A DNA stretch of 64,000 nt. Source: Methylobacillus flagellatus. Lineage in GTDB: Bacteria; Pseudomonadota; Gammaproteobacteria; Burkholderiales; Methylophilaceae. Under the pieces are notes generated by a model, which saw nothing but the letters and a program-made list of their open reading frames with translations, made no database searches and had not been told where the DNA came from. Shown piece by piece: positions 1 through 64,000 of this stretch; within the stretch, counting starts at the first letter, position 1; each line of letters starts with the position of its first letter. The stretch covers positions 1 through 64,000 of the forward strand of contig NZ_SCOU01000002.1 in assembly GCF_005502435.1 (NCBI RefSeq), given 5' to 3'. Position numbers and translations under genes: made by a program.

Positions 1-193
1 GCAAGTTATAGGGGGCGGGTGGGGTGTCGCTGTTGCTGGCTTGCCATTCCAGCTCCATCATTCTGGGCAGTCGATGGATCACCACGTTCAGGAAGCTGCC
101 GACCAGCAGGCCGATCAGGCTGGAAATCAATAGCAGGGCTGGCAAGTGGGTGTTAAGGTCAGACACGAGTTGGGCGTAGCTGGCGAAGGGCAT
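1..193 (-). CDS. pilD: Type IV prepilin peptidase PilD, N-terminal part (runs off window)
   Basis: Reading the minus strand from an ATG at 193 gives about 64 residues before the window edge. They contain a hydrophobic segment followed by [19 protein letters not shown], the conserved start of the PilD/GspO family. The family is an inner-membrane aspartic peptidase that cleaves and N-methylates type IV pilins and type II secretion pseudopilins. The cysteine motif and catalytic aspartates would lie beyond position 1, so completeness cannot be judged. Identification rests on the N-terminal signature alone, which is distinctive. Confidence 0.88.
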
Positions 194-407
194 GACGTCG
201 TATCAGCGGAAGTGGATTGATTTTTGCATCATCGCACCGATAAACAGGTGTCGCAACGAAAGATGATGAAAGATGCGCTGCCACCCTTGAAACAGGCACT
301 ATCGGCATCAACTAACTGTCAACAGCAGAGTGTTTATTACAAACCAGTTATCGATTAAGTCGTTTTTTATGATCATGTATGTAGCGCCAACCAAGGAGAC
401 CAGCACC

Positions 408-728
408 ATGTTAGCCAATGAGCATCAGCAACTGTGGGACACGCCGGTGGTCTGCCGTGTGGAAGTGGATCTGCCAGGCTGGCTGGAACAGCTGACCGGG
501 CGTGCTAACTGGGAGCTTTTTGCCGAAGAGGAAGATGACGCGTTCGTGGGCTTTGCCATGCGTCAGGGGCAGCAGTTGGCGGAGATCCGCCTTTATCACA
601 GCGGCTATGCCGTGGTGGATGTGGATGGCGAGTCTTTATTCGACGGCAGCCTCACTGCGGGCACCAGTGACTGGGCGCACCTTAGTTATTATCAGGCCGA
701 CAGCGGCGAGCCTATCGTGCTGAACTAA
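408..728 (+). CDS. Hypothetical protein, about 106 aa
   Basis: The ATG at 408 is preceded by AAGGAG (393-398) at 9 nt spacing. I prefer it to upstream in-frame starts near 330 and 372, which lack a ribosome binding site. The product is acidic and soluble, with no signal peptide, membrane segment or cysteine cluster. The C-terminal half has alternating hydrophobic stretches that suggest beta strands. I do not recognise the family. It stands alone between divergent pilD and convergent ispB, so the context gives no functional hint. Confidence 0.7.
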   Translation: MLANEHQQLWDTPVVCRVEVDLPGWLEQLTGRANWELFAEEEDDAFVGFAMRQGQQLAEIRLYHSGYAVVDVDGESLFDGSLTAGTSDWAHLSYYQADSGEPIVLN

Positions 729-833
729 CTTTAGTCGATTTGAAGCATAGCGTTGACGCATCGATTTGGTGCGTTAAAGCATGCGGTGCGAGAGGACGTG
801 GCGCTGGATTTCCTGGTGGCTGGATTTCTGATG

Positions 834-1841
834 CTAGTGATCGCGGCTGACAGCAAATTCGGCCAGTTGCAGCATCGCATCACGGTAAGCCGAGGCGGGT
901 AGGTGCTGTATGCAGGCGCACGCCTGTTCTGCTTCCTTCTGCGCCACGGCACGTGCATGCGCCAATGCGCCGGTTTCCTGCACTGCTTGCAGCACGGCCG
1001 TCAGCTGTTCCAGTCCGCCTTGTTCGATGGCGTTGCGTACCAGTTCACGCTGCACGCTGTTGCCGTGCTGGATCACATACAGCAGCGGTAGCGTGGGTTT
1101 GCCTTCTGCCAGATCGTCACCGAGGTTCTTGCCGATCTCGTCCGGGTCGCCACTCAAGTCCAGCACATCATCGATCAGCTGGAATGCCGTGCCCAGGTGC
1201 ATGCCATAGTCGGCCAGCGCTTGCTGGTCCTGCGCGCTGGCACCGGCAGTCAGAGCGCCCAGGCGCGTCGCCGCTTCGAATAGCTTGGCTGTCTTGTAGT
1301 GGATGACCTTGAGGTAATCGGCCTCGCTGATGCTGGCGTCATTGCAGTTGAGCAGCTGCAATACCTCGCCCTCGGCGATGATGTTGGTCGCTTCCGCCAG
1401 GATCTGCATCACCTGCATGTTGCCTACGCCTACCATCATCTGGAACGCACGCGAATAGACGAAATCACCGACCAGTACACTGGCGGCGTTACCGAACAGG
1501 CTGTTGGCGGTCTCGCGACCGCGGCGCAGGCTGGATTCATCCACCACATCATCATGCAGCAGTGTGGCGGTATGGATGAACTCCACCACTGCCGCCAGGG
1601 TGTGTTGTTGCTCGGTGATGTGGCCGAATGCGCCTGCACTCAGCAGCACCAGGGCAGGCCGCAGGCGTTTGCCGCCACTGTGGATGATGTAGTCAGCAAC
1701 TTGTCTGACCAGCACGACCTCGGAATGCAGGGAAAGGCGGATGACGCGATCAACAGCCGCCATGTCGTCAGCGACGCAGGCGTTAATAGGGGCTAGGGAC
1801 ACGATAACGACAGCCTGAAATAAGTATCCGGATTTTACCAC
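834..1841 (-). CDS. ispB: Octaprenyl diphosphate synthase
   Basis: Trans-polyprenyl diphosphate synthase that extends farnesyl diphosphate with isopentenyl diphosphate to make the ubiquinone side chain. Visible motifs are GGKRLRP (residues 56-62), the first aspartate-rich motif DDVVD (97-101, followed by RRGR) and the second, DDVLD, near residue 217. At up to 335 residues it is slightly longer than usual. The first codon is a GTG at 1841; another GTG at 1802 would give a 322-residue protein closer to the family length and is equally plausible. It is divergent from rplU-rpmA, the classic proteobacterial arrangement. Confidence 0.95.
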   Translation of the reverse strand: MVKSGYLFQAVVIVSLAPINACVADDMAAVDRVIRLSLHSEVVLVRQVADYIIHSGGKRLRPALVLLSAGAFGHITEQQHTLAAVVEFIHTATLLHDDVVDESSLRRGRETANSLFGNAASVLVGDFVYSRAFQMMVGVGNMQVMQILAEATNIIAEGEVLQLLNCNDASISEADYLKVIHYKTAKLFEAATRLGALTAGASAQDQQALADYGMHLGTAFQLIDDVLDLSGDPDEIGKNLGDDLAEGKPTLPLLYVIQHGNSVQRELVRNAIEQGGLEQLTAVLQAVQETGALAHARAVAQKEAEQACACIQHLPASAYRDAMLQLAEFAVSRDH

Positions 1842-2013
1842 AGCGCTTTGCTGCTCATCGGGCTTGCTGATCCGGCGGCTGAGGCATGTGGCGGCAAGCG
1901 CCTACCTAGGTTGACTTGTGCGCTATCTGCAGGTGTAATCGAGCTTGTTGCGGGCGCGCTGGATGGCCCCGCAGTTCGTGCAGCGTCACGGCAAATTATC
2001 TGTACAAAGCCGT

Positions 2014-2041
2014 TTGCTTTGCCGCGTAGTTTGCGTATAAT
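2014..2041 (+). promoter_or_regulatory. Sigma-70 promoter of rplU-rpmA
   Basis: TTGCTT at 2014-2019 and a perfect TATAAT at 2036-2041 are separated by 16 bp. They lie 40 bp upstream of the rplU start in the ispB-rplU divergent gap, as expected for a strong ribosomal protein promoter. Read from sequence only. Confidence 0.75.
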
Positions 2042-2080
2042 GCGCGATTCATTTGAATGCGTAGCAAACGAGGCATAACC

Positions 2081-2428
2081 ATGTATGCAGTCATCAAGAC
2101 CGGCGGCAAGCAGTACCGTGTAGTCGCTGGCGAAAGATTAAAAGTAGAAAAACTGATCGGTGAAGTCGGCAGCGACATCACGATCGACCAAGTGTTGATG
2201 CTGGCTGACGGCGAGAACGTCACCATCGGCGCACCTCTGATTGCTGGCGCAAGCGTGCAAGCCAAGGTGCTGTCCCACGGCCGTGGCGACAAGGTGATGA
2301 TCTTCAAGATGCGTCGTCGTAAGCACTACCGCAAGACGCAAGGTCATCGTCAGGACTACACCGAAATCCAAATCGGCGATATCGCGACCAAGCCAGCCAA
2401 AGCGGCCAAGGCTAAAGCGGCAGAATAA
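2081..2428 (+). CDS. rplU: 50S ribosomal protein L21
   Basis: L21 binds 23S rRNA in the large subunit with L20. The start [14 protein letters not shown] is the family signature, which fixes the ATG at 2081 rather than an in-frame codon 24 nt upstream. The basic [17 protein letters not shown] block near residues 72-88 is the conserved RNA-binding region. At 115 residues it carries a short Ala/Lys-rich tail beyond the usual 103 residues. It is followed after 10 nt by rpmA in one operon, behind a clear promoter. Confidence 0.98.
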
Positions 2429-2438
2429 GGGGTAAAGC

Positions 2439-2696
2439 ATGGCACACAAAAAAGCAGGTGGTAGTTCCCGTAACGGTCGCGATTCAGAATCGAAGCGACT
2501 GGGTGTAAAAGCCTACGGTGAGCAAGTGATCTCCGCGGGCAGCATCATCGTTCGTCAACGTGGCACCCGTATGCACGCAGGCGAAAACGTCGGCATGGGC
2601 AAGGATCACACCTTGTTCGCCAAGGTTGACGGCAAGGTGAGCTTCACGGTCAAGGGCGCCCTGCGTCGCAAGCTGGTCAGCATCATCCCAGTCTGA
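2439..2696 (+). CDS. rpmA: 50S ribosomal protein L27
   Basis: The N-terminus [20 protein letters not shown] is the L27 signature; its flexible tail reaches the peptidyl transferase centre. The length of 85 residues is canonical. It starts 10 nt after rplU and ends just before a rho-independent terminator at 2717-2747, which separates it from obgE. Confidence 0.98.
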
Positions 2697-2716
2697 TACG
2701 CGGCGTATCGCGCAGC

Positions 2717-2747
2717 AAAAGCCCTATCGCATCGGTAGGGCTTTTTT
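2717..2747 (+). terminator. Rho-independent terminator after rpmA
   Basis: GCCCTA (2721-2726) pairs with TAGGGC (2736-2741), extended by inner pairs, and is followed by TTTTTT. The preceding AAAA lengthens the stem. It closes the rplU-rpmA transcript. Confidence 0.85.
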
Positions 2748-2775
2748 CTTTTAGCCCCTATAATCCGGGCATTAG

Positions 2776-4966
<2,191 letters not shown>

Positions 4967-4977
4967 AAGGGCATGCC

Positions 4978-5472
4978 ATGACACAACAACAAGCCGCAGT
5001 GGCCATCATCATGGGTTCCGACAGTGACTGGCCAGTCATGAAAGCGGCCGCACAGACCCTGACAGATTTCGGTGTGAGTTACGAAGCGCGCGTGGTGTCT
5101 GCGCACCGCACGCCGGACCTGATGTTCAGTTTTGCCGAGACAGCCGTCGCCAACGGGTTCAAGGTCATCATCGCCGGTGCTGGTGGCGCCGCCCATTTGC
5201 CGGGCATGGTGGCCGCCAAGACCACCTTGCCGGTATTGGGCGTCCCAGTGCCCAGCAAACATCTGCAAGGGCAGGATTCGCTGCTTTCCATCGTGCAGAT
5301 GCCACGTGGCGTGCCGGTGGCGACTTTTGCGATCGGTGAGGCAGGCGCTGCCAATGCCGGCATCTTTGCCGCTTCCATTCTGGCGCTGACCGATGCTGCG
5401 CTGGCACAGAAGCTGGTGGATTTTCGCAACCGTCAGGCCGAAAAAGTCCTGGCCATGCAGCTGCCGGAATAA
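4978..5472 (+). CDS. purE: N5-carboxyaminoimidazole ribonucleotide mutase
   Basis: Class I PurE, which converts N5-CAIR to CAIR in purine synthesis, paired with purK downstream. The GSDSDWPVM motif near residue 12, SAHRTPD, and a [11 protein letters not shown] loop are all present. The length of 164 residues is normal. It starts 11 nt after proB and is probably co-transcribed with it. The usual tight purE-purK junction is broken here by a 25-bp tandem repeat. Confidence 0.97.
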
Positions 5473-5485
5473 GCGCCGGCTGCTT

Positions 5486-5610
5486 GTAGTCGCGTAAGCG
5501 CTGGCCGTACGTAGACGCGTAAGCGCTAGATCTTTGTAGTCGCGTAAGCGCTGGCCGTACTTAAACGTGTAAGCGTTAGATCTTTGTAGACGCGTAAGCG
5601 ATTCTTTCTG
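5486..5610. repeat. 25-bp tandem repeat, five units, between purE and purK
   Basis: Five consecutive 25-bp units begin at 5486, 5511, 5536, 5561 and 5586. Each starts with GTAGTCGCGTAAGCGCT or a close variant. Tails alternate between GGCCGTAC (units 1 and 3) and AGATCTTT (units 2 and 4), so there is a 50-bp super-period and units 1-2 resemble units 3-4. Unit 4 is the most diverged; the last unit has a different tail. There are no unique spacers, so this is not a CRISPR array. Confidence 0.9.
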
Positions 5611-5635
5611 AACATCGCCTGATTTGAATGGAGAT

Positions 5636-6775
5636 ATGTTGAGCAAGCCGATGATTCTTCCGCCCGCGATGTTGGGCATGCTGGGTGGCGGTCAACTGGG
5701 CCGCTATTTCGTCATTGCGGCACACGAGCTAGGCTACAAGGTGACGGTGCTGGACCCGGATACCAATAGCCCGGCGGGCCGCATTGCCGATGTGCATCTG
5801 TGCAGCGCTTATGACGATGCGGCGGCGCTGGCCAGCATGGCCGAGACCTGTGCCGCGATCACCACCGAGTTCGAGAACGTGCCTGCGGCGACGCTGGACT
5901 TCCTGGCCCAGACCCGCACCGTGCGCCCATCGGCCAGCGCGGTGGCGATTGCCCAGCACCGCGTATTGGAGAAGCAGTTCGTGCGCGATGCCGGCTTGCC
6001 GGTCGCGCCGTTCGCCGTGATCAATACTGCACAAGACCTGCCTGCGGACGACAGTGGCTTGTATCCGGCCATCCTCAAGGTGGCGCGCTTCGGTTACGAC
6101 GGCAAGGGGCAAGCCCGGGTTGCCGATGCGGCGGCGGCCGCTGCGGCGTTCGAACAGTTCGGCACGCAGACCTGCGTGCTGGAAAAGATGCTTACTCTGG
6201 ATGCCGAAGTGTCCGTGGTGCTGGCGCGTGATGCTGATGGTCATATCGTCACTTTCCCGGTGGTGGAGAACAGCCACCTCAACGGTATCCTCGATATCAG
6301 CATCGCCCCTGCCCGCATCAGTGACGTGCTCAAAGCCAAGGCACAAGCCCTGGCAACACAGTTGGCGCAAAAGCTGGCTTACGAAGGCGTGCTGGCGGTG
6401 GAGTTCTTTATCAGTGAGGGCAAGCTGCTGGTCAACGAGATGGCACCTCGCCCACATAACTCCGGCCATTACACCATCGATGCCTGCGTGACCAATCAGT
6501 TCGAACAACAGGTGCGTGCCTTGACCGGATTGCCTCTGGGTGACGCACGTCAGCATAGTGCTGCCGTCATGGTGAACATTCTGGGTGATATCTGGCAGGA
6601 CGGCGAGCCGGCCTGGTCCAAAGCCACAGCACACACAGCGCTGAAATTGCATCTCTACGGCAAACATGAAGCCAGACCGGGGCGCAAGATGGGGCATTTC
6701 ACCACGCTGGCCGCCGACCGGGACAGTGCGCACAATCAGGCGCTGATCGCGCGTTCGGAGCTGGGGATCGGTTAA
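5636..6775 (+). CDS. purK: N5-carboxyaminoimidazole ribonucleotide synthase
   Basis: ATP-grasp enzyme that carboxylates AIR to N5-CAIR. The protein opens with MLGMLGGGQLGRYF and contains the conserved VNEMAPRPHNSGHYTIDAC motif near residue 270. The start is uncertain: TTG 5624, ATG 5636 and ATG 5651 are all in frame, and GGAG at 5630-5633 lies too close to 5636 to be an ideal binding site. It forms a pair with purE despite the repeat between them, and ends before a long bidirectional hairpin. Confidence 0.95.
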   Translation: MLSKPMILPPAMLGMLGGGQLGRYFVIAAHELGYKVTVLDPDTNSPAGRIADVHLCSAYDDAAALASMAETCAAITTEFENVPAATLDFLAQTRTVRPSASAVAIAQHRVLEKQFVRDAGLPVAPFAVINTAQDLPADDSGLYPAILKVARFGYDGKGQARVADAAAAAAAFEQFGTQTCVLEKMLTLDAEVSVVLARDADGHIVTFPVVENSHLNGILDISIAPARISDVLKAKAQALATQLAQKLAYEGVLAVEFFISEGKLLVNEMAPRPHNSGHYTIDACVTNQFEQQVRALTGLPLGDARQHSAAVMVNILGDIWQDGEPAWSKATAHTALKLHLYGKHEARPGRKMGHFTTLAADRDSAHNQALIARSELGIG

Positions 6776-6857
6776 GCTGGCACGCCAGCGACATTGCCCA
6801 TCAAACCTGACTCCAAAGCTGACTCAACGCGCAGGTGCTCAAGACTTTAGCCTAGCG

Positions 6858-6898
6858 CCAAATGAAAAACGCCCCGCAATGGGGCGTTTTTCATTTGG
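6858..6898. terminator. Bidirectional terminator between purK and the repeat protein gene
   Basis: An 18-bp perfect inverted repeat (6858-6875 with 6881-6898, loop GCAAT) has A and T runs placed so that each strand reads GC stem then T run. It can end both purK and the convergent gene at 6916-7533. Confidence 0.85.
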
Positions 6899-6915
6899 AA
6901 CGTTTAATGCGCAGC

Positions 6916-7533
6916 TTACAGTGGCAGTGCAACGCCACCCAGTACACCGTCAACCAGACCGGTCACGGTGGGCACCAGGCCACCGACCACATCAGTGACG
7001 GTAGGCACCAGACCACCGACCAGATCGGTCACAGCGCCCAGTGGCAGATCAACTGGCAGTGCTGGCAGGCCGGGCACAGCAGGAGCGCCAGGCAGTGCAA
7101 CACCACCCAGTACGCCATCCAGCAGGCCGGTCACGGTAGGAACCAGGCCGTCAACCAGACCGGTCACGGTAGGCAGCAGGCCACCGACCACATCAGTGAC
7201 GGTAGGGACCAGACCACCGACCAGATCGGTCACAGCGCCCAGTGGCAGATCAACTGGCAGTGCTGGCAGGCCAGGCACAGCAGGAGCGCCAGGCAGTGCA
7301 ACACCACCCAGCACGCCATCCAGCAGGCCGGTCACGGTAGGAACCAGACCGCCAACCAGACCGGTGACGGTATCCAGTGGCAGATCAAGAGGCAGGCCTG
7401 GCAGAGCAACCGTACCCAGTACACCCTCAACCACGCCGGTGACCGCGCCCAGAGGCAGGTCTACAGGCAGTTCCGCTGCAGCGACGTTGAAACTCAGAGT
7501 GCCAAGTACCAGTGCTGAAAGAATCGTTTTCAT
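6916..7533 (-). CDS. Secreted low-complexity repeat protein built from eight amino acids
   Basis: The 205-residue product begins with the signal peptide MKTILSALVLGTLSFNVAAA. The remaining 185 residues use only A, D, E, G, L, P, T and V: no basic, aromatic, sulphur or amide residue. Residues 63-129 are repeated as 130-196 with one change (Leu120/Val187). Shorter motifs such as LVPTVTGLVDG, LPVDLPLG and PGAPAVPGLP recur. ATG 7533 has AAAGGAAC upstream and exposes the signal peptide. An upstream ATG at 7620 has a far stronger ribosome binding site and would add 29 residues. I recognise no family; an extracellular or surface structural role is only an inference. Confidence 0.75.
   Translation of the reverse strand: MKTILSALVLGTLSFNVAAAELPVDLPLGAVTGVVEGVLGTVALPGLPLDLPLDTVTGLVGGLVPTVTGLLDGVLGGVALPGAPAVPGLPALPVDLPLGAVTDLVGGLVPTVTDVVGGLLPTVTGLVDGLVPTVTGLLDGVLGGVALPGAPAVPGLPALPVDLPLGAVTDLVGGLVPTVTDVVGGLVPTVTGLVDGVLGGVALPL
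6946..7347. repeat. Two tandem 201-bp repeats inside the secreted protein gene
   Basis: The segments 6946-7146 and 7147-7347 encode the same 67-residue block with one amino acid change. The nucleotide sequences are also nearly identical, for example the block starting CCACCGACCACATCAGTGAC occurs at 6980 and 7181. This points to recent duplication or gene conversion within the coding sequence. Confidence 0.9.
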
Positions 7534-7798
7534 GATGTTCCTTTTAATGTTGAAAGATAAAATATCTTTACTGCCTATTACTAGCACTGTCGGATGTTGA
7601 TTGGCCCATGAAAAACACATGACGACCTCCTCCCAAAAGTAAGGTCAGGCAGCCAGCACCAAAACAGTGCCGCAGATGCTACAACTGGTCCGGAAGTGGC
7701 GTCAATCCTTCGTTTGGGGGCAATCGATGTGCGCCCAAATCTTGTGAAAAGCCGCTAATTTTAAAGTTGTGCAAGAACAAGGAGATGGAGATTGCAGG

Positions 7799-8527
7799 TT
7801 AAAAACGCGTGGTGATTTCCGTCATCCAGGTGGGCAAAATATCCAGCAGGCCGGACTCGATGCTTTTGTCAAAACCGGTCAGGATGAGCAGACCAACCAC
7901 CAGCAGGGCGATGCCCATCACTTGTTTGCCTATCTTTCCTGCCTGCATGAGCTTGCCGCGCAAGCTTTGCATGGCCTGGCGTGACAGCAGACTCAGTGCG
8001 ATCAAGGGCAAGCCAGCGCCGATGCCGAACATAGCCATCACCAGCGTCACATGCAGCAGGCTTTCGCCCTGACTGGCCAGCGTGATGGCTGCCCCCAGCG
8101 TGGGGCCTACACACGGACTCCACACCAGGCCCAGCACGCACCCCAGCAGGAACTGGCCAGTCAGCGTATCGCCAGACAGGCGATATAGCAGGCTATTTCC
8201 GCTGTTACCCAGGCCTGCAGTCAGTCTGGAAAAGAAATGCTGTAGCTGGCTGGATAACAGCACCACGCCGAACAGGATCAGCAACATGGCGGCAAAGCTG
8301 CGCAAGGTGTCCTGCTCCAGCCCAAGCACGGCGCCGCTACTGGCGATCAGCACGCCGATCACCGTGAACGTGATGGCCAGCCCGGCCGCCAGGGCTAGTG
8401 GCCCCAGCTTGTGTTTGTTGAGTGCGCTGCCCAGCAGGATAGGCAGCAGGGGCAGCACGCAGGGGGCTAGCACGGACAAGGTGCCAGCCAGAAAACTCAG
8501 GCCATAACTGGCCAGCTCGGCTGACAT
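7799..8527 (-). CDS. CcdA/DsbD-type transmembrane thiol-reductant transporter
   Basis: A 242-residue integral membrane protein with about six hydrophobic segments. The N-terminal motif SVLAPCVLPLLPILLGSAL and a later VWSPCVGPTLGAA carry the paired proline-flanked cysteines of the CcdA/DsbD family. The family moves reducing equivalents from cytoplasmic thioredoxin to periplasmic partners. The ATG at 8527 overlaps the stop codon of the upstream thioredoxin-fold gene (TGATG), so the two are coupled and probably work together. Whether it serves cytochrome c maturation or another thiol pathway cannot be read here. Confidence 0.9.
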   Translation of the reverse strand: MSAELASYGLSFLAGTLSVLAPCVLPLLPILLGSALNKHKLGPLALAAGLAITFTVIGVLIASSGAVLGLEQDTLRSFAAMLLILFGVVLLSSQLQHFFSRLTAGLGNSGNSLLYRLSGDTLTGQFLLGCVLGLVWSPCVGPTLGAAITLASQGESLLHVTLVMAMFGIGAGLPLIALSLLSRQAMQSLRGKLMQAGKIGKQVMGIALLVVGLLILTGFDKSIESGLLDILPTWMTEITTRF

Positions 8528-8907
8528 CACAGCGCCTGTTGCAGCAGGCGCTCTATGCTGAGGCGGTTGGTATCACCAGTGCTGCGCCCGACTTCCTTGC
8601 CGTTCTTGAACACGATCAATGTGCTCTGGCGGCGTACGTTGAATTGTTTGAGTACGTCTTTCTGGTCATCAAAACTGACTTGTAATGCCTGGATGCCGCT
8701 GTATTCAGGCATTTTGAGCAGGCTACCCAGGATGGGCGCCTGCGTGCGGCAAGTCGAGCACCAATCCGCGTGTACAACGAGCAAAGTCGGGGTGCCCGCG
8801 CCCTGCAGTGTTTCAAACTTGGACGCCTCGTAATGGCCGGGATTGGCATACGCACTGCCGGCCAACATCATGCAAATCAGTATCAGGGTGCGAAATAGCG
8901 TTTTCAT
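8527..8907 (-). CDS. Periplasmic thioredoxin-fold protein
   Basis: The ATG at 8907 gives a 126-residue protein with signal peptide MKTLFRTLILICMMLAGSAYA, so a 12-nt longer GTG start is unlikely. The redox motif is VVHADWCSTCRTQAP, a CSTC active site near residue 50, and STLIVFKNGKE carries the usual cis-loop region. It is coupled by a one-base overlap to the CcdA-like gene, which would keep it reduced. Target proteins are unknown. Confidence 0.9.
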   Translation of the reverse strand: MKTLFRTLILICMMLAGSAYANPGHYEASKFETLQGAGTPTLLVVHADWCSTCRTQAPILGSLLKMPEYSGIQALQVSFDDQKDVLKQFNVRRQSTLIVFKNGKEVGRSTGDTNRLSIERLLQQAL

Positions 8908-9009
8908 CAGGGATCCCACATCAGGTTATCGACGCTGTTTGGTCGTGTGGTGACGGGCAACCTTACACGGCTGACTCGATTTCTGTCGCACCTGTGTGGC
9001 GCGTCAGCG

Positions 9010-9037
9010 TTCCAAGCGGCTAGCGGTGCTTTATACT
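9010..9037 (+). promoter_or_regulatory. Candidate promoter of cstA
   Basis: TTCCAA (9010-9015), 16 bp, then TATACT (9032-9037), about 60 bp before the cstA start. The -10 match is good and the -35 is moderate. No CRP-type palindrome was evident nearby. Confidence 0.5.
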
Positions 9038-9095
9038 GCGGTTTCATCATTTTTCATCTAGTGCACACCATGTTATCCACCCTGGGTTCTCAACC

Positions 9096-11162
9096 ATGCG
9101 CAACTCAATGAAAACGCTGGTCTGGCTGGCCATCGCCCTGCTGGGGGCTGGTGCCGTTGGCGGTATCGCCCTGCATCGGGGTGAAAGCATCAACGCCTTG
9201 TGGTTCATCACCGCTGCGATCTGTGTGTATGCCATCGCGTATCGTTTCTATGCCGCCTGGATTGCCGCCCGGGTGCTGATGGTGGACGCGACGCGTGCCA
9301 CGCCAGCCGAACGTCTGGATAATGGCCGTGATTTTGTGCCGACCAACCGCTGGGTGGTGTTCGGACATCACTTTGCCGCCATCGCCGGGCCTGGACCGCT
9401 GATCGGGCCCACGCTGGCCGCGCAGTTCGGTTACCTGCCCGGTACCTTGTGGATACTGATCGGTGCGGTGCTGGGCGGCGCAGTGCAGGACATGGTGACC
9501 TTGTTCCTGTCCACGCGCCGCAATGCGCGTAGCCTGGGCCAGATGGCGCGTGACGAGCTGGGGCCGGTGGGCGGTGTGGCGGCCTTGCTGGGCACGTTCT
9601 TCATCATGATCATCCTGATCGCCGTACTGGGCCTGGTGGTGGTCAATGCCATGAAACACAGCCCCTGGGCCACCTCGACGGTGGCTGCCACCATCCCCAT
9701 CGCCATGGTGGTCGGCCTGTATATGCGCAATCTGCGTCCCGGCCGCGTGCTGGAAGGTTCCTTGCTGGGCGTGGTGCTGTTGCTGGCGGCCGTGGCCGGT
9801 GGTGGCTGGATAGACCACAGTGCCTTCCGTGGCTGGTTCGACCACGACGGGCTGGCGCTGGCCTGGGCGGTGATCGCCTATGGCTTTGCCGCGGCCATCC
9901 TGCCGGTATGGTTGCTGCTGGCTCCGCGCGACTATCTGTCCACCTTCATGAAGCTGGGCACCATCATTCTGCTGGCGGTGGCCATCGTCATGCTGCAGCC
10001 GGAAGTGAAGATGCCGGCCCTCACGCAGTTCATCGATGGCACCGGGCCTATCTTTGGCGGCACCCTGTTCCCATTCGTGTTCATCACCGTGGCTTGCGGT
10101 GCCATCTCCGGTTTTCATGCGCTGATCGCTTCCGGTACCACGCCCAAGTTGCTGGCCAGTGAGCGCGATATCCGCATGATAGGTTACGGCGGCATGCTGC
10201 TGGAATCCTTCGTTGCCATCATGGCCATGATCGCCGCGACCGTGCTGGACCCAGGCGTGTTCTTTGCCATCAACAGCCCGGCGGGCGTGGTGGGCAAGAC
10301 CGCTGTGGAAGCCGTGGCCACCATCAACAGCTGGGGCTTCCCGGTCACCGTGGCACAGATGGAGAAGCTGGCGGCCGATATGGGCGAGGCCACGCTGTTC
10401 GCGCGTACGGGTGGCGCACCGTCGCTGGCGGTGGGCATGGCCAGCATCTTTGGCAGCGCTTTTGGTCAGCATCTGCTGGCGCTGTGGTACCACTTTGCCA
10501 TCATGTTCGAGGCCATCTTCATCCTGACCACGCTGGATGCAGGCACGCGCGTCGGCCGTTTCATGCTGCAGGACATGCTGGGCAATGTGTGGCCTGCGCT
10601 GGGTCGCACCTCCTGGTACCCCTCGGTCATCTTCACCAGTTTGCTGGTGGTGGCCGGTTGGGGGTATTTCCTTTACATAGGCGTGATCGACCCCAACGGC
10701 GGCGTCAATATCCTGTGGCCGCTGTTCGGCATCGCCAACCAGATGCTGGCGGCCATCGCGCTGTGCGTGGCCACCGGCATCCTGGTGAAATCCGGTCGTG
10801 CACGCTTCGCCTGGGTCACCGCGCTGCCGCTGGTCTGGCTGGTCATCGTCACCAGCACGGCGGCCTGGGAAAAGATCTTCAGCACGGATATCCGGGTCGG
10901 CTTCTTTGCGGCTGCCCGCGATATGTCGGAAAAACTCGCCAGCGGCCTGTTGCCGCCCGAGAAGGCAGCGGTCGCGCCGCAACTCATCTTCAACCAGCAG
11001 CTGGATGCCTGGCTCACCATGTTCTTCATCGTGGTGCTGTGGGTGGTGATCTTCGACATGTTGCGTGTGTGCCTGCGTCATCTGAGCGGGAAGCCGGTGC
11101 TGCCTTGCAGCGAAGTGGCTTACCAGCAGACACGGCTGGACAGCGCTGGGGTGCGTGACTGA
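9096..11162 (+). CDS. cstA: CstA-family peptide/pyruvate transporter
   Basis: A 688-residue membrane protein with many hydrophobic segments, close to the E. coli CstA and BtsT length. Recognisable parts are TNRWVVFGHHFAAIAGPGPL near residue 85, the ATFLALGMASIFG-like region LAVGMASIFGSAFGQ, and the ITLDAGTRVGRF-like segment TTLDAGTRVGRFMLQ. The family imports pyruvate and peptides when carbon is scarce. It overlaps the YbdD-like gene by one base (TGATG), the standard cstA-ybdD pairing. The start at 9096 could alternatively be the ATG at 9108. Confidence 0.95.
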   Translation: MRNSMKTLVWLAIALLGAGAVGGIALHRGESINALWFITAAICVYAIAYRFYAAWIAARVLMVDATRATPAERLDNGRDFVPTNRWVVFGHHFAAIAGPGPLIGPTLAAQFGYLPGTLWILIGAVLGGAVQDMVTLFLSTRRNARSLGQMARDELGPVGGVAALLGTFFIMIILIAVLGLVVVNAMKHSPWATSTVAATIPIAMVVGLYMRNLRPGRVLEGSLLGVVLLLAAVAGGGWIDHSAFRGWFDHDGLALAWAVIAYGFAAAILPVWLLLAPRDYLSTFMKLGTIILLAVAIVMLQPEVKMPALTQFIDGTGPIFGGTLFPFVFITVACGAISGFHALIASGTTPKLLASERDIRMIGYGGMLLESFVAIMAMIAATVLDPGVFFAINSPAGVVGKTAVEAVATINSWGFPVTVAQMEKLAADMGEATLFARTGGAPSLAVGMASIFGSAFGQHLLALWYHFAIMFEAIFILTTLDAGTRVGRFMLQDMLGNVWPALGRTSWYPSVIFTSLLVVAGWGYFLYIGVIDPNGGVNILWPLFGIANQMLAAIALCVATGILVKSGRARFAWVTALPLVWLVIVTSTAAWEKIFSTDIRVGFFAAARDMSEKLASGLLPPEKAAVAPQLIFNQQLDAWLTMFFIVVLWVVIFDMLRVCLRHLSGKPVLPCSEVAYQQTRLDSAGVRD

Positions 11163-11353
11163 TGCTGGGACGGCTCAAGGGCGCACTGCGCGGGTTTTGG
11201 CGTTTGTTCCGGCGCCTGTCGGGTGACGACGCCTATGAGCGCTATCTGCGCCACCATGTGGAACACCATGGTGATGAGGCGCCGCTGACGCGTGCCGCGT
11301 TCTTCAAACAGTGGCAGGACAATAAGTGGAAAGGCGTGAAGCGCTGTTGCTGA
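11162..11353 (+). CDS. YbdD/YjiX family small protein
   Basis: A 63-residue basic protein with the family features YERYLRHHVEHHGDEAPLTR and a Lys/Arg/Cys-rich tail (KWKGVKRCC). In enterobacteria the YbdD and YjiX genes directly follow cstA and btsT, and the same holds here with a one-base overlap. The biochemical role is not settled; requirement for transporter activity has been proposed for the family. Confidence 0.9.
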   Translation: MLGRLKGALRGFWRLFRRLSGDDAYERYLRHHVEHHGDEAPLTRAAFFKQWQDNKWKGVKRCC

Positions 11354-11390
11354 GCTGAAAGTGCTGAGCTGAAAGCTGGGCGCGGGCCAT

Positions 11391-11422
11391 AAAAAAACCG
11401 CTGCCCTGAATCAAGGCAGCGG
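11391..11422 (-). terminator. Terminator of the minus-strand gene at 11455
   Basis: CCGCTGCC (11398-11405) pairs with GGCAGCGG (11415-11422). On the minus strand the stem is followed by seven T residues, so it ends the gene at 11455-11823. On the plus strand there is no T run. Confidence 0.8.
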
Positions 11423-11454
11423 CGGCTGGTGTCTCGCAGCGGTGTGGAACCTGA

Positions 11455-11823
11455 TCAGCGGCCCAGGAAGCGCGCGAACTCAGGGCTGAATGGCTCCAGC
11501 ACGCAACGCACTTCTTCCACTTTGACATTGTCTTCGGTGATGCCGATCTTCTTCTCGTAATTGATGGTATTGCGCTCACGATTGGTCCAGATCTTGCCAC
11601 CTGCATCCTGAATGCTGCCAGCCAGGTCAGGCAGGGCGGCGACACAGGTCTTGGCATCGGCGTGTACCGAGGTCTTCAGCAGGTAGTGATTATTGGAATT
11701 GTCGAGTATGGCAACGATGGTGGACCACTGGCCAGGTTGCGGGCTCAGTTTGGTCTCTGCCATGGCGGTCGCGTTATAACCGAGCAGGCTGCACAGCATG
11801 ATCATCAGAATACGTGGCATCAT
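11455..11823 (-). CDS. Hypothetical secreted protein, 122 aa
   Basis: The first of two adjacent ATGs (11823) has AAGGAG six nt upstream. The N-terminus MMPRILMIMLCSLLGYNATAMA is a convincing signal peptide, giving a mature protein of about 100 residues. Two cysteines, one in AKTCVAALPDL and one in VRCVLEP, could form a disulphide. I do not recognise a family. It lies 64 bp downstream of lgt on the same strand and has its own terminator. Confidence 0.75.
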   Translation of the reverse strand: MMPRILMIMLCSLLGYNATAMAETKLSPQPGQWSTIVAILDNSNNHYLLKTSVHADAKTCVAALPDLAGSIQDAGGKIWTNRERNTINYEKKIGITEDNVKVEEVRCVLEPFSPEFARFLGR

Positions 11824-11887
11824 TGAATGCTCCTTGAAGATGGAAAGAAAGTCGTTGAAATACTCATCGACGCCTCTGCATTGTAAA

Positions 11888-12670
11888 TCAATTGCCTGAT
11901 TGCCGCGATTTTCGCCATAGCCAGGCGCCCGCCAGGATCATGGGCAGGCTCAGCCATTGCCCCATGCTCAAGCCCAGCGACAGCAATCCCAGGTAGCTGT
12001 CCGGCTCGCGCGTGAACTCGGCGATGAAGCGGAAGCTGCCATATCCCAGCAGGAACAGGGCGGATACTGAACCGACTGGCCTGGGTTTGCTGGAATAGCA
12101 CCACAGGATGAGGAACAGGGCCACGCCTTCCAGCGCGAACTGATACAGCTGCGAAGGGTGGCGCACCAGTTGATCCACCTGGGGGAACACCATGCCCCAG
12201 GCCACATCGGTGGGACGTCCCCACAATTCACCGTTGATGAAATTGCCTACACGGCCAGCGCCCAGGCCGATGGGTACTAGCGGCGCAACGAAATCCATCA
12301 CGCCCAGCCAGCGTTTGCCGGTCTTTCTGGCGAACCACAGCATGGCGACCAGCACGCCCAGAAAGCCGCCGTGGAAGGACATGCCGCCTTGCCACAGGTA
12401 GAGCACTTCATGCGGATGGGCCAGAAAGTAGCTGGGTTGATAGAAGATGGCATAGCCGAGTCGGCCGCCCAGGATCACGCCCAGCACGCCGTAGAACAGC
12501 AGGTCATCCACCTCGCTGCTTTCCCAGCCCAGTTGTGGCTGCTGGCGCACGCGCCATTTACCCAGCCATAGCAGGCTGAGAAAACCCAGCAAGTACATCA
12601 GGCCATACCAGTGGATGCCGAGGGGGCCGATCTGGAGCGCGATGGGATCGAATTGCGGATGGACGAGCAT
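11888..12670 (-). CDS. lgt: Prolipoprotein diacylglyceryl transferase
   Basis: Inner-membrane enzyme that attaches diacylglycerol to the lipobox cysteine of prolipoproteins. The ATG at 12670 gives [17 protein letters not shown], which matches the family start; the open frame runs 30 codons further but that extension looks unlike the family. The signature [14 protein letters not shown] and the HGGFLGV motif are present across seven likely membrane segments. At 260 residues the length is normal. A TATAAT on the minus strand at 12716-12721 is a candidate -10. lgt divergent from ilvD is a usual beta-proteobacterial order. Confidence 0.97.
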
Positions 12671-12819
12671 ATGCGGACTGGCCTCAGAATAAGGTAAAAT
12701 TATGAAGGACTTCAGATTATACGTTTTTTGCGTAAGCCGTTTTGCAGTTGCGCACCACATGCTGCAGCGCTTGCGCTACCCAGTCATTTTTTAGCGGTGT
12801 CATTACCAGAGGTTGATCC

Positions 12820-14670
12820 ATGCCGGTTTATCGTTCACGTACCACCACACACGGCCGCAACATGGCGGGTGCACGCGCTTTATGGCGTGCCACCGGCATG
12901 AAGGATGAGGATTTCACCAAGCCCATCATCGCGATTGCCAACTCCTTCACCCAGTTCGTGCCTGGCCATGTGCACTTGAAAGATATGGGCCAGCTGGTCG
13001 CACGCGAGATCGAAAAGGCGGGTGGCGTCGCCAAAGAGTTCAACACCATCGCCGTGGATGACGGTATCGCCATGGGTCACAGCGGCATGCTGTACTCGCT
13101 GCCCAGCCGTGACCTGATCGCGGATAGCGTCGAATACATGGTCAATGCGCACTGTGCCGATGCGCTGGTGTGCATCTCCAACTGTGACAAGATCACGCCC
13201 GGCATGCTGATGGCGGCGCTGCGTCTCAACATCCCGGTGGTGTTCGTTTCGGGTGGCCCCATGGAGGCCGGCAAGGTCAACTGGAACGGCACGATTCGCA
13301 AGCTGGATCTGGTGGATGCCATGGTTGAAGCAGCGGATAGCCATGTCAGCGATGCCGATGTAGCGGCAGTCGAGCGCTCTGCTTGCCCCACCTGCGGCTC
13401 CTGCTCCGGCATGTTCACCGCCAATTCCATGAACTGCCTGACCGAGGCGCTGGGTTTGTCCCTGCCCGGTAACGGCTCCACGCTGGCCACGCATGCGGCG
13501 CGCAAGCAGTTGTTCCTGAAAGCAGGCCGCCTCATCGTCGAGCTAGCCAAGCGTCATTACGAGCAGGACGATTACAGCGTGCTGCCGCGCGCCATCGCCA
13601 ATATGCAGGCATTCGAGAATGCCATGAGCCTGGATGTGGCCATGGGCGGCTCCACCAATACCGTGCTGCATCTGCTGGCGGCTGCGCATGAAGCGGGTGT
13701 CGATTTCACCATGAGTGACATCGACCGCATCTCGCGCCGTGTGCCCTGCGTGTGCAAGGTGGCGCCTGCCACACAGAAATACCACATGGAAGACGTGCAT
13801 CGCGCGGGTGGTGTGATGGCCATCCTGGGCGAGTTGAATAAAGCCGGCCTGATCCATAACGAGATCCCCACCGTACATAGCCCGAGCTTGGGCGCTGCAC
13901 TGCAGCAATGGGACATCACCAACCTGGCCAATGAAGAGGCGCGCCAGCTGTTCCGTGCGGCCCCCGGCGGTATCCCGACCACCATCGCCTTCAGTCAGTC
14001 CATGTTGTGGCCAGAGCTGGACACAGACCGTGCCGAAGGCTGCATCCGCGACAAGGCCCATGCCTACTCGCAGGATGGCGGTCTGGCCGTGCTGTATGGC
14101 AACATCGCACAGGATGGGTGCATCGTCAAAACGGCCGGTGTGGATGACAGCATCCTCAAGTTCACCGGCCGTGCGCGCATCTTTGAATCACAGGACGATG
14201 CAGTGGCCGCGATCCTTGCCGATAACGTGATAGCGGGTGACGTGGTGGTGATCCGCTACGAAGGTCCGCGTGGCGGTCCTGGCATGCAGGAGATGCTGTA
14301 TCCCACCAGTTACTTGAAATCCAAGGGCTTGGGCAAGGTTTGTGCTTTGCTTACGGATGGGCGCTTCTCCGGGGGCACCTCCGGCCTGAGTATAGGCCAT
14401 GCTTCTCCAGAGGCTGCAGAGGGTGGTGCCATCGGTCTGGTGGAAGAAGGCGATACCATCGAGATCGATATTCCGAACCGCAGCATCCATCTCGCGGTCA
14501 GTGATGAAGTGCTGTCGCATCGGCGTGCCCACATGGTGGCCAAGGGAGCCCTGGCCTGGAAGCCGGTATCCCGTCAGCGCGTGGTTTCACCCGCCTTGCG
14601 TGCCTATGCGGCGATGAGCACTTCCGCAGCCCGTGGCGCGGTACGCGATGTTGCGCAAATCGAAAAATAA
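12820..14670 (+). CDS. ilvD: Dihydroxy-acid dehydratase
   Basis: Fe-S dehydratase of valine, leucine and isoleucine synthesis. The family motif [18 protein letters not shown] lies near residue 190 and the cluster region [12 protein letters not shown] near residue 122. The [15 protein letters not shown] motif is near residue 512. The length of 616 residues matches the E. coli-type long form. It begins [20 protein letters not shown], also typical. Other ilv genes are not in the window. Confidence 0.98.
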
Positions 14671-14713
14671 CAAGAATTCTTTCAAGCAGGACCAAGATAA
14701 CCGGGGTACATGA

Positions 14714-15649
14714 ATGAGCACTCAAACGCTCGCAAAGAGTTTCTACAATAGTGACGGGGCGGGCGCCAGTCTGGCGCACCCGCATATCCAGCTGACCGAA
14801 GACGCCAACGGGCTGCGCTATATCGAGATCGACAACCCGCTGGCCAAGGCCAGGATCGCCTTGCAGGGTGGCCATGTCATCCATTGGCAACCCAAGACCG
14901 AGAAACAGCCGGTGTTGTGGCTGTCCGAACACGCGCGCTATGTGAAAGGCCGTTCCATTCGTGGCGGCGTGCCGATCTGCTGGCCCTGGTTCGGTGCACA
15001 CCAGACCGATAGCACCTTGTGTCCGCATGGCTTTGCCCGTGTCATTCCCTGGCAGCTGGTCGATTCGGACACCACCGACACTGGCGCGACGCGTCTGCTG
15101 TTACAGATGCAGGAAACCGATGTGACGCGCCGTCAGTTGGGTTATCCCTATGTGCTGACCATGACCATCACCGTAGGCAAGCGCCTGAAGATCGATCTGG
15201 CCACCACCAACAAGGCGGATCACCCGTTCATCATCGGTGAAGCATTCCACACCTACTTCAACATCAGTGATGTGGCCAACGTCAAGATCACCGGTCTGCA
15301 GGATTATGTCTATGCCGACAAGCTCAAGAACTACCAGCGTTACGTCGAGCATGAAGTGCTGACCTTTGATGGCGAGTTCGATCGTGTCTACCTGAATCAT
15401 AGTGGCGACTGCCTGCTGTCAGACCCAGGTTACAAGCGTCGTATTCGCGTCTCCACCTCCAACAGCCGCAGCACCGTGATCTGGACGCCCTGGGAAGAAA
15501 AAGCCCACAGCACGGGCGACATGGGCAGCGCAGATGAATGGCGCAATATGATCTGTATCGAATCGGCCAACGCCATGGAGAACATGGTGGTGATCAACCC
15601 GAATCGTACCCATATCATGAGCGCCGAATATACCGTCGAGTCCATGTAA
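14714..15649 (+). CDS. D-hexose-6-phosphate mutarotase (YeaD-like)
   Basis: Aldose 1-epimerase superfamily member that interconverts anomers of hexose 6-phosphates. The motif SIRGGVPICWPWFG near residue 80 and the PHGFARVIPWQL segment with the catalytic-type histidine are characteristic of the YeaD branch. A later EAFHTYFNISD segment supplies the second histidine. The length of 311 residues is typical. It follows ilvD after 43 bp on the same strand and may be co-transcribed; a functional link to ilvD is not obvious. Confidence 0.9.
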   Translation: MSTQTLAKSFYNSDGAGASLAHPHIQLTEDANGLRYIEIDNPLAKARIALQGGHVIHWQPKTEKQPVLWLSEHARYVKGRSIRGGVPICWPWFGAHQTDSTLCPHGFARVIPWQLVDSDTTDTGATRLLLQMQETDVTRRQLGYPYVLTMTITVGKRLKIDLATTNKADHPFIIGEAFHTYFNISDVANVKITGLQDYVYADKLKNYQRYVEHEVLTFDGEFDRVYLNHSGDCLLSDPGYKRRIRVSTSNSRSTVIWTPWEEKAHSTGDMGSADEWRNMICIESANAMENMVVINPNRTHIMSAEYTVESM

Positions 15650-15986
15650 ATACCCGCTTCACCTGCTGGTCAGGTGCGGCGGTCCATACGGTCAGCATGC
15701 GCCCGGTTCGTCTGGTGTGACGCCCCAAGGCTCATGAACAGACCAAATTTGCCGATATCCACGTGTTTGTGAGTGCTCATCCGCATTGTGAAGCTGGTAA
15801 GTGTCAACGCTTTATCCTGCCTGAGCGTTGAGCCGGAGTGAGTCGTAGCCTGATGCCTGCAAGTCCAGGCTGCTTCGCTGCGATAGCGTTGTTCTTTTCA
15901 AGCATAGCCTATCTTGGGTATCATGATGGGGCTGCAAAGCTTGAAGTAATCAGTAGTCCGATAAAGATCGAGTTGAAGGAGATAGC
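15650..15986. other. 337-bp intergenic region without a gene
   Basis: I find no credible coding frame here. A weak hairpin with stem CACCTG/CAGGTG lies at about 15659-15676 with no T run. The right end carries a promoter candidate for the cytochrome gene and its strong ribosome binding site. The rest shows nothing I can name. Confidence 0.6.
15897..15924 (+). promoter_or_regulatory. Candidate promoter of the cytochrome c gene
   Basis: TTCAAG (15897-15902), 16 bp spacer, TATCAT (15919-15924). It lies 62 bp upstream of the ATG, which itself has AAGGAGAT at the normal distance. Confidence 0.5.
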
Positions 15987-16313
15987 ATGAAAGCGTTATT
16001 AATGACGGTTGCCGCCGCTGGCTCTCTGATGCTGGCTGGACAGGCAAGCGCAGTAGATGCCAAGGCCGCTGAAGCCCTGGCGCAAAAGAATGGCTGTCTG
16101 GCCTGTCACACGGTTGCTAACAAGGTAGTGGGTCCTGCATACAAGGACGTAGCCGCCAAGTACAAGGGTGACAAGACAGCAGAAGCCAAGATGATAGAAA
16201 AAGTAAAGAAGGGTGGCAGTGGCGTTTGGGGTCCTATCCCGATGCCGCCTAACAGCCCTCAAGTCAAGGATGCTGATATCAAGACCATCGTGCAGTGGAT
16301 TCTTACCCTGTAA
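15987..16313 (+). CDS. Class I cytochrome c (c551/c552 type)
   Basis: A small 108-residue periplasmic electron carrier. The signal peptide is MKALLMTVAAAGSLMLAGQASA. The haem motif CLACH lies at about residues 37-41, and the distal methionine is in GPIPMPPN near residue 88, as in the c551 family. Electron donors and acceptors are not encoded nearby. A strong ribosome binding site (GAAGGAGAT) fits high expression. It ends at a bidirectional terminator shared with the convergent permease gene. Confidence 0.95.
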   Translation: MKALLMTVAAAGSLMLAGQASAVDAKAAEALAQKNGCLACHTVANKVVGPAYKDVAAKYKGDKTAEAKMIEKVKKGGSGVWGPIPMPPNSPQVKDADIKTIVQWILTL

Positions 16314-16330
16314 TCTGCCAACGGTGCAAA

Positions 16331-16361
16331 AAAAAGCCAGTCCAAAAGACTGGCTTTTTTG
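16331..16361. terminator. Bidirectional terminator between the cytochrome c and permease genes
   Basis: GCCAGTC (16336-16342) pairs with GACTGGC (16348-16354), loop CAAAA, flanked by an A run and a T run. It works on both strands for the convergent genes on either side. Confidence 0.9.
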
Positions 16362-16376
16362 TTGCCGAAATTCGGC

Positions 16377-17780
16377 TTATGCCGCCTTGCGCAGCTTGCT
16401 GTGGCGTATGGAATAGCTGAAATAGAACACGATGCCAGCCGCCACCCACCAACCGAAGCGGTGCCAGGTCTCGGTGGGTAGGAAGGCCATCAAGGCGCCG
16501 CAGGACAGGATGCCCAGCACCGGGATCAGCGGGTTCCACGGGTTCTTGAATGGACGTGGCAAGTCGGGCTGGCGGATGCGCAGCACGATCACGCCCACAC
16601 ACACCATGATGAAGCTGGCCAGCGTGCCGATGTTGACGGTCTCGGCCAGTTGCCCCAGCGGAATGAAGCCGGCCACCAGCGACACCACCACACCGCACAG
16701 CAGGATGATGCGCACTGGCGTCTGACGGTCCGGGTTGATGGTGGAGAAGAACGGCGAGATCAGGCCGTCGCGGCTCATCGCGAACAGGATGCGGGTCAGG
16801 CCGTACAGCAGCACCAGCAGCACCGTGATCAGGCCAGCCAGTACGCCGGTAGCGACCAGCGTAGACGACCAGGTGTACCCCAGTTTGCTCAAGGCATACG
16901 CCACCGGCGAGGATACGTTCAACTCACCGTAAGGCACCACGCCAGTCAGCACCCCAGACACCAGGATATACACCACGGTGCAGAACACCAGCGAGGCAAG
17001 CAGGCCGATAGGCAGGTCACGCTGCGGGTTCTTGGCTTCATCGGCGGCGGTGGATACCGCATCAAAGCCAAAGTAGGCAAAGAACACCAGCGACGCGCCC
17101 GCCAACACGCCTATGGTCTTGCCGTTATCCAGCGTGTCGAACCAGCCGAACGGCATGAACGGCGTCCAGTTGTCGGTGTTGAGGTGCATGGAGGCCAGCG
17201 CGATGAAAATGACGATGGTGCTGAGTTTGACGGCAACGATGATGTTATTGAACTGCGAGCTTTGCTTGACGCCGCTGATGAGTAACAAGGTCAGCACCCA
17301 GATGATGCCGAAGGCGGGCAGGTTGATGATGCCGCCCTGACTTGGTGCCTTGATCAGCGCTTCGGGCAGGATGATGTTGAAATTGGCCAGCGTGTTGATG
17401 AAGTAACCGGCCCAGCCATTGGCCACTGCCGCCGCGCCTACGCCATATTCCAGCAGCAGGATCCAGCCCATCACCCAGGCGATGAACTCCCCAAACGCCA
17501 CATAGCTGTAACCATAAGCACTGCCCGAACCGCCCACCGAGGCGGCCAGTTCTGCATAGGCCAGTGCTGCAAAGCCGGAGGCTACACCGGCGAACACGAA
17601 CGATAACACCACGGCCGGGCCGGATTGGGTGGCTGCCGCGATGCCAGTCAGTACGAAGATGCCGGTGCCGATGGCGCAGCCGATACCGAGCAGGGCAAGA
17701 TCAAATGCGCTCAGGCATTTTTTGAGGCCACTATGGCCATGAGGGTCTGCCGGTTTGGTACGCAACAGCTGAGCAAACAT
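16377..17780 (-). CDS. APC-family amino acid permease
   Basis: A 467-residue inner-membrane transporter with about twelve hydrophobic segments. The first helix region ALLGIGCAIGTGIFVLTG is the substrate/sodium-binding signature of the APC superfamily, and FFAYFGFDAVSTAADEAKNP is the conserved helix 6 to 7 region of the cationic amino acid transporter/YfnA branch. Substrate cannot be set from sequence. The gene is monocistronic as far as visible, 89 bp downstream of hemF, with a terminator at its end. Confidence 0.9.
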   Translation of the reverse strand: MFAQLLRTKPADPHGHSGLKKCLSAFDLALLGIGCAIGTGIFVLTGIAAATQSGPAVVLSFVFAGVASGFAALAYAELAASVGGSGSAYGYSYVAFGEFIAWVMGWILLLEYGVGAAAVANGWAGYFINTLANFNIILPEALIKAPSQGGIINLPAFGIIWVLTLLLISGVKQSSQFNNIIVAVKLSTIVIFIALASMHLNTDNWTPFMPFGWFDTLDNGKTIGVLAGASLVFFAYFGFDAVSTAADEAKNPQRDLPIGLLASLVFCTVVYILVSGVLTGVVPYGELNVSSPVAYALSKLGYTWSSTLVATGVLAGLITVLLVLLYGLTRILFAMSRDGLISPFFSTINPDRQTPVRIILLCGVVVSLVAGFIPLGQLAETVNIGTLASFIMVCVGVIVLRIRQPDLPRPFKNPWNPLIPVLGILSCGALMAFLPTETWHRFGWWVAAGIVFYFSYSIRHSKLRKAA

Positions 17781-17868
17781 GAGATCTCCCTGATTTTTTT
17801 AATGGAGTATGCACCAAACGTGCCAGAAAACTAAGCAGCCTGCGCATGCAGCCTAGGCAAGCGGCGGG

Positions 17869-18912
17869 TCAGCGTGCTTGCAACCAGTCGCGCTCGGTCA
17901 AAAAATCGCTGTAAAGGGCCGCCTCGGGGCTACCTGCTGCCGGTTTCCAGTCATAACGCCATTTCACCACAGGCGGCATGGACATCAGGATGGATTCAGT
18001 GCGGCCATTGGATTGCAGACCGAACAGCGTGCCACGGTCGAACACCAGATTGAATTCCACATAACGGCCACGGCGATAAGCCTGGAAATCGCGCTCGCGC
18101 TCGCCGTAAGCCGTGTCCTTGCGGCGCTGCAGGATGGGCAGATAGGCCTGCAGGAAGGCATCGCCCACATTGCGCTGCAAGGCGAAGCTCTGCTCGAAGC
18201 CCAGCTCGCTGAAGTCATCAAAGAAGATGCCGCCGATGCCGCGTGGTTCCTGACGATGCTTGAGGAAGAAGTACTTGTCGCAGGCGGTCTTGAACTTGGG
18301 GTAATAGTCTGCGTTGAACGGATCCAGTGCGTCGCGGCAGCAACGGTGGAAGTGCACGGCGTCTTCTTCAAAGCCGTAGTAGGGGGTGAGGTCCATACCG
18401 CCACCGAACCACCAGATATCTGCGTCAGTCTGGGCGCCTGTGACGGCGTTGGCTGCGTCTTCAAACGCTGGCCGCACTGCGTGTGCTGTCTGCGGGTTTT
18501 CATCCTTGCCGCCTGGTCGCGGCTGCCCATCCTGTGCAGCTATCCCGCTTTGATGTGTGTGAGCACGTGCAACGAAGAAGCGGATATTCATGTGCACGGT
18601 GGGCGCATAGGGATTGCGCGGATGCAGTACCAGCGACACGCCCATGGCTTCCCAGCTGCGGCCAGCGGCTTCCGGGTGGGCTACCGTCGCAGCAGGCGGC
18701 AGCTTGCTACCTTTGACATGTGAAAAGCCCACGCCAGCGCGTTCGAACACATTGCCTTCTTCCAGCAGACAGCTGGTGCCGCCGCCGCCTTCCGGGCGCT
18801 GCCAGCTGTCGTTGAGGAAGCGTTTGCCGTCCACCAGTTCCAGCGCCTCGACGATGCGGGCTTGCAGCTGTTGCAGGTAGTCGTAGACGCGTTGTGTGGA
18901 GATGTCGCTCAT
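17869..18912 (-). CDS. hemF: Oxygen-dependent coproporphyrinogen III oxidase with an internal insertion
   Basis: Converts coproporphyrinogen III to protoporphyrinogen IX in haem synthesis, using oxygen. Signatures include [37 protein letters not shown] and [10 protein letters not shown]. At 347 residues it is about 45 longer than usual. The excess is residues 116-163, an Ala/Gln/Gly/Pro-rich segment rich in T, H and D between the conserved RFF and WWFGGG strands. The frame is intact on both sides. It is the last gene of a minus-strand run with tsaC, purD and purH. Confidence 0.95.
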
Positions 18913-18931
18913 GGTCTCGATCCAAAGGGGT

Positions 18932-19474
18932 TCAGGCGCGCAGTATGCGTCCGCTGCGCAGGTCCTGAATGGTGGAGGGGCGTTTGTTGCCAGCGGTAAG
19001 CCCGGCGATCACGCGCACACGGTCGCCGAACAGTTGCTTGCACTGGCGCGTGGTCCTGGCGGGCGCATGGCCGCTACGGTTGGCGCTGGTGGAGACCAGC
19101 GCCATATTGCTGGCCTGGCACAGCTGACGTGCGGGCGGGAAGGCGGTGATGCGTACCGCGATGCTGGGGTGTCGGCCGCTGAGCCATACCGGGCAGTGTG
19201 CGGCAGTGGGCACCAGCCAGGTATGCGGACGCGGGCGCTTTGCGCCGAGTTGCTGGTGTTCATCCGCGCTGAGCGGTGCCATGTAATGACGTAGCTGCGT
19301 GGCCTTGCTGGCGATCAGGATCAGGCCTTTGTGCTGTGGCCTGCCTTTGAGCCTGAGGATGCGTTGCACGCCTAGGCGGCTGCGTGGGTCACAACCTAGC
19401 CCGAAACAGGATTCCGTGGCATAGGCGATGACGCCGCCAGCGCGTAGATAATGATGGAGGGCGCGGTCCAGCAT
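18932..19474 (-). CDS. tsaC: Threonylcarbamoyl-AMP synthase (YrdC/Sua5 family)
   Basis: Makes threonylcarbamoyl-AMP from threonine, bicarbonate and ATP for the t6A37 modification of tRNAs reading ANN codons. The N-terminus includes [16 protein letters not shown] and [15 protein letters not shown], the KRxxxKP-like substrate-binding region, and later [10 protein letters not shown] is the conserved C-terminal motif. The length of 180 residues matches the TsaC short form without a Sua5 domain. It sits between purD and hemF with 11- and 19-bp gaps, so co-transcription is likely. Confidence 0.93.
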
Positions 19475-19485
19475 GGCCCTGAATA

Positions 19486-20754
19486 TCAGCCTTTGACGGC
19501 GCGGTAGCCGATGTCGCGGCGATACTGGCTGCCGTCGAACTGGATCTCGTCGGCGATCTGGTAAGCGCGGCTTTGCGCGTACTTCACGGTTTCACCCAGC
19601 GCCGTCACACACAGTACGCGACCGCCGCTGGTGAGTACCTGACCATCCTGCATGCTGGTCCCGGCATGGAACACATGGGCGTCGACGAGTTCTTTGGGCA
19701 GGCCGGTGATCAGGTCACCGTTGCGCGGCGTATCGGGGTAATTGGCGGCGGCCATCACCACACCCAGCGCGGTACGGCGGTCCCAGTCCACGTCCACGGC
19801 GTTGAGCTTGCCGTCCACCGCATGTTCCACCAGGTTGAGCAGGTCGCTCTTCAGACGCAGCATGATGGGCTGCGTCTCCGGGTCGCCCATGCGGCAGTTG
19901 AATTCCAGCGTCTTCAGTTTGCCGTCCGGGCTGATCATCAGGCCGGCGTACAGGAAACCGGTATAGGGGATGCCGTCCTTGGCCATGCCTTCCACGGTGG
20001 GGCGGATGATCTCGCGGATCACGCGCGCATGGATCTCGGGCGTGACCACGGGTGCCGGGGAATAAGCCCCCATGCCGCCGGTGTTGGGCCCCTGGTCGCC
20101 GTCCAGCAAGCGTTTGTGGTCCTGGCTGGTGGCCAGCGCGAGGATGTTCTTGCCGTCCACCATGACGATGAAGCTGGCTTCTTCGCCGGTGAGGAATTCT
20201 TCGATCACCACGCGTGCGCCTGCACTGCCCAGTTTGTTGTCGGCCAGCATGGCGTCGATGGCGGCATGCGCTTCGTCCAGCCACATGGCCACCACCACGC
20301 CTTTGCCCGCGGCCAGACCGTCGGCCTTGATGACGATGGGCGCGCCTTGCTGATTGACGTAGTCATGCGCGGCAGCGGCATCGGTGAAGGTGGCATAGGC
20401 GGCGGTGGGGATGCCATGGCGCACCATGAAGGCCTTGGCGAAGTCCTTGGATGATTCCAGTTGTGCGGCGGCTTTGGTCGGGCCAAAGATCTTGAGACCG
20501 GCGGCGCGGAAGGCATCGACCACGCCTTGCGATAGCGGCGCTTCCGGGCCGACCACGGTGATGCCGATCTGCTCATCGAGTGCGAACTGCAGCAGTTCAT
20601 CCACCTTGCTGATCGGCACATTCTTCATGTCCGGATCCAGCGCGGTGCCGGCATTGCCGGGCGCGACGAACACGCGACTCACGCGCGGGCTGTGTTTCAG
20701 CTTCCATGCCAGCGCATGTTCGCGACCACCGCCACCGATGACTAAAACTTTCAT
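19486..20754 (-). CDS. purD: Phosphoribosylamine-glycine ligase
   Basis: ATP-grasp enzyme of purine synthesis joining glycine to phosphoribosylamine. The protein starts MKVLVIGGGGREHALAWKL at an ATG at 20754; the open frame extends 30 codons further upstream but that part is not family-like. GDQGPNTGGMGAYSPAP and LEFNCRMGDPETQPIM are the family signatures. It has 422 residues. It follows purH on the same strand after about 100 bp, as in many proteobacteria. Confidence 0.97.
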   Translation of the reverse strand: MKVLVIGGGGREHALAWKLKHSPRVSRVFVAPGNAGTALDPDMKNVPISKVDELLQFALDEQIGITVVGPEAPLSQGVVDAFRAAGLKIFGPTKAAAQLESSKDFAKAFMVRHGIPTAAYATFTDAAAAHDYVNQQGAPIVIKADGLAAGKGVVVAMWLDEAHAAIDAMLADNKLGSAGARVVIEEFLTGEEASFIVMVDGKNILALATSQDHKRLLDGDQGPNTGGMGAYSPAPVVTPEIHARVIREIIRPTVEGMAKDGIPYTGFLYAGLMISPDGKLKTLEFNCRMGDPETQPIMLRLKSDLLNLVEHAVDGKLNAVDVDWDRRTALGVVMAAANYPDTPRNGDLITGLPKELVDAHVFHAGTSMQDGQVLTSGGRVLCVTALGETVKYAQSRAYQIADEIQFDGSQYRRDIGYRAVKG

Positions 20755-20856
20755 AATGTACTTCCCTGAAGTAGAGGAGAGGGAAGAGGGCATCGGGTGT
20801 GGATCAATGTGTCGCACATCAAGCCTGCTCCCTTTACCCTTCACCCTTCATGTAAT

Positions 20857-22449
20857 TTAGTGTCTGAAGTGACGGATGCCGGTCAGCACCATGACCAGGC
20901 CACGTTCGTTGGCCGCGTTGATGACTTCTTCGTCACGCATGCTACCACCCGGATGGATCACCGCCGCCGCACCAGCTTCCGCCAGTACGTCGATGCCATC
21001 ACGGAACGGGAAGAACGCATCCGAGGCCACTACCGAGCCCTGCAGGCTGAGGTTGGCATTCTGGGCCTTGATGGCGGCGATGCGCGTGCTGTCCACGCGG
21101 CTCATCTGGCCCGCACCCACGCCCAGCGTCATGCCGTTGCCGCAGAACACGATGGCGTTGGATTTCACATATTTGGCCACACGCCAGGCGAACAGCAAAT
21201 CTTCCAGTTGCTGCGGTGTTGGCTGCTTCTGGCTGACGATCTTCAGGTCGGCGACGCTGATCTCGTGGTTGTCTGCGGTCTGGATCAGGATGCCGGAACC
21301 CACGCGCTTGATGTCATGCGAGTTGCGGCCCTGTGCCCAGGGCGTATCGCCACCGGGTGGCAGCGCGATCTTGAGCACGCGCACATTGGCTTTGGCCTTG
21401 AAGATGGCCAGCGCTTCCGGCGTGTAGTCCGGCGCGATCAGCACTTCCACGAACTGCTTGGAGACCGCTTCTGCCGCCGCTGCATCCAGCGTGCGGTTGA
21501 AAGCGATGATGCCGCCAAAGGCCGAGGTCGGGTCGGTCTGGAAGGCCTTGCTATAGGCTTCCAGCGGGCTGCTGCCCAATGCCACGCCACAGGGGTTGGC
21601 ATGTTTGACGATGACGCAGGCGGTGGCCGCGCTGTCAAAACTCTTCACCGCTTCCCAGGCGGCATCGGCGTCGGCGATGTTGTTGTAGCTGAGTTCCTTG
21701 CCCTGCAGTTGCTGGGCTGACACTAGCGAGCCGGGCGCTGGATGCAGGTCGCTGTAGAACGCGGCCTGCTGGTGCGGGTTCTCGCCGTAGCGCAGGTCTT
21801 GCAGTTTCACGAAGCGGCCGTTGGTCTGGCCAGCAAAATCGGCACGGCTGCCGTCCGGCTTGTAAGAGGAAAGATAATCGCTGATGGCAGCATCGTAGTT
21901 GCTGATGCGGTTGAATGCTGCAACAGACAGCGCGAAACGTGTGGCCTGGCTGGTGGCACCGCTGGTGCTCTTCAGTTCGGTGACGAAGTCGGCATACTGC
22001 GATGCATCGGTCAGCACCGCCACGTCACGCCAGTTCTTGGCGGCTGAGCGCACCATGGCCGGGCCGCCGATGTCGATGTTCTCGATGGCTTCTTCCAGCG
22101 TGCAATCCGCCTTGGCGACAGTGGCCTCGAACGGATACAGGTTCACCACCAGCAGGTCGATATTGGGGATGCCGGCCTGCTGCATGGCGGCAAGATGTTC
22201 GGGCAACTCGCGGCGTCCCAGCAGGCCGCCGTGCACCTTGGGGTGCAGCGTCTTCACGCGGCCGTCCAGCATCTCCGGGAAGCCGGTGTAATCACTGACT
22301 TCGATGACGGGTATCTGCTGCTCGCGGAACAGCTTGGCGGTACCGCCGGTAGAAAGGATCTCCACACCCAGTGCGTTGAGGGCTTGCGCCAGCTCGACGA
22401 TGCCGGTTTTGTCGGAGACACTGATGAGTGCACGTTTGATGACTGCCAT
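20857..22449 (-). CDS. purH: Bifunctional AICAR transformylase/IMP cyclohydrolase
   Basis: Catalyses the last two steps of IMP synthesis. The N-terminal cyclohydrolase domain includes [14 protein letters not shown] and [12 protein letters not shown]. The C-terminal transformylase domain includes [28 protein letters not shown] and [11 protein letters not shown]. The length of 530 residues is canonical. It is the third gene of the dusB-fis-purH-purD run, with 24 bp separating it from fis. Confidence 0.98.
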
Positions 22450-22473
22450 GATCTGTCTTAAAAAAGGAAGGGA

Positions 22474-22707
22474 TTATTGAAGGTCGTACTCTTTGAGCTT
22501 CTTGCGCAAGGTGTTGCGGTTGAGCCCAAGGATGTCGGCGGCCTTGCTTTGGTTGCCGCCTGCACGGTGCAGCACGTATTCCAGCAAAGGCTTTTCCATG
22601 CAGGCCAGCACCATGTCGTAGACGGCATGCGGTGGCTGACCATCGAGGTCACGGAAGTAATCATCCAGCGCCTTTTTGACGCTGATCGCCATTTCACAGT
22701 TCGCCAT
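22474..22707 (-). CDS. fis: Fis-family DNA-binding protein
   Basis: A 77-residue nucleoid-associated regulator. The C-terminal helix-turn-helix reads GGNQSKAADILGLNRNTLRK, close to E. coli Fis. The short N-terminus is typical of beta-proteobacterial Fis. The ATG overlaps the dusB stop codon (TAATG), the conserved dusB-fis operon arrangement, so translation is probably coupled to dusB. Confidence 0.96.
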   Translation of the reverse strand: MANCEMAISVKKALDDYFRDLDGQPPHAVYDMVLACMEKPLLEYVLHRAGGNQSKAADILGLNRNTLRKKLKEYDLQ

Positions 22708-23729
22708 TATGCTGCCAGCGCCTCCGCGTCGCTGAGCGCCACATATTGCAGACGCTCGCCTTGCTCGTGCAGCTGGGCAAAGAAGCTGTTGATGGCTTGC
22801 AGTTGCATTTCCATGGTGGGCAGCTGGTTCATCTCATGACGGAAATTGGCCGAGCCGACCAGGCCCTTGGTGTACCAGGAGATGTGTTTGCGGGCGACGC
22901 GCACGCCGGTCTCCACCCCGTAAAAATCGTACAGGTCATGCAGGTGTTCCAGCATGACGGTATGGATCTCGGTGACGGTGGGCGGCAGCAGGTGGGTGCC
23001 GGTGTTCAGGAAGTGTTCGATCTCGCGGAAGATCCATGGCCGACCCTGGGCGGCGCGGCCTATCATCACCGCGTCAGCGCCGGTGTGGTCCAGCACTAGC
23101 TTGGCTTTTTCCGGGGTGGTGATGTCGCCATTGGCGATCAGCGGGATCTTGATGGACTGCTTCACGGCAGCGATGGTGTCGTATTCGGCATCGCCCGTGT
23201 AAGCACAGGCGCGGGTGCGGCCGTGCATGGCCAGGGCCTGCACGCCGAGGTCTTCTGCCATGCGCGCGATGGCGATGGCATTGCGGTTGGCCTTGTCCCA
23301 GCCGGTGCGTATCTTGAGGGTGACCGGCACATCCACGGCATTCACCACGGCGCGCAGGATCTGCGCCACCAGCGGTTCATCCTTGAGCAGTGCGGAGCCT
23401 GCCATCACATTGCAGACCTTCTTGGCCGGGCAGCCCATGTTGATGTCGATGATCTGGGCACCACGGTCCACGTTGTAGCGCGCGGCTTCCGCCATCATCT
23501 GCGGGTCGGCACCGGCGATCTGCACCGAGATCGGGCTGACTTCACCTTCGTGGTTGGCGCGGCGCAGCGTCTTGGCACTGCCGTACAGCAGCGAGTTGGA
23601 GGTCACCATCTCGGAAACGGCCAGGCCTGCGCCCATCTTCTTGCACAACATGCGGAAAGGCCGGTCGGTCACGCCAGCCATGGGCGCAACGACAAGGTTG
23701 TTCTTGAGTAAGTGAGGGCCAATCTGCAC
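22707..23729 (-). CDS. dusB: tRNA-dihydrouridine synthase B
   Basis: FMN-dependent enzyme that reduces uridine in the tRNA D loop. Motifs are APMAGVTDRPFRMLC at the N-terminus, DINMGCPAKKVCNV with the catalytic cysteine, AMHGRTRACAYTG, and GADAVMIGRAAQGRPW for phosphate binding. It has 340 residues. It leads the dusB-fis-purH-purD run on the minus strand. Confidence 0.97.
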   Translation of the reverse strand: MQIGPHLLKNNLVVAPMAGVTDRPFRMLCKKMGAGLAVSEMVTSNSLLYGSAKTLRRANHEGEVSPISVQIAGADPQMMAEAARYNVDRGAQIIDINMGCPAKKVCNVMAGSALLKDEPLVAQILRAVVNAVDVPVTLKIRTGWDKANRNAIAIARMAEDLGVQALAMHGRTRACAYTGDAEYDTIAAVKQSIKIPLIANGDITTPEKAKLVLDHTGADAVMIGRAAQGRPWIFREIEHFLNTGTHLLPPTVTEIHTVMLEHLHDLYDFYGVETGVRVARKHISWYTKGLVGSANFRHEMNQLPTMEMQLQAINSFFAQLHEQGERLQYVALSDAEALAA

Positions 23730-23880
23730 GAAAGTGGGATTCTGTTAACGCGAAAGGTGCTTATTTTATATGCAATCGCGCTGGCTAGGAAACAATTCTG
23801 TCAGCGTTTCTGGCGCTGTGTACGCTGGGCCTGCTGCATGGTGTGTACGCGCGCAATATGTGGCTGCAATACGATTTTTG

Positions 23881-23960
23881 CGACGTGCCTCTCGGCTCTG
23901 TTTTTCCGTCGCGCCTGCGGGCTCTGTTTTTTCCGTCGCGCCTGTGCGCTCTGTGTCAGA
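23881..23960. repeat. Three imperfect 26/27-bp tandem repeats before the transporter gene
   Basis: Units run 23881-23906, 23907-23933 and 23934-23960. Each follows the pattern CGTCGCGCCTGCGGGCTCTG followed by a T-rich tail. They lie in the 264-bp gap between dusB and the transporter, immediately upstream of its ribosome binding site. They contain no inverted repeat that I can see and do not look like spacers and repeats of a CRISPR array. Confidence 0.8.
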
Positions 23961-23993
23961 CTGATACAACGTCTTCGTCAGAGGGTCATCATC

Positions 23994-25295
23994 TTGACTG
24001 CAGTTTCACCTCCTGCCGCTGTAAAGCCAGCGGCGCCATCCACTGCGCACATCGCATTTGCCAGTTTCATCGGCACGGCCATCGAGTTCTACGACTTTTA
24101 CATCTACGCCATGGCCGCTGCGCTGGTGATCGGCCAGGTGTTCTTTCCGCACAGCGACCCGACCGCGCAAGCGCTGAATGCTTTTCTGACCTTTGGTCTG
24201 GCCTTCATCGCACGGCCGCTGGGCGCCATTCTGTTCGGGCATTTTGGAGACCGCATCGGGCGCAAGGCCACGCTGGCCGCCTCCTTGCTGGTGATGGGCG
24301 TCTCCACACTGTTGATCGGTCTGCTGCCCGGCTACGATAGTTGGGGGGTATGGGCGCCCATCGCGCTGTGTGTGCTGCGTTTCGGCCAGGGTCTGGGCCT
24401 GGGCGGTGAGTGGGGTGGTGCGGCTTTATTGGCCACCGAGCATGCGCCTGCGGATAAGCGCGGCTGGTTCGGCATGTTCCCGCAGTTGGGTCCGTCGGTC
24501 GGCTTTTTGCTGGCGACACTGAGTTTTCTGGCACTGGCGAGCCTGCTCAGCGCGGCCGAATTCAAGCAGTGGGGCTGGCGTCTACCCTTCCTGGCCAGTG
24601 CCCTGCTGGTGATGGTGGGCTTGTATGTACGTTTTCAGCTCACCGAGACGCCCGACTTTGCGGCAGCATTGGCCAGCAAGCAGACCCATCGCGCGCCTTT
24701 GTGGCCTTTGCTCCAGCAGCATTGGCGCCGCATCGTGCTGGGCGCGCTGGCCATGGGGGTGTGCTACAACCTGTTCTATACCGCCACGGTGTTCTGTCTG
24801 AGTTACGGTACCAATAGCTTGCAGATCCCGCGGACTGACTTTTTGTGGATGTTGAGCCTGGCGGTGCTGTGCATGGCGCTGGTGACGCCCTTGTCTGCAG
24901 GCTTGAGTGACCGTTTCGGCCGTCGGCCGGTGTTGATGCTGAGCAGTGCTGCTGCGGTGTTGCTGGGCTTTACGCTGGAACCGCTGATGACCAGCGGCTC
25001 CCCAGCGCTGGTGCTGTTGTTTCTGTCGCTGGCCTTGTTGCTGATGGGGGCGACCTTTGCGCCCATGGGCGCTTATCTGCCCGAACAATTCCCGGTGGCG
25101 GTGCGCTATAGCGGGGCAGGGCTGGCCTACAACCTGGGTGGTATCCTTGGCGCCTCCATCGCGCCGTTCGTGTCGCAGCTGCTGGCTAGCTATGGTGGTT
25201 TGGCGCTAGTGGGCGCTTACATGTCGGGGATGGCAGCGATCAGTGGTCTGGCCGTGTATGCCATGCAGGAGACAGCGGCAGCTCCGGCCGGGTGA
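23994..25295 (+). CDS. MFS transporter, metabolite:H+ symporter (MHS) type
   Basis: A 433-residue, 12-segment transporter. The motifs [34 protein letters not shown] and [20 protein letters not shown] place it in the MHS branch with ProP and ShiA. I choose a TTG start at 23994 because GAGGG lies 8 nt upstream. The open frame continues upstream to 23712, but that part is Cys/Arg-rich translation of the tandem repeats and unlike the family. Substrate is unknown. Its 3' end overlaps the convergent YkgJ-type gene by 56 bp. Confidence 0.88.
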
Positions 25296-25554
25296 GTGCT
25301 TCCAGACGCCCCAGCCAGTGCAGGGCATGCTGGCGGTCTGGCCCGCACATCTCGGTACTGGCTTGCAGGCCGCCACAGAACGCTGGCCGCTCCGGCTTGC
25401 CGAACAAGGCACAGCGTTTATCTTCCAGCAGTTGCACGCACGGCACGCCAGCGGGTTTTCCTTCCGGCATGCCCGGGATGGGGCTGGTGATGGAGGGCGC
25501 GATACAGCAGGCCCCGCAGCCGGTGCGGCAAGTGACGCTGGATAACCCGCTCAT
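25240..25554 (-). CDS. YkgJ-family zinc/iron-chelating protein
   Basis: A 104-residue protein whose start contains [12 protein letters not shown], followed by further cysteines in VPCVQL, RCALFG, FCGGL and MCGPD. This is the cysteine pattern of the YkgJ/Fe-S-oxidoreductase-like family thought to bind Zn or Fe-S. The ATG at 25554 overlaps the stop of the CinA-like gene (ATGA), so the pair is coupled. The last 56 bp overlap the 3' end of the transporter gene on the other strand. Function is not known. Confidence 0.85.
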
Positions 25555-26309
25555 GCGCTCAGCGCATGCCACTCAAAGCCTGCGCTGCTGACACCGTGGC
25601 AGATCATGTTCATGGCGTCAGCCACCTCACTGGCCTGACCTTTGACACCCAGCTCGATGGTGCGGCGCACATCCAGCTTGGGCAGGCTGAACAGCTTGAG
25701 ATCTGGAAATTGATTGACCACGGCGTTCATCAGGTCGATGAGCTGACTTTCACCGGCATCGAATACCAGAATGGAGGCTTCAGCATGGTCGCGCTGATGG
25801 AACAGTGCGCTGTAGTGCGTATCCAGCACCCATTCCAGCATAGGCCAGGCCATCTCCGGGAAGCCGGGCAGAAAATAATGGCTGCCTACCGAGAACCCGG
25901 CCACGCGGTTGACCGGGTTGGGGATCAGGCTGGCGCCTTGCGGGAAATCCGCCATCAGCACACGCTTGGGGTAAGCCGCATCGCCAAAGCGCGCTTCGAT
26001 CTCGGCGACCGCACCTGCATGACGTTCTATAGGCACACCCAGTGCAGCAGCGGCCGACTGGCGCGTGAAATCGTCTGGCGTGGCACCGATGCCGCCAAAG
26101 CTGAACACGATGTCGCTGGTGGCCAATGAGCGTTGTAACGCCGCAGTGATGCGTGCCGGTTCGTCGCCAAGATACGCGGCCCAGGACAGCGACAGGCCGC
26201 GTGCGCCCAGTGTTTCGATGACGCGACTGAGGTGTTTGTCCTGACGTTTGCCGGACAGGATCTCGTCGCCGATGATGTAAGCGCCGAAGTGGAGCGAGTG
26301 GGATGACAT
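25551..26309 (-). CDS. CinA-like molybdopterin-binding domain protein
   Basis: A 252-residue protein with the MoCF/MoaB-type fold. The N-terminus reads [19 protein letters not shown] and [14 protein letters not shown] holds the GGxGxTxDD motif; NPVNRVAGF and [12 protein letters not shown] follow as in the COG1058 family. Proteins with this domain include the CinA N-terminal half (nicotinamide or ADP-ribose metabolism) and molybdopterin enzymes. The C-terminal CinA amidase domain is absent. It is coupled to the YkgJ gene by an ATGA overlap. Confidence 0.88.
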
Positions 26310-26334
26310 GGTGAGCTGAGTAAAATGCTAAAGA

Positions 26335-26694
26335 TTAAATGGTGTATAGCTGCCGGATGAGGGCAGGGATATCGGTTTTGATAATGCTCCACAGCGTGTC
26401 ATTGTCGATACCAAGATAGCCATGTATCAGTCGGTTTCGGGTTGCAATGACAGTACGCCACGGGATGTTCTCATGCTGAGCGCGTACCGAAAGTGGAATA
26501 TGCGTTGCTGCTTCACCGATGAGTTCCAGGTTGCGAACCGTGGCATCGTAATTCAGACCGCTGACCACAAACCCTGTTTGATCCATGCCTTGCGTGTATA
26601 GCTCGACCTTCTCCGCAAACGCAATCATATCGGCGATATAAAAACGCCATTCTCTGTCTGGCCCTGCGTCCGGATCTGCGATTTTCTCAGACAC
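26335..26694 (-). CDS. hepT: HepT-type HEPN toxin (DUF86)
   Basis: The C-terminal region has the RNase motif RNRLIHGY, matching the RX4HXY signature of HEPN toxins whose tyrosine is AMPylated by the partner. A GTG at 26694 (VSEKIADPD) gives 119 residues and overlaps the mntA stop by 8 nt, so the long open frame upstream of it, which is antisense-like text over mntA, is rejected. Family members act as RNases, often on tRNA. The pair forms a type VII-like toxin-antitoxin module with mntA. Confidence 0.88.
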   Translation of the reverse strand: MSEKIADPDAGPDREWRFYIADMIAFAEKVELYTQGMDQTGFVVSGLNYDATVRNLELIGEAATHIPLSVRAQHENIPWRTVIATRNRLIHGYLGIDNDTLWSIIKTDIPALIRQLYTI

Positions 26695-26977
26695 GAATCG
26701 CTTCGCGCTCGATATAAGGCCGCAACTCTTTGCGCAGCGCTTTATGAGTGACCAGATCGACAGGTCTGGCCAGCAGATCCTCAAGATAGAATTGCACGCC
26801 AAAGTAGCGTTCTGAAGATGCAGGCCCATCGAAATCGACCAGAATGTCAATATCACTATTCTCGGTGGCCTCGTTACGCGCGGTCGAGCCGAACAATGCC
26901 AACTGACTGACGCCAAACCGTTGTGTCAGGATGCTTTTATGCTTTTTCAGCAATTCAATGGCGAGGCTTTTATTCAT
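26687..26977 (-). CDS. mntA: MntA-type minimal nucleotidyltransferase antitoxin
   Basis: The ATG at 26977 gives 96 residues. The motif GSTARNEATENSDIDILVDF near residue 28 is the GSX10DXD signature of minimal nucleotidyltransferases, with both catalytic aspartates. Related MntA proteins neutralise HepT by adding AMP units to its tyrosine. The open frame extends 74 codons upstream but that stretch is not family-like. mntA precedes and overlaps hepT, as in the characterised pairs. The stretch from about 26.3 to 27.2 kb reads more AT-rich than its neighbours, which suggests acquisition. Confidence 0.88.
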   Translation of the reverse strand: MNKSLAIELLKKHKSILTQRFGVSQLALFGSTARNEATENSDIDILVDFDGPASSERYFGVQFYLEDLLARPVDLVTHKALRKELRPYIEREAIRV

Positions 26978-27177
26978 TGCATCAAGTGTATCAATAGTGG
27001 GTGGTTTGCGCTTGATTTGAGTAAGGGCTACGTTAAAAACGACTGTGAGCCTATGTTGACCATGCGGCATCGATTCGGGTTCGTTGCTGTTGCTAATGCC
27101 CCGTCTAAAAGGTTTTGCGCGCTTTTCGTTCTGTGTGGCTGTTCCAGCAACACGGCTGGCCTTAAAATGAATGCCCA

Positions 27178-27191
27178 GCTGGTTAACCAGC
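27178..27191. promoter_or_regulatory. 14-bp perfect palindrome upstream of the BFD-type gene
   Basis: GCTGGTTAACCAGC is a perfect palindrome 34 bp before the ATG at 27225, in the gap facing mntA. It could be an operator for either divergent gene. No binding protein can be named. Confidence 0.35.
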
Positions 27192-27224
27192 ATATTCAAA
27201 TATCCATTTTCAAATACCTATTGC

Positions 27225-27509
27225 ATGGCTGACGATCAAAAGAACCCTGACGACGAAGTGCTGTGCCATTGCAGCGGCACCAGACGCGGCCAGATACGCG
27301 AGCTGTTCCTGGGCGGGCGCGACATGGACGGCATCTCGCGCTGGACAGGGGCGCTGAGTGGTTGCGGCGGTTGCGAGTGGGACATAGGCGTCTATCTGGA
27401 AGAGCTGTCGGAGGCGCAGGCGACCGAAGCAGCTGCTAGCGCATCCGAAGCGACGGATGTGGCCGCCAGTTGTGGCGGGTCAGCGCAGGATGATGTTGCC
27501 AGCCAGTGA
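27225..27509 (+). CDS. BFD-like [2Fe-2S] protein
   Basis: The ATG at 27225 gives 94 residues. The pattern VLCHCSGTRRGQIRELF followed by LSGCGGCEWD supplies the CXC and CXXC cysteines of the BFD-like [2Fe-2S] domain. Bacterioferritin-associated ferredoxin uses this fold to release iron from bacterioferritin, but the domain also occurs in nitrite reductases and other proteins. The C-terminal 35 residues are Ala/Glu/Ser-rich and probably disordered. An upstream in-frame ATG at 27171 is less likely. The bacterioferritin-like gene of this window is 20 kb away. Confidence 0.82.
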   Translation: MADDQKNPDDEVLCHCSGTRRGQIRELFLGGRDMDGISRWTGALSGCGGCEWDIGVYLEELSEAQATEAAASASEATDVAASCGGSAQDDVASQ

Positions 27510-27638
27510 GGTGAGTCGCCTAGCAGTAGTAGATAGCAGTATAGTTAGCGTTAATCACTAGCATCAACACCCCGACCACTCTCGCTCAACCCGAGCGGAT
27601 GTGCACTGGTGTTCAGCAGGCTTTGCCACCATCCCGTT

Positions 27639-30392
27639 TTAGTGCGCTTCTTCCCAGTTGCTGCCTATGCCCACTTCCGCCAGTAGCGGTACATCCAGTT
27701 TTGCTACGTCCTGCATCAGTTGCGGCAGCGTGCGTTTGACCAGATCCAGTTCGGCATCCGGGACTTCCAGCACCAGTTCATCGTGCACCTGCATGATGAG
27801 TTTGGTGCTGAGTTGCGCGGATTCCAGCCAGCCTTGCACGGCGATCATGGCCAGCTTGATCAGGTCGGCTGCGGTGCCCTGCATGGGCGCGTTGATGGCG
27901 GCACGCTCGGCACCGGCACGGCGCATGCCGTTCGGGCTGTTGATCTCCGGCACCCACAATCGGCGGCCGAACAGGGTTTCCACATAGCCCTGCGCCTTGG
28001 CTTGTTCGCGCGTGTTCTGCATGTAGTCGCGCACGCCGGGGTAGCGCGCGAAATAGCGTTCGATGTAGCTCGCGGCGGCATTGCGATCGATGTTGAGATT
28101 CTGCGCCAGCCCGAAGGCGGACATGCCGTAGATCAGCCCGAAGTTGATGACTTTGGCATAGCGGCGCTGCTCATGATCGACGGCGCTGCGTTCTACCCCG
28201 AAGATCTCGGCGGCGGTGGCGCGGTGGATGTCCTCACCGGCCGCGAAAGCGGCCAGCAGGCCGGCGTCCTGCGACAGGTGCGCCATGATGCGCAGCTCGA
28301 TCTGCGAATAGTCGGCCGAAACGATGACGCTGCCCGGCGCGGCGATGAAAGCTTCGCGGATGCGACGGCCTTCCGCGGTGCGCACCGGGATGTTCTGCAG
28401 ATTGGGGTCCGAGCTGGCCAAGCGGCCGGTGACGGCCACGGCCTGGCTGTAGCTGGTATGCACGCGGCCGGTGGCCGGGTTGACCATGCGTGGCAGCTTG
28501 TCGGTGTAGGTGGATTTTAGTTTGGCCATGCCGCGATGTTCGAGGATCACCTTGGGCAGGGCGTGGTCCAGCGCCAGTTCCTGCAGTACATCTTCGTCGG
28601 TGGACGGCGCACCGCTCGGTGTCTTTTTCAGCGGCTTGATGCCCAGTTTGCCGAACAGGATCTCCTGCAGCTGTTTGGGCGAGCCTAGGTTGAAGGGCTG
28701 GCCAGCCAGCGCGTGCGCCTGCTGTTCCAGCTCCTGCAGCCTGATGCCCAGTTCGTGGCTTTGGCGGCCCAGCATGGCAGCATCGATGAGCACGCCGTTG
28801 CGTTCGATCTTGAACAGGATACCGGACACCGGCAGTTCGATATCGCGGTACACGTGCTCCAGCTTGGCGTCGCTGGCGATCTGCGGATACAGCGTTTGGT
28901 GTAGCTGCAGGGTGATGTCGGCATCTTCCGCGGCATATTCGCTGGCCTGTTCCAGCGCCACCTGATTGAAGCCGATCTGCTTGGCGCCTTTGCCAGCCAC
29001 CTCTTCGAAGCTGATGGTCTGGACGCCTAGATGGCGCATGGCCAGATCGTCCATGCCATGACTGCGGTGGCTTTCCAGCACATAAGATTGCAGCAGCGTG
29101 TCATGCGCGATGCCGTTCAGCGCGATGCCATGATTGGCTAGCACATGCTGGTCATATTTGAGGTTTTGGCCGACTTTTTTGATCGCCGGGTCTTCAAGGA
29201 TGAGGCGCACCTGGGCCAGCGTGGTCTCTAAGTCCAGTTGCTGCGGCACGCCCGCATAGTCATGCGTGAGTGGCAGGTAAGCGGCTTCGCCAGCCAGGGT
29301 GGCGAAGGACATGCCGACCAGCCTAGCCTGCAGCGGGTCCAGCGACGTGGTTTCAGTATCGAAACAGAACAGCGCCGCCGCACGCAGCTTGTCCAGCCAG
29401 CGGTGCAGCTCGGCTTCGCTCAGCAAGGTGTCATAGTGGCGTGTGGTGACCGCGCTGGCCGCGAACAGGTCCCCGCTGCCTTCGGCAGGCAGGGGGCTGG
29501 CGGCTGCCACTTTGGGCGGGCTGGGCTGAGCAAGCTCTAGCTCGCGGCGCAGCGTCTTGAACTCAAAGCGGTCGAACAGGCGGATCAGGGTGTCTTTGTC
29601 CTGCGTGCGTGGCGCGAGGTCGCTGAGATGTTCACGTATGCCCACATCACAGCGGATGGTGATCAGCTCACGTGCGGTCGGCAGCCAGTCCAGTGCTTTG
29701 CGCAGATTTTCACCGACCACACCGCTGATCTCGTCGGCATGCGCGATGATGTTGTCCAGCGAGCCATATTGCTTGAGCCATTTGACCGCGGTCTTGGGGC
29801 CGACCTTTTCTACGCCGGGCACATTGTCCGAGCTGTCACCGATGAGGATCAGGTAATCCACGATGAGCGCAGGCGGCACGCCGAATTTGGCTTCCACACC
29901 GGCTTCATCCAGCACTTCATCGGTCTTGCGGAAAGCATCGCGCATGGTGTTGATGACAGTGACCTGTGGGCTGACCAGCTGAGAGATGTCCTTGTCGCCC
30001 GTGGAGATGATCACGCGCATGCCTTCGCGTTCAGCCTGTTTGGCCAGTGCACCGATCACGTCATCGGCTTCCACCCCGTCTTCCACGATCAGCGGCCAGC
30101 CCATGGCTTTGATGGCTTCGTGCAGCGGGGCGATCTGCAGGCGCAGTTCATCCGGCATGGCGGCGCGGTTGGCTTTGTATTGCGGGTAGATGTCGTCGCG
30201 GAAGGTTTTGCCCTTGGCATCGAACACGCAGGCGCTATAATCGGCCGGATAGTCCTTGTGCAGGCGGCGCAGCATGTTGAGCACGCCCTGGATGGCGCCG
30301 GTCGGCTCGTTGTGTGCATTGCGCAGATCCGGCATGGCATGGAAGGCACGGTACAGATAGGACGAGCCGTCGACCAGTAACAAGGTTTTCAT
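27639..30392 (-). CDS. polA: DNA polymerase I
   Basis: A 917-residue polymerase used in Okazaki fragment maturation and repair. The N-terminal 5' nuclease domain begins LLVDGSSYLYRAFHA. The 3'-5' exonuclease domain retains FDTETTSLD near residue 344, so proofreading is probably intact. Polymerase motifs are SADYSQIELRI (A), RRYAKVINFGLIYG (B) and MQVHDELVLEV (C). Length is normal. The gene faces a LOG-family gene in a divergent pair. Confidence 0.98.
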   Translation of the reverse strand: MKTLLLVDGSSYLYRAFHAMPDLRNAHNEPTGAIQGVLNMLRRLHKDYPADYSACVFDAKGKTFRDDIYPQYKANRAAMPDELRLQIAPLHEAIKAMGWPLIVEDGVEADDVIGALAKQAEREGMRVIISTGDKDISQLVSPQVTVINTMRDAFRKTDEVLDEAGVEAKFGVPPALIVDYLILIGDSSDNVPGVEKVGPKTAVKWLKQYGSLDNIIAHADEISGVVGENLRKALDWLPTARELITIRCDVGIREHLSDLAPRTQDKDTLIRLFDRFEFKTLRRELELAQPSPPKVAAASPLPAEGSGDLFAASAVTTRHYDTLLSEAELHRWLDKLRAAALFCFDTETTSLDPLQARLVGMSFATLAGEAAYLPLTHDYAGVPQQLDLETTLAQVRLILEDPAIKKVGQNLKYDQHVLANHGIALNGIAHDTLLQSYVLESHRSHGMDDLAMRHLGVQTISFEEVAGKGAKQIGFNQVALEQASEYAAEDADITLQLHQTLYPQIASDAKLEHVYRDIELPVSGILFKIERNGVLIDAAMLGRQSHELGIRLQELEQQAHALAGQPFNLGSPKQLQEILFGKLGIKPLKKTPSGAPSTDEDVLQELALDHALPKVILEHRGMAKLKSTYTDKLPRMVNPATGRVHTSYSQAVAVTGRLASSDPNLQNIPVRTAEGRRIREAFIAAPGSVIVSADYSQIELRIMAHLSQDAGLLAAFAAGEDIHRATAAEIFGVERSAVDHEQRRYAKVINFGLIYGMSAFGLAQNLNIDRNAAASYIERYFARYPGVRDYMQNTREQAKAQGYVETLFGRRLWVPEINSPNGMRRAGAERAAINAPMQGTAADLIKLAMIAVQGWLESAQLSTKLIMQVHDELVLEVPDAELDLVKRTLPQLMQDVAKLDVPLLAEVGIGSNWEEAH

Positions 30393-30426
30393 TTTGAAGA
30401 TTTTCTATTGATTGGATAACCACCGC

Positions 30427-31155
30427 ATGAGCGTCGCCAGCAAGCTGCCCAAGATCACGGATATCGAAATACTGAACGCCCAGCCTTCCGCGCGCGAATC
30501 CTGGCATGCCTTCGAGATTATGGCAGAATTCGTGGATGCCACGGAACGCCTCAAGCAGATCACGCCTGCGGTCTCCATTTTCGGCAGCGCCCGCACCCCG
30601 CCCGACCATCCTTATTACCAGTTGACGGAACAGATCGCGCGTCTGCTGTCAGACGCCGGGTTCAGCGTCATCTCCGGTGGTGGTCCTGGCATCATGGAAG
30701 CGGCCAACAAAGGCGCATTCCATGGCAAATCGCCCAGCATAGGCCTCAATATCGAATTGCCATTTGAGCAAAAAGGCAACGATTACCAGGATGTGAGCCA
30801 GAATTTCAAACACTTTTTCATGCGCAAGGTGATGTTCGTCAAGAACGCCTCGGCTTATGTGGTGATGCCGGGTGGTTTTGGCACGCTGGATGAGCTGATG
30901 GAAGCCTTGACGCTGATCCAGACCGGCAAGACGCGCAAGATCCCCATCATCCTGGTGTGCTCGGCGTTCTGGCAGGGCATGCTGGACTGGTTCCGCAGTG
31001 CCTTGATCGCCGAAGGCATGGCCTCGCCCGAGGACATGGACCTGATCCAGGTGATCGATGAGCCGCAAAAAGTGGTGGAAGCCATCTTCAAGCATTACGA
31101 GACACGCGGTTTCGAACCCTCGCCCAGCGAGCGCCAGATCCAGCTTTATTTGTAG
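30427..31155 (+). CDS. LOG-family protein (TIGR00730 type)
   Basis: A 242-residue nucleotide-binding Rossmann-type protein. GGGPGIMEAANKGAF and PGGFGTLDELMEAL are the family signatures. Some members are cytokinin riboside 5'-monophosphate phosphoribohydrolases, others are nucleotide hydrolases of uncertain role (older name: lysine decarboxylase family). I use the ATG at 30427; a TTG 15 nt upstream is also in frame. It is divergent from polA and followed by a DUF2782 gene. Confidence 0.9.
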   Translation: MSVASKLPKITDIEILNAQPSARESWHAFEIMAEFVDATERLKQITPAVSIFGSARTPPDHPYYQLTEQIARLLSDAGFSVISGGGPGIMEAANKGAFHGKSPSIGLNIELPFEQKGNDYQDVSQNFKHFFMRKVMFVKNASAYVVMPGGFGTLDELMEALTLIQTGKTRKIPIILVCSAFWQGMLDWFRSALIAEGMASPEDMDLIQVIDEPQKVVEAIFKHYETRGFEPSPSERQIQLYL

Positions 31156-31231
31156 CTTTTTGCCAGTGGCTGCCCCAGTGCGGACGGCTTTTTGCTAAAC
31201 TCAGTCCATTAACCGTAGATCTGGATCTGTC

Positions 31232-31576
31232 ATGCGCCTGATTCGCTGCTTGCTGTTGCTCGCTACCGTGTTGCCTGTGCTGGCCTATGCAGGTGGTCAA
31301 CCGCCTGTGCTGGAACCGCTGCCTGAACCGCCTCCACCGCCAGCCGGCATGGAGCTGGACCCGAATGCGGAGCCTGAGGTGACCATCATCCAGAAGGGTG
31401 AGGATACCGTAGAGGAATACCGTATCAACGGTGAGCTGTACATGCAGAAGATCACGCCAGCCGGTGGCAAAAAGCCCTATTACCTGCTGAAAGAGGATCA
31501 GGAGGGCGGCTGGTCTCGCATGGACGGCCCCAACCCGCCGCTGGTCATCCCCAAGTGGGTCATCTTCAATTTTTGA
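31232..31576 (+). CDS. DUF2782 family secreted protein
   Basis: A 114-residue protein with signal peptide MRLIRCLLLLATVLPVLAYA. A proline-rich stretch (LEPLPEPPPPPAGME) is followed by the conserved VEEYRINGELYMQKITPAGG and KKPYYLLKEDQEGGW segments of DUF2782. Its neighbourhood to polA and thrB is conserved in beta-proteobacteria as far as I recall. The function is unknown. Confidence 0.85.
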   Translation: MRLIRCLLLLATVLPVLAYAGGQPPVLEPLPEPPPPPAGMELDPNAEPEVTIIQKGEDTVEEYRINGELYMQKITPAGGKKPYYLLKEDQEGGWSRMDGPNPPLVIPKWVIFNF

Positions 31577-31588
31577 GTTCAGTTCATC

Positions 31589-31609
31589 AAGAGGGCGCAG
31601 TGCCCTCTT
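31589..31609 (+). terminator. Weak hairpin after the DUF2782 gene
   Basis: AAGAGGGC (31589-31596) pairs with GCCCTCTT (31602-31609). There is no clear T run after it, so termination may be partial and read-through into thrB is possible. Confidence 0.45.
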
Positions 31610-31653
31610 AATGTTTCACGCCTTTCTTCTATCGTTACCTTTCCTGAACATCC

Positions 31654-32589
31654 ATGTCCGTTTTCACCACCGTCACCTCTGATCAATTGCAGCACTGGCT
31701 CAAGGATTTTCCGCTGGGCGAGCTGTTGGCGCTGCAGGGCATCGCGGCGGGCATCACCAACACCAATTACTTCGTCACCACCACGCAGGGGCGCTATGTG
31801 CTGACCCTGTTCGAAAAGAACACGCTAGACGAACTGCCATTTTTCCTGGACCTGATGACCCACCTGGCCGAGCGGGGCGTGTTGTGTCCGCACCCGGTGG
31901 CCCGTTCCGATGGCGGCAAGCTGGGCTTGCTCAACGGAAAACCGGCTGCGCTGGTGAGTTGTTTGACCGGGCGTGATGTGGAGTCTGCTACGCTGGGGCA
32001 GTGTGCTGCCGTCGGGCGTGCCCTGGCCCAGATGCACCTGGCTGGGCAGGGCTTTCCGGCCAGCATGGTCAACCCGCGTGGCGATGTCTGGCGCGACGCC
32101 ACGGCGGCGCAGGTGCGCAGCAAATTGCAGGCAGCCGACCAGGCCTTGCTGGACAGCGTGCTGAACGCCATGCCGTCGTTTGCCGATCTGCCACAGGGGG
32201 TGATCCACGCTGACCTGTTCCGTGACAACGTGCTGTTCGATGGCGAACAGTTGGGCGGCATCATCGACTTTTACTATGCCTGTGACGACGCCTTGCTGTA
32301 TGACCTGGCCATCGCCGTCAATGACTGGTGCGTGCAGGCTGACGGTGCGCCGGATCTGCCGCGTCAGGCCGCCCTGCTGGAGGCCTACCGTGGCGTGCGC
32401 ACGCTAACCCCTGAGGAATGCGCCGCCTGGCCGGCCATGCTGAGGCGTGCGGCCCTGCGTTTCTGGCTGTCGCGTTTGTACGACCTGCATTTCCCGCAAT
32501 CAGGCGAACTAACGCACGCCAAAGACCCGCAGCATTTCCGTCGCATCCTGCAAGTACGCATGGATGGCCACACGCCGCTCACTGCCTGA
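31654..32589 (+). CDS. thrB: Homoserine kinase (APH-type)
   Basis: Phosphorylates homoserine in threonine synthesis. The 311-residue protein has an aminoglycoside phosphotransferase-like fold, visible as GVIHADLFRDNVLFDG (catalytic loop) and GGIIDFYYACDD (metal-binding). AAGITNTNYFVTT near the N-terminus is the nucleotide-binding part. This type II ThrB is the usual form in beta- and many alpha-proteobacteria. thrA and thrC are not in the window. It is followed after 38 bp by a membrane protein gene. Confidence 0.93.
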   Translation: MSVFTTVTSDQLQHWLKDFPLGELLALQGIAAGITNTNYFVTTTQGRYVLTLFEKNTLDELPFFLDLMTHLAERGVLCPHPVARSDGGKLGLLNGKPAALVSCLTGRDVESATLGQCAAVGRALAQMHLAGQGFPASMVNPRGDVWRDATAAQVRSKLQAADQALLDSVLNAMPSFADLPQGVIHADLFRDNVLFDGEQLGGIIDFYYACDDALLYDLAIAVNDWCVQADGAPDLPRQAALLEAYRGVRTLTPEECAAWPAMLRRAALRFWLSRLYDLHFPQSGELTHAKDPQHFRRILQVRMDGHTPLTA

Positions 32590-32627
32590 GCCGCATGACA
32601 GAACGACCTTGAGAAAGAACCTGTGCC

Positions 32628-33404
32628 ATGAAGTTACCCCTCAGCATTAAAACCGGCCTCAATTGGGTGATCGCCAGCCTGTATCTGTTCGGGCGTTACC
32701 CTGGCAAGTGGCTGGGCCTCGCGCTGGCGTATGTGGTGCTGTTCCTGATGTTGCCCACGGTGATGCCTAGCTTGCTGAGCCTGGTGCTGATGATGTTCTG
32801 GCCGGTGTTCCTGGCGCTGGCGATGGGCTTGCTGCGCGAGGCGGCCGCCGGGCGCGATACCGGATTGCGTGAATTGTTCGAGCAGATCAAACCCAATTTC
32901 GGCCGCCTGCTGAGCATGGGTGGCGCTTGTCTGGTGTATGGCACGCTGGTCGGTTTTCTGACCGGCGACGAGTTACAACGCCTGACCGATCTGCTGCAAC
33001 AGACCGGCCCCGAGGCGATGATGCCGGACCTGACCCCGCTGTTGCTCAAAGTGATGCTGCTGTTGGTGCCCTTGCTGATGGCCACCTGGTTCGCCCCCAT
33101 GTTGATCGCCTACCAGGGGCATAGCTTGCTGAATGCGCTGGGCCAGAGTTTGTGGGCCAGTTGGCGTTTCATGATCCCGCTGGGCGCGGCCTGGCTGGTG
33201 CTGACCTTGATGCTGACGGCGGTGATGTTGCTGGTGGGTGGCCTGGTGGCGCTGGTGAGCTTGTTGTCGTCTGCGCTGGGCACGCTGATCATGAGCCTGG
33301 CCTTGCTGGGCTGCATGCTGTCGGTCACCAGCCTGATGCTGGCCATCCAGTATTTCAGCTACCGTGGTGTGTTTGAAGCAGCGGCGGTGCAGGCTGGCGA
33401 ATAA
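32628..33404 (+). CDS. BPSS1780-family membrane protein
   Basis: A 258-residue hydrophobic protein with about six membrane segments and a cytoplasmic loop rich in charged residues (TGLRELFEQIKPNFGRL). The start WVIASLYLFGRYPGKWLG is like the BPSS1780 family of uncharacterised beta-proteobacterial membrane proteins, and the same family is often next to thrB. The function is unknown. No signal peptide beyond the first membrane helix. Confidence 0.8.
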   Translation: MKLPLSIKTGLNWVIASLYLFGRYPGKWLGLALAYVVLFLMLPTVMPSLLSLVLMMFWPVFLALAMGLLREAAAGRDTGLRELFEQIKPNFGRLLSMGGACLVYGTLVGFLTGDELQRLTDLLQQTGPEAMMPDLTPLLLKVMLLLVPLLMATWFAPMLIAYQGHSLLNALGQSLWASWRFMIPLGAAWLVLTLMLTAVMLLVGGLVALVSLLSSALGTLIMSLALLGCMLSVTSLMLAIQYFSYRGVFEAAAVQAGE

Positions 33405-33482
33405 GGCAGCGCTTTACACGCCTCACCACAAAGGCGGTCTTGTTGCTGGCAGCCTGTGCAGGTGCCAGCAGGACTCTGGCAA

Positions 33483-35693
33483 TTAAACCGCTTCCAGCTT
33501 GGCATATTCCAGTGCCAGCCACTTCAGGCCTTCGCGGCCAAAATTGACCTGCACGCGCATGTCGTTGGCATTGCCTTCGTAACTCACCACCACGCCCTGA
33601 CCGAACTTGGCATGCGCGACCGACTGACCTATCTTCCAGGGCATCGCACTCTTTTGTTCCCCACTCGTTTTACCCATCACCTTGGGCATGGCGTTGTAAT
33701 CCTGCCCGTAGCCGGAGCGCGCGACTGGTTTGGCATTCAGGCGCTTGATCAGCTCATCCGGGATCTCATCCAGAAAGCGTGATGGAATGCCGTAGCGCAC
33801 CTGACCGTGCAGCAGACGGCTTTGCGCATAGCTCAAATACAGACGCTGGCGCGCACGCGTCACCGCCACATACATCAGGCGACGCTCTTCTTCCAGCCCG
33901 GCCGCTTCATACAGGCTTTGTTCATGCGGGCATAGACCTTCTTCCAGCCCGCTGATGAACACCACCTTGAATTCCAGGCCTTTGGCGGCGTGCACCGTCA
34001 TCAATTGCAAGGCTTCGCGCCCGGCCTCGGCCTGATGCTCGCCAGCTTCCAGGCTGGCATGGGTGAGGAACTGCGTGAGCAGTGACTGTGCCACTTCGCC
34101 GTTCTCGTCCACCTGTACGCCGATCTCCTGATTGGTGAACGCCACGGCCGCGTTGATCAGCTCATCCAGGTTGGCGATGCGGTCTTCGCCTTCTTTTTCG
34201 CTCTGATAGAAGGTGCGCAGGCCGGACAGCCCGGTCGCCAGCTCTGCCACTTCCGGCAGCGTAATGCCAATGGCCTCTTCCTGCATCTGCTTCACTAGCG
34301 CCACAAAGCCCGGAATGCCCTTGGCCTTGATAGCGTCGCCCTTGCCTGCGGCTTGTAGCGCGGCTTGCCACAGACTGCCACCCAGGCTGCGTGCGGTTTC
34401 CTGCAATTGTTCCAGGCTGCGTGCGCCTATGCCGCGGGTAGGGAAGTTGATCACGCGCAACAGCGCGGTGTCGTCATGCGGGTTGGCGATCAGCCGCATA
34501 TAAGCCAGCGCATGCTTGATCTCGGCGCGTTCAAAGAAGCGCAGGCCGCCGTAGACGCGGTAGGGCAGGTTGGCCGAGAACAGCGCATGCTCCAGCACGC
34601 GGGACTGCGCATTGGAGCGGTACAGCAGCGCCACTTCGCCCAGGCCATGGCCTTCGGCATGCAGCGACTTGACCTCGTCGACGATGAAGTTGGCCTCGTC
34701 GATGTCGTTATAGGCTTCGTAGACGCGCACCGGCTCGCCCTTGCCCGCGGCGGTCCACAGGTTCTTGCCCAGACGGTTGCGGTTGTGGGTGATGATGGCG
34801 TTGGCGGCATCCAAGATGTTGCTGTAGGAGCGGTAGTTCTGCTCCAGCTTGACGATGCTCTGTACCGCGAAATCACGCTCGAAATCGCGCATATTGCCGA
34901 CGCGTGCGCCGCGGAAGGCGTAGATGGACTGGTCGTCATCGCCCACCGCAAAGATGCAGTTGCGCCCGCTGGCCTGCTGCTCGCCCGCCAGCAGCTTCAA
35001 CCACAGGTATTGCAGACGGTTGGTATCCTGGAACTCGTCCACCAGGATGTATTTGAAGCGGCTCTGATAATGCTGGCGGATGGTGCTGTCGCGGCTCAGC
35101 AGCTCGTAGCAGCGCAGCAGCAGCTCGGCGAAATCCACCACCCCTTCGCGCTGACACTGCTTGTCATATTCCTCGAAGATCTCGCGCATGCGTTGCGAGT
35201 GGGCGTCATAGGCCTCCACCGCATGTGCACGCAAGCCTTCTTCCTTGCAACTATTGATGTAACCCATCACCTGCTTGGGCGGGTACTTCTCGTCATCCAC
35301 GTTCATGGCCTTCATCAGGCGCTTGATCGCAGACAACTGGTCGGCGGTGTCAAAGATCTGGAAGGTGGCAGGCAGCTGGGCCTCGCGGTGATGGGCGCGC
35401 AGCAAGCGGTTGCACAGGCCGTGGAAGGTGCCTACCCACATGCCGCGTGTGTTGATGGGCAGCATGCCGGTCAGCCGCGTCAGCATCTCCTTGGCGGCTT
35501 TGTTGGTGAAGGTCACCGCCAGCAAGCCCAGCGGCGACACCTGACCGGTCTGGATCAGCCAGGCGATACGCGTGGTCAGCACGCGGGTCTTGCCGCTGCC
35601 AGCGCCAGCGAGGATCAGTGCGGATTGATGGGGAAGGGTGACCGCTTCGAGTTGTTTGTCGTTGAGGCCGTCGAGCAAAGTGGATGCATTCAT
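33483..35693 (-). CDS. uvrD: UvrD-family DNA helicase
   Basis: A 736-residue superfamily 1A helicase for mismatch and nucleotide excision repair. Walker A is ILAGAGSGKTRVLTTRIAW (near residue 28), Walker B is VDEFQDTN (near 215), and VGDDDQSIYAFRGA and VTRARQRLYLSYA are later helicase motifs. Length is close to E. coli UvrD (720). Rep is a close alternative, but overall length and C-terminal tail favour UvrD. The gene starts at 35693, opposite a small-RNA candidate on the plus strand. Confidence 0.93.
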   Translation of the reverse strand: MNASTLLDGLNDKQLEAVTLPHQSALILAGAGSGKTRVLTTRIAWLIQTGQVSPLGLLAVTFTNKAAKEMLTRLTGMLPINTRGMWVGTFHGLCNRLLRAHHREAQLPATFQIFDTADQLSAIKRLMKAMNVDDEKYPPKQVMGYINSCKEEGLRAHAVEAYDAHSQRMREIFEEYDKQCQREGVVDFAELLLRCYELLSRDSTIRQHYQSRFKYILVDEFQDTNRLQYLWLKLLAGEQQASGRNCIFAVGDDDQSIYAFRGARVGNMRDFERDFAVQSIVKLEQNYRSYSNILDAANAIITHNRNRLGKNLWTAAGKGEPVRVYEAYNDIDEANFIVDEVKSLHAEGHGLGEVALLYRSNAQSRVLEHALFSANLPYRVYGGLRFFERAEIKHALAYMRLIANPHDDTALLRVINFPTRGIGARSLEQLQETARSLGGSLWQAALQAAGKGDAIKAKGIPGFVALVKQMQEEAIGITLPEVAELATGLSGLRTFYQSEKEGEDRIANLDELINAAVAFTNQEIGVQVDENGEVAQSLLTQFLTHASLEAGEHQAEAGREALQLMTVHAAKGLEFKVVFISGLEEGLCPHEQSLYEAAGLEEERRLMYVAVTRARQRLYLSYAQSRLLHGQVRYGIPSRFLDEIPDELIKRLNAKPVARSGYGQDYNAMPKVMGKTSGEQKSAMPWKIGQSVAHAKFGQGVVVSYEGNANDMRVQVNFGREGLKWLALEYAKLEAV

Positions 35694-35770
35694 GCCGTGA
35701 TTATCGCAGGTCGGGCTGGGGATGAGAAATGCAGTTGATGGAACTTGCAGCCGAGCAGGCTGGTCACAGA
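35694..35770. other. Gap between the uvrD start and the small-RNA candidate
   Basis: This 77-bp part of the 332-bp uvrD-groEL gap has no coding frame. It must carry the uvrD promoter on the minus strand and a promoter for the plus-strand transcript. I see no convincing sigma-70 pair for either. The rest of the gap holds the RNA candidate, the groEL terminator and the groEL 3' flank. Confidence 0.5.
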
Positions 35771-35875
35771 AGCAGACGACAAAACATCGTCTCCTGCTTT
35801 TCCTCCCTGAGCAGGAAGCTTCAGTAATGAAGCTTTATTACCCCGATTTTATCCCCTTTAATCGGGGTTTTTTTT
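35771..35875 (+). ncRNA. Candidate small RNA with an anti-Shine-Dalgarno loop
   Basis: Four stem-loops follow one another without gaps. Stem 1 pairs AGACGA with TCGTCT (35774-35792). Stem 2 pairs CCTGCT with AGCAGG (35793-35815) and its loop displays TCCTCCC (35801-35807), complementary to ribosome binding sites. Stem 3 pairs AAGCTTCA with TGAAGCTT around a GTAA tetraloop (35816-35835). Stem 4 is a plus-strand terminator (35841-35875). No plus-strand gene precedes that terminator, so a separate transcript is implied. I found no clear promoter, so the 5' end is uncertain. Confidence 0.65.
35841..35875 (+). terminator. Rho-independent terminator on the plus strand, with no upstream gene
   Basis: CCCCGATT (35841-35848) pairs with AATCGGGG (35860-35867) and eight T residues follow. 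On the minus strand the T run is missing. Both flanking genes lie on the minus strand. Confidence 0.85.
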
Positions 35876-35900
35876 GCCTGTCGTGTATGGGGTGCGCAAT

Positions 35901-35928
35901 AAAAAGCCCCGCACTAGGCGGGGCTTTT
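35901..35928 (-). terminator. Terminator of groESL
   Basis: On the minus strand GCCCCGC (35924-35918) pairs with GCGGGGC (35912-35906) around a 5-nt loop and is followed by five T residues. It lies about 100 bp after the groEL stop. Confidence 0.85.
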
Positions 35929-36025
35929 CGTTTGTTACGACTTCAGGTGTGACAGGTCAGTCAAGACCAGTTGCATCATGCCGCGCCATTGATTGCGATG
36001 GTCGGCAAGAGGATGCAATTCAAAA

Positions 36026-37684
<1,659 letters not shown>

Positions 37685-37752
37685 TCAGATTGACCATTAG
37701 GTCAGGTTTGAAGCTACGAGCCGATTTGAGGCCCGGATGTGGCGCGAAGCGA

Positions 37753-38043
37753 TCAGGCTTCAACAACGCCCATCAGATCTTCTTCGCGCATCACCAGCAC
37801 TTCAGCGCCGTCAACCTTGACGGTCTGGCCAGCGTATTTGCCGAACAGCACCTTGTCGCCGACCTTCACATCCAGTGCGATGAGCTTGCCGCTGTCGTCT
37901 TTTTTGCCTGGACCAACAGCGAGGATCTCGCCTTGATCCGGCTTCTCGGCGGCGGTGTCAGGGATGACGATACCGGAAGCGGTGGTACGGACTTCTTCGA
38001 GGCGCTTAACGATAACGCGGTCATGCAGAGGACGAATTTTCAT
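37753..38043 (-). CDS. groES: Co-chaperonin GroES
   Basis: The 96-residue GroEL lid begins [17 protein letters not shown] and has the mobile loop near [14 protein letters not shown]. It is the first gene of the groESL operon. Transcription starts under a sigma-70 promoter and CIRCE element at 38129-38183. Confidence 0.99.
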
Positions 38044-38128
38044 GAGTTAATCTCCTGATTTGTTGGACAACGAATTGTTCTTGGCGCGAATGCAACTGGC
38101 ATCTGGTGCCTTGCGATCCAGCGCGCTG

Positions 38129-38155
38129 TTAGCACTCACGCTTACAGAGTGCTAA
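38129..38155. promoter_or_regulatory. CIRCE element (HrcA operator) of groESL
   Basis: TTAGCACTC (38129-38137) and GAGTGCTAA (38147-38155) with a 9-nt spacer form a perfect CIRCE inverted repeat. It lies directly downstream of the -10 box, so HrcA should repress groESL until heat stress. hrcA is not in the window. Confidence 0.97.
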
Positions 38156-38183
38156 TGATAGGGACAGGTTCACTGTTTTTCAA
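38155..38183 (-). promoter_or_regulatory. groESL promoter
   Basis: On the minus strand TTGAAA (38183-38178), 17 bp, then TATCAT (38160-38155), which abuts the CIRCE element. A second copy of the -35 region follows from a 14-bp direct repeat (TTTTCAAGAGCTGA) at 38177-38204. I see no sigma-32 type sequence. Confidence 0.8.
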
Positions 38184-38614
38184 GAGCTGATTTTCAAGAG
38201 CTGAGCAAGGAGATAAGGAAAATGAAGCAGATAATCCAGCGAACCCGGCGGCTTTAGTCTGCAAAAGGGCGTCACTGGTCCGGCTGGGCAGTAGTTTAAG
38301 TCTGGTATCCAGTGCTGCTGCCGTGACTGCTTAACGCCGCGCTCGGTTGACAAGCACGGCGTTAAAGGCTTAAATCGGCCCATGTTCTCCCTGCACAAAC
38401 ATCATCCTGAATGCAATGCGACCCACGGCGTCGCGGATGTTTGTCGCCCACAAAGTGTCGCGCTCGAAAGAACCCTTCTTTCCGCCGCAGACCTCCCAGC
38501 CCGTCGATAGTCACTACTTTTAGCGCAACAGATCATCGCCGGGCCTAAGCCAAGCGCGATTTCTGACACGCCATGCCGTCAAGCGCGGCATCGTGTCGAG
38601 CTGAAAGAGACTAT
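38184..38614. other. About 430-bp region without a credible gene, upstream of rnk
   Basis: No coding frame with family-like content was found. Apart from the groESL promoter repeats at the left end, one 9-bp inverted repeat is visible (TTAACGCCG 38331-38339 with CGGCGTTAA 38357-38365, 17-nt loop), without a T run on either strand. The remainder is unexplained. Confidence 0.55.
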
Positions 38615-39022
38615 ATGTTGAATATCCCCCTGAGTAACACCGAGCGCATGCTCACCGAGCTTGATTATTTCCGCCTATCCAAACTGGACAAGCTTTCTTA
38701 TCCGATCGAACTGGAAGATGGCCTCGATTCTGCCGAGGTGGTTGATTCTGCCGAGATCCCGGACGATGTCGTCACCATGAACTCTCTGTTCGTGATTGCG
38801 GATGACACCACAGGCCATCGCACCCAGCTGCGGCTTTGCTACCCAGGTAATGCGGCACCGGCGCAGGGGAATATCTCTGTGCTGTCGCCCGCAGGCGCCA
38901 GTATGTTAGGTTTACGCCGGGGCGCGATCGCGTCCTGGCGCTCCCTGCAGGGCGAAGTGCGCTTTGCCCGTATCGTCGAACTGCTGTTCCAGCCGGAAGC
39001 AGCCGGTGATTACAGCTTGTAG
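38615..39022 (+). CDS. rnk: Regulator of nucleoside diphosphate kinase (Rnk), GreA-like
   Basis: A 135-residue protein of the Rnk/GreA family. The C-terminal domain reads DDVVTMNSLFVIADDTTGH and ISVLSPAGASMLGLRRG, as in Rnk, which binds RNA polymerase. There is no long coiled coil, so GreA/GreB are less likely. The ATG at 38615 is preferred over one 42 nt upstream because the family starts just before the LDYFRL segment. It stands alone. Confidence 0.88.
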   Translation: MLNIPLSNTERMLTELDYFRLSKLDKLSYPIELEDGLDSAEVVDSAEIPDDVVTMNSLFVIADDTTGHRTQLRLCYPGNAAPAQGNISVLSPAGASMLGLRRGAIASWRSLQGEVRFARIVELLFQPEAAGDYSL

Positions 39023-39189
39023 CCGTGCCTCTGGCCTCAGTCCCAGCCTAAGTCCCAGGCTAAGTTTTAGCTGAGCGGGCTGGGGCCGCGTCGGCCTGCG
39101 CTCAACAACAGCGGAGGCGCTGTGCATTCCCTAGGCAGGCGCGACCGCGATGCGCTAGCATGTCAGTAGACAAGGATAGATACCGAAAC

Positions 39190-40503
39190 ATGCAGACTCT
39201 TAACAATCAGGCCTTGCTGCAGCGCAGCCTGCAGGCCGTTTGGCACCCATGCACGCAGATGAAGCAGCATGAATCCCTGCCGCTGGTGCCGATCCGGCGC
39301 GGTGAGGGGGTGTGGCTGTACGATTTTGACGGCCAGCGTTATCTGGACGGCGTCAGCTCCTGGTGGGTGAACCTGTTCGGGCATAACCATCCGCGTATCA
39401 AGGCGGCCATCACGGCGCAGCTGGATACACTGGAGCATGTGATTCTGGCCGGTTTCACGCATGAGCCTGTGGTGCAGCTGTCGGAACGCCTGGCCAGGCT
39501 GACCGGCCTGGGCCATGCGTTTTATGGTTCGGATGGGGCGTCCGCCATCGAGATCGCGCTCAAGATGAGTTTCCATTACTGGCGCAATCAGGGCCAGCCC
39601 GGCAAGACCGAATTCCTCAGCCTGCAGCAGAGTTATCACGGGGAGACGCTGGGCGCGTTGTCGGTCACCGATGTGGCCATCTTCAAGGACACCTATGCGC
39701 CGCTGTTGCGGCACAGCACGCACATGCCCAGCCCGGACGCCAGGCTGGCCGAAGCGGGCGAGTCGGCGGCTGATTACGCCAGGCGCTGCGCGGCCGCCGT
39801 GGATGCGCACCTGGCGCAGCATCATGCCAGTATCGCCGCGCTGGTGGTGGAGCCGCTGGTGCAGTGCGCGGCTGGCATGGCCATGTACGACCCGCTGTAT
39901 CTGCAGCTGGTACGTGCTTCCTGCGACCGTTACGGCGTGCATCTGATCGCGGACGAGATCGCCGTGGGCTTCGGCCGCACCGGCACCCTGTTCGCCTGCG
40001 AGCAGGCATCTATCCTGCCCGACTTCATGACGCTGTCCAAAGGCATCACCGGCGGTTATCTGCCCTTGTCGGTGACGTTGACGCGCGACAGCATCTATCA
40101 AGCTTTTTACGACGACAGCACGGCGCGTGGCTTTCTGCATTCGCACAGTTACACCGGTAATGCGCTGGCTTGCAGTGCCGCGCTGGCGACGCTGGATATC
40201 TTTGCCGAGCAGGATGTGCTGGCCAGCAATGCCAGGACAGCTACCAGTATCAATGCCCGCCTGGCCAGCTACGCGAACCTGCCGATCCGCCATTTGCGCC
40301 ATCGCGGCATGATCTGGGCCTTTGATGTGGAGAGCGCCACGCCAGGTTTCGCGCAGCGCTTTTATCTGGAGGCTTTGAAGCGCGGCTTGCTGCTGCGGCC
40401 GATCGGAAACACGGTGTATTTCATGCCACCGTATGTGTTGAACGAGGACGAGATCGACTTCCTCATCACTCAGACCTATCAGGCGGTGCTCGCATGCGCT
40501 TAA
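39190..40503 (+). CDS. bioA: Adenosylmethionine-8-amino-7-oxononanoate aminotransferase
   Basis: PLP enzyme of biotin synthesis using S-adenosylmethionine as amino donor. WHPCTQMKQHE near the N-terminus, YLDGVSSWWVNLFGHNHP, FYGSDGASAIEIALKMS and the lysine segment TLSKGITGGYLPLSVTL are characteristic. The start may be ATG 39190 (MQTLNN) or ATG 39160, which lacks a clear binding site. It overlaps dacB by 10 bp. No other bio gene is in the window, so bioA is separated from bioB, bioC, bioD and bioF. Confidence 0.96.
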   Translation: MQTLNNQALLQRSLQAVWHPCTQMKQHESLPLVPIRRGEGVWLYDFDGQRYLDGVSSWWVNLFGHNHPRIKAAITAQLDTLEHVILAGFTHEPVVQLSERLARLTGLGHAFYGSDGASAIEIALKMSFHYWRNQGQPGKTEFLSLQQSYHGETLGALSVTDVAIFKDTYAPLLRHSTHMPSPDARLAEAGESAADYARRCAAAVDAHLAQHHASIAALVVEPLVQCAAGMAMYDPLYLQLVRASCDRYGVHLIADEIAVGFGRTGTLFACEQASILPDFMTLSKGITGGYLPLSVTLTRDSIYQAFYDDSTARGFLHSHSYTGNALACSAALATLDIFAEQDVLASNARTATSINARLASYANLPIRHLRHRGMIWAFDVESATPGFAQRFYLEALKRGLLLRPIGNTVYFMPPYVLNEDEIDFLITQTYQAVLACA

Positions 40504-41942
40504 GCGTTTATTCTTTGATCAGCCTCCTGTTGGTGGCGCTCAGCAGTCTTGCACATGCCGAGTTACCCGCACCCGTGCTGCGCGCCTTGCAGGCAGAAGG
40601 CCTGGGGGCGGATGCGTTGTCCGTGTATGTGCAGCGTGTGGATCAACCTGTGCCTTTGCTGGCGCATCAGGCCGACATCGCGCTGAACCCGGCCTCCACC
40701 ATGAAGCTGGTGACCACCTATGCCGGGCTGGAACTGCTGGGCCCGGCGTATCGCTGGCGCACCGAGATCTACCATGATGGCGTGTTGAAGCAGGGTGTGC
40801 TGACGGGCAACCTCATCCTCAAGGGCTATGGCGACCCCAGCATGCGCGTGGAAGATCTGTGGCGCATGCTGTCACGCCTGCGCCAGCAGGGCGTGCAGCG
40901 CATAGACGGTGATCTGTTGCTGGACAGCAGCTATTTCGCTAGCACCAATGTGGGCCCGGCCGCTTTTGATGGTGAGCCGTACCGGGCCTATAACGCCACG
41001 CCAGCTGCGCTGGTGATGGACCTCAAAGCCACCGGCATCCAGTTGCAGGCGGATGCCCTAACGCAGCAAGTGCTGCTGCGTGCCGAGCCCGATCCGAACA
41101 GCCCGGGCATGACGGCCTTGACCTTGAACAATCAGCTCAAGCTGGTGCGCAGCGGCTGTGGCGACTGGAAAAGTCGCCTCGCCTATGACGTGAACGTGCG
41201 CAGCGATGCGTCCAATGCCCGCGCTGTGGAGTTGGTACTGCGTGGTGACTACGCGCTGGATTGCGGCGAAAAATGGCTGGACCTGAGCTTCTTCGATGAA
41301 GCCAGCCATAGCTACTTTCTGTTCCGGCAATTGTGGCAGCAGCTGGGTGGTAGCTTCACTGGCAAACTGCGCGTCGGCCTGATGCCCGAGCGTGCGGTGA
41401 AGCTGCTCAGCAATGAATCGGTGACGCTGGCTGAAGTGGTGCGCGACATCAATAAATTCAGTAACAATCTGATGGCAAGGCAGCTGCTGTTGACGCTGGC
41501 CGCCGAGCAGATCGCCACGCCGGGCACCGAAGCCAATGGCGCACGCGCCGTGCAGTTGTGGCTGCGCAGCAAGGGGCTGGAATTCCCTGAGTTGGTGATC
41601 GAGAATGGCGCCGGTCTGTCGCGTCTTGAGCGCATCAGCAGCCAGCATCTGGCCGAGCTGCTACTGGCGGCCTATGCCAGCCCGGTGATGCCCGAGCTGA
41701 TGTCCTCGCTGCCCATCCTTGCTGTGGACGGTACTTTGCGCAAGCGTCAAAAGGACAGTGCGGCCTATGGCCGGGCGCACCTCAAGACCGGTTCGCTGAG
41801 TAATGTGCGCTCCATCGCGGGCTACGTGCTGGACGGCAAAGGTCGGCGCTGGGTGGTGGTGTGCATCAGCAACCACGCCAAGGCGCAGCAGACGCGTGGC
41901 GCGCAGGATGTGCTCATCGACTGGTTGTACAGCCAGCCTTAG
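40494..41942 (+). CDS. dacB: D-alanyl-D-alanine carboxypeptidase/endopeptidase (PBP4 family)
   Basis: A 482-residue periplasmic serine peptidase that trims peptidoglycan crosslinks. The signal peptide is MRLSVYSLISLLLVALSSLA. The SXXK motif is NPASTMKLV (residue about 68), an SNN motif lies in INKFSNNLMARQ, and the KTG box is HLKTGSLSNVRS. A large insert between them is the PBP4 class C feature. It overlaps bioA by 10 bp, so they may be co-expressed. Confidence 0.95.
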   Translation: MRLSVYSLISLLLVALSSLAHAELPAPVLRALQAEGLGADALSVYVQRVDQPVPLLAHQADIALNPASTMKLVTTYAGLELLGPAYRWRTEIYHDGVLKQGVLTGNLILKGYGDPSMRVEDLWRMLSRLRQQGVQRIDGDLLLDSSYFASTNVGPAAFDGEPYRAYNATPAALVMDLKATGIQLQADALTQQVLLRAEPDPNSPGMTALTLNNQLKLVRSGCGDWKSRLAYDVNVRSDASNARAVELVLRGDYALDCGEKWLDLSFFDEASHSYFLFRQLWQQLGGSFTGKLRVGLMPERAVKLLSNESVTLAEVVRDINKFSNNLMARQLLLTLAAEQIATPGTEANGARAVQLWLRSKGLEFPELVIENGAGLSRLERISSQHLAELLLAAYASPVMPELMSSLPILAVDGTLRKRQKDSAAYGRAHLKTGSLSNVRSIAGYVLDGKGRRWVVVCISNHAKAQQTRGAQDVLIDWLYSQP

Positions 41943-42061
41943 TCTGGCCGGGCCGGACGGCAGTCACGCCATCCATGACAGCGCCTCCGTGATCGCCGGT
42001 GCGGCGGAACCGATGCCCAATTCGGTTATCATATGCACTCTTAACTATGCTGGAGTACCCG

Positions 42062-42523
42062 ATGAAACACTCTGTCCTGGCCGTTGGCGTGATGCTGACC
42101 GCCATGCTTGCCACCGGGGCTTGCACCGCTGAAAACGCATCTACCAATAAGGAAACCTCTGCCATGAGCAACACCATCACTGAACTGGTCAAGAAAGACA
42201 CCGTGGTCGGCACCGGCCGCGAAGCCGAGATCGGCTTCAATGTCACCGTGCATTACACCGGCTGGCTGTATGACCCAAGCAAGCCGGATGGCAAGGGTGA
42301 GAAGTTCGACAGCTCGGTGGACAGACGTGATCCGTTCATCTTCTATCTGGGCGGTGGTCAGGTCATTCAGGGCTGGGATCAGGGCTTTGCCGGTATGAAG
42401 GTCGGCGGCAAGCGCACGCTGATCATTCCACCCGAGATGGGCTATGGCACTCGCGGTGCGGGTGGCGTGATCCCGCCGAATGCCACGCTGCTGTTCGATG
42501 TTGAGCTGCTGGGCGTGAAGTAA
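42062..42523 (+). CDS. FKBP-type peptidyl-prolyl isomerase, secreted
   Basis: A 153-residue protein whose FKBP domain reads [42 protein letters not shown] and [20 protein letters not shown], all conserved. The N-terminus [21 protein letters not shown] is a signal peptide, and a cysteine follows it in a not quite standard lipobox (position -3 is Thr rather than Leu). It is followed closely by an OsmC-family gene. A periplasmic folding role is likely. Confidence 0.93.
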
Positions 42524-42525
42524 GC

Positions 42526-42948
42526 ATGAAAGCACGCATCAAATGGGTTGAGAACGTCTGCTTCATGGGCGAGTCCGAGACCGGCCATGCCGTGATCCTG
42601 GATGGCGCGCCGGACGCTGGTGGCCGTAACCTGGGCATGCGGCCCATGGAGATGCTGCTGATCGGCATGGGCGCGTGCACCTCGTTCGACGTGGTCACCA
42701 TCCTCAACAAGGCGCGCCAGCCGGTCACCGATTGCGTGGCCGAGATCACGGCCGAGCGTGCTGACAGCATCCCCAAGGTGTTCACCAAGATCCATGTGCA
42801 CTTCGTGGTCACCGGGCGTCAGCTCAGTGCCGTGCAAGTGGAGCGCGCCGTGAAGCTGTCTGCGGAGAAGTATTGCTCGGCTTCCATCATGCTGGGCAAG
42901 GCTGCGGAAGTGACGCACGGCTTCGAGATCGTCGAGGCGGCTGTTTGA
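42526..42948 (+). CDS. OsmC-family protein (YhfA-like)
   Basis: A 140-residue OsmC/Ohr superfamily protein. The motif MRPMEMLLIGMGACTSFDVV contains the first cysteine, and EKYCSASIMLGKAAEV contains the second, matching the paired redox cysteines of the superfamily. Peroxide reduction is known for several members; the YhfA branch is less well characterised. It lies 2 bp after the FKBP gene and is followed by a VOC protein gene with a one-base overlap. Confidence 0.88.
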   Translation: MKARIKWVENVCFMGESETGHAVILDGAPDAGGRNLGMRPMEMLLIGMGACTSFDVVTILNKARQPVTDCVAEITAERADSIPKVFTKIHVHFVVTGRQLSAVQVERAVKLSAEKYCSASIMLGKAAEVTHGFEIVEAAV

Positions 42949-43373
42949 TGCAAGCGCAGCGTCCGGGTGGCATGCAGGGCCTGCATCATGTGGCCCTGTT
43001 CGTGACCGATCTGGACGCTAGTCTGCAGTTCTATCGGGATGTGGTCGGCATGCAGGAAGAGTGGCAGCCGGACCCGGATAATATCTACCTCAGTTCAGGT
43101 GCGGATAATCTGGCTCTGCATCGTTTGCCTGCAGATGCCGATCTGCAAGGGCAACAGCGGCTGGATCATATCGGCTTCATCATGGCCACACCGGAGCATG
43201 TGGACCAGTGGCATGCGCATCTGCTGGCGCATGGTACGCGCATCGCGCAAGCCCCCAAGACCCACCGCGATGGTGCACGCAGTCTTTACTGTCTGGACCC
43301 GTGCGGCAACCTGGTGCAATTCATCTACCACCCCCCCATCTCCCCGCTGCTGGCGACCTTGTCGGCGGATTGA
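42948..43373 (+). CDS. VOC-family (glyoxalase/bleomycin resistance) protein
   Basis: A 141-residue VOC-fold protein beginning LHHVALFVTDLDASLQFYRDVVGM with the conserved histidine, and containing LDHIGFIMATPEHVDQWHAHL and a terminal CLDPCGNLVQFIYHPP with the acidic/aromatic metal region. Substrate is unknown. The ATG overlaps the OsmC stop codon (TGATG), so the FKBP-OsmC-VOC genes appear to be one operon. Confidence 0.85.
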   Translation: MQAQRPGGMQGLHHVALFVTDLDASLQFYRDVVGMQEEWQPDPDNIYLSSGADNLALHRLPADADLQGQQRLDHIGFIMATPEHVDQWHAHLLAHGTRIAQAPKTHRDGARSLYCLDPCGNLVQFIYHPPISPLLATLSAD

Positions 43374-43412
43374 AGCGGCTGGCCGCGTTGAAGCGCTTGT
43401 CAGCGCAGCGGC

Positions 43413-43730
43413 TTATTTCAGCAGCAGATCCATCCTGATCTCTTTTTGCTCTTCCAGCAGCGTCAGCAAACGATCGATATTGGGATGCTTGCCCGGGTTC
43501 ATCAGCGCATCGTCGGTGTGCTCGGCATAGATCTCCAGGCCTTCGCGCGCTGCTGCCAGCGTGATACCACCATGTTTTTGGCCCAGGTAATGGTAGACGC
43601 GCACCGAACCGGCGCTGCCAGGCTTGTTTTCGATGATGTCGATCAGCATGCCTTGCATGTTCTTGAGATCGATCTGTGCGACATGATCTACGGTGGGCAG
43701 CTTGACCAGGTTTTCAGAGAATGTTGGCAT
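43413..43730 (-). CDS. DUF2322 family protein
   Basis: The ATG at 43730 gives 105 residues starting MPTFSENLVKLPTVDHVAQI. Sequence features are ENKPGSAGSVRVYHYLGQKH and YAEHTDDALMNPGKHPNIDR, which match DUF2322 as I remember it. The open frame runs 40 codons further upstream without family-like sequence. It faces the VOC gene and lies behind coq7. Function is unknown. Confidence 0.75.
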   Translation of the reverse strand: MPTFSENLVKLPTVDHVAQIDLKNMQGMLIDIIENKPGSAGSVRVYHYLGQKHGGITLAAAREGLEIYAEHTDDALMNPGKHPNIDRLLTLLEEQKEIRMDLLLK

Positions 43731-43860
43731 AAATGAGTAGACGCTCGTGTTAGTTCGTGTTGATCGGGCACAGGAGCTGGCGGCTCTTGTGACGTGAAAC
43801 GCGTGATGTTGGTTTTGATGCAACTGCAGCGCCTGCGCTGCAGCATCCATCGGAATGGTA

Positions 43861-44484
43861 TTACAAACGGTAGGTGCTGCTGGTCATCAGGCGCGACACT
43901 TGTTGCATGGCATGTTTGAGCGGGGCGGGCAGTTCGGCGGCACCTTGTGCCACTGCCGTGGCCGCATGCTCTGCTTCGTCTGCGCGCATGGTGGCCACGA
44001 TGGCACGGCTCTTTTCATCCGCTGCAGGCAAGGTCTGCAGATGCTGCTCCAGATGCGCGCCTACCTGACGTTCGGTCTCGGCCAGAAAGCCCAGATTCCA
44101 TTTGTCGCCCAGCACGCCAGCCAGTGCCCCCATGGCAAACGAACCACCATAGAACAAGGGGTTGAGCAGGCTGGTGCGGCCACCCAATTGCTTGATGCGT
44201 TGTTCGCACCAGGCCAGATGCTCGGTTTCTTCACGCGCCGCCTGTTTCAGTGCCTGAACGGTCTTGCCATCACGCGCGGTCAGTGCCTGGCCGCTGTACA
44301 AGGCCTGGGCACACACTTCCCCGGTGTGGTTCACCCGCATCAGCGCCGCTGCGTGGCGTTTGTCGGCGTCTGACAAGCTACCCTCCGCCAGATGGGCATC
44401 CGGGTGCGGACGCCCGCTGTGCGGGGTGGCCAGCAGGGTGCGCAGGCCGTTATCGAATTGCGTGATCAGTTGATCCAGCAGCAT
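43861..44484 (-). CDS. coq7: 3-demethoxyubiquinol 3-hydroxylase (Coq7)
   Basis: A 207-residue carboxylate-bridged di-iron hydroxylase of ubiquinone synthesis. The ligands appear in [34 protein letters not shown] and [12 protein letters not shown], as expected for the family. [20 protein letters not shown] is the conserved membrane-facing stretch. It follows the CtpA-type protease gene by 5 bp on the same strand. The ubiquinone gene ubiB lies 4 kb away. Confidence 0.95.
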
Positions 44485-44489
44485 GGCGA

Positions 44490-45935
44490 TCAGTTGGCAG
44501 CGGCCTGTTTCTTTTGCAGGATCTGCAGGCCCTTGAGCAGGTTTAGCGCCTGGTTCAACTGATAATCCGACTTGGAGCCGAATTCAGCCGGACCGGTAGC
44601 GGCTGCAGCGTCAGCGCCTGGCTTCTTGGTGGCATCGGCTTCTGGCTTGGCGGCTGGCTCAGCCGGGGCCGCCGGGGCCGCTGGCGCCGCAGGTTCTGCT
44701 TCCGTATCCTTGGGGTTGGACAAATGATGATTCAGGTCGGCTTCACGCAGGCCCATGGAGGATTGGCTGCCAGTCAGCGTGCTTTCTTCCACCAGGATGT
44801 CCGGCACGATACCCTTGGCCTGGATGGAGCGACCCTTGGGCGTGAAGTAGCGTGCGGTGGTCAGCTTGATCGCCGTGCCATTGTTCATCGGCAGAATGGT
44901 TTGTACCGAACCCTTGCCGAAGCTCTGGGTGCCCATGATCACGGCGCGCTTGTGATCCTGCAGGGCGCCCGCCACGATCTCGGAAGCCGAAGCCGAACCG
45001 CCATTCACCAGCACCACCATGGGCACGGTCTTGAAGTCGGCAGGCAGGTCACGCAGGTAGTCGTCCTTGGGGCCGCCGCGCACATAATCCTGTGGCGTGG
45101 CAGACAGGCGCATCTTGGCGTCTTCGGTGCGGCCCTCGGTGTACACCACCAGCTCATTCTTGGGCAGGAAGGCAGCCGATACCCCCACGGCGGCATTCAG
45201 CAGGCCACCCGGGTTGTTACGCATGTCCAGTACCAGACCTTGCAGCTTGCCCTTGTTCTCGGTGGCCAGTGCCTTCAGGGCCGTGGCCAGATCCTGACCG
45301 GTATGCTCCTGGAACTGGGTGATGCGCACATAACCGTAGTTGGCTTCCACCAGCTTGGGCTTGATGCTCTTGGTCTTGATCACGGCGCGCGCGATCTTGA
45401 AGATGAGTGGCTTGGGCTCGTTCTTGCGCGCCACGGTCAGCACGATCACGCTGTCCGGTTTGCCACGCATGCGTTTGACCGCGTCGTTAAGGGTCAGGCC
45501 TTTGACTGGCGTGTCATCCAGTTTGATGATGAGGTCACCGGCCTTGATGCCAGCCTTGTAGGCTGGCGTGTCTTCGATGGGCGATACCACTTTGACAAAG
45601 CCGTCTTCCATGCCCACTTCGATGCCCAGGCCCCCGAACTCGCCCTGGGTGCCTGCTTGCAGGTCCTTGAAGCCATCAGCGTCCAGATAGGCCGAGTGCG
45701 GGTCCAGGCCGGTCAGCATGCCGTTGATGGCTTCGGTGATCAGCTTCTTGTCTTCGATGGGTTCTACATAATCGCTTTTGATCTTGCCGAAGATCTCGGC
45801 GAAGGTGCGCAGGTCATCCAGCGGCAGCTGTGGTTTGCTGTCTTTTTCGGCAATAGCCGAATAATTCAGACTGATCATCACACCCAGAACGGCGCCCATG
45901 CCGATCAGACCGAACTTTTCAAATTTTCCGCGCAT
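44490..45935 (-). CDS. C-terminal processing peptidase (S41, CtpA/Prc family)
   Basis: A 481-residue periplasmic serine protease with an N-terminal signal/anchor. The PDZ domain lies near residues 95-170 ([17 protein letters not shown]). The S41 catalytic region is [19 protein letters not shown] (serine) and [10 protein letters not shown] (lysine). The C-terminal linker is an Ala/Pro/Glu-rich low-complexity stretch of about 45 residues before a short tail. The family cleaves proteins near the C-terminus, for example penicillin-binding proteins. coq7 follows it directly. Confidence 0.93.
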
Positions 45936-46108
45936 GTGCGAGGTTTCCTCATCTAACGTGCTGTGAAATGGCTAATGCTGCTATGTTACGCATTTTCCGC
46001 TATTTGCGATCAACTTGCCAAGCAAGTTGGTGATGATGTGATCCAGGCAAGCGAGCTTGTCCAGATTGCCAGATATCAACTACCCACTAAAGAACGACAT
46101 TTGACCAG

Positions 46109-46411
46109 ATGACGACCATGACGACTACCCACCATATCGAGATCGAATACTGTACCCAGTGTCGCTGGCTGCTACGTGCGGCCTGGATGGCGCAGGAGCT
46201 TTTGCTAACCTTCGAATCGGACATTGGCCGTGTGAGTCTGGTTCCGGGCACGGGGGGTATTTTTGATGTGCGGCTCAACGGGGCGTTGCTTTACAGCCGC
46301 AAAGCCATGCAGCGTTTCCCCGAATCCAAGGAATTGAAGCAGCTGATCCGTGACCAGATCGATCCTGATCGCCCGCTGGGTCACAGCGACAGACCACAGT
46401 CAGGCGAGTGA
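46109..46411 (+). CDS. SelT/SelW/SelH (Rdx) family protein, cysteine form
   Basis: A 100-residue thioredoxin-like protein with the motif IEYCTQCRWLLRA, where the C-X-X-C replaces the selenocysteine motif of the SelW family. The rest (SDIGRVSLVPGTGGIFDVRL and RFPESKELKQLIRD) also matches the Rdx family. The partners and function are not known. It is divergent from the CtpA-type gene. Confidence 0.88.
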   Translation: MTTMTTTHHIEIEYCTQCRWLLRAAWMAQELLLTFESDIGRVSLVPGTGGIFDVRLNGALLYSRKAMQRFPESKELKQLIRDQIDPDRPLGHSDRPQSGE

Positions 46412-46455
46412 GCGCCATACAGAATTAAACCAGCAGAATTAAATAGCTAAAAGCC

Positions 46456-46484
46456 TTCAAATAATAATGATTCTCATTTAGTAT
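46456..46484 (+). promoter_or_regulatory. Promoter of the EAL-domain gene
   Basis: TTCAAA (46456-46461), 17 bp, then TAGTAT (46479-46484), 30 nt from the start codon. The spacer is occupied by the Fur-box-like sequence, so Fur binding would block polymerase. Confidence 0.6.
46463..46481. promoter_or_regulatory. Fur box upstream of the EAL gene
   Basis: The 19-mer AATAATGATTCTCATTTAG agrees with the E. coli Fur consensus at 13 of 19 positions, including the core AATGAT and TCATT halves. Its complement reads AATGAGAATCATTATT, a form common at iron-regulated promoters. It lies between the -35 and -10 boxes. Confidence 0.7.
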
Positions 46485-46513
46485 TGTGATGTCACCTCTT
46501 ATGTGGAGTCATC

Positions 46514-47338
46514 ATGAACGCATTTCATTATGCAGAACTGCAGCAACTGGCGCAGCTGGAGTCCAGTGCAGTCCGGCGCGAAGCACTTGGCCTGGCTGCC
46601 GTCCGGCTGGATCCTAACGGTCTGCCTGCACAGCAGGTGCTGGACATCGTCATGTCGCGCCGCTTCGGCACCGACTACAGACCGGTGGTCGATGTGCAGT
46701 CTCAGGAAGTGCAGGGCTATCAGGCCAAAGCGGCATTCCATACCGCCAGTGGTCAGCGCATCAGCGCGGGCAAGATGTTCGCGGTGCTGCATCGCAACCC
46801 GCTATTGCTATATCACACCGAGCTGGAAATGAAAAAATTGCAGATCGAGCGTGCGCCGCAAGTGGGCTGGCTGATGCTGGATCTGGATATCGACAGCTTC
46901 ATGGAAGGCGGCGCCGGGCAGGAGAACCCCTTCCTGCAGTTGTTCCGCCAGCATGCCTGGAACGAGCCCGAGCTTATCATCAACATCGTGGAGAACCACA
47001 ATCTGGCCGATGCCGCGCGTGCCCAGCAGATGATCGTGCTGCTGCAGCAAAGTGGCACCTCGGTGGCCATGGAGGATGTGGGCCTGCGCTGGGGCATGTT
47101 CTCGCTGAGCGCATTCGTGGATGCGCGTGTCATCAAGTTCAACCGCCAGGCCTTGCAGGGCTTGAATCCGCGCGCGGCCGAAGCCACACTGGACTGGCTG
47201 GTGAGTGCGGCCAGGCGTATCGGTGTGCAGACCATACTGGACGGGGTGGCCAGTTGCGAACACTTCGACTGGGCGCAGCGCATGGGCGTGGATTATGTGC
47301 AAGGACGCCTGTTCGCGCGGCAGCACATCCGCGCTTGA
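46514..47338 (+). CDS. Degenerate EAL-domain protein
   Basis: A 274-residue protein with an EAL-type phosphodiesterase fold across most of its length: YRPVVDVQSQEVQGYQAK opens the domain and VEDVGLRWG-like MEDVGLRWGMFSLS and YVQGRLFARQ close it. The EAL motif itself is QAK and several metal ligands are altered (VENHN instead of ELTE), so catalysis is unlikely; it may bind c-di-GMP or a protein partner. An upstream Fur box suggests iron-dependent expression. It precedes a bacterioferritin-like gene by 120 bp. Confidence 0.85.
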   Translation: MNAFHYAELQQLAQLESSAVRREALGLAAVRLDPNGLPAQQVLDIVMSRRFGTDYRPVVDVQSQEVQGYQAKAAFHTASGQRISAGKMFAVLHRNPLLLYHTELEMKKLQIERAPQVGWLMLDLDIDSFMEGGAGQENPFLQLFRQHAWNEPELIINIVENHNLADAARAQQMIVLLQQSGTSVAMEDVGLRWGMFSLSAFVDARVIKFNRQALQGLNPRAAEATLDWLVSAARRIGVQTILDGVASCEHFDWAQRMGVDYVQGRLFARQHIRA

Positions 47339-47354
47339 GCTGCTGCTGTGTGCG

Positions 47355-47379
47355 ATTGCTAATATGAACTATTAGCAAT
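47355..47379. promoter_or_regulatory. 10-bp inverted repeat upstream of the bacterioferritin-like gene
   Basis: ATTGCTAATA (47355-47364) and TATTAGCAAT (47370-47379) are perfectly complementary around TGAAC. No T run follows, so an operator is more likely than a terminator. It lies 17 bp after the EAL stop and 80 bp before the next start codon. Confidence 0.5.
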
Positions 47380-47458
47380 TCTGCAGCATGGAAAATTCTG
47401 GTCTACACTGCAGGCGCTGGGTTCAAGGACCCGACCCTACAACCGTTAAGGAGGCATC

Positions 47459-47932
47459 ATGGCAAAGAAAGACAAAAGCACAGACGAAGGCAGTTCAGCG
47501 ATCATCGACGCGCTGAAGACCATACTGGAGATGGAGCTGGCAGGTGTGGTGCGTTACACCCACTACGCGCTGATGGTGTATGGCTACAACCGTATCCCCA
47601 TCGTTTCCTGGCTGCGCGGTCAGGCCACCGAGTCACTGGACCACGCCAACAAGGCGGGCGAGCTGATCACCCATTTGGGCGGCCATCCATCCCTGGCCAT
47701 AGGCCCGTTGCTGGAAACCCACAACCATGACATCGGCGATATCCTGCGCGAATCGCTGGCGCACGAAAGTGCTTCATTGCAGTGCTACCGCAACCTGCTC
47801 AAGCTGGTGGAAGGCGAGTCCGTGATGCTGGAAGAATACGCACGCGAGATGATCTACGCGGAAGAGTTGCACATCGGTGAAGTCGACAAGATGTTGCGCA
47901 AGCCGGGCGACGTGGCGGCGTTCCACAAGTAA
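47459..47932 (+). CDS. Bacterioferritin-like ferritin-superfamily protein
   Basis: A 157-residue four-helix protein. Helix 1 has EMELAGVVRYTHYALMVYG, helix 2 has RGQATESLDHANKAGEL, and the second half pairs AHESASLQCYRNLL with REMIYAEELHIGEVDKM, giving the EXXH-type di-iron ligands. It resembles bacterioferritin, although the usual haem-ligand methionine cannot be assigned confidently. A strong TAAGGAGG binding site precedes the ATG. Iron storage or DNA protection is the likely role; the adjacent Fur-box gene supports an iron context. Confidence 0.85.
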   Translation: MAKKDKSTDEGSSAIIDALKTILEMELAGVVRYTHYALMVYGYNRIPIVSWLRGQATESLDHANKAGELITHLGGHPSLAIGPLLETHNHDIGDILRESLAHESASLQCYRNLLKLVEGESVMLEEYAREMIYAEELHIGEVDKMLRKPGDVAAFHK

Positions 47933-47961
47933 CAGGCCGGCTTCCATATCAGGCAACATAT

Positions 47962-47999
47962 AAAAAATGGCACAGGCCTCGCGGCTTGTGCCATTTTTA
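47962..47999. terminator. Bidirectional terminator between the bacterioferritin-like and NlpC/P60 genes
   Basis: The arm 47963-47974 (AAAAATGGCACA) pairs with 47987-47998, and an inner GCC/GGC pair extends the stem. Both strands end in T runs, fitting two convergent genes. Confidence 0.85.
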
Positions 48000-48029
48000 T
48001 TGGCTTATTTCAGTTATGGCGCGGTTGGT

Positions 48030-48560
48030 TTATTTATCGTGCTCGATGCGGCGTGCACCGTTGTAGCTGTTGACCCAGTAGCGCTCGTTCATGTCCACGA
48101 TCTTGACACCACCGCCGGAGCTGGGCGCGTGGATGAAGCGGTTATCGCCGATGTAGATACCGACATGCGAGAACGCCGAGCGCAGGGTATTGAAGAACAC
48201 CAGATCACCAGGCTGCAGGTCTTCTTTGGAGACGAACTCGCCCATCTGGCTGATGGAGCGCGCGCCATGTGGCAGCGACAGGCTGGCGGCCTGCTGGAAC
48301 ACATAGCGGACAAATCCGCTGCAATCGAAACCGGTGTCAGGTGAGCTGCCGCCATAGCGATAGCGTATGCCGCTCAGGCTGAGCGCCTTGAACAACACTT
48401 CCTGCGTCTTTTCGGACCAGCTCTTTTCGACCTCGGGCGAGGCCTGCACGGACAGCTCGACGTTGTCAGCCTGAGCGGCCGAGAACGGCAGACTCAGCAC
48501 CAACAGCCCGGCTAGCAGGGGGCTGTACAGCCATTGTGAACGAGCTGGGTTGAAAATCAT
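48030..48560 (-). CDS. NlpC/P60-family cell wall hydrolase
   Basis: A 176-residue secreted peptidoglycan endopeptidase. The signal peptide ends near PFSAAQA. The catalytic cysteine is in DTGFDCSGFVRYVF, the histidine in AFSHVGIYIGDN, and a third polar residue is in FIHAPSSGGG. This is the Cys-His triad arrangement of the C40 peptidases. The gene is divergent from ubiB. Confidence 0.9.
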   Translation of the reverse strand: MIFNPARSQWLYSPLLAGLLVLSLPFSAAQADNVELSVQASPEVEKSWSEKTQEVLFKALSLSGIRYRYGGSSPDTGFDCSGFVRYVFQQAASLSLPHGARSISQMGEFVSKEDLQPGDLVFFNTLRSAFSHVGIYIGDNRFIHAPSSGGGVKIVDMNERYWVNSYNGARRIEHDK

Positions 48561-48684
48561 GAAACGATTCTAAGAGATAGCGATTCGGTTTGTAAATGCA
48601 TTTGTACCAAATTGTTTGACGGAATAGTTTGCGTACTGGGTTAAAATCAACCGGAACCCACTTCTACAGGTTGCAACTGCATTC

Positions 48685-50379
48685 ATGATCAGGAATACGC
48701 TGGCCTTGTTACGGGATTTCAAACGGCTACGCACCATCGCCGGCATACTCATGCGCTATGGCTGGAGCGATGTGGCACGTCGCCTGGGCAAGGGCAGCAT
48801 CATCGCCTGGACCGGCAAGGCGCTCAGTTCCAAAACCTCACAGGAGATGATGACGCTGCCCTCGGCGGTGCGCGCACGTCTGGCGCTTCAGGAGTTGGGG
48901 CCTACCTTTGTGAAGCTGGGTCAGGTGTTGGCCACGCGTCCGGACATCTTCCCCCCGGAATGGGTGGACGAGTTCGCCAAACTGCAGGATCAGGTGCCAC
49001 CCGTGGCGCTCAGCGAGCTGATGCCGGATCTGGAAGCCGCGCTGGGTAACTCCCCTTTCATCATCTTCCGCGAATTCGAAGCCGTGCCCATCGCCGGTGC
49101 TTCCATCGCGCAAGTGCATCTGGCGCGTTTGCATGATGGCACGCGCGTGGTGGTGAAGATCCGCCGCCCCAATGTCACCGCCCGTATCGAGGCCGACCTG
49201 CGACTGCTGGCGCAACTGGCACGCCTGATCGAACTGGAGTTCGCCGAAGCAGCGCGCTTCCGCCCTACCGAGATCGTGTCGCAGTTCTCCAAATCCCTGC
49301 TGCGCGAGCTGGATCTGGCGATGGAGGGGCGCAACACCGAACGCTTCGCACAAAATTTCAGTACCGACCCCAACGTGAGTTTTGCGCGTATCCACTGGGA
49401 TTACACCAGTGAGCGCATCCTGGTCATGGACCACATCGACGGCATCCCGGCCAACGAGCTGGAGCGAGCCAGGGCCGCCGGGCTGGACCTGAAGCGCCTG
49501 GCCGACCTGGGCGCCAGCACCGTGCTCAAGATGGTGCTCATCGATGGCTTTTTCCACGCCGACCCACATCCCGGCAATATGTTCTTCCTGCAGGACAACC
49601 GGCTGGCCATCATCGATTGCGGCATGGTGGGGCGTGTCACCATGGAACGCCGTGGCCAGATCGCCGACATGCTGGCAGCGCTGGTGTCGCGTGACATCGA
49701 GACCCTGCGCGATATCCTGATCCAGTGGGCGGGCGATAGCGGCCAGGAAGAGCTGCACATCGACGAGAGCCGCCTCAGTGCCGATATCGACGAATTCATC
49801 AGCAGTTACGAAAGCGCGCCGCTCAAGCACATGCGCTTCAGCGTGCTGCTCAATGACCTGACCAGCATCATGCGCGAGAACCAGCTGGCGGTGCCGCCCG
49901 ACCTCACCATGCTGTTCAAGGCGCTGGTCACGCTGGAAGGCCTGGGGCGCCAGCTGGACCCGGATTTCCAGATCGTCGGTCACCTCACGCCCATCGTCAA
50001 AAAGATCATCATAGACCGCTACCGTCCTGGCGCATTGCTCAAGCGTGGCCGACGCGGCCTGACGCGCGCCATGAGTGCTGCCAGCGGCCTGCCCGGCGAT
50101 ATCTCGCAGTTGCTGCGGGCAGGCGCACGTGGCCGTCTCAAGCTCAATCTGGATCTGAAGCGCCTGGATCATTTCGGTCATCAGCTCGACCACAGCACCA
50201 ACCGGCTGACCATGGCGCTGATCAGTGCAGCGCTGATCGTAGGCTCCTCCATCGTCATGACGGTGAAGGGCGGCCCTACGCTATTCGGCCTGCCCGCCTT
50301 CGGGTTTATGGGCTTCTTCCTGGCCTTCCTGATCGGCATTGGTCTGGTGATCTCGATCTGGCGTTCAGGGCGTGATTGA
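48685..50379 (+). CDS. ubiB: UbiB/ABC1 family atypical kinase
   Basis: A 564-residue protein of the ABC1/ADCK family needed for ubiquinone synthesis or distribution. Conserved parts are PTFVKLGQVLATRPDIFP (the KXGQ motif), IAGASIAQVHLARLHDG (Ala-rich loop), and GFFHADPHPGNMFF with the later AIIDCGMVGRV. Two hydrophobic segments at the C-terminus anchor it in the membrane. The first gene of the Anbu-type cluster begins about 150 bp downstream. Confidence 0.94.
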   Translation: MIRNTLALLRDFKRLRTIAGILMRYGWSDVARRLGKGSIIAWTGKALSSKTSQEMMTLPSAVRARLALQELGPTFVKLGQVLATRPDIFPPEWVDEFAKLQDQVPPVALSELMPDLEAALGNSPFIIFREFEAVPIAGASIAQVHLARLHDGTRVVVKIRRPNVTARIEADLRLLAQLARLIELEFAEAARFRPTEIVSQFSKSLLRELDLAMEGRNTERFAQNFSTDPNVSFARIHWDYTSERILVMDHIDGIPANELERARAAGLDLKRLADLGASTVLKMVLIDGFFHADPHPGNMFFLQDNRLAIIDCGMVGRVTMERRGQIADMLAALVSRDIETLRDILIQWAGDSGQEELHIDESRLSADIDEFISSYESAPLKHMRFSVLLNDLTSIMRENQLAVPPDLTMLFKALVTLEGLGRQLDPDFQIVGHLTPIVKKIIIDRYRPGALLKRGRRGLTRAMSAASGLPGDISQLLRAGARGRLKLNLDLKRLDHFGHQLDHSTNRLTMALISAALIVGSSIVMTVKGGPTLFGLPAFGFMGFFLAFLIGIGLVISIWRSGRD

Positions 50380-50528
50380 AGCCGCCATGCACCAAGGCGC
50401 ACATCACGCTCCATCGGCACGCCCCATCTCGGTGCGTTCTCTACATTTGCCTGTTTGGCTGAATTTTAACTCCATGATTCATAACAGATCATGCCTTGGC
50501 ACACGGCTTGCAATAGGTGGTTATGAAC

Positions 50529-51938
50529 ATGCAAGTCAAACTCCCTTTCGATGAAATGCTGGTGGATGGCGTGGCGCGTGATATCTACGCGGCCTACGCT
50601 GACTGGCTGAGTAATACACCGCCAGAACAACTGGAAAGCAAGCGGCAGGAAGCCGAGCTGCTGTTCCGTCGGGTTGGCATCACCTTCAATGTGTATGGCG
50701 AGACCGCAGGGAAGGAACGGCTGATCCCGTTCGATGTGGTGCCGCGTCTGCTGGCAGCCCGCGAGTGGAAGCTGTTGTCGGACGGGGCCATGCAGCGCGT
50801 GCGTGCGCTCAATATGTTCCTGCACGACATCTACCACTCGCAAGACATCCTGCGCGCCGGTCTGGTGCCCAACTCCATCCTGGCGCATCCGCAATACCGC
50901 CCCGAGATGATAGGCGTCAATGTGCCGGGTGGCGTGTATGCGCATATCGCCGGCATCGACATCGTGCGTACCGGCGAAGACCAGTTCTATGTGCTGGAAG
51001 ACAACCTGCGCACGCCGTCCGGCGTGTCCTACATGCTGGAAGACCGGCGCATGATGATGCGTTTGTTCCCGGAGCTGTTCCGTAAATACTCGGTGGCCCC
51101 GGTGGAACACTACCCGCACATGCTGCTCAACAACCTCCGTGCCGTGGCCCAGCCTGGCATCCAGGAACCCACGGTGGTGCTGATGACGCCAGGCGCCTAC
51201 AACAGCGCCTACTTCGAACATGCCTTCATCGCCCAGCAGATGGGCGTGGAGCTGGTGGAAGGGCAGGATCTGTTCGTGCGCGGCAACGCCGTTTACATGC
51301 GCACCACCGAAGGCCCCAAGCGTGTCGATGTGATCTACCGCCGCATCGACGACGAGTTCATCGACCCGCTCAATTTCAATCCCGATTCCATGCTGGGCGT
51401 GCCCGGCCTGATGACGGTGTACCGCAATGGCGGCGTGACGCTGGCCAATGCGGTCGGCACTGGCGTGGCGGATGATAAATCCACTTATATTCATGTGCCT
51501 GCCATGATCCGCTTCTATCTTGGCGAAGAGCCCATCCTCAATAACGTGCCGACCTATCAGCTGAGCAAGCCGGACGAGCTGCAATACGTACTCGACCATC
51601 TGGCTGAACTGGTGGTCAAGGAAGTGCAGGGCTCGGGCGGTTACGGCATGCTGGTGGGCCCGGCGGCCAGCCGCAAGGAGCTGGACGAGTTCCGTCTGCG
51701 TATCCTGTCCTGCCCCAGCAATTACATCGCCCAGCCTACGTTGGCCTTGTCCACCTGCCCCACGCTGGTGGAGCAGGGGCTGGCACCGCGCCATGTGGAC
51801 CTGCGGCCTTTTGTGCTGTCCGGCAAGTCGGTCAGTATGGTGCCCGGTGCCTTGTGCCGCGTGGCCATGAAAGAAGGCTCGCTGGTGGTGAATTCCTCAC
51901 AGGGCGGTGGCACCAAGGACACCTGGGTATTGAATTGA
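50529..51938 (+). CDS. Circularly permuted ATP-grasp protein (COG2308), set A
   Basis: A protein of about 470 residues with the circularly permuted type 2 ATP-grasp fold. Early motifs are FNVYGETAGKERLIPFDVVP and LHDIYHSQDIL; later ones are VLMTPGAYNSAYFEH, YRRIDDEFIDPL, KEVQGSGGYGMLVGP (the Gly-rich ATP loop) and GGGTKDTWV. I use the ATG at 50529 because AGGTGG lies 8 nt upstream; ATG 50523 and GTG 50517 are also in frame. Members are predicted amidoligases found beside alpha-E and transglutaminase genes. It leads set A. Confidence 0.9.
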   Translation: MQVKLPFDEMLVDGVARDIYAAYADWLSNTPPEQLESKRQEAELLFRRVGITFNVYGETAGKERLIPFDVVPRLLAAREWKLLSDGAMQRVRALNMFLHDIYHSQDILRAGLVPNSILAHPQYRPEMIGVNVPGGVYAHIAGIDIVRTGEDQFYVLEDNLRTPSGVSYMLEDRRMMMRLFPELFRKYSVAPVEHYPHMLLNNLRAVAQPGIQEPTVVLMTPGAYNSAYFEHAFIAQQMGVELVEGQDLFVRGNAVYMRTTEGPKRVDVIYRRIDDEFIDPLNFNPDSMLGVPGLMTVYRNGGVTLANAVGTGVADDKSTYIHVPAMIRFYLGEEPILNNVPTYQLSKPDELQYVLDHLAELVVKEVQGSGGYGMLVGPAASRKELDEFRLRILSCPSNYIAQPTLALSTCPTLVEQGLAPRHVDLRPFVLSGKSVSMVPGALCRVAMKEGSLVVNSSQGGGTKDTWVLN

Positions 51939-52012
51939 TGATGGTATTTCTGGTGATGTCGCTGCTCGTCATTGCGGTCAAGAAGATTGCAGTCATGAAG
52001 ATTGCGGTATGA
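51938..52012 (+). CDS. Possible 24-aa hydrophobic peptide
   Basis: An ATG overlapping the ATP-grasp stop (TGATG) opens a 25-codon frame starting MMVFLVMSLLVIAVKK, a short hydrophobic segment followed by basic residues. The coding DNA contains three near-copies of a 15-bp unit (about 51971-52014). There is no independent binding site. It might be a small membrane peptide or chance; no family can be named. Confidence 0.3.
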   Translation: MMVFLVMSLLVIAVKKIAVMKIAV

Positions 52013-52153
52013 AGCGAGCCAAGGCCGGCATGCACCTTCCTGGCGCAAGCACTGTTAGCGCCATTGCAGTAACAAGGTATGGGTCTGCCGACACCCTGCC
52101 TCAGGCAGTACCGGTTACATCATTTCGCGCTGTATCAACATTAGGAGGTGAAA

Positions 52154-53101
52154 TTGCTTAGTCGAACCGCAGATCACCTGTACTGGATGGCACGTTACAT
52201 TGAACGTGCCGAGAACATGGCCCGTGTGCTGGACGTGACCGACAACATGTCGCTGGTGCCCAATGCGGCCGCCAGTGAAGCCGCCTTGTGGGGCCCGGCT
52301 CTAGAGATCGCCGGTGCCGTCACCACCTACGAGGACTTGCATGACACCATCACCGCCAACGAGGTGATCCACTTTCTGGCGCTGGACCCGCGCAACCCCT
52401 CCAGCATCTACAGTGCGCTGCTCAGTGCTCGCGAAAATGCCCGTGCAGTGCGAGCCGCGATCTCGTCCGAGACCTGGGAGAACATCAACAGCCTGTGGCT
52501 GGAGTTCGCACAATTCCAGGACATGCGGCTGCTGGAAGGGCATCTGCATGAGTTTTGCGATTGGGTGAAGTCACGCTCGCACCTGTTCCGTGGTGTCAGT
52601 TTCGGCACCATGCTGCACGACGATGCCTTCCGCTTCCTGCGTCTGGGCACCTTCATCGAACGCGCCGACAACACCGCGCGCCTGCTGGACGTGAAATATC
52701 ACTTGCTGCTACCCAATGATGAAGAGATCGGCGGTGCGGTGGATTACTATGAATGGAGCGCGGTGCTGCGTTCCGTGTCTGCATTCCAGGCCTATCAGAA
52801 AGTGTTCAGCGACAGCATAGAACCCTGGCGCGTGGCCGAGTTGCTGGTGCTGCGTCAGGACATGCCGCGCTCGCTGCACGCCTGCCTAGGCGAGATCACG
52901 GCCATCCTTGACCAGTTGCCGGGGCGGCGTAACAGTGAATGCCTGCGTGTGGCGGGCGAGCTGCATGCACGTCTGCGCTATGGCCGCATGGAAGAGATCT
53001 TCCAGGGCGGCTTGCACGAGTTCCTCGAAGATTTTGTGGTCGGCAACAATAACCTGGGGCTGGAGATCCAGCGCAGCTTCCTTAACGCACAAGCAGCCTG
53101 A
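52154..53101 (+). CDS. Alpha-E domain protein (DUF403/COG2307), set A
   Basis: A 315-residue helical protein. The start LLSRTADHLYWMARYIERAENMAR matches the alpha-E family and its conserved ERAENMAR helix. The TTG at 52154 has AGGAGG five nt upstream (52143-52148); the GTG at 52148 overlaps that site and is unlikely, so the TTG start is decided by the binding site. In known clusters alpha-E accompanies the permuted ATP-grasp. Its biochemical role is not known. It is followed by a transglutaminase gene 30 bp later. Confidence 0.9.
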   Translation: MLSRTADHLYWMARYIERAENMARVLDVTDNMSLVPNAAASEAALWGPALEIAGAVTTYEDLHDTITANEVIHFLALDPRNPSSIYSALLSARENARAVRAAISSETWENINSLWLEFAQFQDMRLLEGHLHEFCDWVKSRSHLFRGVSFGTMLHDDAFRFLRLGTFIERADNTARLLDVKYHLLLPNDEEIGGAVDYYEWSAVLRSVSAFQAYQKVFSDSIEPWRVAELLVLRQDMPRSLHACLGEITAILDQLPGRRNSECLRVAGELHARLRYGRMEEIFQGGLHEFLEDFVVGNNNLGLEIQRSFLNAQAA

Positions 53102-53131
53102 CTCTAGCGGCCTAATTTTAAGAATCGACGC

Positions 53132-53941
53132 ATGGAACTGAATATTGAACACCGCACCCGTTACGAGTATGCGGAAAGCGTCAACTACACCATCCAGCAG
53201 CTGCGCCTGACCCCGCGCGATGGCTTCGGTCAGCGCGTCAAGCGCTGGGATATCCGCGTCAACGGCCATTTGCACCGCTATGATGACCCGCATGGCAACA
53301 TCGCTCATACGCTGGTGCTGGACAGTCCGCATCACGAGCTCAGTATCGTCGCCGTCGGCGAGGTAGAGACCGGTCTGCCACAGACCAGTACCGAGAGCCG
53401 GTTGCCACTGGAGATCTATCTGCGCGACACGCCGCTGACGCAGGCTGACCAGACCTTGCAGCGTTTCGCCGATGACTATGCCGCGCATGTGTCGGGCGAA
53501 AAGACTGCCTGGGTGGAAGACATGATGCGCAGCATCGTCGAGCAGGTGCCCTACGTCAAAGGTAGCACGGCGGTGGATACCACGGCCGCCAGCGCTTTCG
53601 CCCAGGGCAAGGGCGTGTGTCAGGACCATGCGCATATCTTCCTGAGCTGCTGCCGTCACCTGGGCATGCCCGCGCGCTATGTCAGTGGTTATCTGTTCAC
53701 TGCCGATGGCAGCCTGATGGAAAGCCACGCCTGGGCCGATGTCTGGCTCAACGGCCTGGGCTGGCGCAGTTATGATGTCTCGAACGGCTGCCTCACCAAT
53801 GGCGTGCATGTGCGTCTGGCCGTGGGCCTGGATTACCGCGAAGCCTGCCCGGTCAGCGGGGTGCGCTCCGGTGGTGGCAAGGAGCACATGGACGCTACCG
53901 TGCGCATCAGCCCCAAGCAAATGCAACAATCGCAACAATAG
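53132..53941 (+). CDS. Transglutaminase-like protein, set A
   Basis: A 269-residue protein with an N-terminal beta-rich transglutaminase-N region (LNIEHRTRYEYAESVNYTI) and a papain-like core. The catalytic triad is Cys163 (GVCQDHAHIF), His199 (ESHAWADVWL) and Asp215. All three residues are intact. COG1305-type proteins in this context are predicted to form or break peptide/isopeptide bonds. It ends 8 bp before the HPPD-like gene. Confidence 0.9.
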   Translation: MELNIEHRTRYEYAESVNYTIQQLRLTPRDGFGQRVKRWDIRVNGHLHRYDDPHGNIAHTLVLDSPHHELSIVAVGEVETGLPQTSTESRLPLEIYLRDTPLTQADQTLQRFADDYAAHVSGEKTAWVEDMMRSIVEQVPYVKGSTAVDTTAASAFAQGKGVCQDHAHIFLSCCRHLGMPARYVSGYLFTADGSLMESHAWADVWLNGLGWRSYDVSNGCLTNGVHVRLAVGLDYREACPVSGVRSGGGKEHMDATVRISPKQMQQSQQ

Positions 53942-53949
53942 GCAGCACC

Positions 53950-55221
53950 ATGAATCTACTCACGCAGGCCATCAATTCGCTGGGCCACGTCCGCCACGGC
54001 GATAAGGAGAACTCGCCGTTCTTTGAAGAATATCTGGTACGTTTGCTGGAAGAGCGCGACCGCGTCGGCCTGACCAGCATGATCCACGAGATCGACGCGC
54101 TCATGATCACGGTGGACCCCGGCCACTCCATCCAGTACATCGCCGAGCTGGCCTTGATGACCTCGTACCACTATCTGGTCACGCTGGAGAGCGAATCGCA
54201 CTGGACGCATGTGCTGCGCATCGACCTAAATTCGCCCGACCTGCTGGTGCGCGAGGTTAAAGACCCCAACCTGCGCGGTATCTTCCGTGCCCTTAACGAG
54301 GTGTACCCGGTGGGGGCGCGCAAGCCCAACAGCCGCTACATGGGCGAGATATTGCGTGTGGACAGCCTGCACGGCGTGGTCAAGCTGCAGCAGGAACGCG
54401 AGTTCCGCTTCTTCAGTCAGGACGAGATCCGCAAGCTGGAGATGCCGGGTAATCTGGCGGTCAGCAAGCCTTCACCCTACACCCATAACATCGTCGCTTA
54501 TCTGGAGCGCAAGCCGGAAGAACTGCGTGTGTATGCCCTGGGCATGAGCACGATCCGTAACGATGTGCAGGAAGCCTACGAAGCCGCCAAAGTTCTCCAG
54601 GAAAAACTCAAGATCGACGATCTGCTGCTGCCAGTGGACCACCTGGCCACCCGCGTCTACAGCCAGAACCGTGAAGTGGCCATCCTGGAATACCTGTCCT
54701 GGTCGAGTTACTACTTCTGGGGGGCTTACAATATCTGGGACCAGAACTCCTCCACTAATGTCACCAAGAGTGTGCACCCCATCCCGGAATCGAAAAGCCC
54801 GGCCAAGGTGTTCACCGCCAATAACACGCCGTATTTTGTGAACCACCTTGAACACCTGCCATCGCCGACCGAGACCTTTGTGCGTAATTACGGTCCGCGT
54901 TTGCATCACGTGGCCATCTCGGTCAAGGACGGCGAGCGTGACGGCATGGAGAACATCGAATATGTGGTGAAATCCATCGCCGAGCAGGGCAAGGGCTTTT
55001 TGCTGGACGTGATCGGCTCACGTGAAGAAGGCTTGAAGCAGATCTTCTCCAATGCCTCCGAGCATTCCTCGCTGATCATCGAGTATGTGCAGCGTTACGG
55101 GGATTTCGACGGTTTCTTCACCAAGGACAACGTCGCCAAACTCACCGAAGCAGCCGGCATGGAAGAAGGCGTGCTGGAAGCACAGGCGCTAGCCAAAAAT
55201 AAGCCACTCGCCAGCAAATAA
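53950..55221 (+). CDS. HPPD-like VOC-fold protein of unknown function, set A
   Basis: A 423-residue cytoplasmic protein. The C-terminal third resembles 4-hydroxyphenylpyruvate dioxygenase: LLLPVDHLATRVY, GPRLHHVAISVKDGE and SSLIIEYVQRYGDFDGFF occupy the places of the three iron ligands, here His231, His320 and Glu378, followed by a KDNVAKLTEA segment like the family end. The N-terminal 220 residues have no family I recognise. It begins 8 bp after the transglutaminase gene, with no visible terminator between, so it belongs to the set A operon. Reaction and substrate are unknown; a tyrosine pathway role is not implied by neighbours. Confidence 0.7.
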   Translation: MNLLTQAINSLGHVRHGDKENSPFFEEYLVRLLEERDRVGLTSMIHEIDALMITVDPGHSIQYIAELALMTSYHYLVTLESESHWTHVLRIDLNSPDLLVREVKDPNLRGIFRALNEVYPVGARKPNSRYMGEILRVDSLHGVVKLQQEREFRFFSQDEIRKLEMPGNLAVSKPSPYTHNIVAYLERKPEELRVYALGMSTIRNDVQEAYEAAKVLQEKLKIDDLLLPVDHLATRVYSQNREVAILEYLSWSSYYFWGAYNIWDQNSSTNVTKSVHPIPESKSPAKVFTANNTPYFVNHLEHLPSPTETFVRNYGPRLHHVAISVKDGERDGMENIEYVVKSIAEQGKGFLLDVIGSREEGLKQIFSNASEHSSLIIEYVQRYGDFDGFFTKDNVAKLTEAAGMEEGVLEAQALAKNKPLASK

Positions 55222-55300
55222 GCCACTCGCGAAGCAACAAGCGCCAGCAAATAAGCTACTGACACCTACCGGTCAGCCAGCGCAGACCAACCCACATAAA

Positions 55301-55326
55301 AAACGCCAGCTAAGTCAGCTGGCGTT
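55301..55326 (-). terminator. Terminator between set A and the aldo-keto reductase gene
   Basis: AACGCCAGCT (55302-55311) pairs with AGCTGGCGTT (55317-55326), loop AAGTC. On the minus strand six T residues follow, so it mainly ends the aldo-keto reductase gene. On the plus strand the T run is interrupted by G. Confidence 0.8.
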
Positions 55327-55336
55327 GTTGTTTGCA

Positions 55337-56395
55337 TCAAGGTGCGGGGTTCATGTAGCGGAGGTGCAAGGCCTCGATGGCCTGCAGTACGTCTTTTGAC
55401 AAGGGTTTGTCCCAGACGGCGATGTTCTGCTGCAGTTGCTTCATGCTGGTGGCGCCTATGATGGTGCTGGTCACGAACCAGCGCTGGTACACGAACGACA
55501 ACGCTAGCTCGGCTGGCTGCATACCGAGCTCCGCTGCCAGTTCGGCATAGGCCGCACAGGCGGGTGCGACATTGGGTTTTTCATAGCGCTGTGCAAAGCC
55601 TTTGAACAGCGTGGCGCGGCCCACGCCATCGCCACCTGGCAGGTATTTTCCGCTCAAATGCCCGAACGCCAGCGGCGAGTAGGCCAGCAGGCTGACCTGT
55701 TCGCGGTAGCTGATCTCGGCCAGGCTGAATTCAAAGCCACGGTTGATCAGGTTGTAGCAGTTCTGGATGCTGGCGATACGCGGCAAGCCGTGTTTCTCGG
55801 CTTCATGCAGGAACCGCATCACCCCCCAGGCGTGTTCGTTCGAGACGCCGAAATGGCGGATCTTGCCTTCCTTCACCAGTTCGTCCAGCGTCTGTAATTG
55901 CGCATGGATGGACACCCATGATCTTTGCTCACCCGCCTCGTCGAACTCGGCTGCCGGGTCGAACTGATACTGGCCGAACATGGGCACATTGCGCTCTGGC
56001 CAATGCAGTTGATACAGGTCGATGTAATCGGTCTGCAGGCGCTGCAGCGAGCCATCCACTGCCGCACGGATATTGGCACGGTCCAGATGGGACGGGCCAC
56101 CGCGTATCCATTGCATGTTGCGGCGCGGGCCGGCCGCTTTGGTGGCCAGCACGATCTGCTCGCGGGGCTGACGCTTCAACCAGTTGCCGACGATGCTTTC
56201 GGTGCGCGTGAATGTGCTGGCCTTGGGCGGCACCGGGTACATCTCGGCGGTATCGATGAAATTGATGCCGTGCGCACGCGCATAGTCCAGTTGCGCATGG
56301 GCTTCGGCTTCGCTGTTCTGTTCACCAAAGGTCATGGTGCCCAGACACAGTGCGGAGACCTTGAGGTCGGTCAAACCAAGAGGGCGATAGTCCAT
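55337..56395 (-). CDS. NADP-dependent aldo-keto reductase (Tas-like)
   Basis: A 352-residue aldo-keto reductase. The start MDYRPLGLTDLKVSALCLGT at ATG 56395 fits the family, although the open frame extends 52 codons upstream. The catalytic residues appear as DTAEMY (Asp, Tyr), VLATKAAG (Lys) and YQLHWPERN (His). NADP-binding IIGATSMKQLQQN is near the end. Tas-like members are long aldo-keto reductases. It is the last gene of the minus-strand run of set B and may be unrelated to it. Confidence 0.92.
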   Translation of the reverse strand: MDYRPLGLTDLKVSALCLGTMTFGEQNSEAEAHAQLDYARAHGINFIDTAEMYPVPPKASTFTRTESIVGNWLKRQPREQIVLATKAAGPRRNMQWIRGGPSHLDRANIRAAVDGSLQRLQTDYIDLYQLHWPERNVPMFGQYQFDPAAEFDEAGEQRSWVSIHAQLQTLDELVKEGKIRHFGVSNEHAWGVMRFLHEAEKHGLPRIASIQNCYNLINRGFEFSLAEISYREQVSLLAYSPLAFGHLSGKYLPGGDGVGRATLFKGFAQRYEKPNVAPACAAYAELAAELGMQPAELALSFVYQRWFVTSTIIGATSMKQLQQNIAVWDKPLSKDVLQAIEALHLRYMNPAP

Positions 56396-56426
56396 AACAA
56401 GTGGGATTACAACAAAGTAAAAAGAT

Positions 56427-57371
56427 TCACAGCGGTAGCTGCACGGTCGGTGCACCAGCGTCGATGGCGGTGACCGTGACGCTGACCTTGAGTCGCTGGC
56501 CGCCGCCGCCCAGCACCACGCCACGCATCGGGCTGACATCGGTGTAGTCACGTCCCCAGGCCATGGTCACGTGTTCATGCTGCACCAGGCAATTATTGGT
56601 GGGGTCGAAATCCACCCAGCCGTATTGCGGGCAATACACCGACACCCAGGCATGCGAGGCATCGGCCCCGATCAGCGCGGGCTGGCCCGCATCGCGGTTG
56701 GTGAGGATGTAGCCGCTGACATAGCGGCACGCCAGCCCCAGGCTGCGCAGGCAGCCTGCCATCAGGTGGGCAAAGTCCTGGCATACGCCGCGCTTGTTGT
56801 GCAGCACCTCATGCAGCGGGGTGGAGACATCGGTAGCGTCGGCGTCGTATTCAAAATCACGGTAGATCTGCTGCGTCAGTGCCAGGCTGGCGTCCAGTAT
56901 CGGCCGGTCTGGCGTGAATGCCAGGCTGGCATAGTCCGCCAGCGCGGGTGAGCAGGGCACTTTGGGGGAGCCGTACAGGTAGGCGCAGGCCTCCAGATGC
57001 TGGCTGGCCTGCTCTTGCAACATATCGCGCAACACGGTCCATGGCGTGCTGGCGGGCAAACTTTCCATGGTAGGGCGTGCGGTGAGCTGCACGCTGAATT
57101 CGGCGCTGACACGCAGCGCTTCGTGGGGCGCGTAGATAGAAAAACAGCGTGACTGGTTACCAAAGAAGTCCGCATGCTCGGCCGATTCACTGGGCGCCGG
57201 GGAGATGCGGATCTGGTGATACAGGCACTGCTGATACACACTATCACGCGGCGTCAGGTGCAGCAGTTGCTGCGACAGCGTCACCGTATGGTCGTAGTCG
57301 TATTCGGTGACATGCTGTACGTGGTAGCGCAATGGCGGCATGGTCGGTTTGCTGCTGGGTAGCGTGGTCAT
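56427..57371 (-). CDS. Transglutaminase-like protein, set B
   Basis: A 314-residue protein with a transglutaminase-N region (QHVTEYDYDHTVTLSQQLLH) and core triad Cys197 (GVCQDFAHLM), His240 (SHAWVSVYCP) and Asp256 (DFDPTNN), all intact. It lies 6 bp after the ATP-grasp/alpha-E fusion gene. It resembles the set A transglutaminase in layout but is clearly a separate paralog. A role in peptide bond chemistry is inferred from the family. Confidence 0.9.
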   Translation of the reverse strand: MTTLPSSKPTMPPLRYHVQHVTEYDYDHTVTLSQQLLHLTPRDSVYQQCLYHQIRISPAPSESAEHADFFGNQSRCFSIYAPHEALRVSAEFSVQLTARPTMESLPASTPWTVLRDMLQEQASQHLEACAYLYGSPKVPCSPALADYASLAFTPDRPILDASLALTQQIYRDFEYDADATDVSTPLHEVLHNKRGVCQDFAHLMAGCLRSLGLACRYVSGYILTNRDAGQPALIGADASHAWVSVYCPQYGWVDFDPTNNCLVQHEHVTMAWGRDYTDVSPMRGVVLGGGGQRLKVSVTVTAIDAGAPTVQLPL

Positions 57372-57377
57372 GGTCTG

Positions 57378-59900
57378 CTAGCGTCCCGAATAGCTGAAGA
57401 AGCGCAGGTTGAGCTGGTTGGACACCTGGATGCTGGCCTGATAGGTGGCGTTAAGCCAGTTGATCAGCTGCACGTTGCCCTGGCACAGGGTGGCATCCGG
57501 GTCAAAGCCGCGCAACTGCGTGAGCAGTTCGCTGATGCGCTCGGCTTCGCCGCCGCTGCTATAGGTGGCGCCGATCTGGCCCAGGTATTTGGCCAGGCCT
57601 TTGAGCTGGAACACCATGGCATTCGGGTTGTTCTCGTCCATCAGTAGCAGGTCCAGCACCGGCAGCCATTCGGGCTGCGCACTGTAACGCGCACGGTAAG
57701 TGACGATGCTGTCGGTCAGCTCCAGCAGCCAGTCCAGATTGGCCTGTACCGGCATGGCCAGGGCGCGCAGCAGCAGGATGCACAGGAATTGCAGACGTTC
57801 GATGCGGCGGCCGATGGACAAGAAGCGCCAGCCGTGGTCACGCGTCATGCCATCCAGCGTGAAACCGGCCAGGGTCACCAGCCCCAGCGTGGTCTCGTCC
57901 AGCTGCTCCAGTGCATCCGACAGCGTGGGCTCGGCGTGACCTTGCCCAAAGCGTTGCGACATCTGGTTGATCATGCGCCAGTTGTCGTCTGACAAGCGCT
58001 CGCGCAGCTTGAACGCCAGATGGAAGAAGTGCTGCACATTGCTGGCCAGCGTGTTGGCGCCGCTGTCATACACCGCCGCTACCAGCAGCGCTTCGATGTC
58101 CTCGTCGCTGAGCGTGCTGGGGATGGGCTGGCCCAGATCGTCTTCTTCGTCAGGCGGCATCAGGCCATACCACACACACAGTTGCTGCACCGTGGGCCAT
58201 TCCGCCGCACGGTGTTCTGGCGAGAACTCCAGCAGGTAATGGATGGCGGTGCGTAGCAGGCGCGCGATATGGTGGTTGCGCACGGCGTAGCGCCCGAACC
58301 AGAACAGGTTCTCCACCATGCGGCTGGACAGGAAGGCATCGCTGCGTACCAGGTCGCGGCTGGAGGTGGTGTGGCGGATCAGGCTGCGGTAGGCCATGCT
58401 GTGCGGCGCGGTCACCCAGGTGTCCTTGCTGGTGCCACCGCGCTGCATGGTGATGACGCGATTGTCCAGGCCGGTGGCCACGCGGGTCAGCCCGCCCGGC
58501 ATCACCACATAGCCCTGTGGTGTGGCACAGGCATACACGCGCAAGCCCACGGCACGTGCGCTGACCTGCTGGCCATGGCCGTCCCAGACCGGCGCTTGCG
58601 AGATGTTCACCATCTCCTGAGCGATATAGTTCTGTGGTGCCTGACGCAGTTTCTCGATCAGCGCGGCGCGCTCCTCTTCATCCAGGTCGGCACCAAAGAT
58701 CGGGCGTTCCTGGATCTGCGGGAAGGCGGGCTTGATCACCAGCGTATCCAGATTGGCGATCACCGATTGCAGCGCCAGTGGTTCGCCGCACCACCAGGTG
58801 GCGACCGACGGCATCTGCAGTGACTGACCCAGCAGCCGCTCGCACAGGCCGGGCAGAAAGCCCAGCAGGGCGCCGGATTGCAGCAGGTTGGAGCCCAGGC
58901 TGTTGGCGATCAGCACATTGCCACGCCGCGCTGCATCGGTCAGCCCGGCCACGCCCAGCACCGAGTCGGCATTCAGTTCCAGCGGATCACAGAAGTCGTC
59001 ATCCAGACGGCGCAGAATGGCATGCACCGGCTTCAGGCCGGACAAGGTCTTCAACCACACCACGCCATTGCGTACCGTAAGGTCGTTGCCCTGCACCAGC
59101 GGAAAGCCCAGGTAACCCGCCAGATAGGATTGTTCGTGATAGGTCTCGTTGTACGGACCTGGCGTCAGTAGCACGGTGAGTGGCTGTTCACCTTCACTGA
59201 GCGGGGCGATCCTGGCGTCCAGTGCCGATTGACGCTGAGCACACTCACGGCCCCAATGGTTGAGGCTGTCGCGCAGACTGTTGAAGAAGCCACTCAGGCG
59301 CTGGATGTTGAGGTCGCGGAACAGGTCCGGGAACACGCTGGCGATGACCGTACGGTTCTCCAGCGCATAACCGGCACCCGATGGCGCTTGTGTGCGGTCT
59401 GCCACCACCCACCAGCTGCCGTCAGGCGAACGCGCCAGATCCACGGCATAAAAATGCAGGGCGATGTCGTCTGGATGGCGGATCCCGTGACAGGGTCGCA
59501 AAAAGCCGGCATGGCCGTGGATCAGCGAGGGCGGCAGCTGTTCCTGCTGCAGTAACTGCTGCTCGCCGTACACATCCAGCAGGATGCTGTTCAGCAACTG
59601 CGCGCGCTGGATGATGGCCGACTCGATGCCCGCCCATTCCTCATGGGGCAGGATGAACGGCAGCACGTCCAGATCCCAGGGGCGTTGCAGGCCCTTGGTG
59701 TCAGCATAGACGTTATAGGTCACGCCATTTTCGCGTACCTGTCTGCGCACTGATTCTGCACGCTCGCGCATCTCGGCGGGCGCTTCCATGGCCAGCATCT
59801 CAAGCAAAGCCTGCCAGTGCTGGCGGGGTTCGCCAGCTTCGGTCAGCAATTCGTCGTGACGATCAGGCTGGCGTGGATAACTCGTTAGTAATAGCGACAT
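57378..59900 (-). CDS. ATP-grasp/alpha-E fusion protein, set B
   Basis: An 840-residue protein combining two families that are separate in set A. The N-terminal 500 residues follow the permuted ATP-grasp: NVYADTKGLQRPWDLDVLP, LLTPGPYNETYHEQSY, LRRLDDDFCDPL and TMQRGGTSKDTWV. The C-terminal part is alpha-E: SRMVENLFWFGRYAVRNHH and the closing GRRIERLQFL. The Gly-rich loop of set A is missing; the equivalent position reads VIKPAFPQIQERPIFG. It sits between the two transglutaminase genes with 6- and 12-bp gaps. Confidence 0.9.
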   Translation of the reverse strand: MSLLLTSYPRQPDRHDELLTEAGEPRQHWQALLEMLAMEAPAEMRERAESVRRQVRENGVTYNVYADTKGLQRPWDLDVLPFILPHEEWAGIESAIIQRAQLLNSILLDVYGEQQLLQQEQLPPSLIHGHAGFLRPCHGIRHPDDIALHFYAVDLARSPDGSWWVVADRTQAPSGAGYALENRTVIASVFPDLFRDLNIQRLSGFFNSLRDSLNHWGRECAQRQSALDARIAPLSEGEQPLTVLLTPGPYNETYHEQSYLAGYLGFPLVQGNDLTVRNGVVWLKTLSGLKPVHAILRRLDDDFCDPLELNADSVLGVAGLTDAARRGNVLIANSLGSNLLQSGALLGFLPGLCERLLGQSLQMPSVATWWCGEPLALQSVIANLDTLVIKPAFPQIQERPIFGADLDEEERAALIEKLRQAPQNYIAQEMVNISQAPVWDGHGQQVSARAVGLRVYACATPQGYVVMPGGLTRVATGLDNRVITMQRGGTSKDTWVTAPHSMAYRSLIRHTTSSRDLVRSDAFLSSRMVENLFWFGRYAVRNHHIARLLRTAIHYLLEFSPEHRAAEWPTVQQLCVWYGLMPPDEEDDLGQPIPSTLSDEDIEALLVAAVYDSGANTLASNVQHFFHLAFKLRERLSDDNWRMINQMSQRFGQGHAEPTLSDALEQLDETTLGLVTLAGFTLDGMTRDHGWRFLSIGRRIERLQFLCILLLRALAMPVQANLDWLLELTDSIVTYRARYSAQPEWLPVLDLLLMDENNPNAMVFQLKGLAKYLGQIGATYSSGGEAERISELLTQLRGFDPDATLCQGNVQLINWLNATYQASIQVSNQLNLRFFSYSGR

Positions 59901-59912
59901 AGGGGGAACATA

Positions 59913-62900
59913 TTAACTTTCATCCCACCTCAGGTCGAGCGTGAACGGGAATTTAGGATTGCGGTTCTCGGCGCGTAGCGTGGCCACGCCCGGGGTATGG
60001 CCGTGGCCGACGAAGCGCGTGAAACGGCGTGCTTCGGCCTCGTTGGCGTTGACCGGGAAGGTGGAATAACTGCGTCCACCCGGGTGCGTCACATGGTAAC
60101 TGCAACCGCCGATGGCGCGCTGGCTCCAGGTGTCCACCAGGTCGAACACCAGCGGTGCGTGCACGCCTATGGTGGGGTGCAACGCCGACCAGGGGCTCCA
60201 GGCACGGAAACGCACACCGGCCACATATTCACCTGCGGTGCCGGTCGGCTGCAAGGGCAGCGGTCTGCCGTTGCAGGTCACCACATGGCGGTGGTCGGTG
60301 AGGCCGCGCACGCGCAGCTGCATGCGTTCAACGGAGGAATCCACATAGCGCGCGGTGCCACCGCCGGTGACTTCTTCACCCAGCACGTTCCAGGGCTCGA
60401 TGGCCTGACGCAGCTCCAGCTCGATGCCTTCATAAGCCACCGTGCCGTAACGCGGGAAGCGGAATTCCACGAAGGGGTCGAACCAGTGCTGCTCGAAGGC
60501 ATAGCCATGCGCACGCAGGTCTTTCACCACGTCGGCGATGTCCTGCGCCACGAAATGCGGCAACATCCAGCGGTCATGCAGTTCCGTGCCCCAGTGGATG
60601 AGCTTGCCCTGATACGGTTCGCGCCAGAAACGCGCCACCAGCGCGCGCAGCAGCAGCATCTGCAGCAGACTCATGCGCGCATGCGGCGGCATCTCGAACG
60701 CGCGAAATTCCACCAGGCCCAGACGCCCAGTGGGGCCATCCGGTGAATACAGCTTGTCGATGGAGAATTCGGAACGGTGCGTGTTGCCGGTGAGATCCAC
60801 CAGCAGGTTGCGCAGCAGGCGGTCCACCAGCCAGGGGCGCTCGCTTTCCTTGGTCTCGGGCAGCACCTTGTCCATCTGCTGGAAGGCGATGGCCAGTTCA
60901 TACAGGTTGTCGTCACGCGCTTCGTCCACGCGCGGTGCCTGGCTGGTCGGGCCGATGAAGGTGCCAGAGAACAGGTAGGACAGCGCCGGGTGGTTCTGCC
61001 AGTAGGTGATCAGGCTTTTGAGCAGATCCGGGCGGCGCAGCATGGGGCTGTCAGCCGGGGTCTTGCCACCCAGCGTGGCGTGGTTGCCACCGCCGGTGCC
61101 GGTATGGCGGCCGTCCAGCATGAATTTCTCGGTGCCCAGGCGCGTCTGGCGTGCTTCTTCATACAGAAAAGTGGTGTTGGCCACCAGTTCCTGCCAGCTT
61201 TCCGAAGGCTGTACGTTGACCTCGATCACGCCGGGGTCTGGCGTCACGCTGAGCTGACGCACGCGTGCATCGCGCGGCGGTGGATAGCCTTCCAGCCACA
61301 GTTTGAGTTTGAGTTTGGCGGCGGTGGCTTCCACACTGGCCACCAGATTCAGGTAATCCTCCAGCCGTGTCATCGGCGGCATGAACACATACAAGCGTCC
61401 GGCACGCACCTGCACGCACAACGCGGTATGGATCACTTCGCGTGGCTTGGGCCGCGACTTCAGTTTGGTGCGGGTGACCTGACGGCTGCTGGTGTCCGGC
61501 AGCACATCCTGGGCGGCGAACGGGTCGGGTGGAAACTCCGGGTCCATGTCCTCGGGCAATACCCAGGGCAGCGAGGCCAGCGGCAGGCGCAGGCCCATGG
61601 GCGAATCGCCCGCCAGCAGATACAGGTTCTCGCGGCGCAACGGCCACTTGCTGGTGAGCCAGTGTGTGGACAGGCTGGTTTCGTGCGGCTTGATGGGGAT
61701 CACATAACCCACCGTGGCGCCCAAGCCCTCGGCCAGCAGGCGCGCCAGGCGGCGGCGTTCTTCGCTGTCTTTCAGGTCGGCCTGCAGCGGGTCGATATTC
61801 AGCGGCAGGCGCTCTTCATCCTGCGCATGCTGGATCACATCTTCATACGCGGGGATCAGGCAGGCTCTGGGCAAGCCCAGCGCTTCGGCCAGGTTTTTGG
61901 CGAACTTATCCGCCTGTTTGGCGGTGTACCGGTCCGGTTTGCTCTCGTCAGAGAACAGGCTGGCATCCTCCCAGATTGGTTTGCCGTCCAGGCGCCAGTA
62001 CATATTGATGGCCCAGCGTGGCAAGGGCTCGCCGGGGTACCACTTGCCCTGACCGTAATGCAGCAGGCCGCCCTGGGCGAAATGCTGTTTCAGGCGCAGC
62101 GCCAGCTTGCCCGCCAGCTCGCGCTTCATCTTGCCGTGCGCCAGCGTGTTCCATTCCGGGCCGTCCATGTCGTCGATGGACACAAAGGTGGGCTCGCCGC
62201 CCTGCGTGAGCCGTACATCCTGTTTCACCAGGTCCACGTCCACCTGATCGCCCAGTTTGACGATCTTTTGCCAGTCGGCTTCGCTGTAAGGCTTGGTCAC
62301 GCGCGGGTCTTCATGGATGCGCGTGATCTTCATGGTGTGCTGGAAGGTGACTTCGGCCACGTCGGTGTAGCCAGTGACCGGGGCCGCCGAAGACGGCATG
62401 GCGGTACAGGCCAGCGGAATATGGCCTTCGCCCGCCATCAGGCCCGAGGTCGGGTCCACGCCTATCCAGCCTGCGCCCGGGATATACACTTCGGTCCAGG
62501 CATGCAGGTCGGTGAAATCCACTTCTGTGCCGGACGGGCCGTCCAGTGCCTTGATGTCAGCGGTGAGCTGGATCAGATAGCCCGATACAAAACGCGCAGC
62601 CAGCCCGAAATGGCGCATGATCTGCACCAGCAACCAGGCACTGTCACGGCAGGAGCCGGTACGGTTGGCTAGCGTTTCTTCCGGCGTCTGTACGCCGGGC
62701 TCCATGCGCACCAGATAGCCGATGTCGCCCTGCACGCGCTGGTTCATCATCACCAGAAAGTCGGTGATGTTGAGTTTTTTGCGGGACAGCTCCTTTTTGG
62801 TGTCGATCAGCCACTGTTGCAGCAGCGGGCCGACCGGTTCCGGCTTCAGGTATGCACCAAGTTCGAACTTGAGCTGGGGGGTGTACTTGAACGGATACTG

Positions 62901-63200
62901 CTCGGCATACTTTTCGACAAAGAAATCAAAGGGGTTGATCACGGTCATGTCTGCCACCAAATCGACCGTGAATTCGAGCGTGCGCACCTTTTCGGGGAAT
63001 ACGTAACGCGCGATGTAATTCCCGTACGGGTCTTGCTGCCAGTTGATGAAATGGTCTTCCGGCGTCACGCTGAGCGAGTAGGACAGGATGGGCGTGCGCG
63101 CATGCGCGGCAGGCCGCAGTCTGACCTCGTGCGGAGACAGATTGACCAGTCGGTCGAATTCGTAACGGGTGGTGTGATGCAGAGCGACGCGGATGGCCAT
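59913..63200 (-). CDS. Transglutaminase-DUF2126 protein, 1095 aa, set B
   Basis: A 1095-residue protein. Residues 1 to about 290 form a transglutaminase-like domain starting HHTTRYEFDRLVNLSPHEVR with Cys184 (RTGSCRDSAWLL), His233 (DLHAWTEVYI) and Asp249 (VDPTSG). The remaining 800 residues match DUF2126, with VRLTQGGEPTFVSIDDMDGP and KFMLDGRHTGTGGGNHATLG; GGNH-type and MPPHARMS segments are the recognisable parts. The DUF2126 chemistry is unknown. The start at 63200 lies in the divergent gap with the Anbu gene, 143 bp away. Confidence 0.88.
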   Translation of the reverse strand: MAIRVALHHTTRYEFDRLVNLSPHEVRLRPAAHARTPILSYSLSVTPEDHFINWQQDPYGNYIARYVFPEKVRTLEFTVDLVADMTVINPFDFFVEKYAEQYPFKYTPQLKFELGAYLKPEPVGPLLQQWLIDTKKELSRKKLNITDFLVMMNQRVQGDIGYLVRMEPGVQTPEETLANRTGSCRDSAWLLVQIMRHFGLAARFVSGYLIQLTADIKALDGPSGTEVDFTDLHAWTEVYIPGAGWIGVDPTSGLMAGEGHIPLACTAMPSSAAPVTGYTDVAEVTFQHTMKITRIHEDPRVTKPYSEADWQKIVKLGDQVDVDLVKQDVRLTQGGEPTFVSIDDMDGPEWNTLAHGKMKRELAGKLALRLKQHFAQGGLLHYGQGKWYPGEPLPRWAINMYWRLDGKPIWEDASLFSDESKPDRYTAKQADKFAKNLAEALGLPRACLIPAYEDVIQHAQDEERLPLNIDPLQADLKDSEERRRLARLLAEGLGATVGYVIPIKPHETSLSTHWLTSKWPLRRENLYLLAGDSPMGLRLPLASLPWVLPEDMDPEFPPDPFAAQDVLPDTSSRQVTRTKLKSRPKPREVIHTALCVQVRAGRLYVFMPPMTRLEDYLNLVASVEATAAKLKLKLWLEGYPPPRDARVRQLSVTPDPGVIEVNVQPSESWQELVANTTFLYEEARQTRLGTEKFMLDGRHTGTGGGNHATLGGKTPADSPMLRRPDLLKSLITYWQNHPALSYLFSGTFIGPTSQAPRVDEARDDNLYELAIAFQQMDKVLPETKESERPWLVDRLLRNLLVDLTGNTHRSEFSIDKLYSPDGPTGRLGLVEFRAFEMPPHARMSLLQMLLLRALVARFWREPYQGKLIHWGTELHDRWMLPHFVAQDIADVVKDLRAHGYAFEQHWFDPFVEFRFPRYGTVAYEGIELELRQAIEPWNVLGEEVTGGGTARYVDSSVERMQLRVRGLTDHRHVVTCNGRPLPLQPTGTAGEYVAGVRFRAWSPWSALHPTIGVHAPLVFDLVDTWSQRAIGGCSYHVTHPGGRSYSTFPVNANEAEARRFTRFVGHGHTPGVATLRAENRNPKFPFTLDLRWDES

Positions 63201-63282
63201 GTGGGTTCTTATGGGTTCTTGGAGTGGAATGGGATGGACGCTGTGTAAGCAGCACGATTTATGCCAAATTTGCCCCGGCGTA

Positions 63283-63311
63283 TTGTGGCTGAGCGTGGCG
63301 CTACGTATGAT
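63283..63311 (+). promoter_or_regulatory. Candidate promoter of the Anbu gene
   Basis: TTGTGG (63283-63288), 17 bp, then TATGAT (63306-63311), 33 bp before the Anbu start codon. It is a good sigma-70 match in the gap divergent from set B. Confidence 0.6.
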
Positions 63312-63343
63312 TCAGGGGTTACTTTTTGCTGTCTGGCCTGATT

Positions 63344-64000
63344 ATGACCTATTGCATCGCCCTGTTACTGGATGAAGGCCTGGTATTCGCCTCGGACACC
63401 CGCACCAACGCCGGTGTGGACCAGGTGGCCACCTTTCCCAAGATGAATGTGTTCGAGGTGACGGGTGAACGCGTGATCACGCTGCTGACGGCAGGCAACC
63501 TGGCCATCACCCAGTCGGTGATCAGCCGCCTGCGCGAAGCGGTGAAGAACGACAGCGGCAAGCATCTGCATAACGCCACCAGCCTGTTCGAGGTGGCCAG
63601 CCTGGTGGGCAGCGAGTTGCGCGCCGTGTTTGAGCATGACGCTGAGCATCTCAAGAACCATAACACCGATTTCAACGCCAGCATCCTGCTGGGCGGGCAG
63701 ATCAAGGGCGAGAAGCCGCGCCTGTTCAATATCTACTCAGCGGGCAATTTCATCGAAAGCTGTGCCGAGACGCCGTATTTCCAGATCGGCGAGACCAAGT
63801 ACGGCAAGCCCATCGTGGACCGCGTGGTGCGCTACAACAGCGAGATGATGGACGTGGTGAAATGCGTGCTGATCTCGTTCGACTCCACCATACGCAGCAA
63901 TGTGTCGGTGGCCGCGCCCATCGATCTGCTGCTGTACCGCACCGACAGTTTCCATGCCAATTGCAAGCAGCGCATCACCGAGACCGACGCCTATTACACC
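63344..64000 (+). CDS. Anbu proteasome-like peptidase, partial (runs off window)
   Basis: The frame from ATG 63344 is open for 219 codons to the window edge. It begins MTYCIALLLDEGLVFASDTR and continues TNAGVDQVATFPKM, the hallmark of Anbu, an HslV-related N-terminal nucleophile hydrolase. After removal of Met, Thr1, Asp17 and Lys32 stand in the expected catalytic places. The ribosome binding site is weak. Anbu genes typically sit beside ATP-grasp, alpha-E and transglutaminase genes, as here. The C-terminus is missing. Confidence 0.92.
   Translation, partial: MTYCIALLLDEGLVFASDTRTNAGVDQVATFPKMNVFEVTGERVITLLTAGNLAITQSVISRLREAVKNDSGKHLHNATSLFEVASLVGSELRAVFEHDAEHLKNHNTDFNASILLGGQIKGEKPRLFNIYSAGNFIESCAETPYFQIGETKYGKPIVDRVVRYNSEMMDVVKCVLISFDSTIRSNVSVAAPIDLLLYRTDSFHANCKQRITETDAYYT

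Follow-up and report, generated by a model that had tools for sequence, protein, structure and literature searches.

The closest described relative of the RNA considered here is the Rfam family RF02837, anti-hemB (Burkholderia RNA 7). Its member ncS04 of Burkholderia cenocepacia is 105 nt long and was detected on Northern blots, with a 3' end confirmed by RACE; its level did not change significantly in any of seven conditions (PMC5688073). Binding of ncS04 by Hfq has been reported, according to PMC5688073, which cites Ramos et al. 2013 for it. An anti-hemB RNA of B. pseudomallei was listed in 2012 (PMC3521395). The family is widespread, yet the literature searched ascribes no role to it, and we found no functional study of anti-hemB or ncS04 there; most subscription journals lay outside that search.

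Other small RNAs (sRNAs) share parts of this design. The double-hairpin Betaproteobacteria toxic sRNAs of RF02278 (ncS27/bdhR1, ncS03, ncS05 and ncS62) and Bordetella S17 carry CU-rich, anti-Shine-Dalgarno-like unpaired stretches and their own terminator, and S17 pairs with ribosome-binding regions (PMC11722255). The sX13 RNA of Xanthomonadaceae (RF02232) consists of successive hairpins whose apical loops, that of the terminator among them, are C-rich. Mutation of these loops has established that they repress mRNAs carrying G-rich motifs close to the start codon, and sX13 acts independently of Hfq (PMC3771888). The sigma-E sRNAs are represented by MicA, RybB and MicL in Enterobacteriaceae and by ErsA in Pseudomonas (sigma-22/AlgU).

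An anti-hemB RNA between uvrD and groEL

The window is a stretch of 64,000 nucleotides from Methylobacillus flagellatus, and its features are listed in Table 1. In the intergenic stretch between uvrD and groEL (35694-36025), no plus-strand gene runs into the plus-strand terminator, both neighbours lying on the minus strand, as a preliminary description of this DNA had noticed. A scan of the whole window with Rfam returned a single match, RF02837 (E = 7.6e-14), which covers the complete model and scores above the gathering score that defines membership. Adjacency to hemB, which is in the name of the family and not in its definition, is absent at this locus. The preliminary description had stated that no such RNA was known in this family of bacteria; the RNA is in fact anti-hemB. 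The sRNA at this locus is therefore real and already catalogued, and, as judged from the literature searched, the novelty lies in its sigma-E-type promoter, its terminator-loop motif and the range of the family.

Table 1. Features of the uvrD-groEL intergenic region and its flanks (window coordinates)
Feature	Position	Strand	Remark
uvrD	33483-35693	minus	divergent neighbour of the sRNA
Candidate sigma-70-like promoter of uvrD, TTCTCA-N17-GATAAT	35700-35728	minus	adjoins the sRNA, not part of it
-35 element GGAACTT, sigma-E/RpoE (ECF) type	35740-35746	plus	11/11 match together with the -10 element
-10 element TCACA (in GGTCACA, 35762-35768)	35764-35768	plus	17 nt after the -35 element
Predicted sRNA, about 102 nt	35774-35875	plus	start inferred from promoter spacing; fold z = -6.9
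Hairpin H1, AGACGA...TCGTCT	35774-35792	plus	largely outside the Rfam model; 6/6 pairs change on both sides, 96% of cells paired
RF02837 anti-hemB match, full model 1-81	35790-35875	plus	68.3 bits, gathering score 49.5
Hairpin H2, loop UUCCUCCCU	35793-35815	plus	presents the C-rich loop; 5/6 modelled pairs change on both sides (set not loop-selected)
Seed 1, UCCUCCC in the H2 loop	35801-35807	plus	anti-Shine-Dalgarno-like; nearly invariant
Hairpin H3, GUAA tetraloop	35816-35835	plus	stem 7/7 pairs covary
Intrinsic terminator, hairpin 35840-35868 and 8 U (35868-35875)	35840-35875	plus	main helix 100% of cells paired, stem covaries
Seed 2, UCCCCUU in the terminator loop	35852-35858	plus	conserved while the surrounding stem covaries
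Second terminator hairpin, AAAAGCCCCGC...GCGGGGCTTTT	35902-35928		just downstream of groEL; neighbour, not part of the sRNA
groEL	36026-37660	minus	other flank of the sRNA

The predicted transcript folds as three consecutive hairpins followed by the terminator (-38.4 kcal/mol, with none of 200 shuffled sequences folding as well), which agrees with the three stem-loops proposed in the preliminary description. The span given there, 35771-35875, was right at its end and began 3 nt upstream of the predicted transcription start at about 35774. Loss of the stems in related genomes had been named as an outcome that would speak against an RNA, and the stems proved to be conserved. When 66 sequences were aligned with MAFFT alone, paired cells made up 90.8% and both sides changed in 23 of the 27 pairs, with 0 of 500 shuffles reaching these values on any measure; sliding the partner by one column lowers pairing to about 50%. 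A model-fitted alignment of 91 loci, a set not selected by loop sequence, gave 96.6% paired cells and 25 of 27 pairs changing on both sides (0 of 500 shuffles), although this kind of alignment leans towards structure. Support for H1 equals that for the remaining helices, even though it lies largely outside the Rfam model.

The locus thus shares with RF02837 and ncS04 a full-length match, the H2 loop, H3, the terminator, an intergenic position with its own terminator and a similar length (102 nt predicted here, 105 nt measured for ncS04). It differs in its neighbours, uvrD and groEL instead of hemB and engB, in the extra 5' hairpin H1 that precedes the Rfam model, and in its terminator loop, UCCCCUU here and plain U in Rfam. 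Membership in RF02278 was rejected at 25.8 bits against a cut-off of 50. That family shares the CU-rich unpaired stretches, the terminator and the pairing with ribosome-binding sites (predicted here), but has two hairpins and several copies per Burkholderia genome, against four hairpins and one copy here. The second terminator hairpin in the same intergenic stretch is probably groEL's own, on the minus strand. Between 35700 and 35746, the uvrD promoter candidate on the minus strand and the -35 element of the sRNA on the plus strand stand back to back with 11 bp between them, and might interfere with each other.

A conserved sigma-E-type promoter and the proposed regulation

The sigma-E/RpoE consensus consists of GGAACTT with a TCnnA-type -10 element. 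The sequence GGAACTT-N17-TCACA upstream of the sRNA (35740-35768), which the preliminary description did not contain, matches it fully, and across the 2.38 Mb of the genome the strict pattern GGAACTTN{15,17}TCWNA has a single match, at the sRNA. We scored 142 non-redundant homologous loci on an 11-point scale, with random windows from the same loci as controls. A sigma-E-type site of at least 9/11 was present upstream of 115 of the 142 loci, against 0.7% of control windows (24/25 in the relatives and 62/81, 17/20 and 12/16 in the other sampling groups). The distance from site to loop is narrow, -57 to -64 in most loci, and the -10 element of the homologues is mostly TCTTA, TCTNA or TCATA, with C at the second position in 120 of 126. 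The genome encodes RpoE (313 bits). A site of the same form, TGAACTT-N-TCTTC (TGAACTTTTGCGAGTGTAGCGCTGTCTTCA), lies upstream of its rpoE (L205, about 1280 of the reverse complement), which suggests that rpoE is autoregulated; rseA/rseB-like ORFs follow rpoE there. Among the features expected of a sigma-E-dependent sRNA, an RpoE-type promoter at the right distance, its conservation and an encoded RpoE are present. Hfq is encoded as well (97.2 bits), and the long U-tail of the terminator is a potential Hfq 3'-end site.

From the computed family membership, fold, covariation, loop and promoter conservation and the presence of the RpoE and Hfq genes, we regard it as likely that this member of RF02837 is a trans-acting, sigma-E-dependent sRNA of about 102 nt that, with the assistance of Hfq, uses two loops to block G-rich ribosome-binding sites on envelope stress. 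We infer that the sigma-E-type promoter drives transcription, that Hfq binds the RNA in this organism and that translation is repressed; the identity of the targets is a matter of inference as well. On envelope stress, RpoE would switch on the sRNA from its promoter, and the transcript would end at the terminator with Hfq sitting on the 3' U-tail. UCCUCCC in H2 and UCCCCUU in the terminator loop would then base-pair with target mRNAs at their G-rich ribosome-binding regions and prevent translation, which would make the RNA a counterpart of the enterobacterial sigma-E sRNAs MicA and RybB. Blocking of translation is plausible by analogy, and outer-membrane mRNAs are suggested as targets by analogy only. 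With MicA, RybB, MicL and ErsA the RNA has in common a predicted RpoE/AlgU-type promoter, a single short sRNA and predicted pairing with ribosome-binding sites; no sequence relation to these RNAs was found. In particular, the ErsA/Pseudomon-1 model reached only 15.8 bits and the class-level homologues match RF02837 and not ErsA; a relation to ErsA was rejected. The Hfq part of the proposal is weakened by sX13, the best-studied analogue with C-rich loops, which is Hfq-independent (PMC3771888). Through a conserved sigma-E promoter, anti-hemB would have envelope stress as its condition and RpoE as its regulator, along with a class of targets that can be tested. The Methylophilaceae are important methylotrophs, and their sigma-E regulon would include the sRNA as a predicted member.

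The RNA might also block ribosome-binding sites in trans while being expressed constitutively or under another sigma factor, with the GGAACTT site unused in this organism. About 11% of homologues (16 loci with a low score) lack a sigma-E-like promoter, and 10 of these 16 carry a sigma-70-like promoter of at least 8/12, found in 4.2% of controls (binomial P about 1e-10). They include a Rhodoferax metagenome-assembled genome (L066), whose sigma-70-like promoter differs from the sigma-E-type promoter of the window. In some Burkholderiales one promoter type seems to have replaced the other, so the RNA can live under other promoters. The unresponsiveness of ncS04 in seven conditions (PMC5688073) also counts for this alternative and against sigma-E control. 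At this locus, however, the sigma-E-type match is complete, no sigma-70-type site was found on the plus strand upstream of the sRNA, and the sigma-E-type element is kept in 24 of the 25 loci of relatives. We therefore hold control by another factor to be unlikely here.

C-rich loops and the search for targets

The preliminary description had seen TCCTCCC in the loop of the second hairpin, and this seed is indeed there and nearly invariant. The motif CCTCCCTG is found in the H2 loop of 56 of the 60 order-level and 24 of the 31 class-level homologues, with a mean of 0.2 in shuffled sequences. With covarying stems and the CCUCCCUG loop kept in those 56 of 60, the earlier proposal of a small regulatory RNA whose exposed loop resembles an anti-Shine-Dalgarno sequence is well supported. 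A second C-rich loop, absent from the preliminary description, lies in the terminator, where TCCCCTT is present in 53 of the 60 order-level homologues (shuffled mean 1.0, maximum 5). Selection of the loci does not explain this motif, because they were retrieved with RF02837, a model with plain U in its terminator loop. The conserved motif suggests that the terminator hairpin also serves as a second site for targeting. The GNRA tetraloop assigned to the third hairpin exists here as GUAA, but is found in only 2 of 91 homologues; the H3 loop is variable and the tetraloop was rejected as a functional motif.

Possible targets were sought in the own genome as exact complements (GGGAGG, GGAGGAAA and AGGGAGG) before ATG codons. 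The 7-nt complement of seed 1, AGGGAGG, occurs near ATG at 9 sites, none of them a convincing gene start, so that target recognition must involve pairing that is shorter or imperfect, or else seed 2. The 6-nt GGGAGG was found before ATG 43 times against 30 in the control, barely above it, and GGAGGAAA 2 times against 3. Of the GGGAGG sites inspected, just one stands at a convincing gene start, that of a gene for an RND efflux adaptor-like lipoprotein (L237, G000:C2:142298-142314), whose ribosome-binding site, TTGGGGAGG, is partly complementary to both C-rich loops. The lack of a convincing target from the exact-complement searches is the main weakness of the proposed mechanism.

This lack would fit a general damper of translation, in which the loop, as a mimic of the 16S rRNA 3' end, would titrate Shine-Dalgarno sequences broadly and not select particular mRNAs, as might be imagined for the 'toxic' RNAs of RF02278. 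CCUCCC does resemble the anti-Shine-Dalgarno CCUCCU, and overproduction of related RF02278 RNAs inhibits growth (PMC5688073). The RNA stays below the RF02278 cut-off, however, and the related S17 is not toxic in E. coli (PMC11722255). Conservation moreover runs past the Shine-Dalgarno core (UCCUCCCUG), and the RNA keeps another motif of different sequence as well, which suggests specific pairing. General damping is in our judgement improbable.

Distribution, genomic neighbourhood and possible kinship with sX13

The own genome contains one copy of anti-hemB, and no plasmid copies were found. The RF02837 cut-off was exceeded in 32 of 41 relatives, in 104 of 150 genomes of the order (about 70%) and in 10 of 185 genomes sampled across the class, many more of which have matches under it. 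A model built from the 66 order-level sequences and including H1 (R1) retrieves all class-level loci with E of about 1e-21 to 1e-7. The order is therefore not the limit of the anti-hemB family, which probably also occurs in other Gammaproteobacteria as GTDB defines them.

Methylophilaceae have uvrD on one side of the RNA and, mostly, groEL on the other. Elsewhere a divergent hemB typically stands on the left and engB often on the right, as recognised by eye from sequence motifs and not by family search. An element acting in cis, as antisense or leader RNA, on the neighbour (uvrD or groEL here, hemB elsewhere) could be read from the constant position of the RNA near, and divergent from, a gene, and from the name anti-hemB taken from the neighbour. 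However, the RNA does not overlap a neighbouring coding sequence, and the neighbours differ by lineage (uvrD/groEL or hemB/engB) while promoter and RNA stay together, so that the unit is best read as trans-acting. Cis action was rejected on this changing synteny, and we consider it very improbable. That there is no functional RNA, only a chance run of hairpins beside the groEL terminator, is refuted by the Rfam match, the covariation, the conserved loops and promoter and the detection of a homologue on Northern blots (PMC5688073), and its probability is negligible.

The class-level homologues around or below the Rfam cut-off (L176-L203) have three C-rich loops, in H2, H3 and the terminator, and mostly a sigma-E-like promoter; CCCC is found in the H3 loop of 22 of 31 class-level homologues and in the terminator loop of 17 of 31. 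This is the layout shown to matter in Xanthomonas sX13 (PMC3771888). Among 20 class-level loci scanned against Rfam, none matched another family better, and one also gave a weak sX13 match. The class-level homologues look intermediate towards sX13; the RF02837 model seems to be drawn too narrowly, and a link to RF02232 is possible. The RNA of the window is itself not an sX13 member, as no RF02232 match was found at E up to 5 in 35600-36050 and none in the own genome. R1 reaches sX13 at only 17-19 bits, and no sigma-E-type promoter was seen upstream of sX13 at two loci. A broader reading, which is quite possible and which we advance tentatively, is that anti-hemB is an ancient sigma-E-driven regulator of envelope stress in Beta- and Gammaproteobacteria, with multiple anti-Shine-Dalgarno seeds in the C-rich loops of a body hairpin and the terminator. 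It would be the counterpart of MicA and RybB where those are absent, would have acquired a housekeeping promoter in some Burkholderiales, and would form one superfamily with sX13.

In several class-level and some order-level genomes, anti-hemB-like RNAs stand in tandem with a spacing of about 200 bp, like sibling sRNAs. Four copies were found in L253 (about 1500-2265, minus strand) and two each in L169, L172, L179, L187, L196, L258 and L259.
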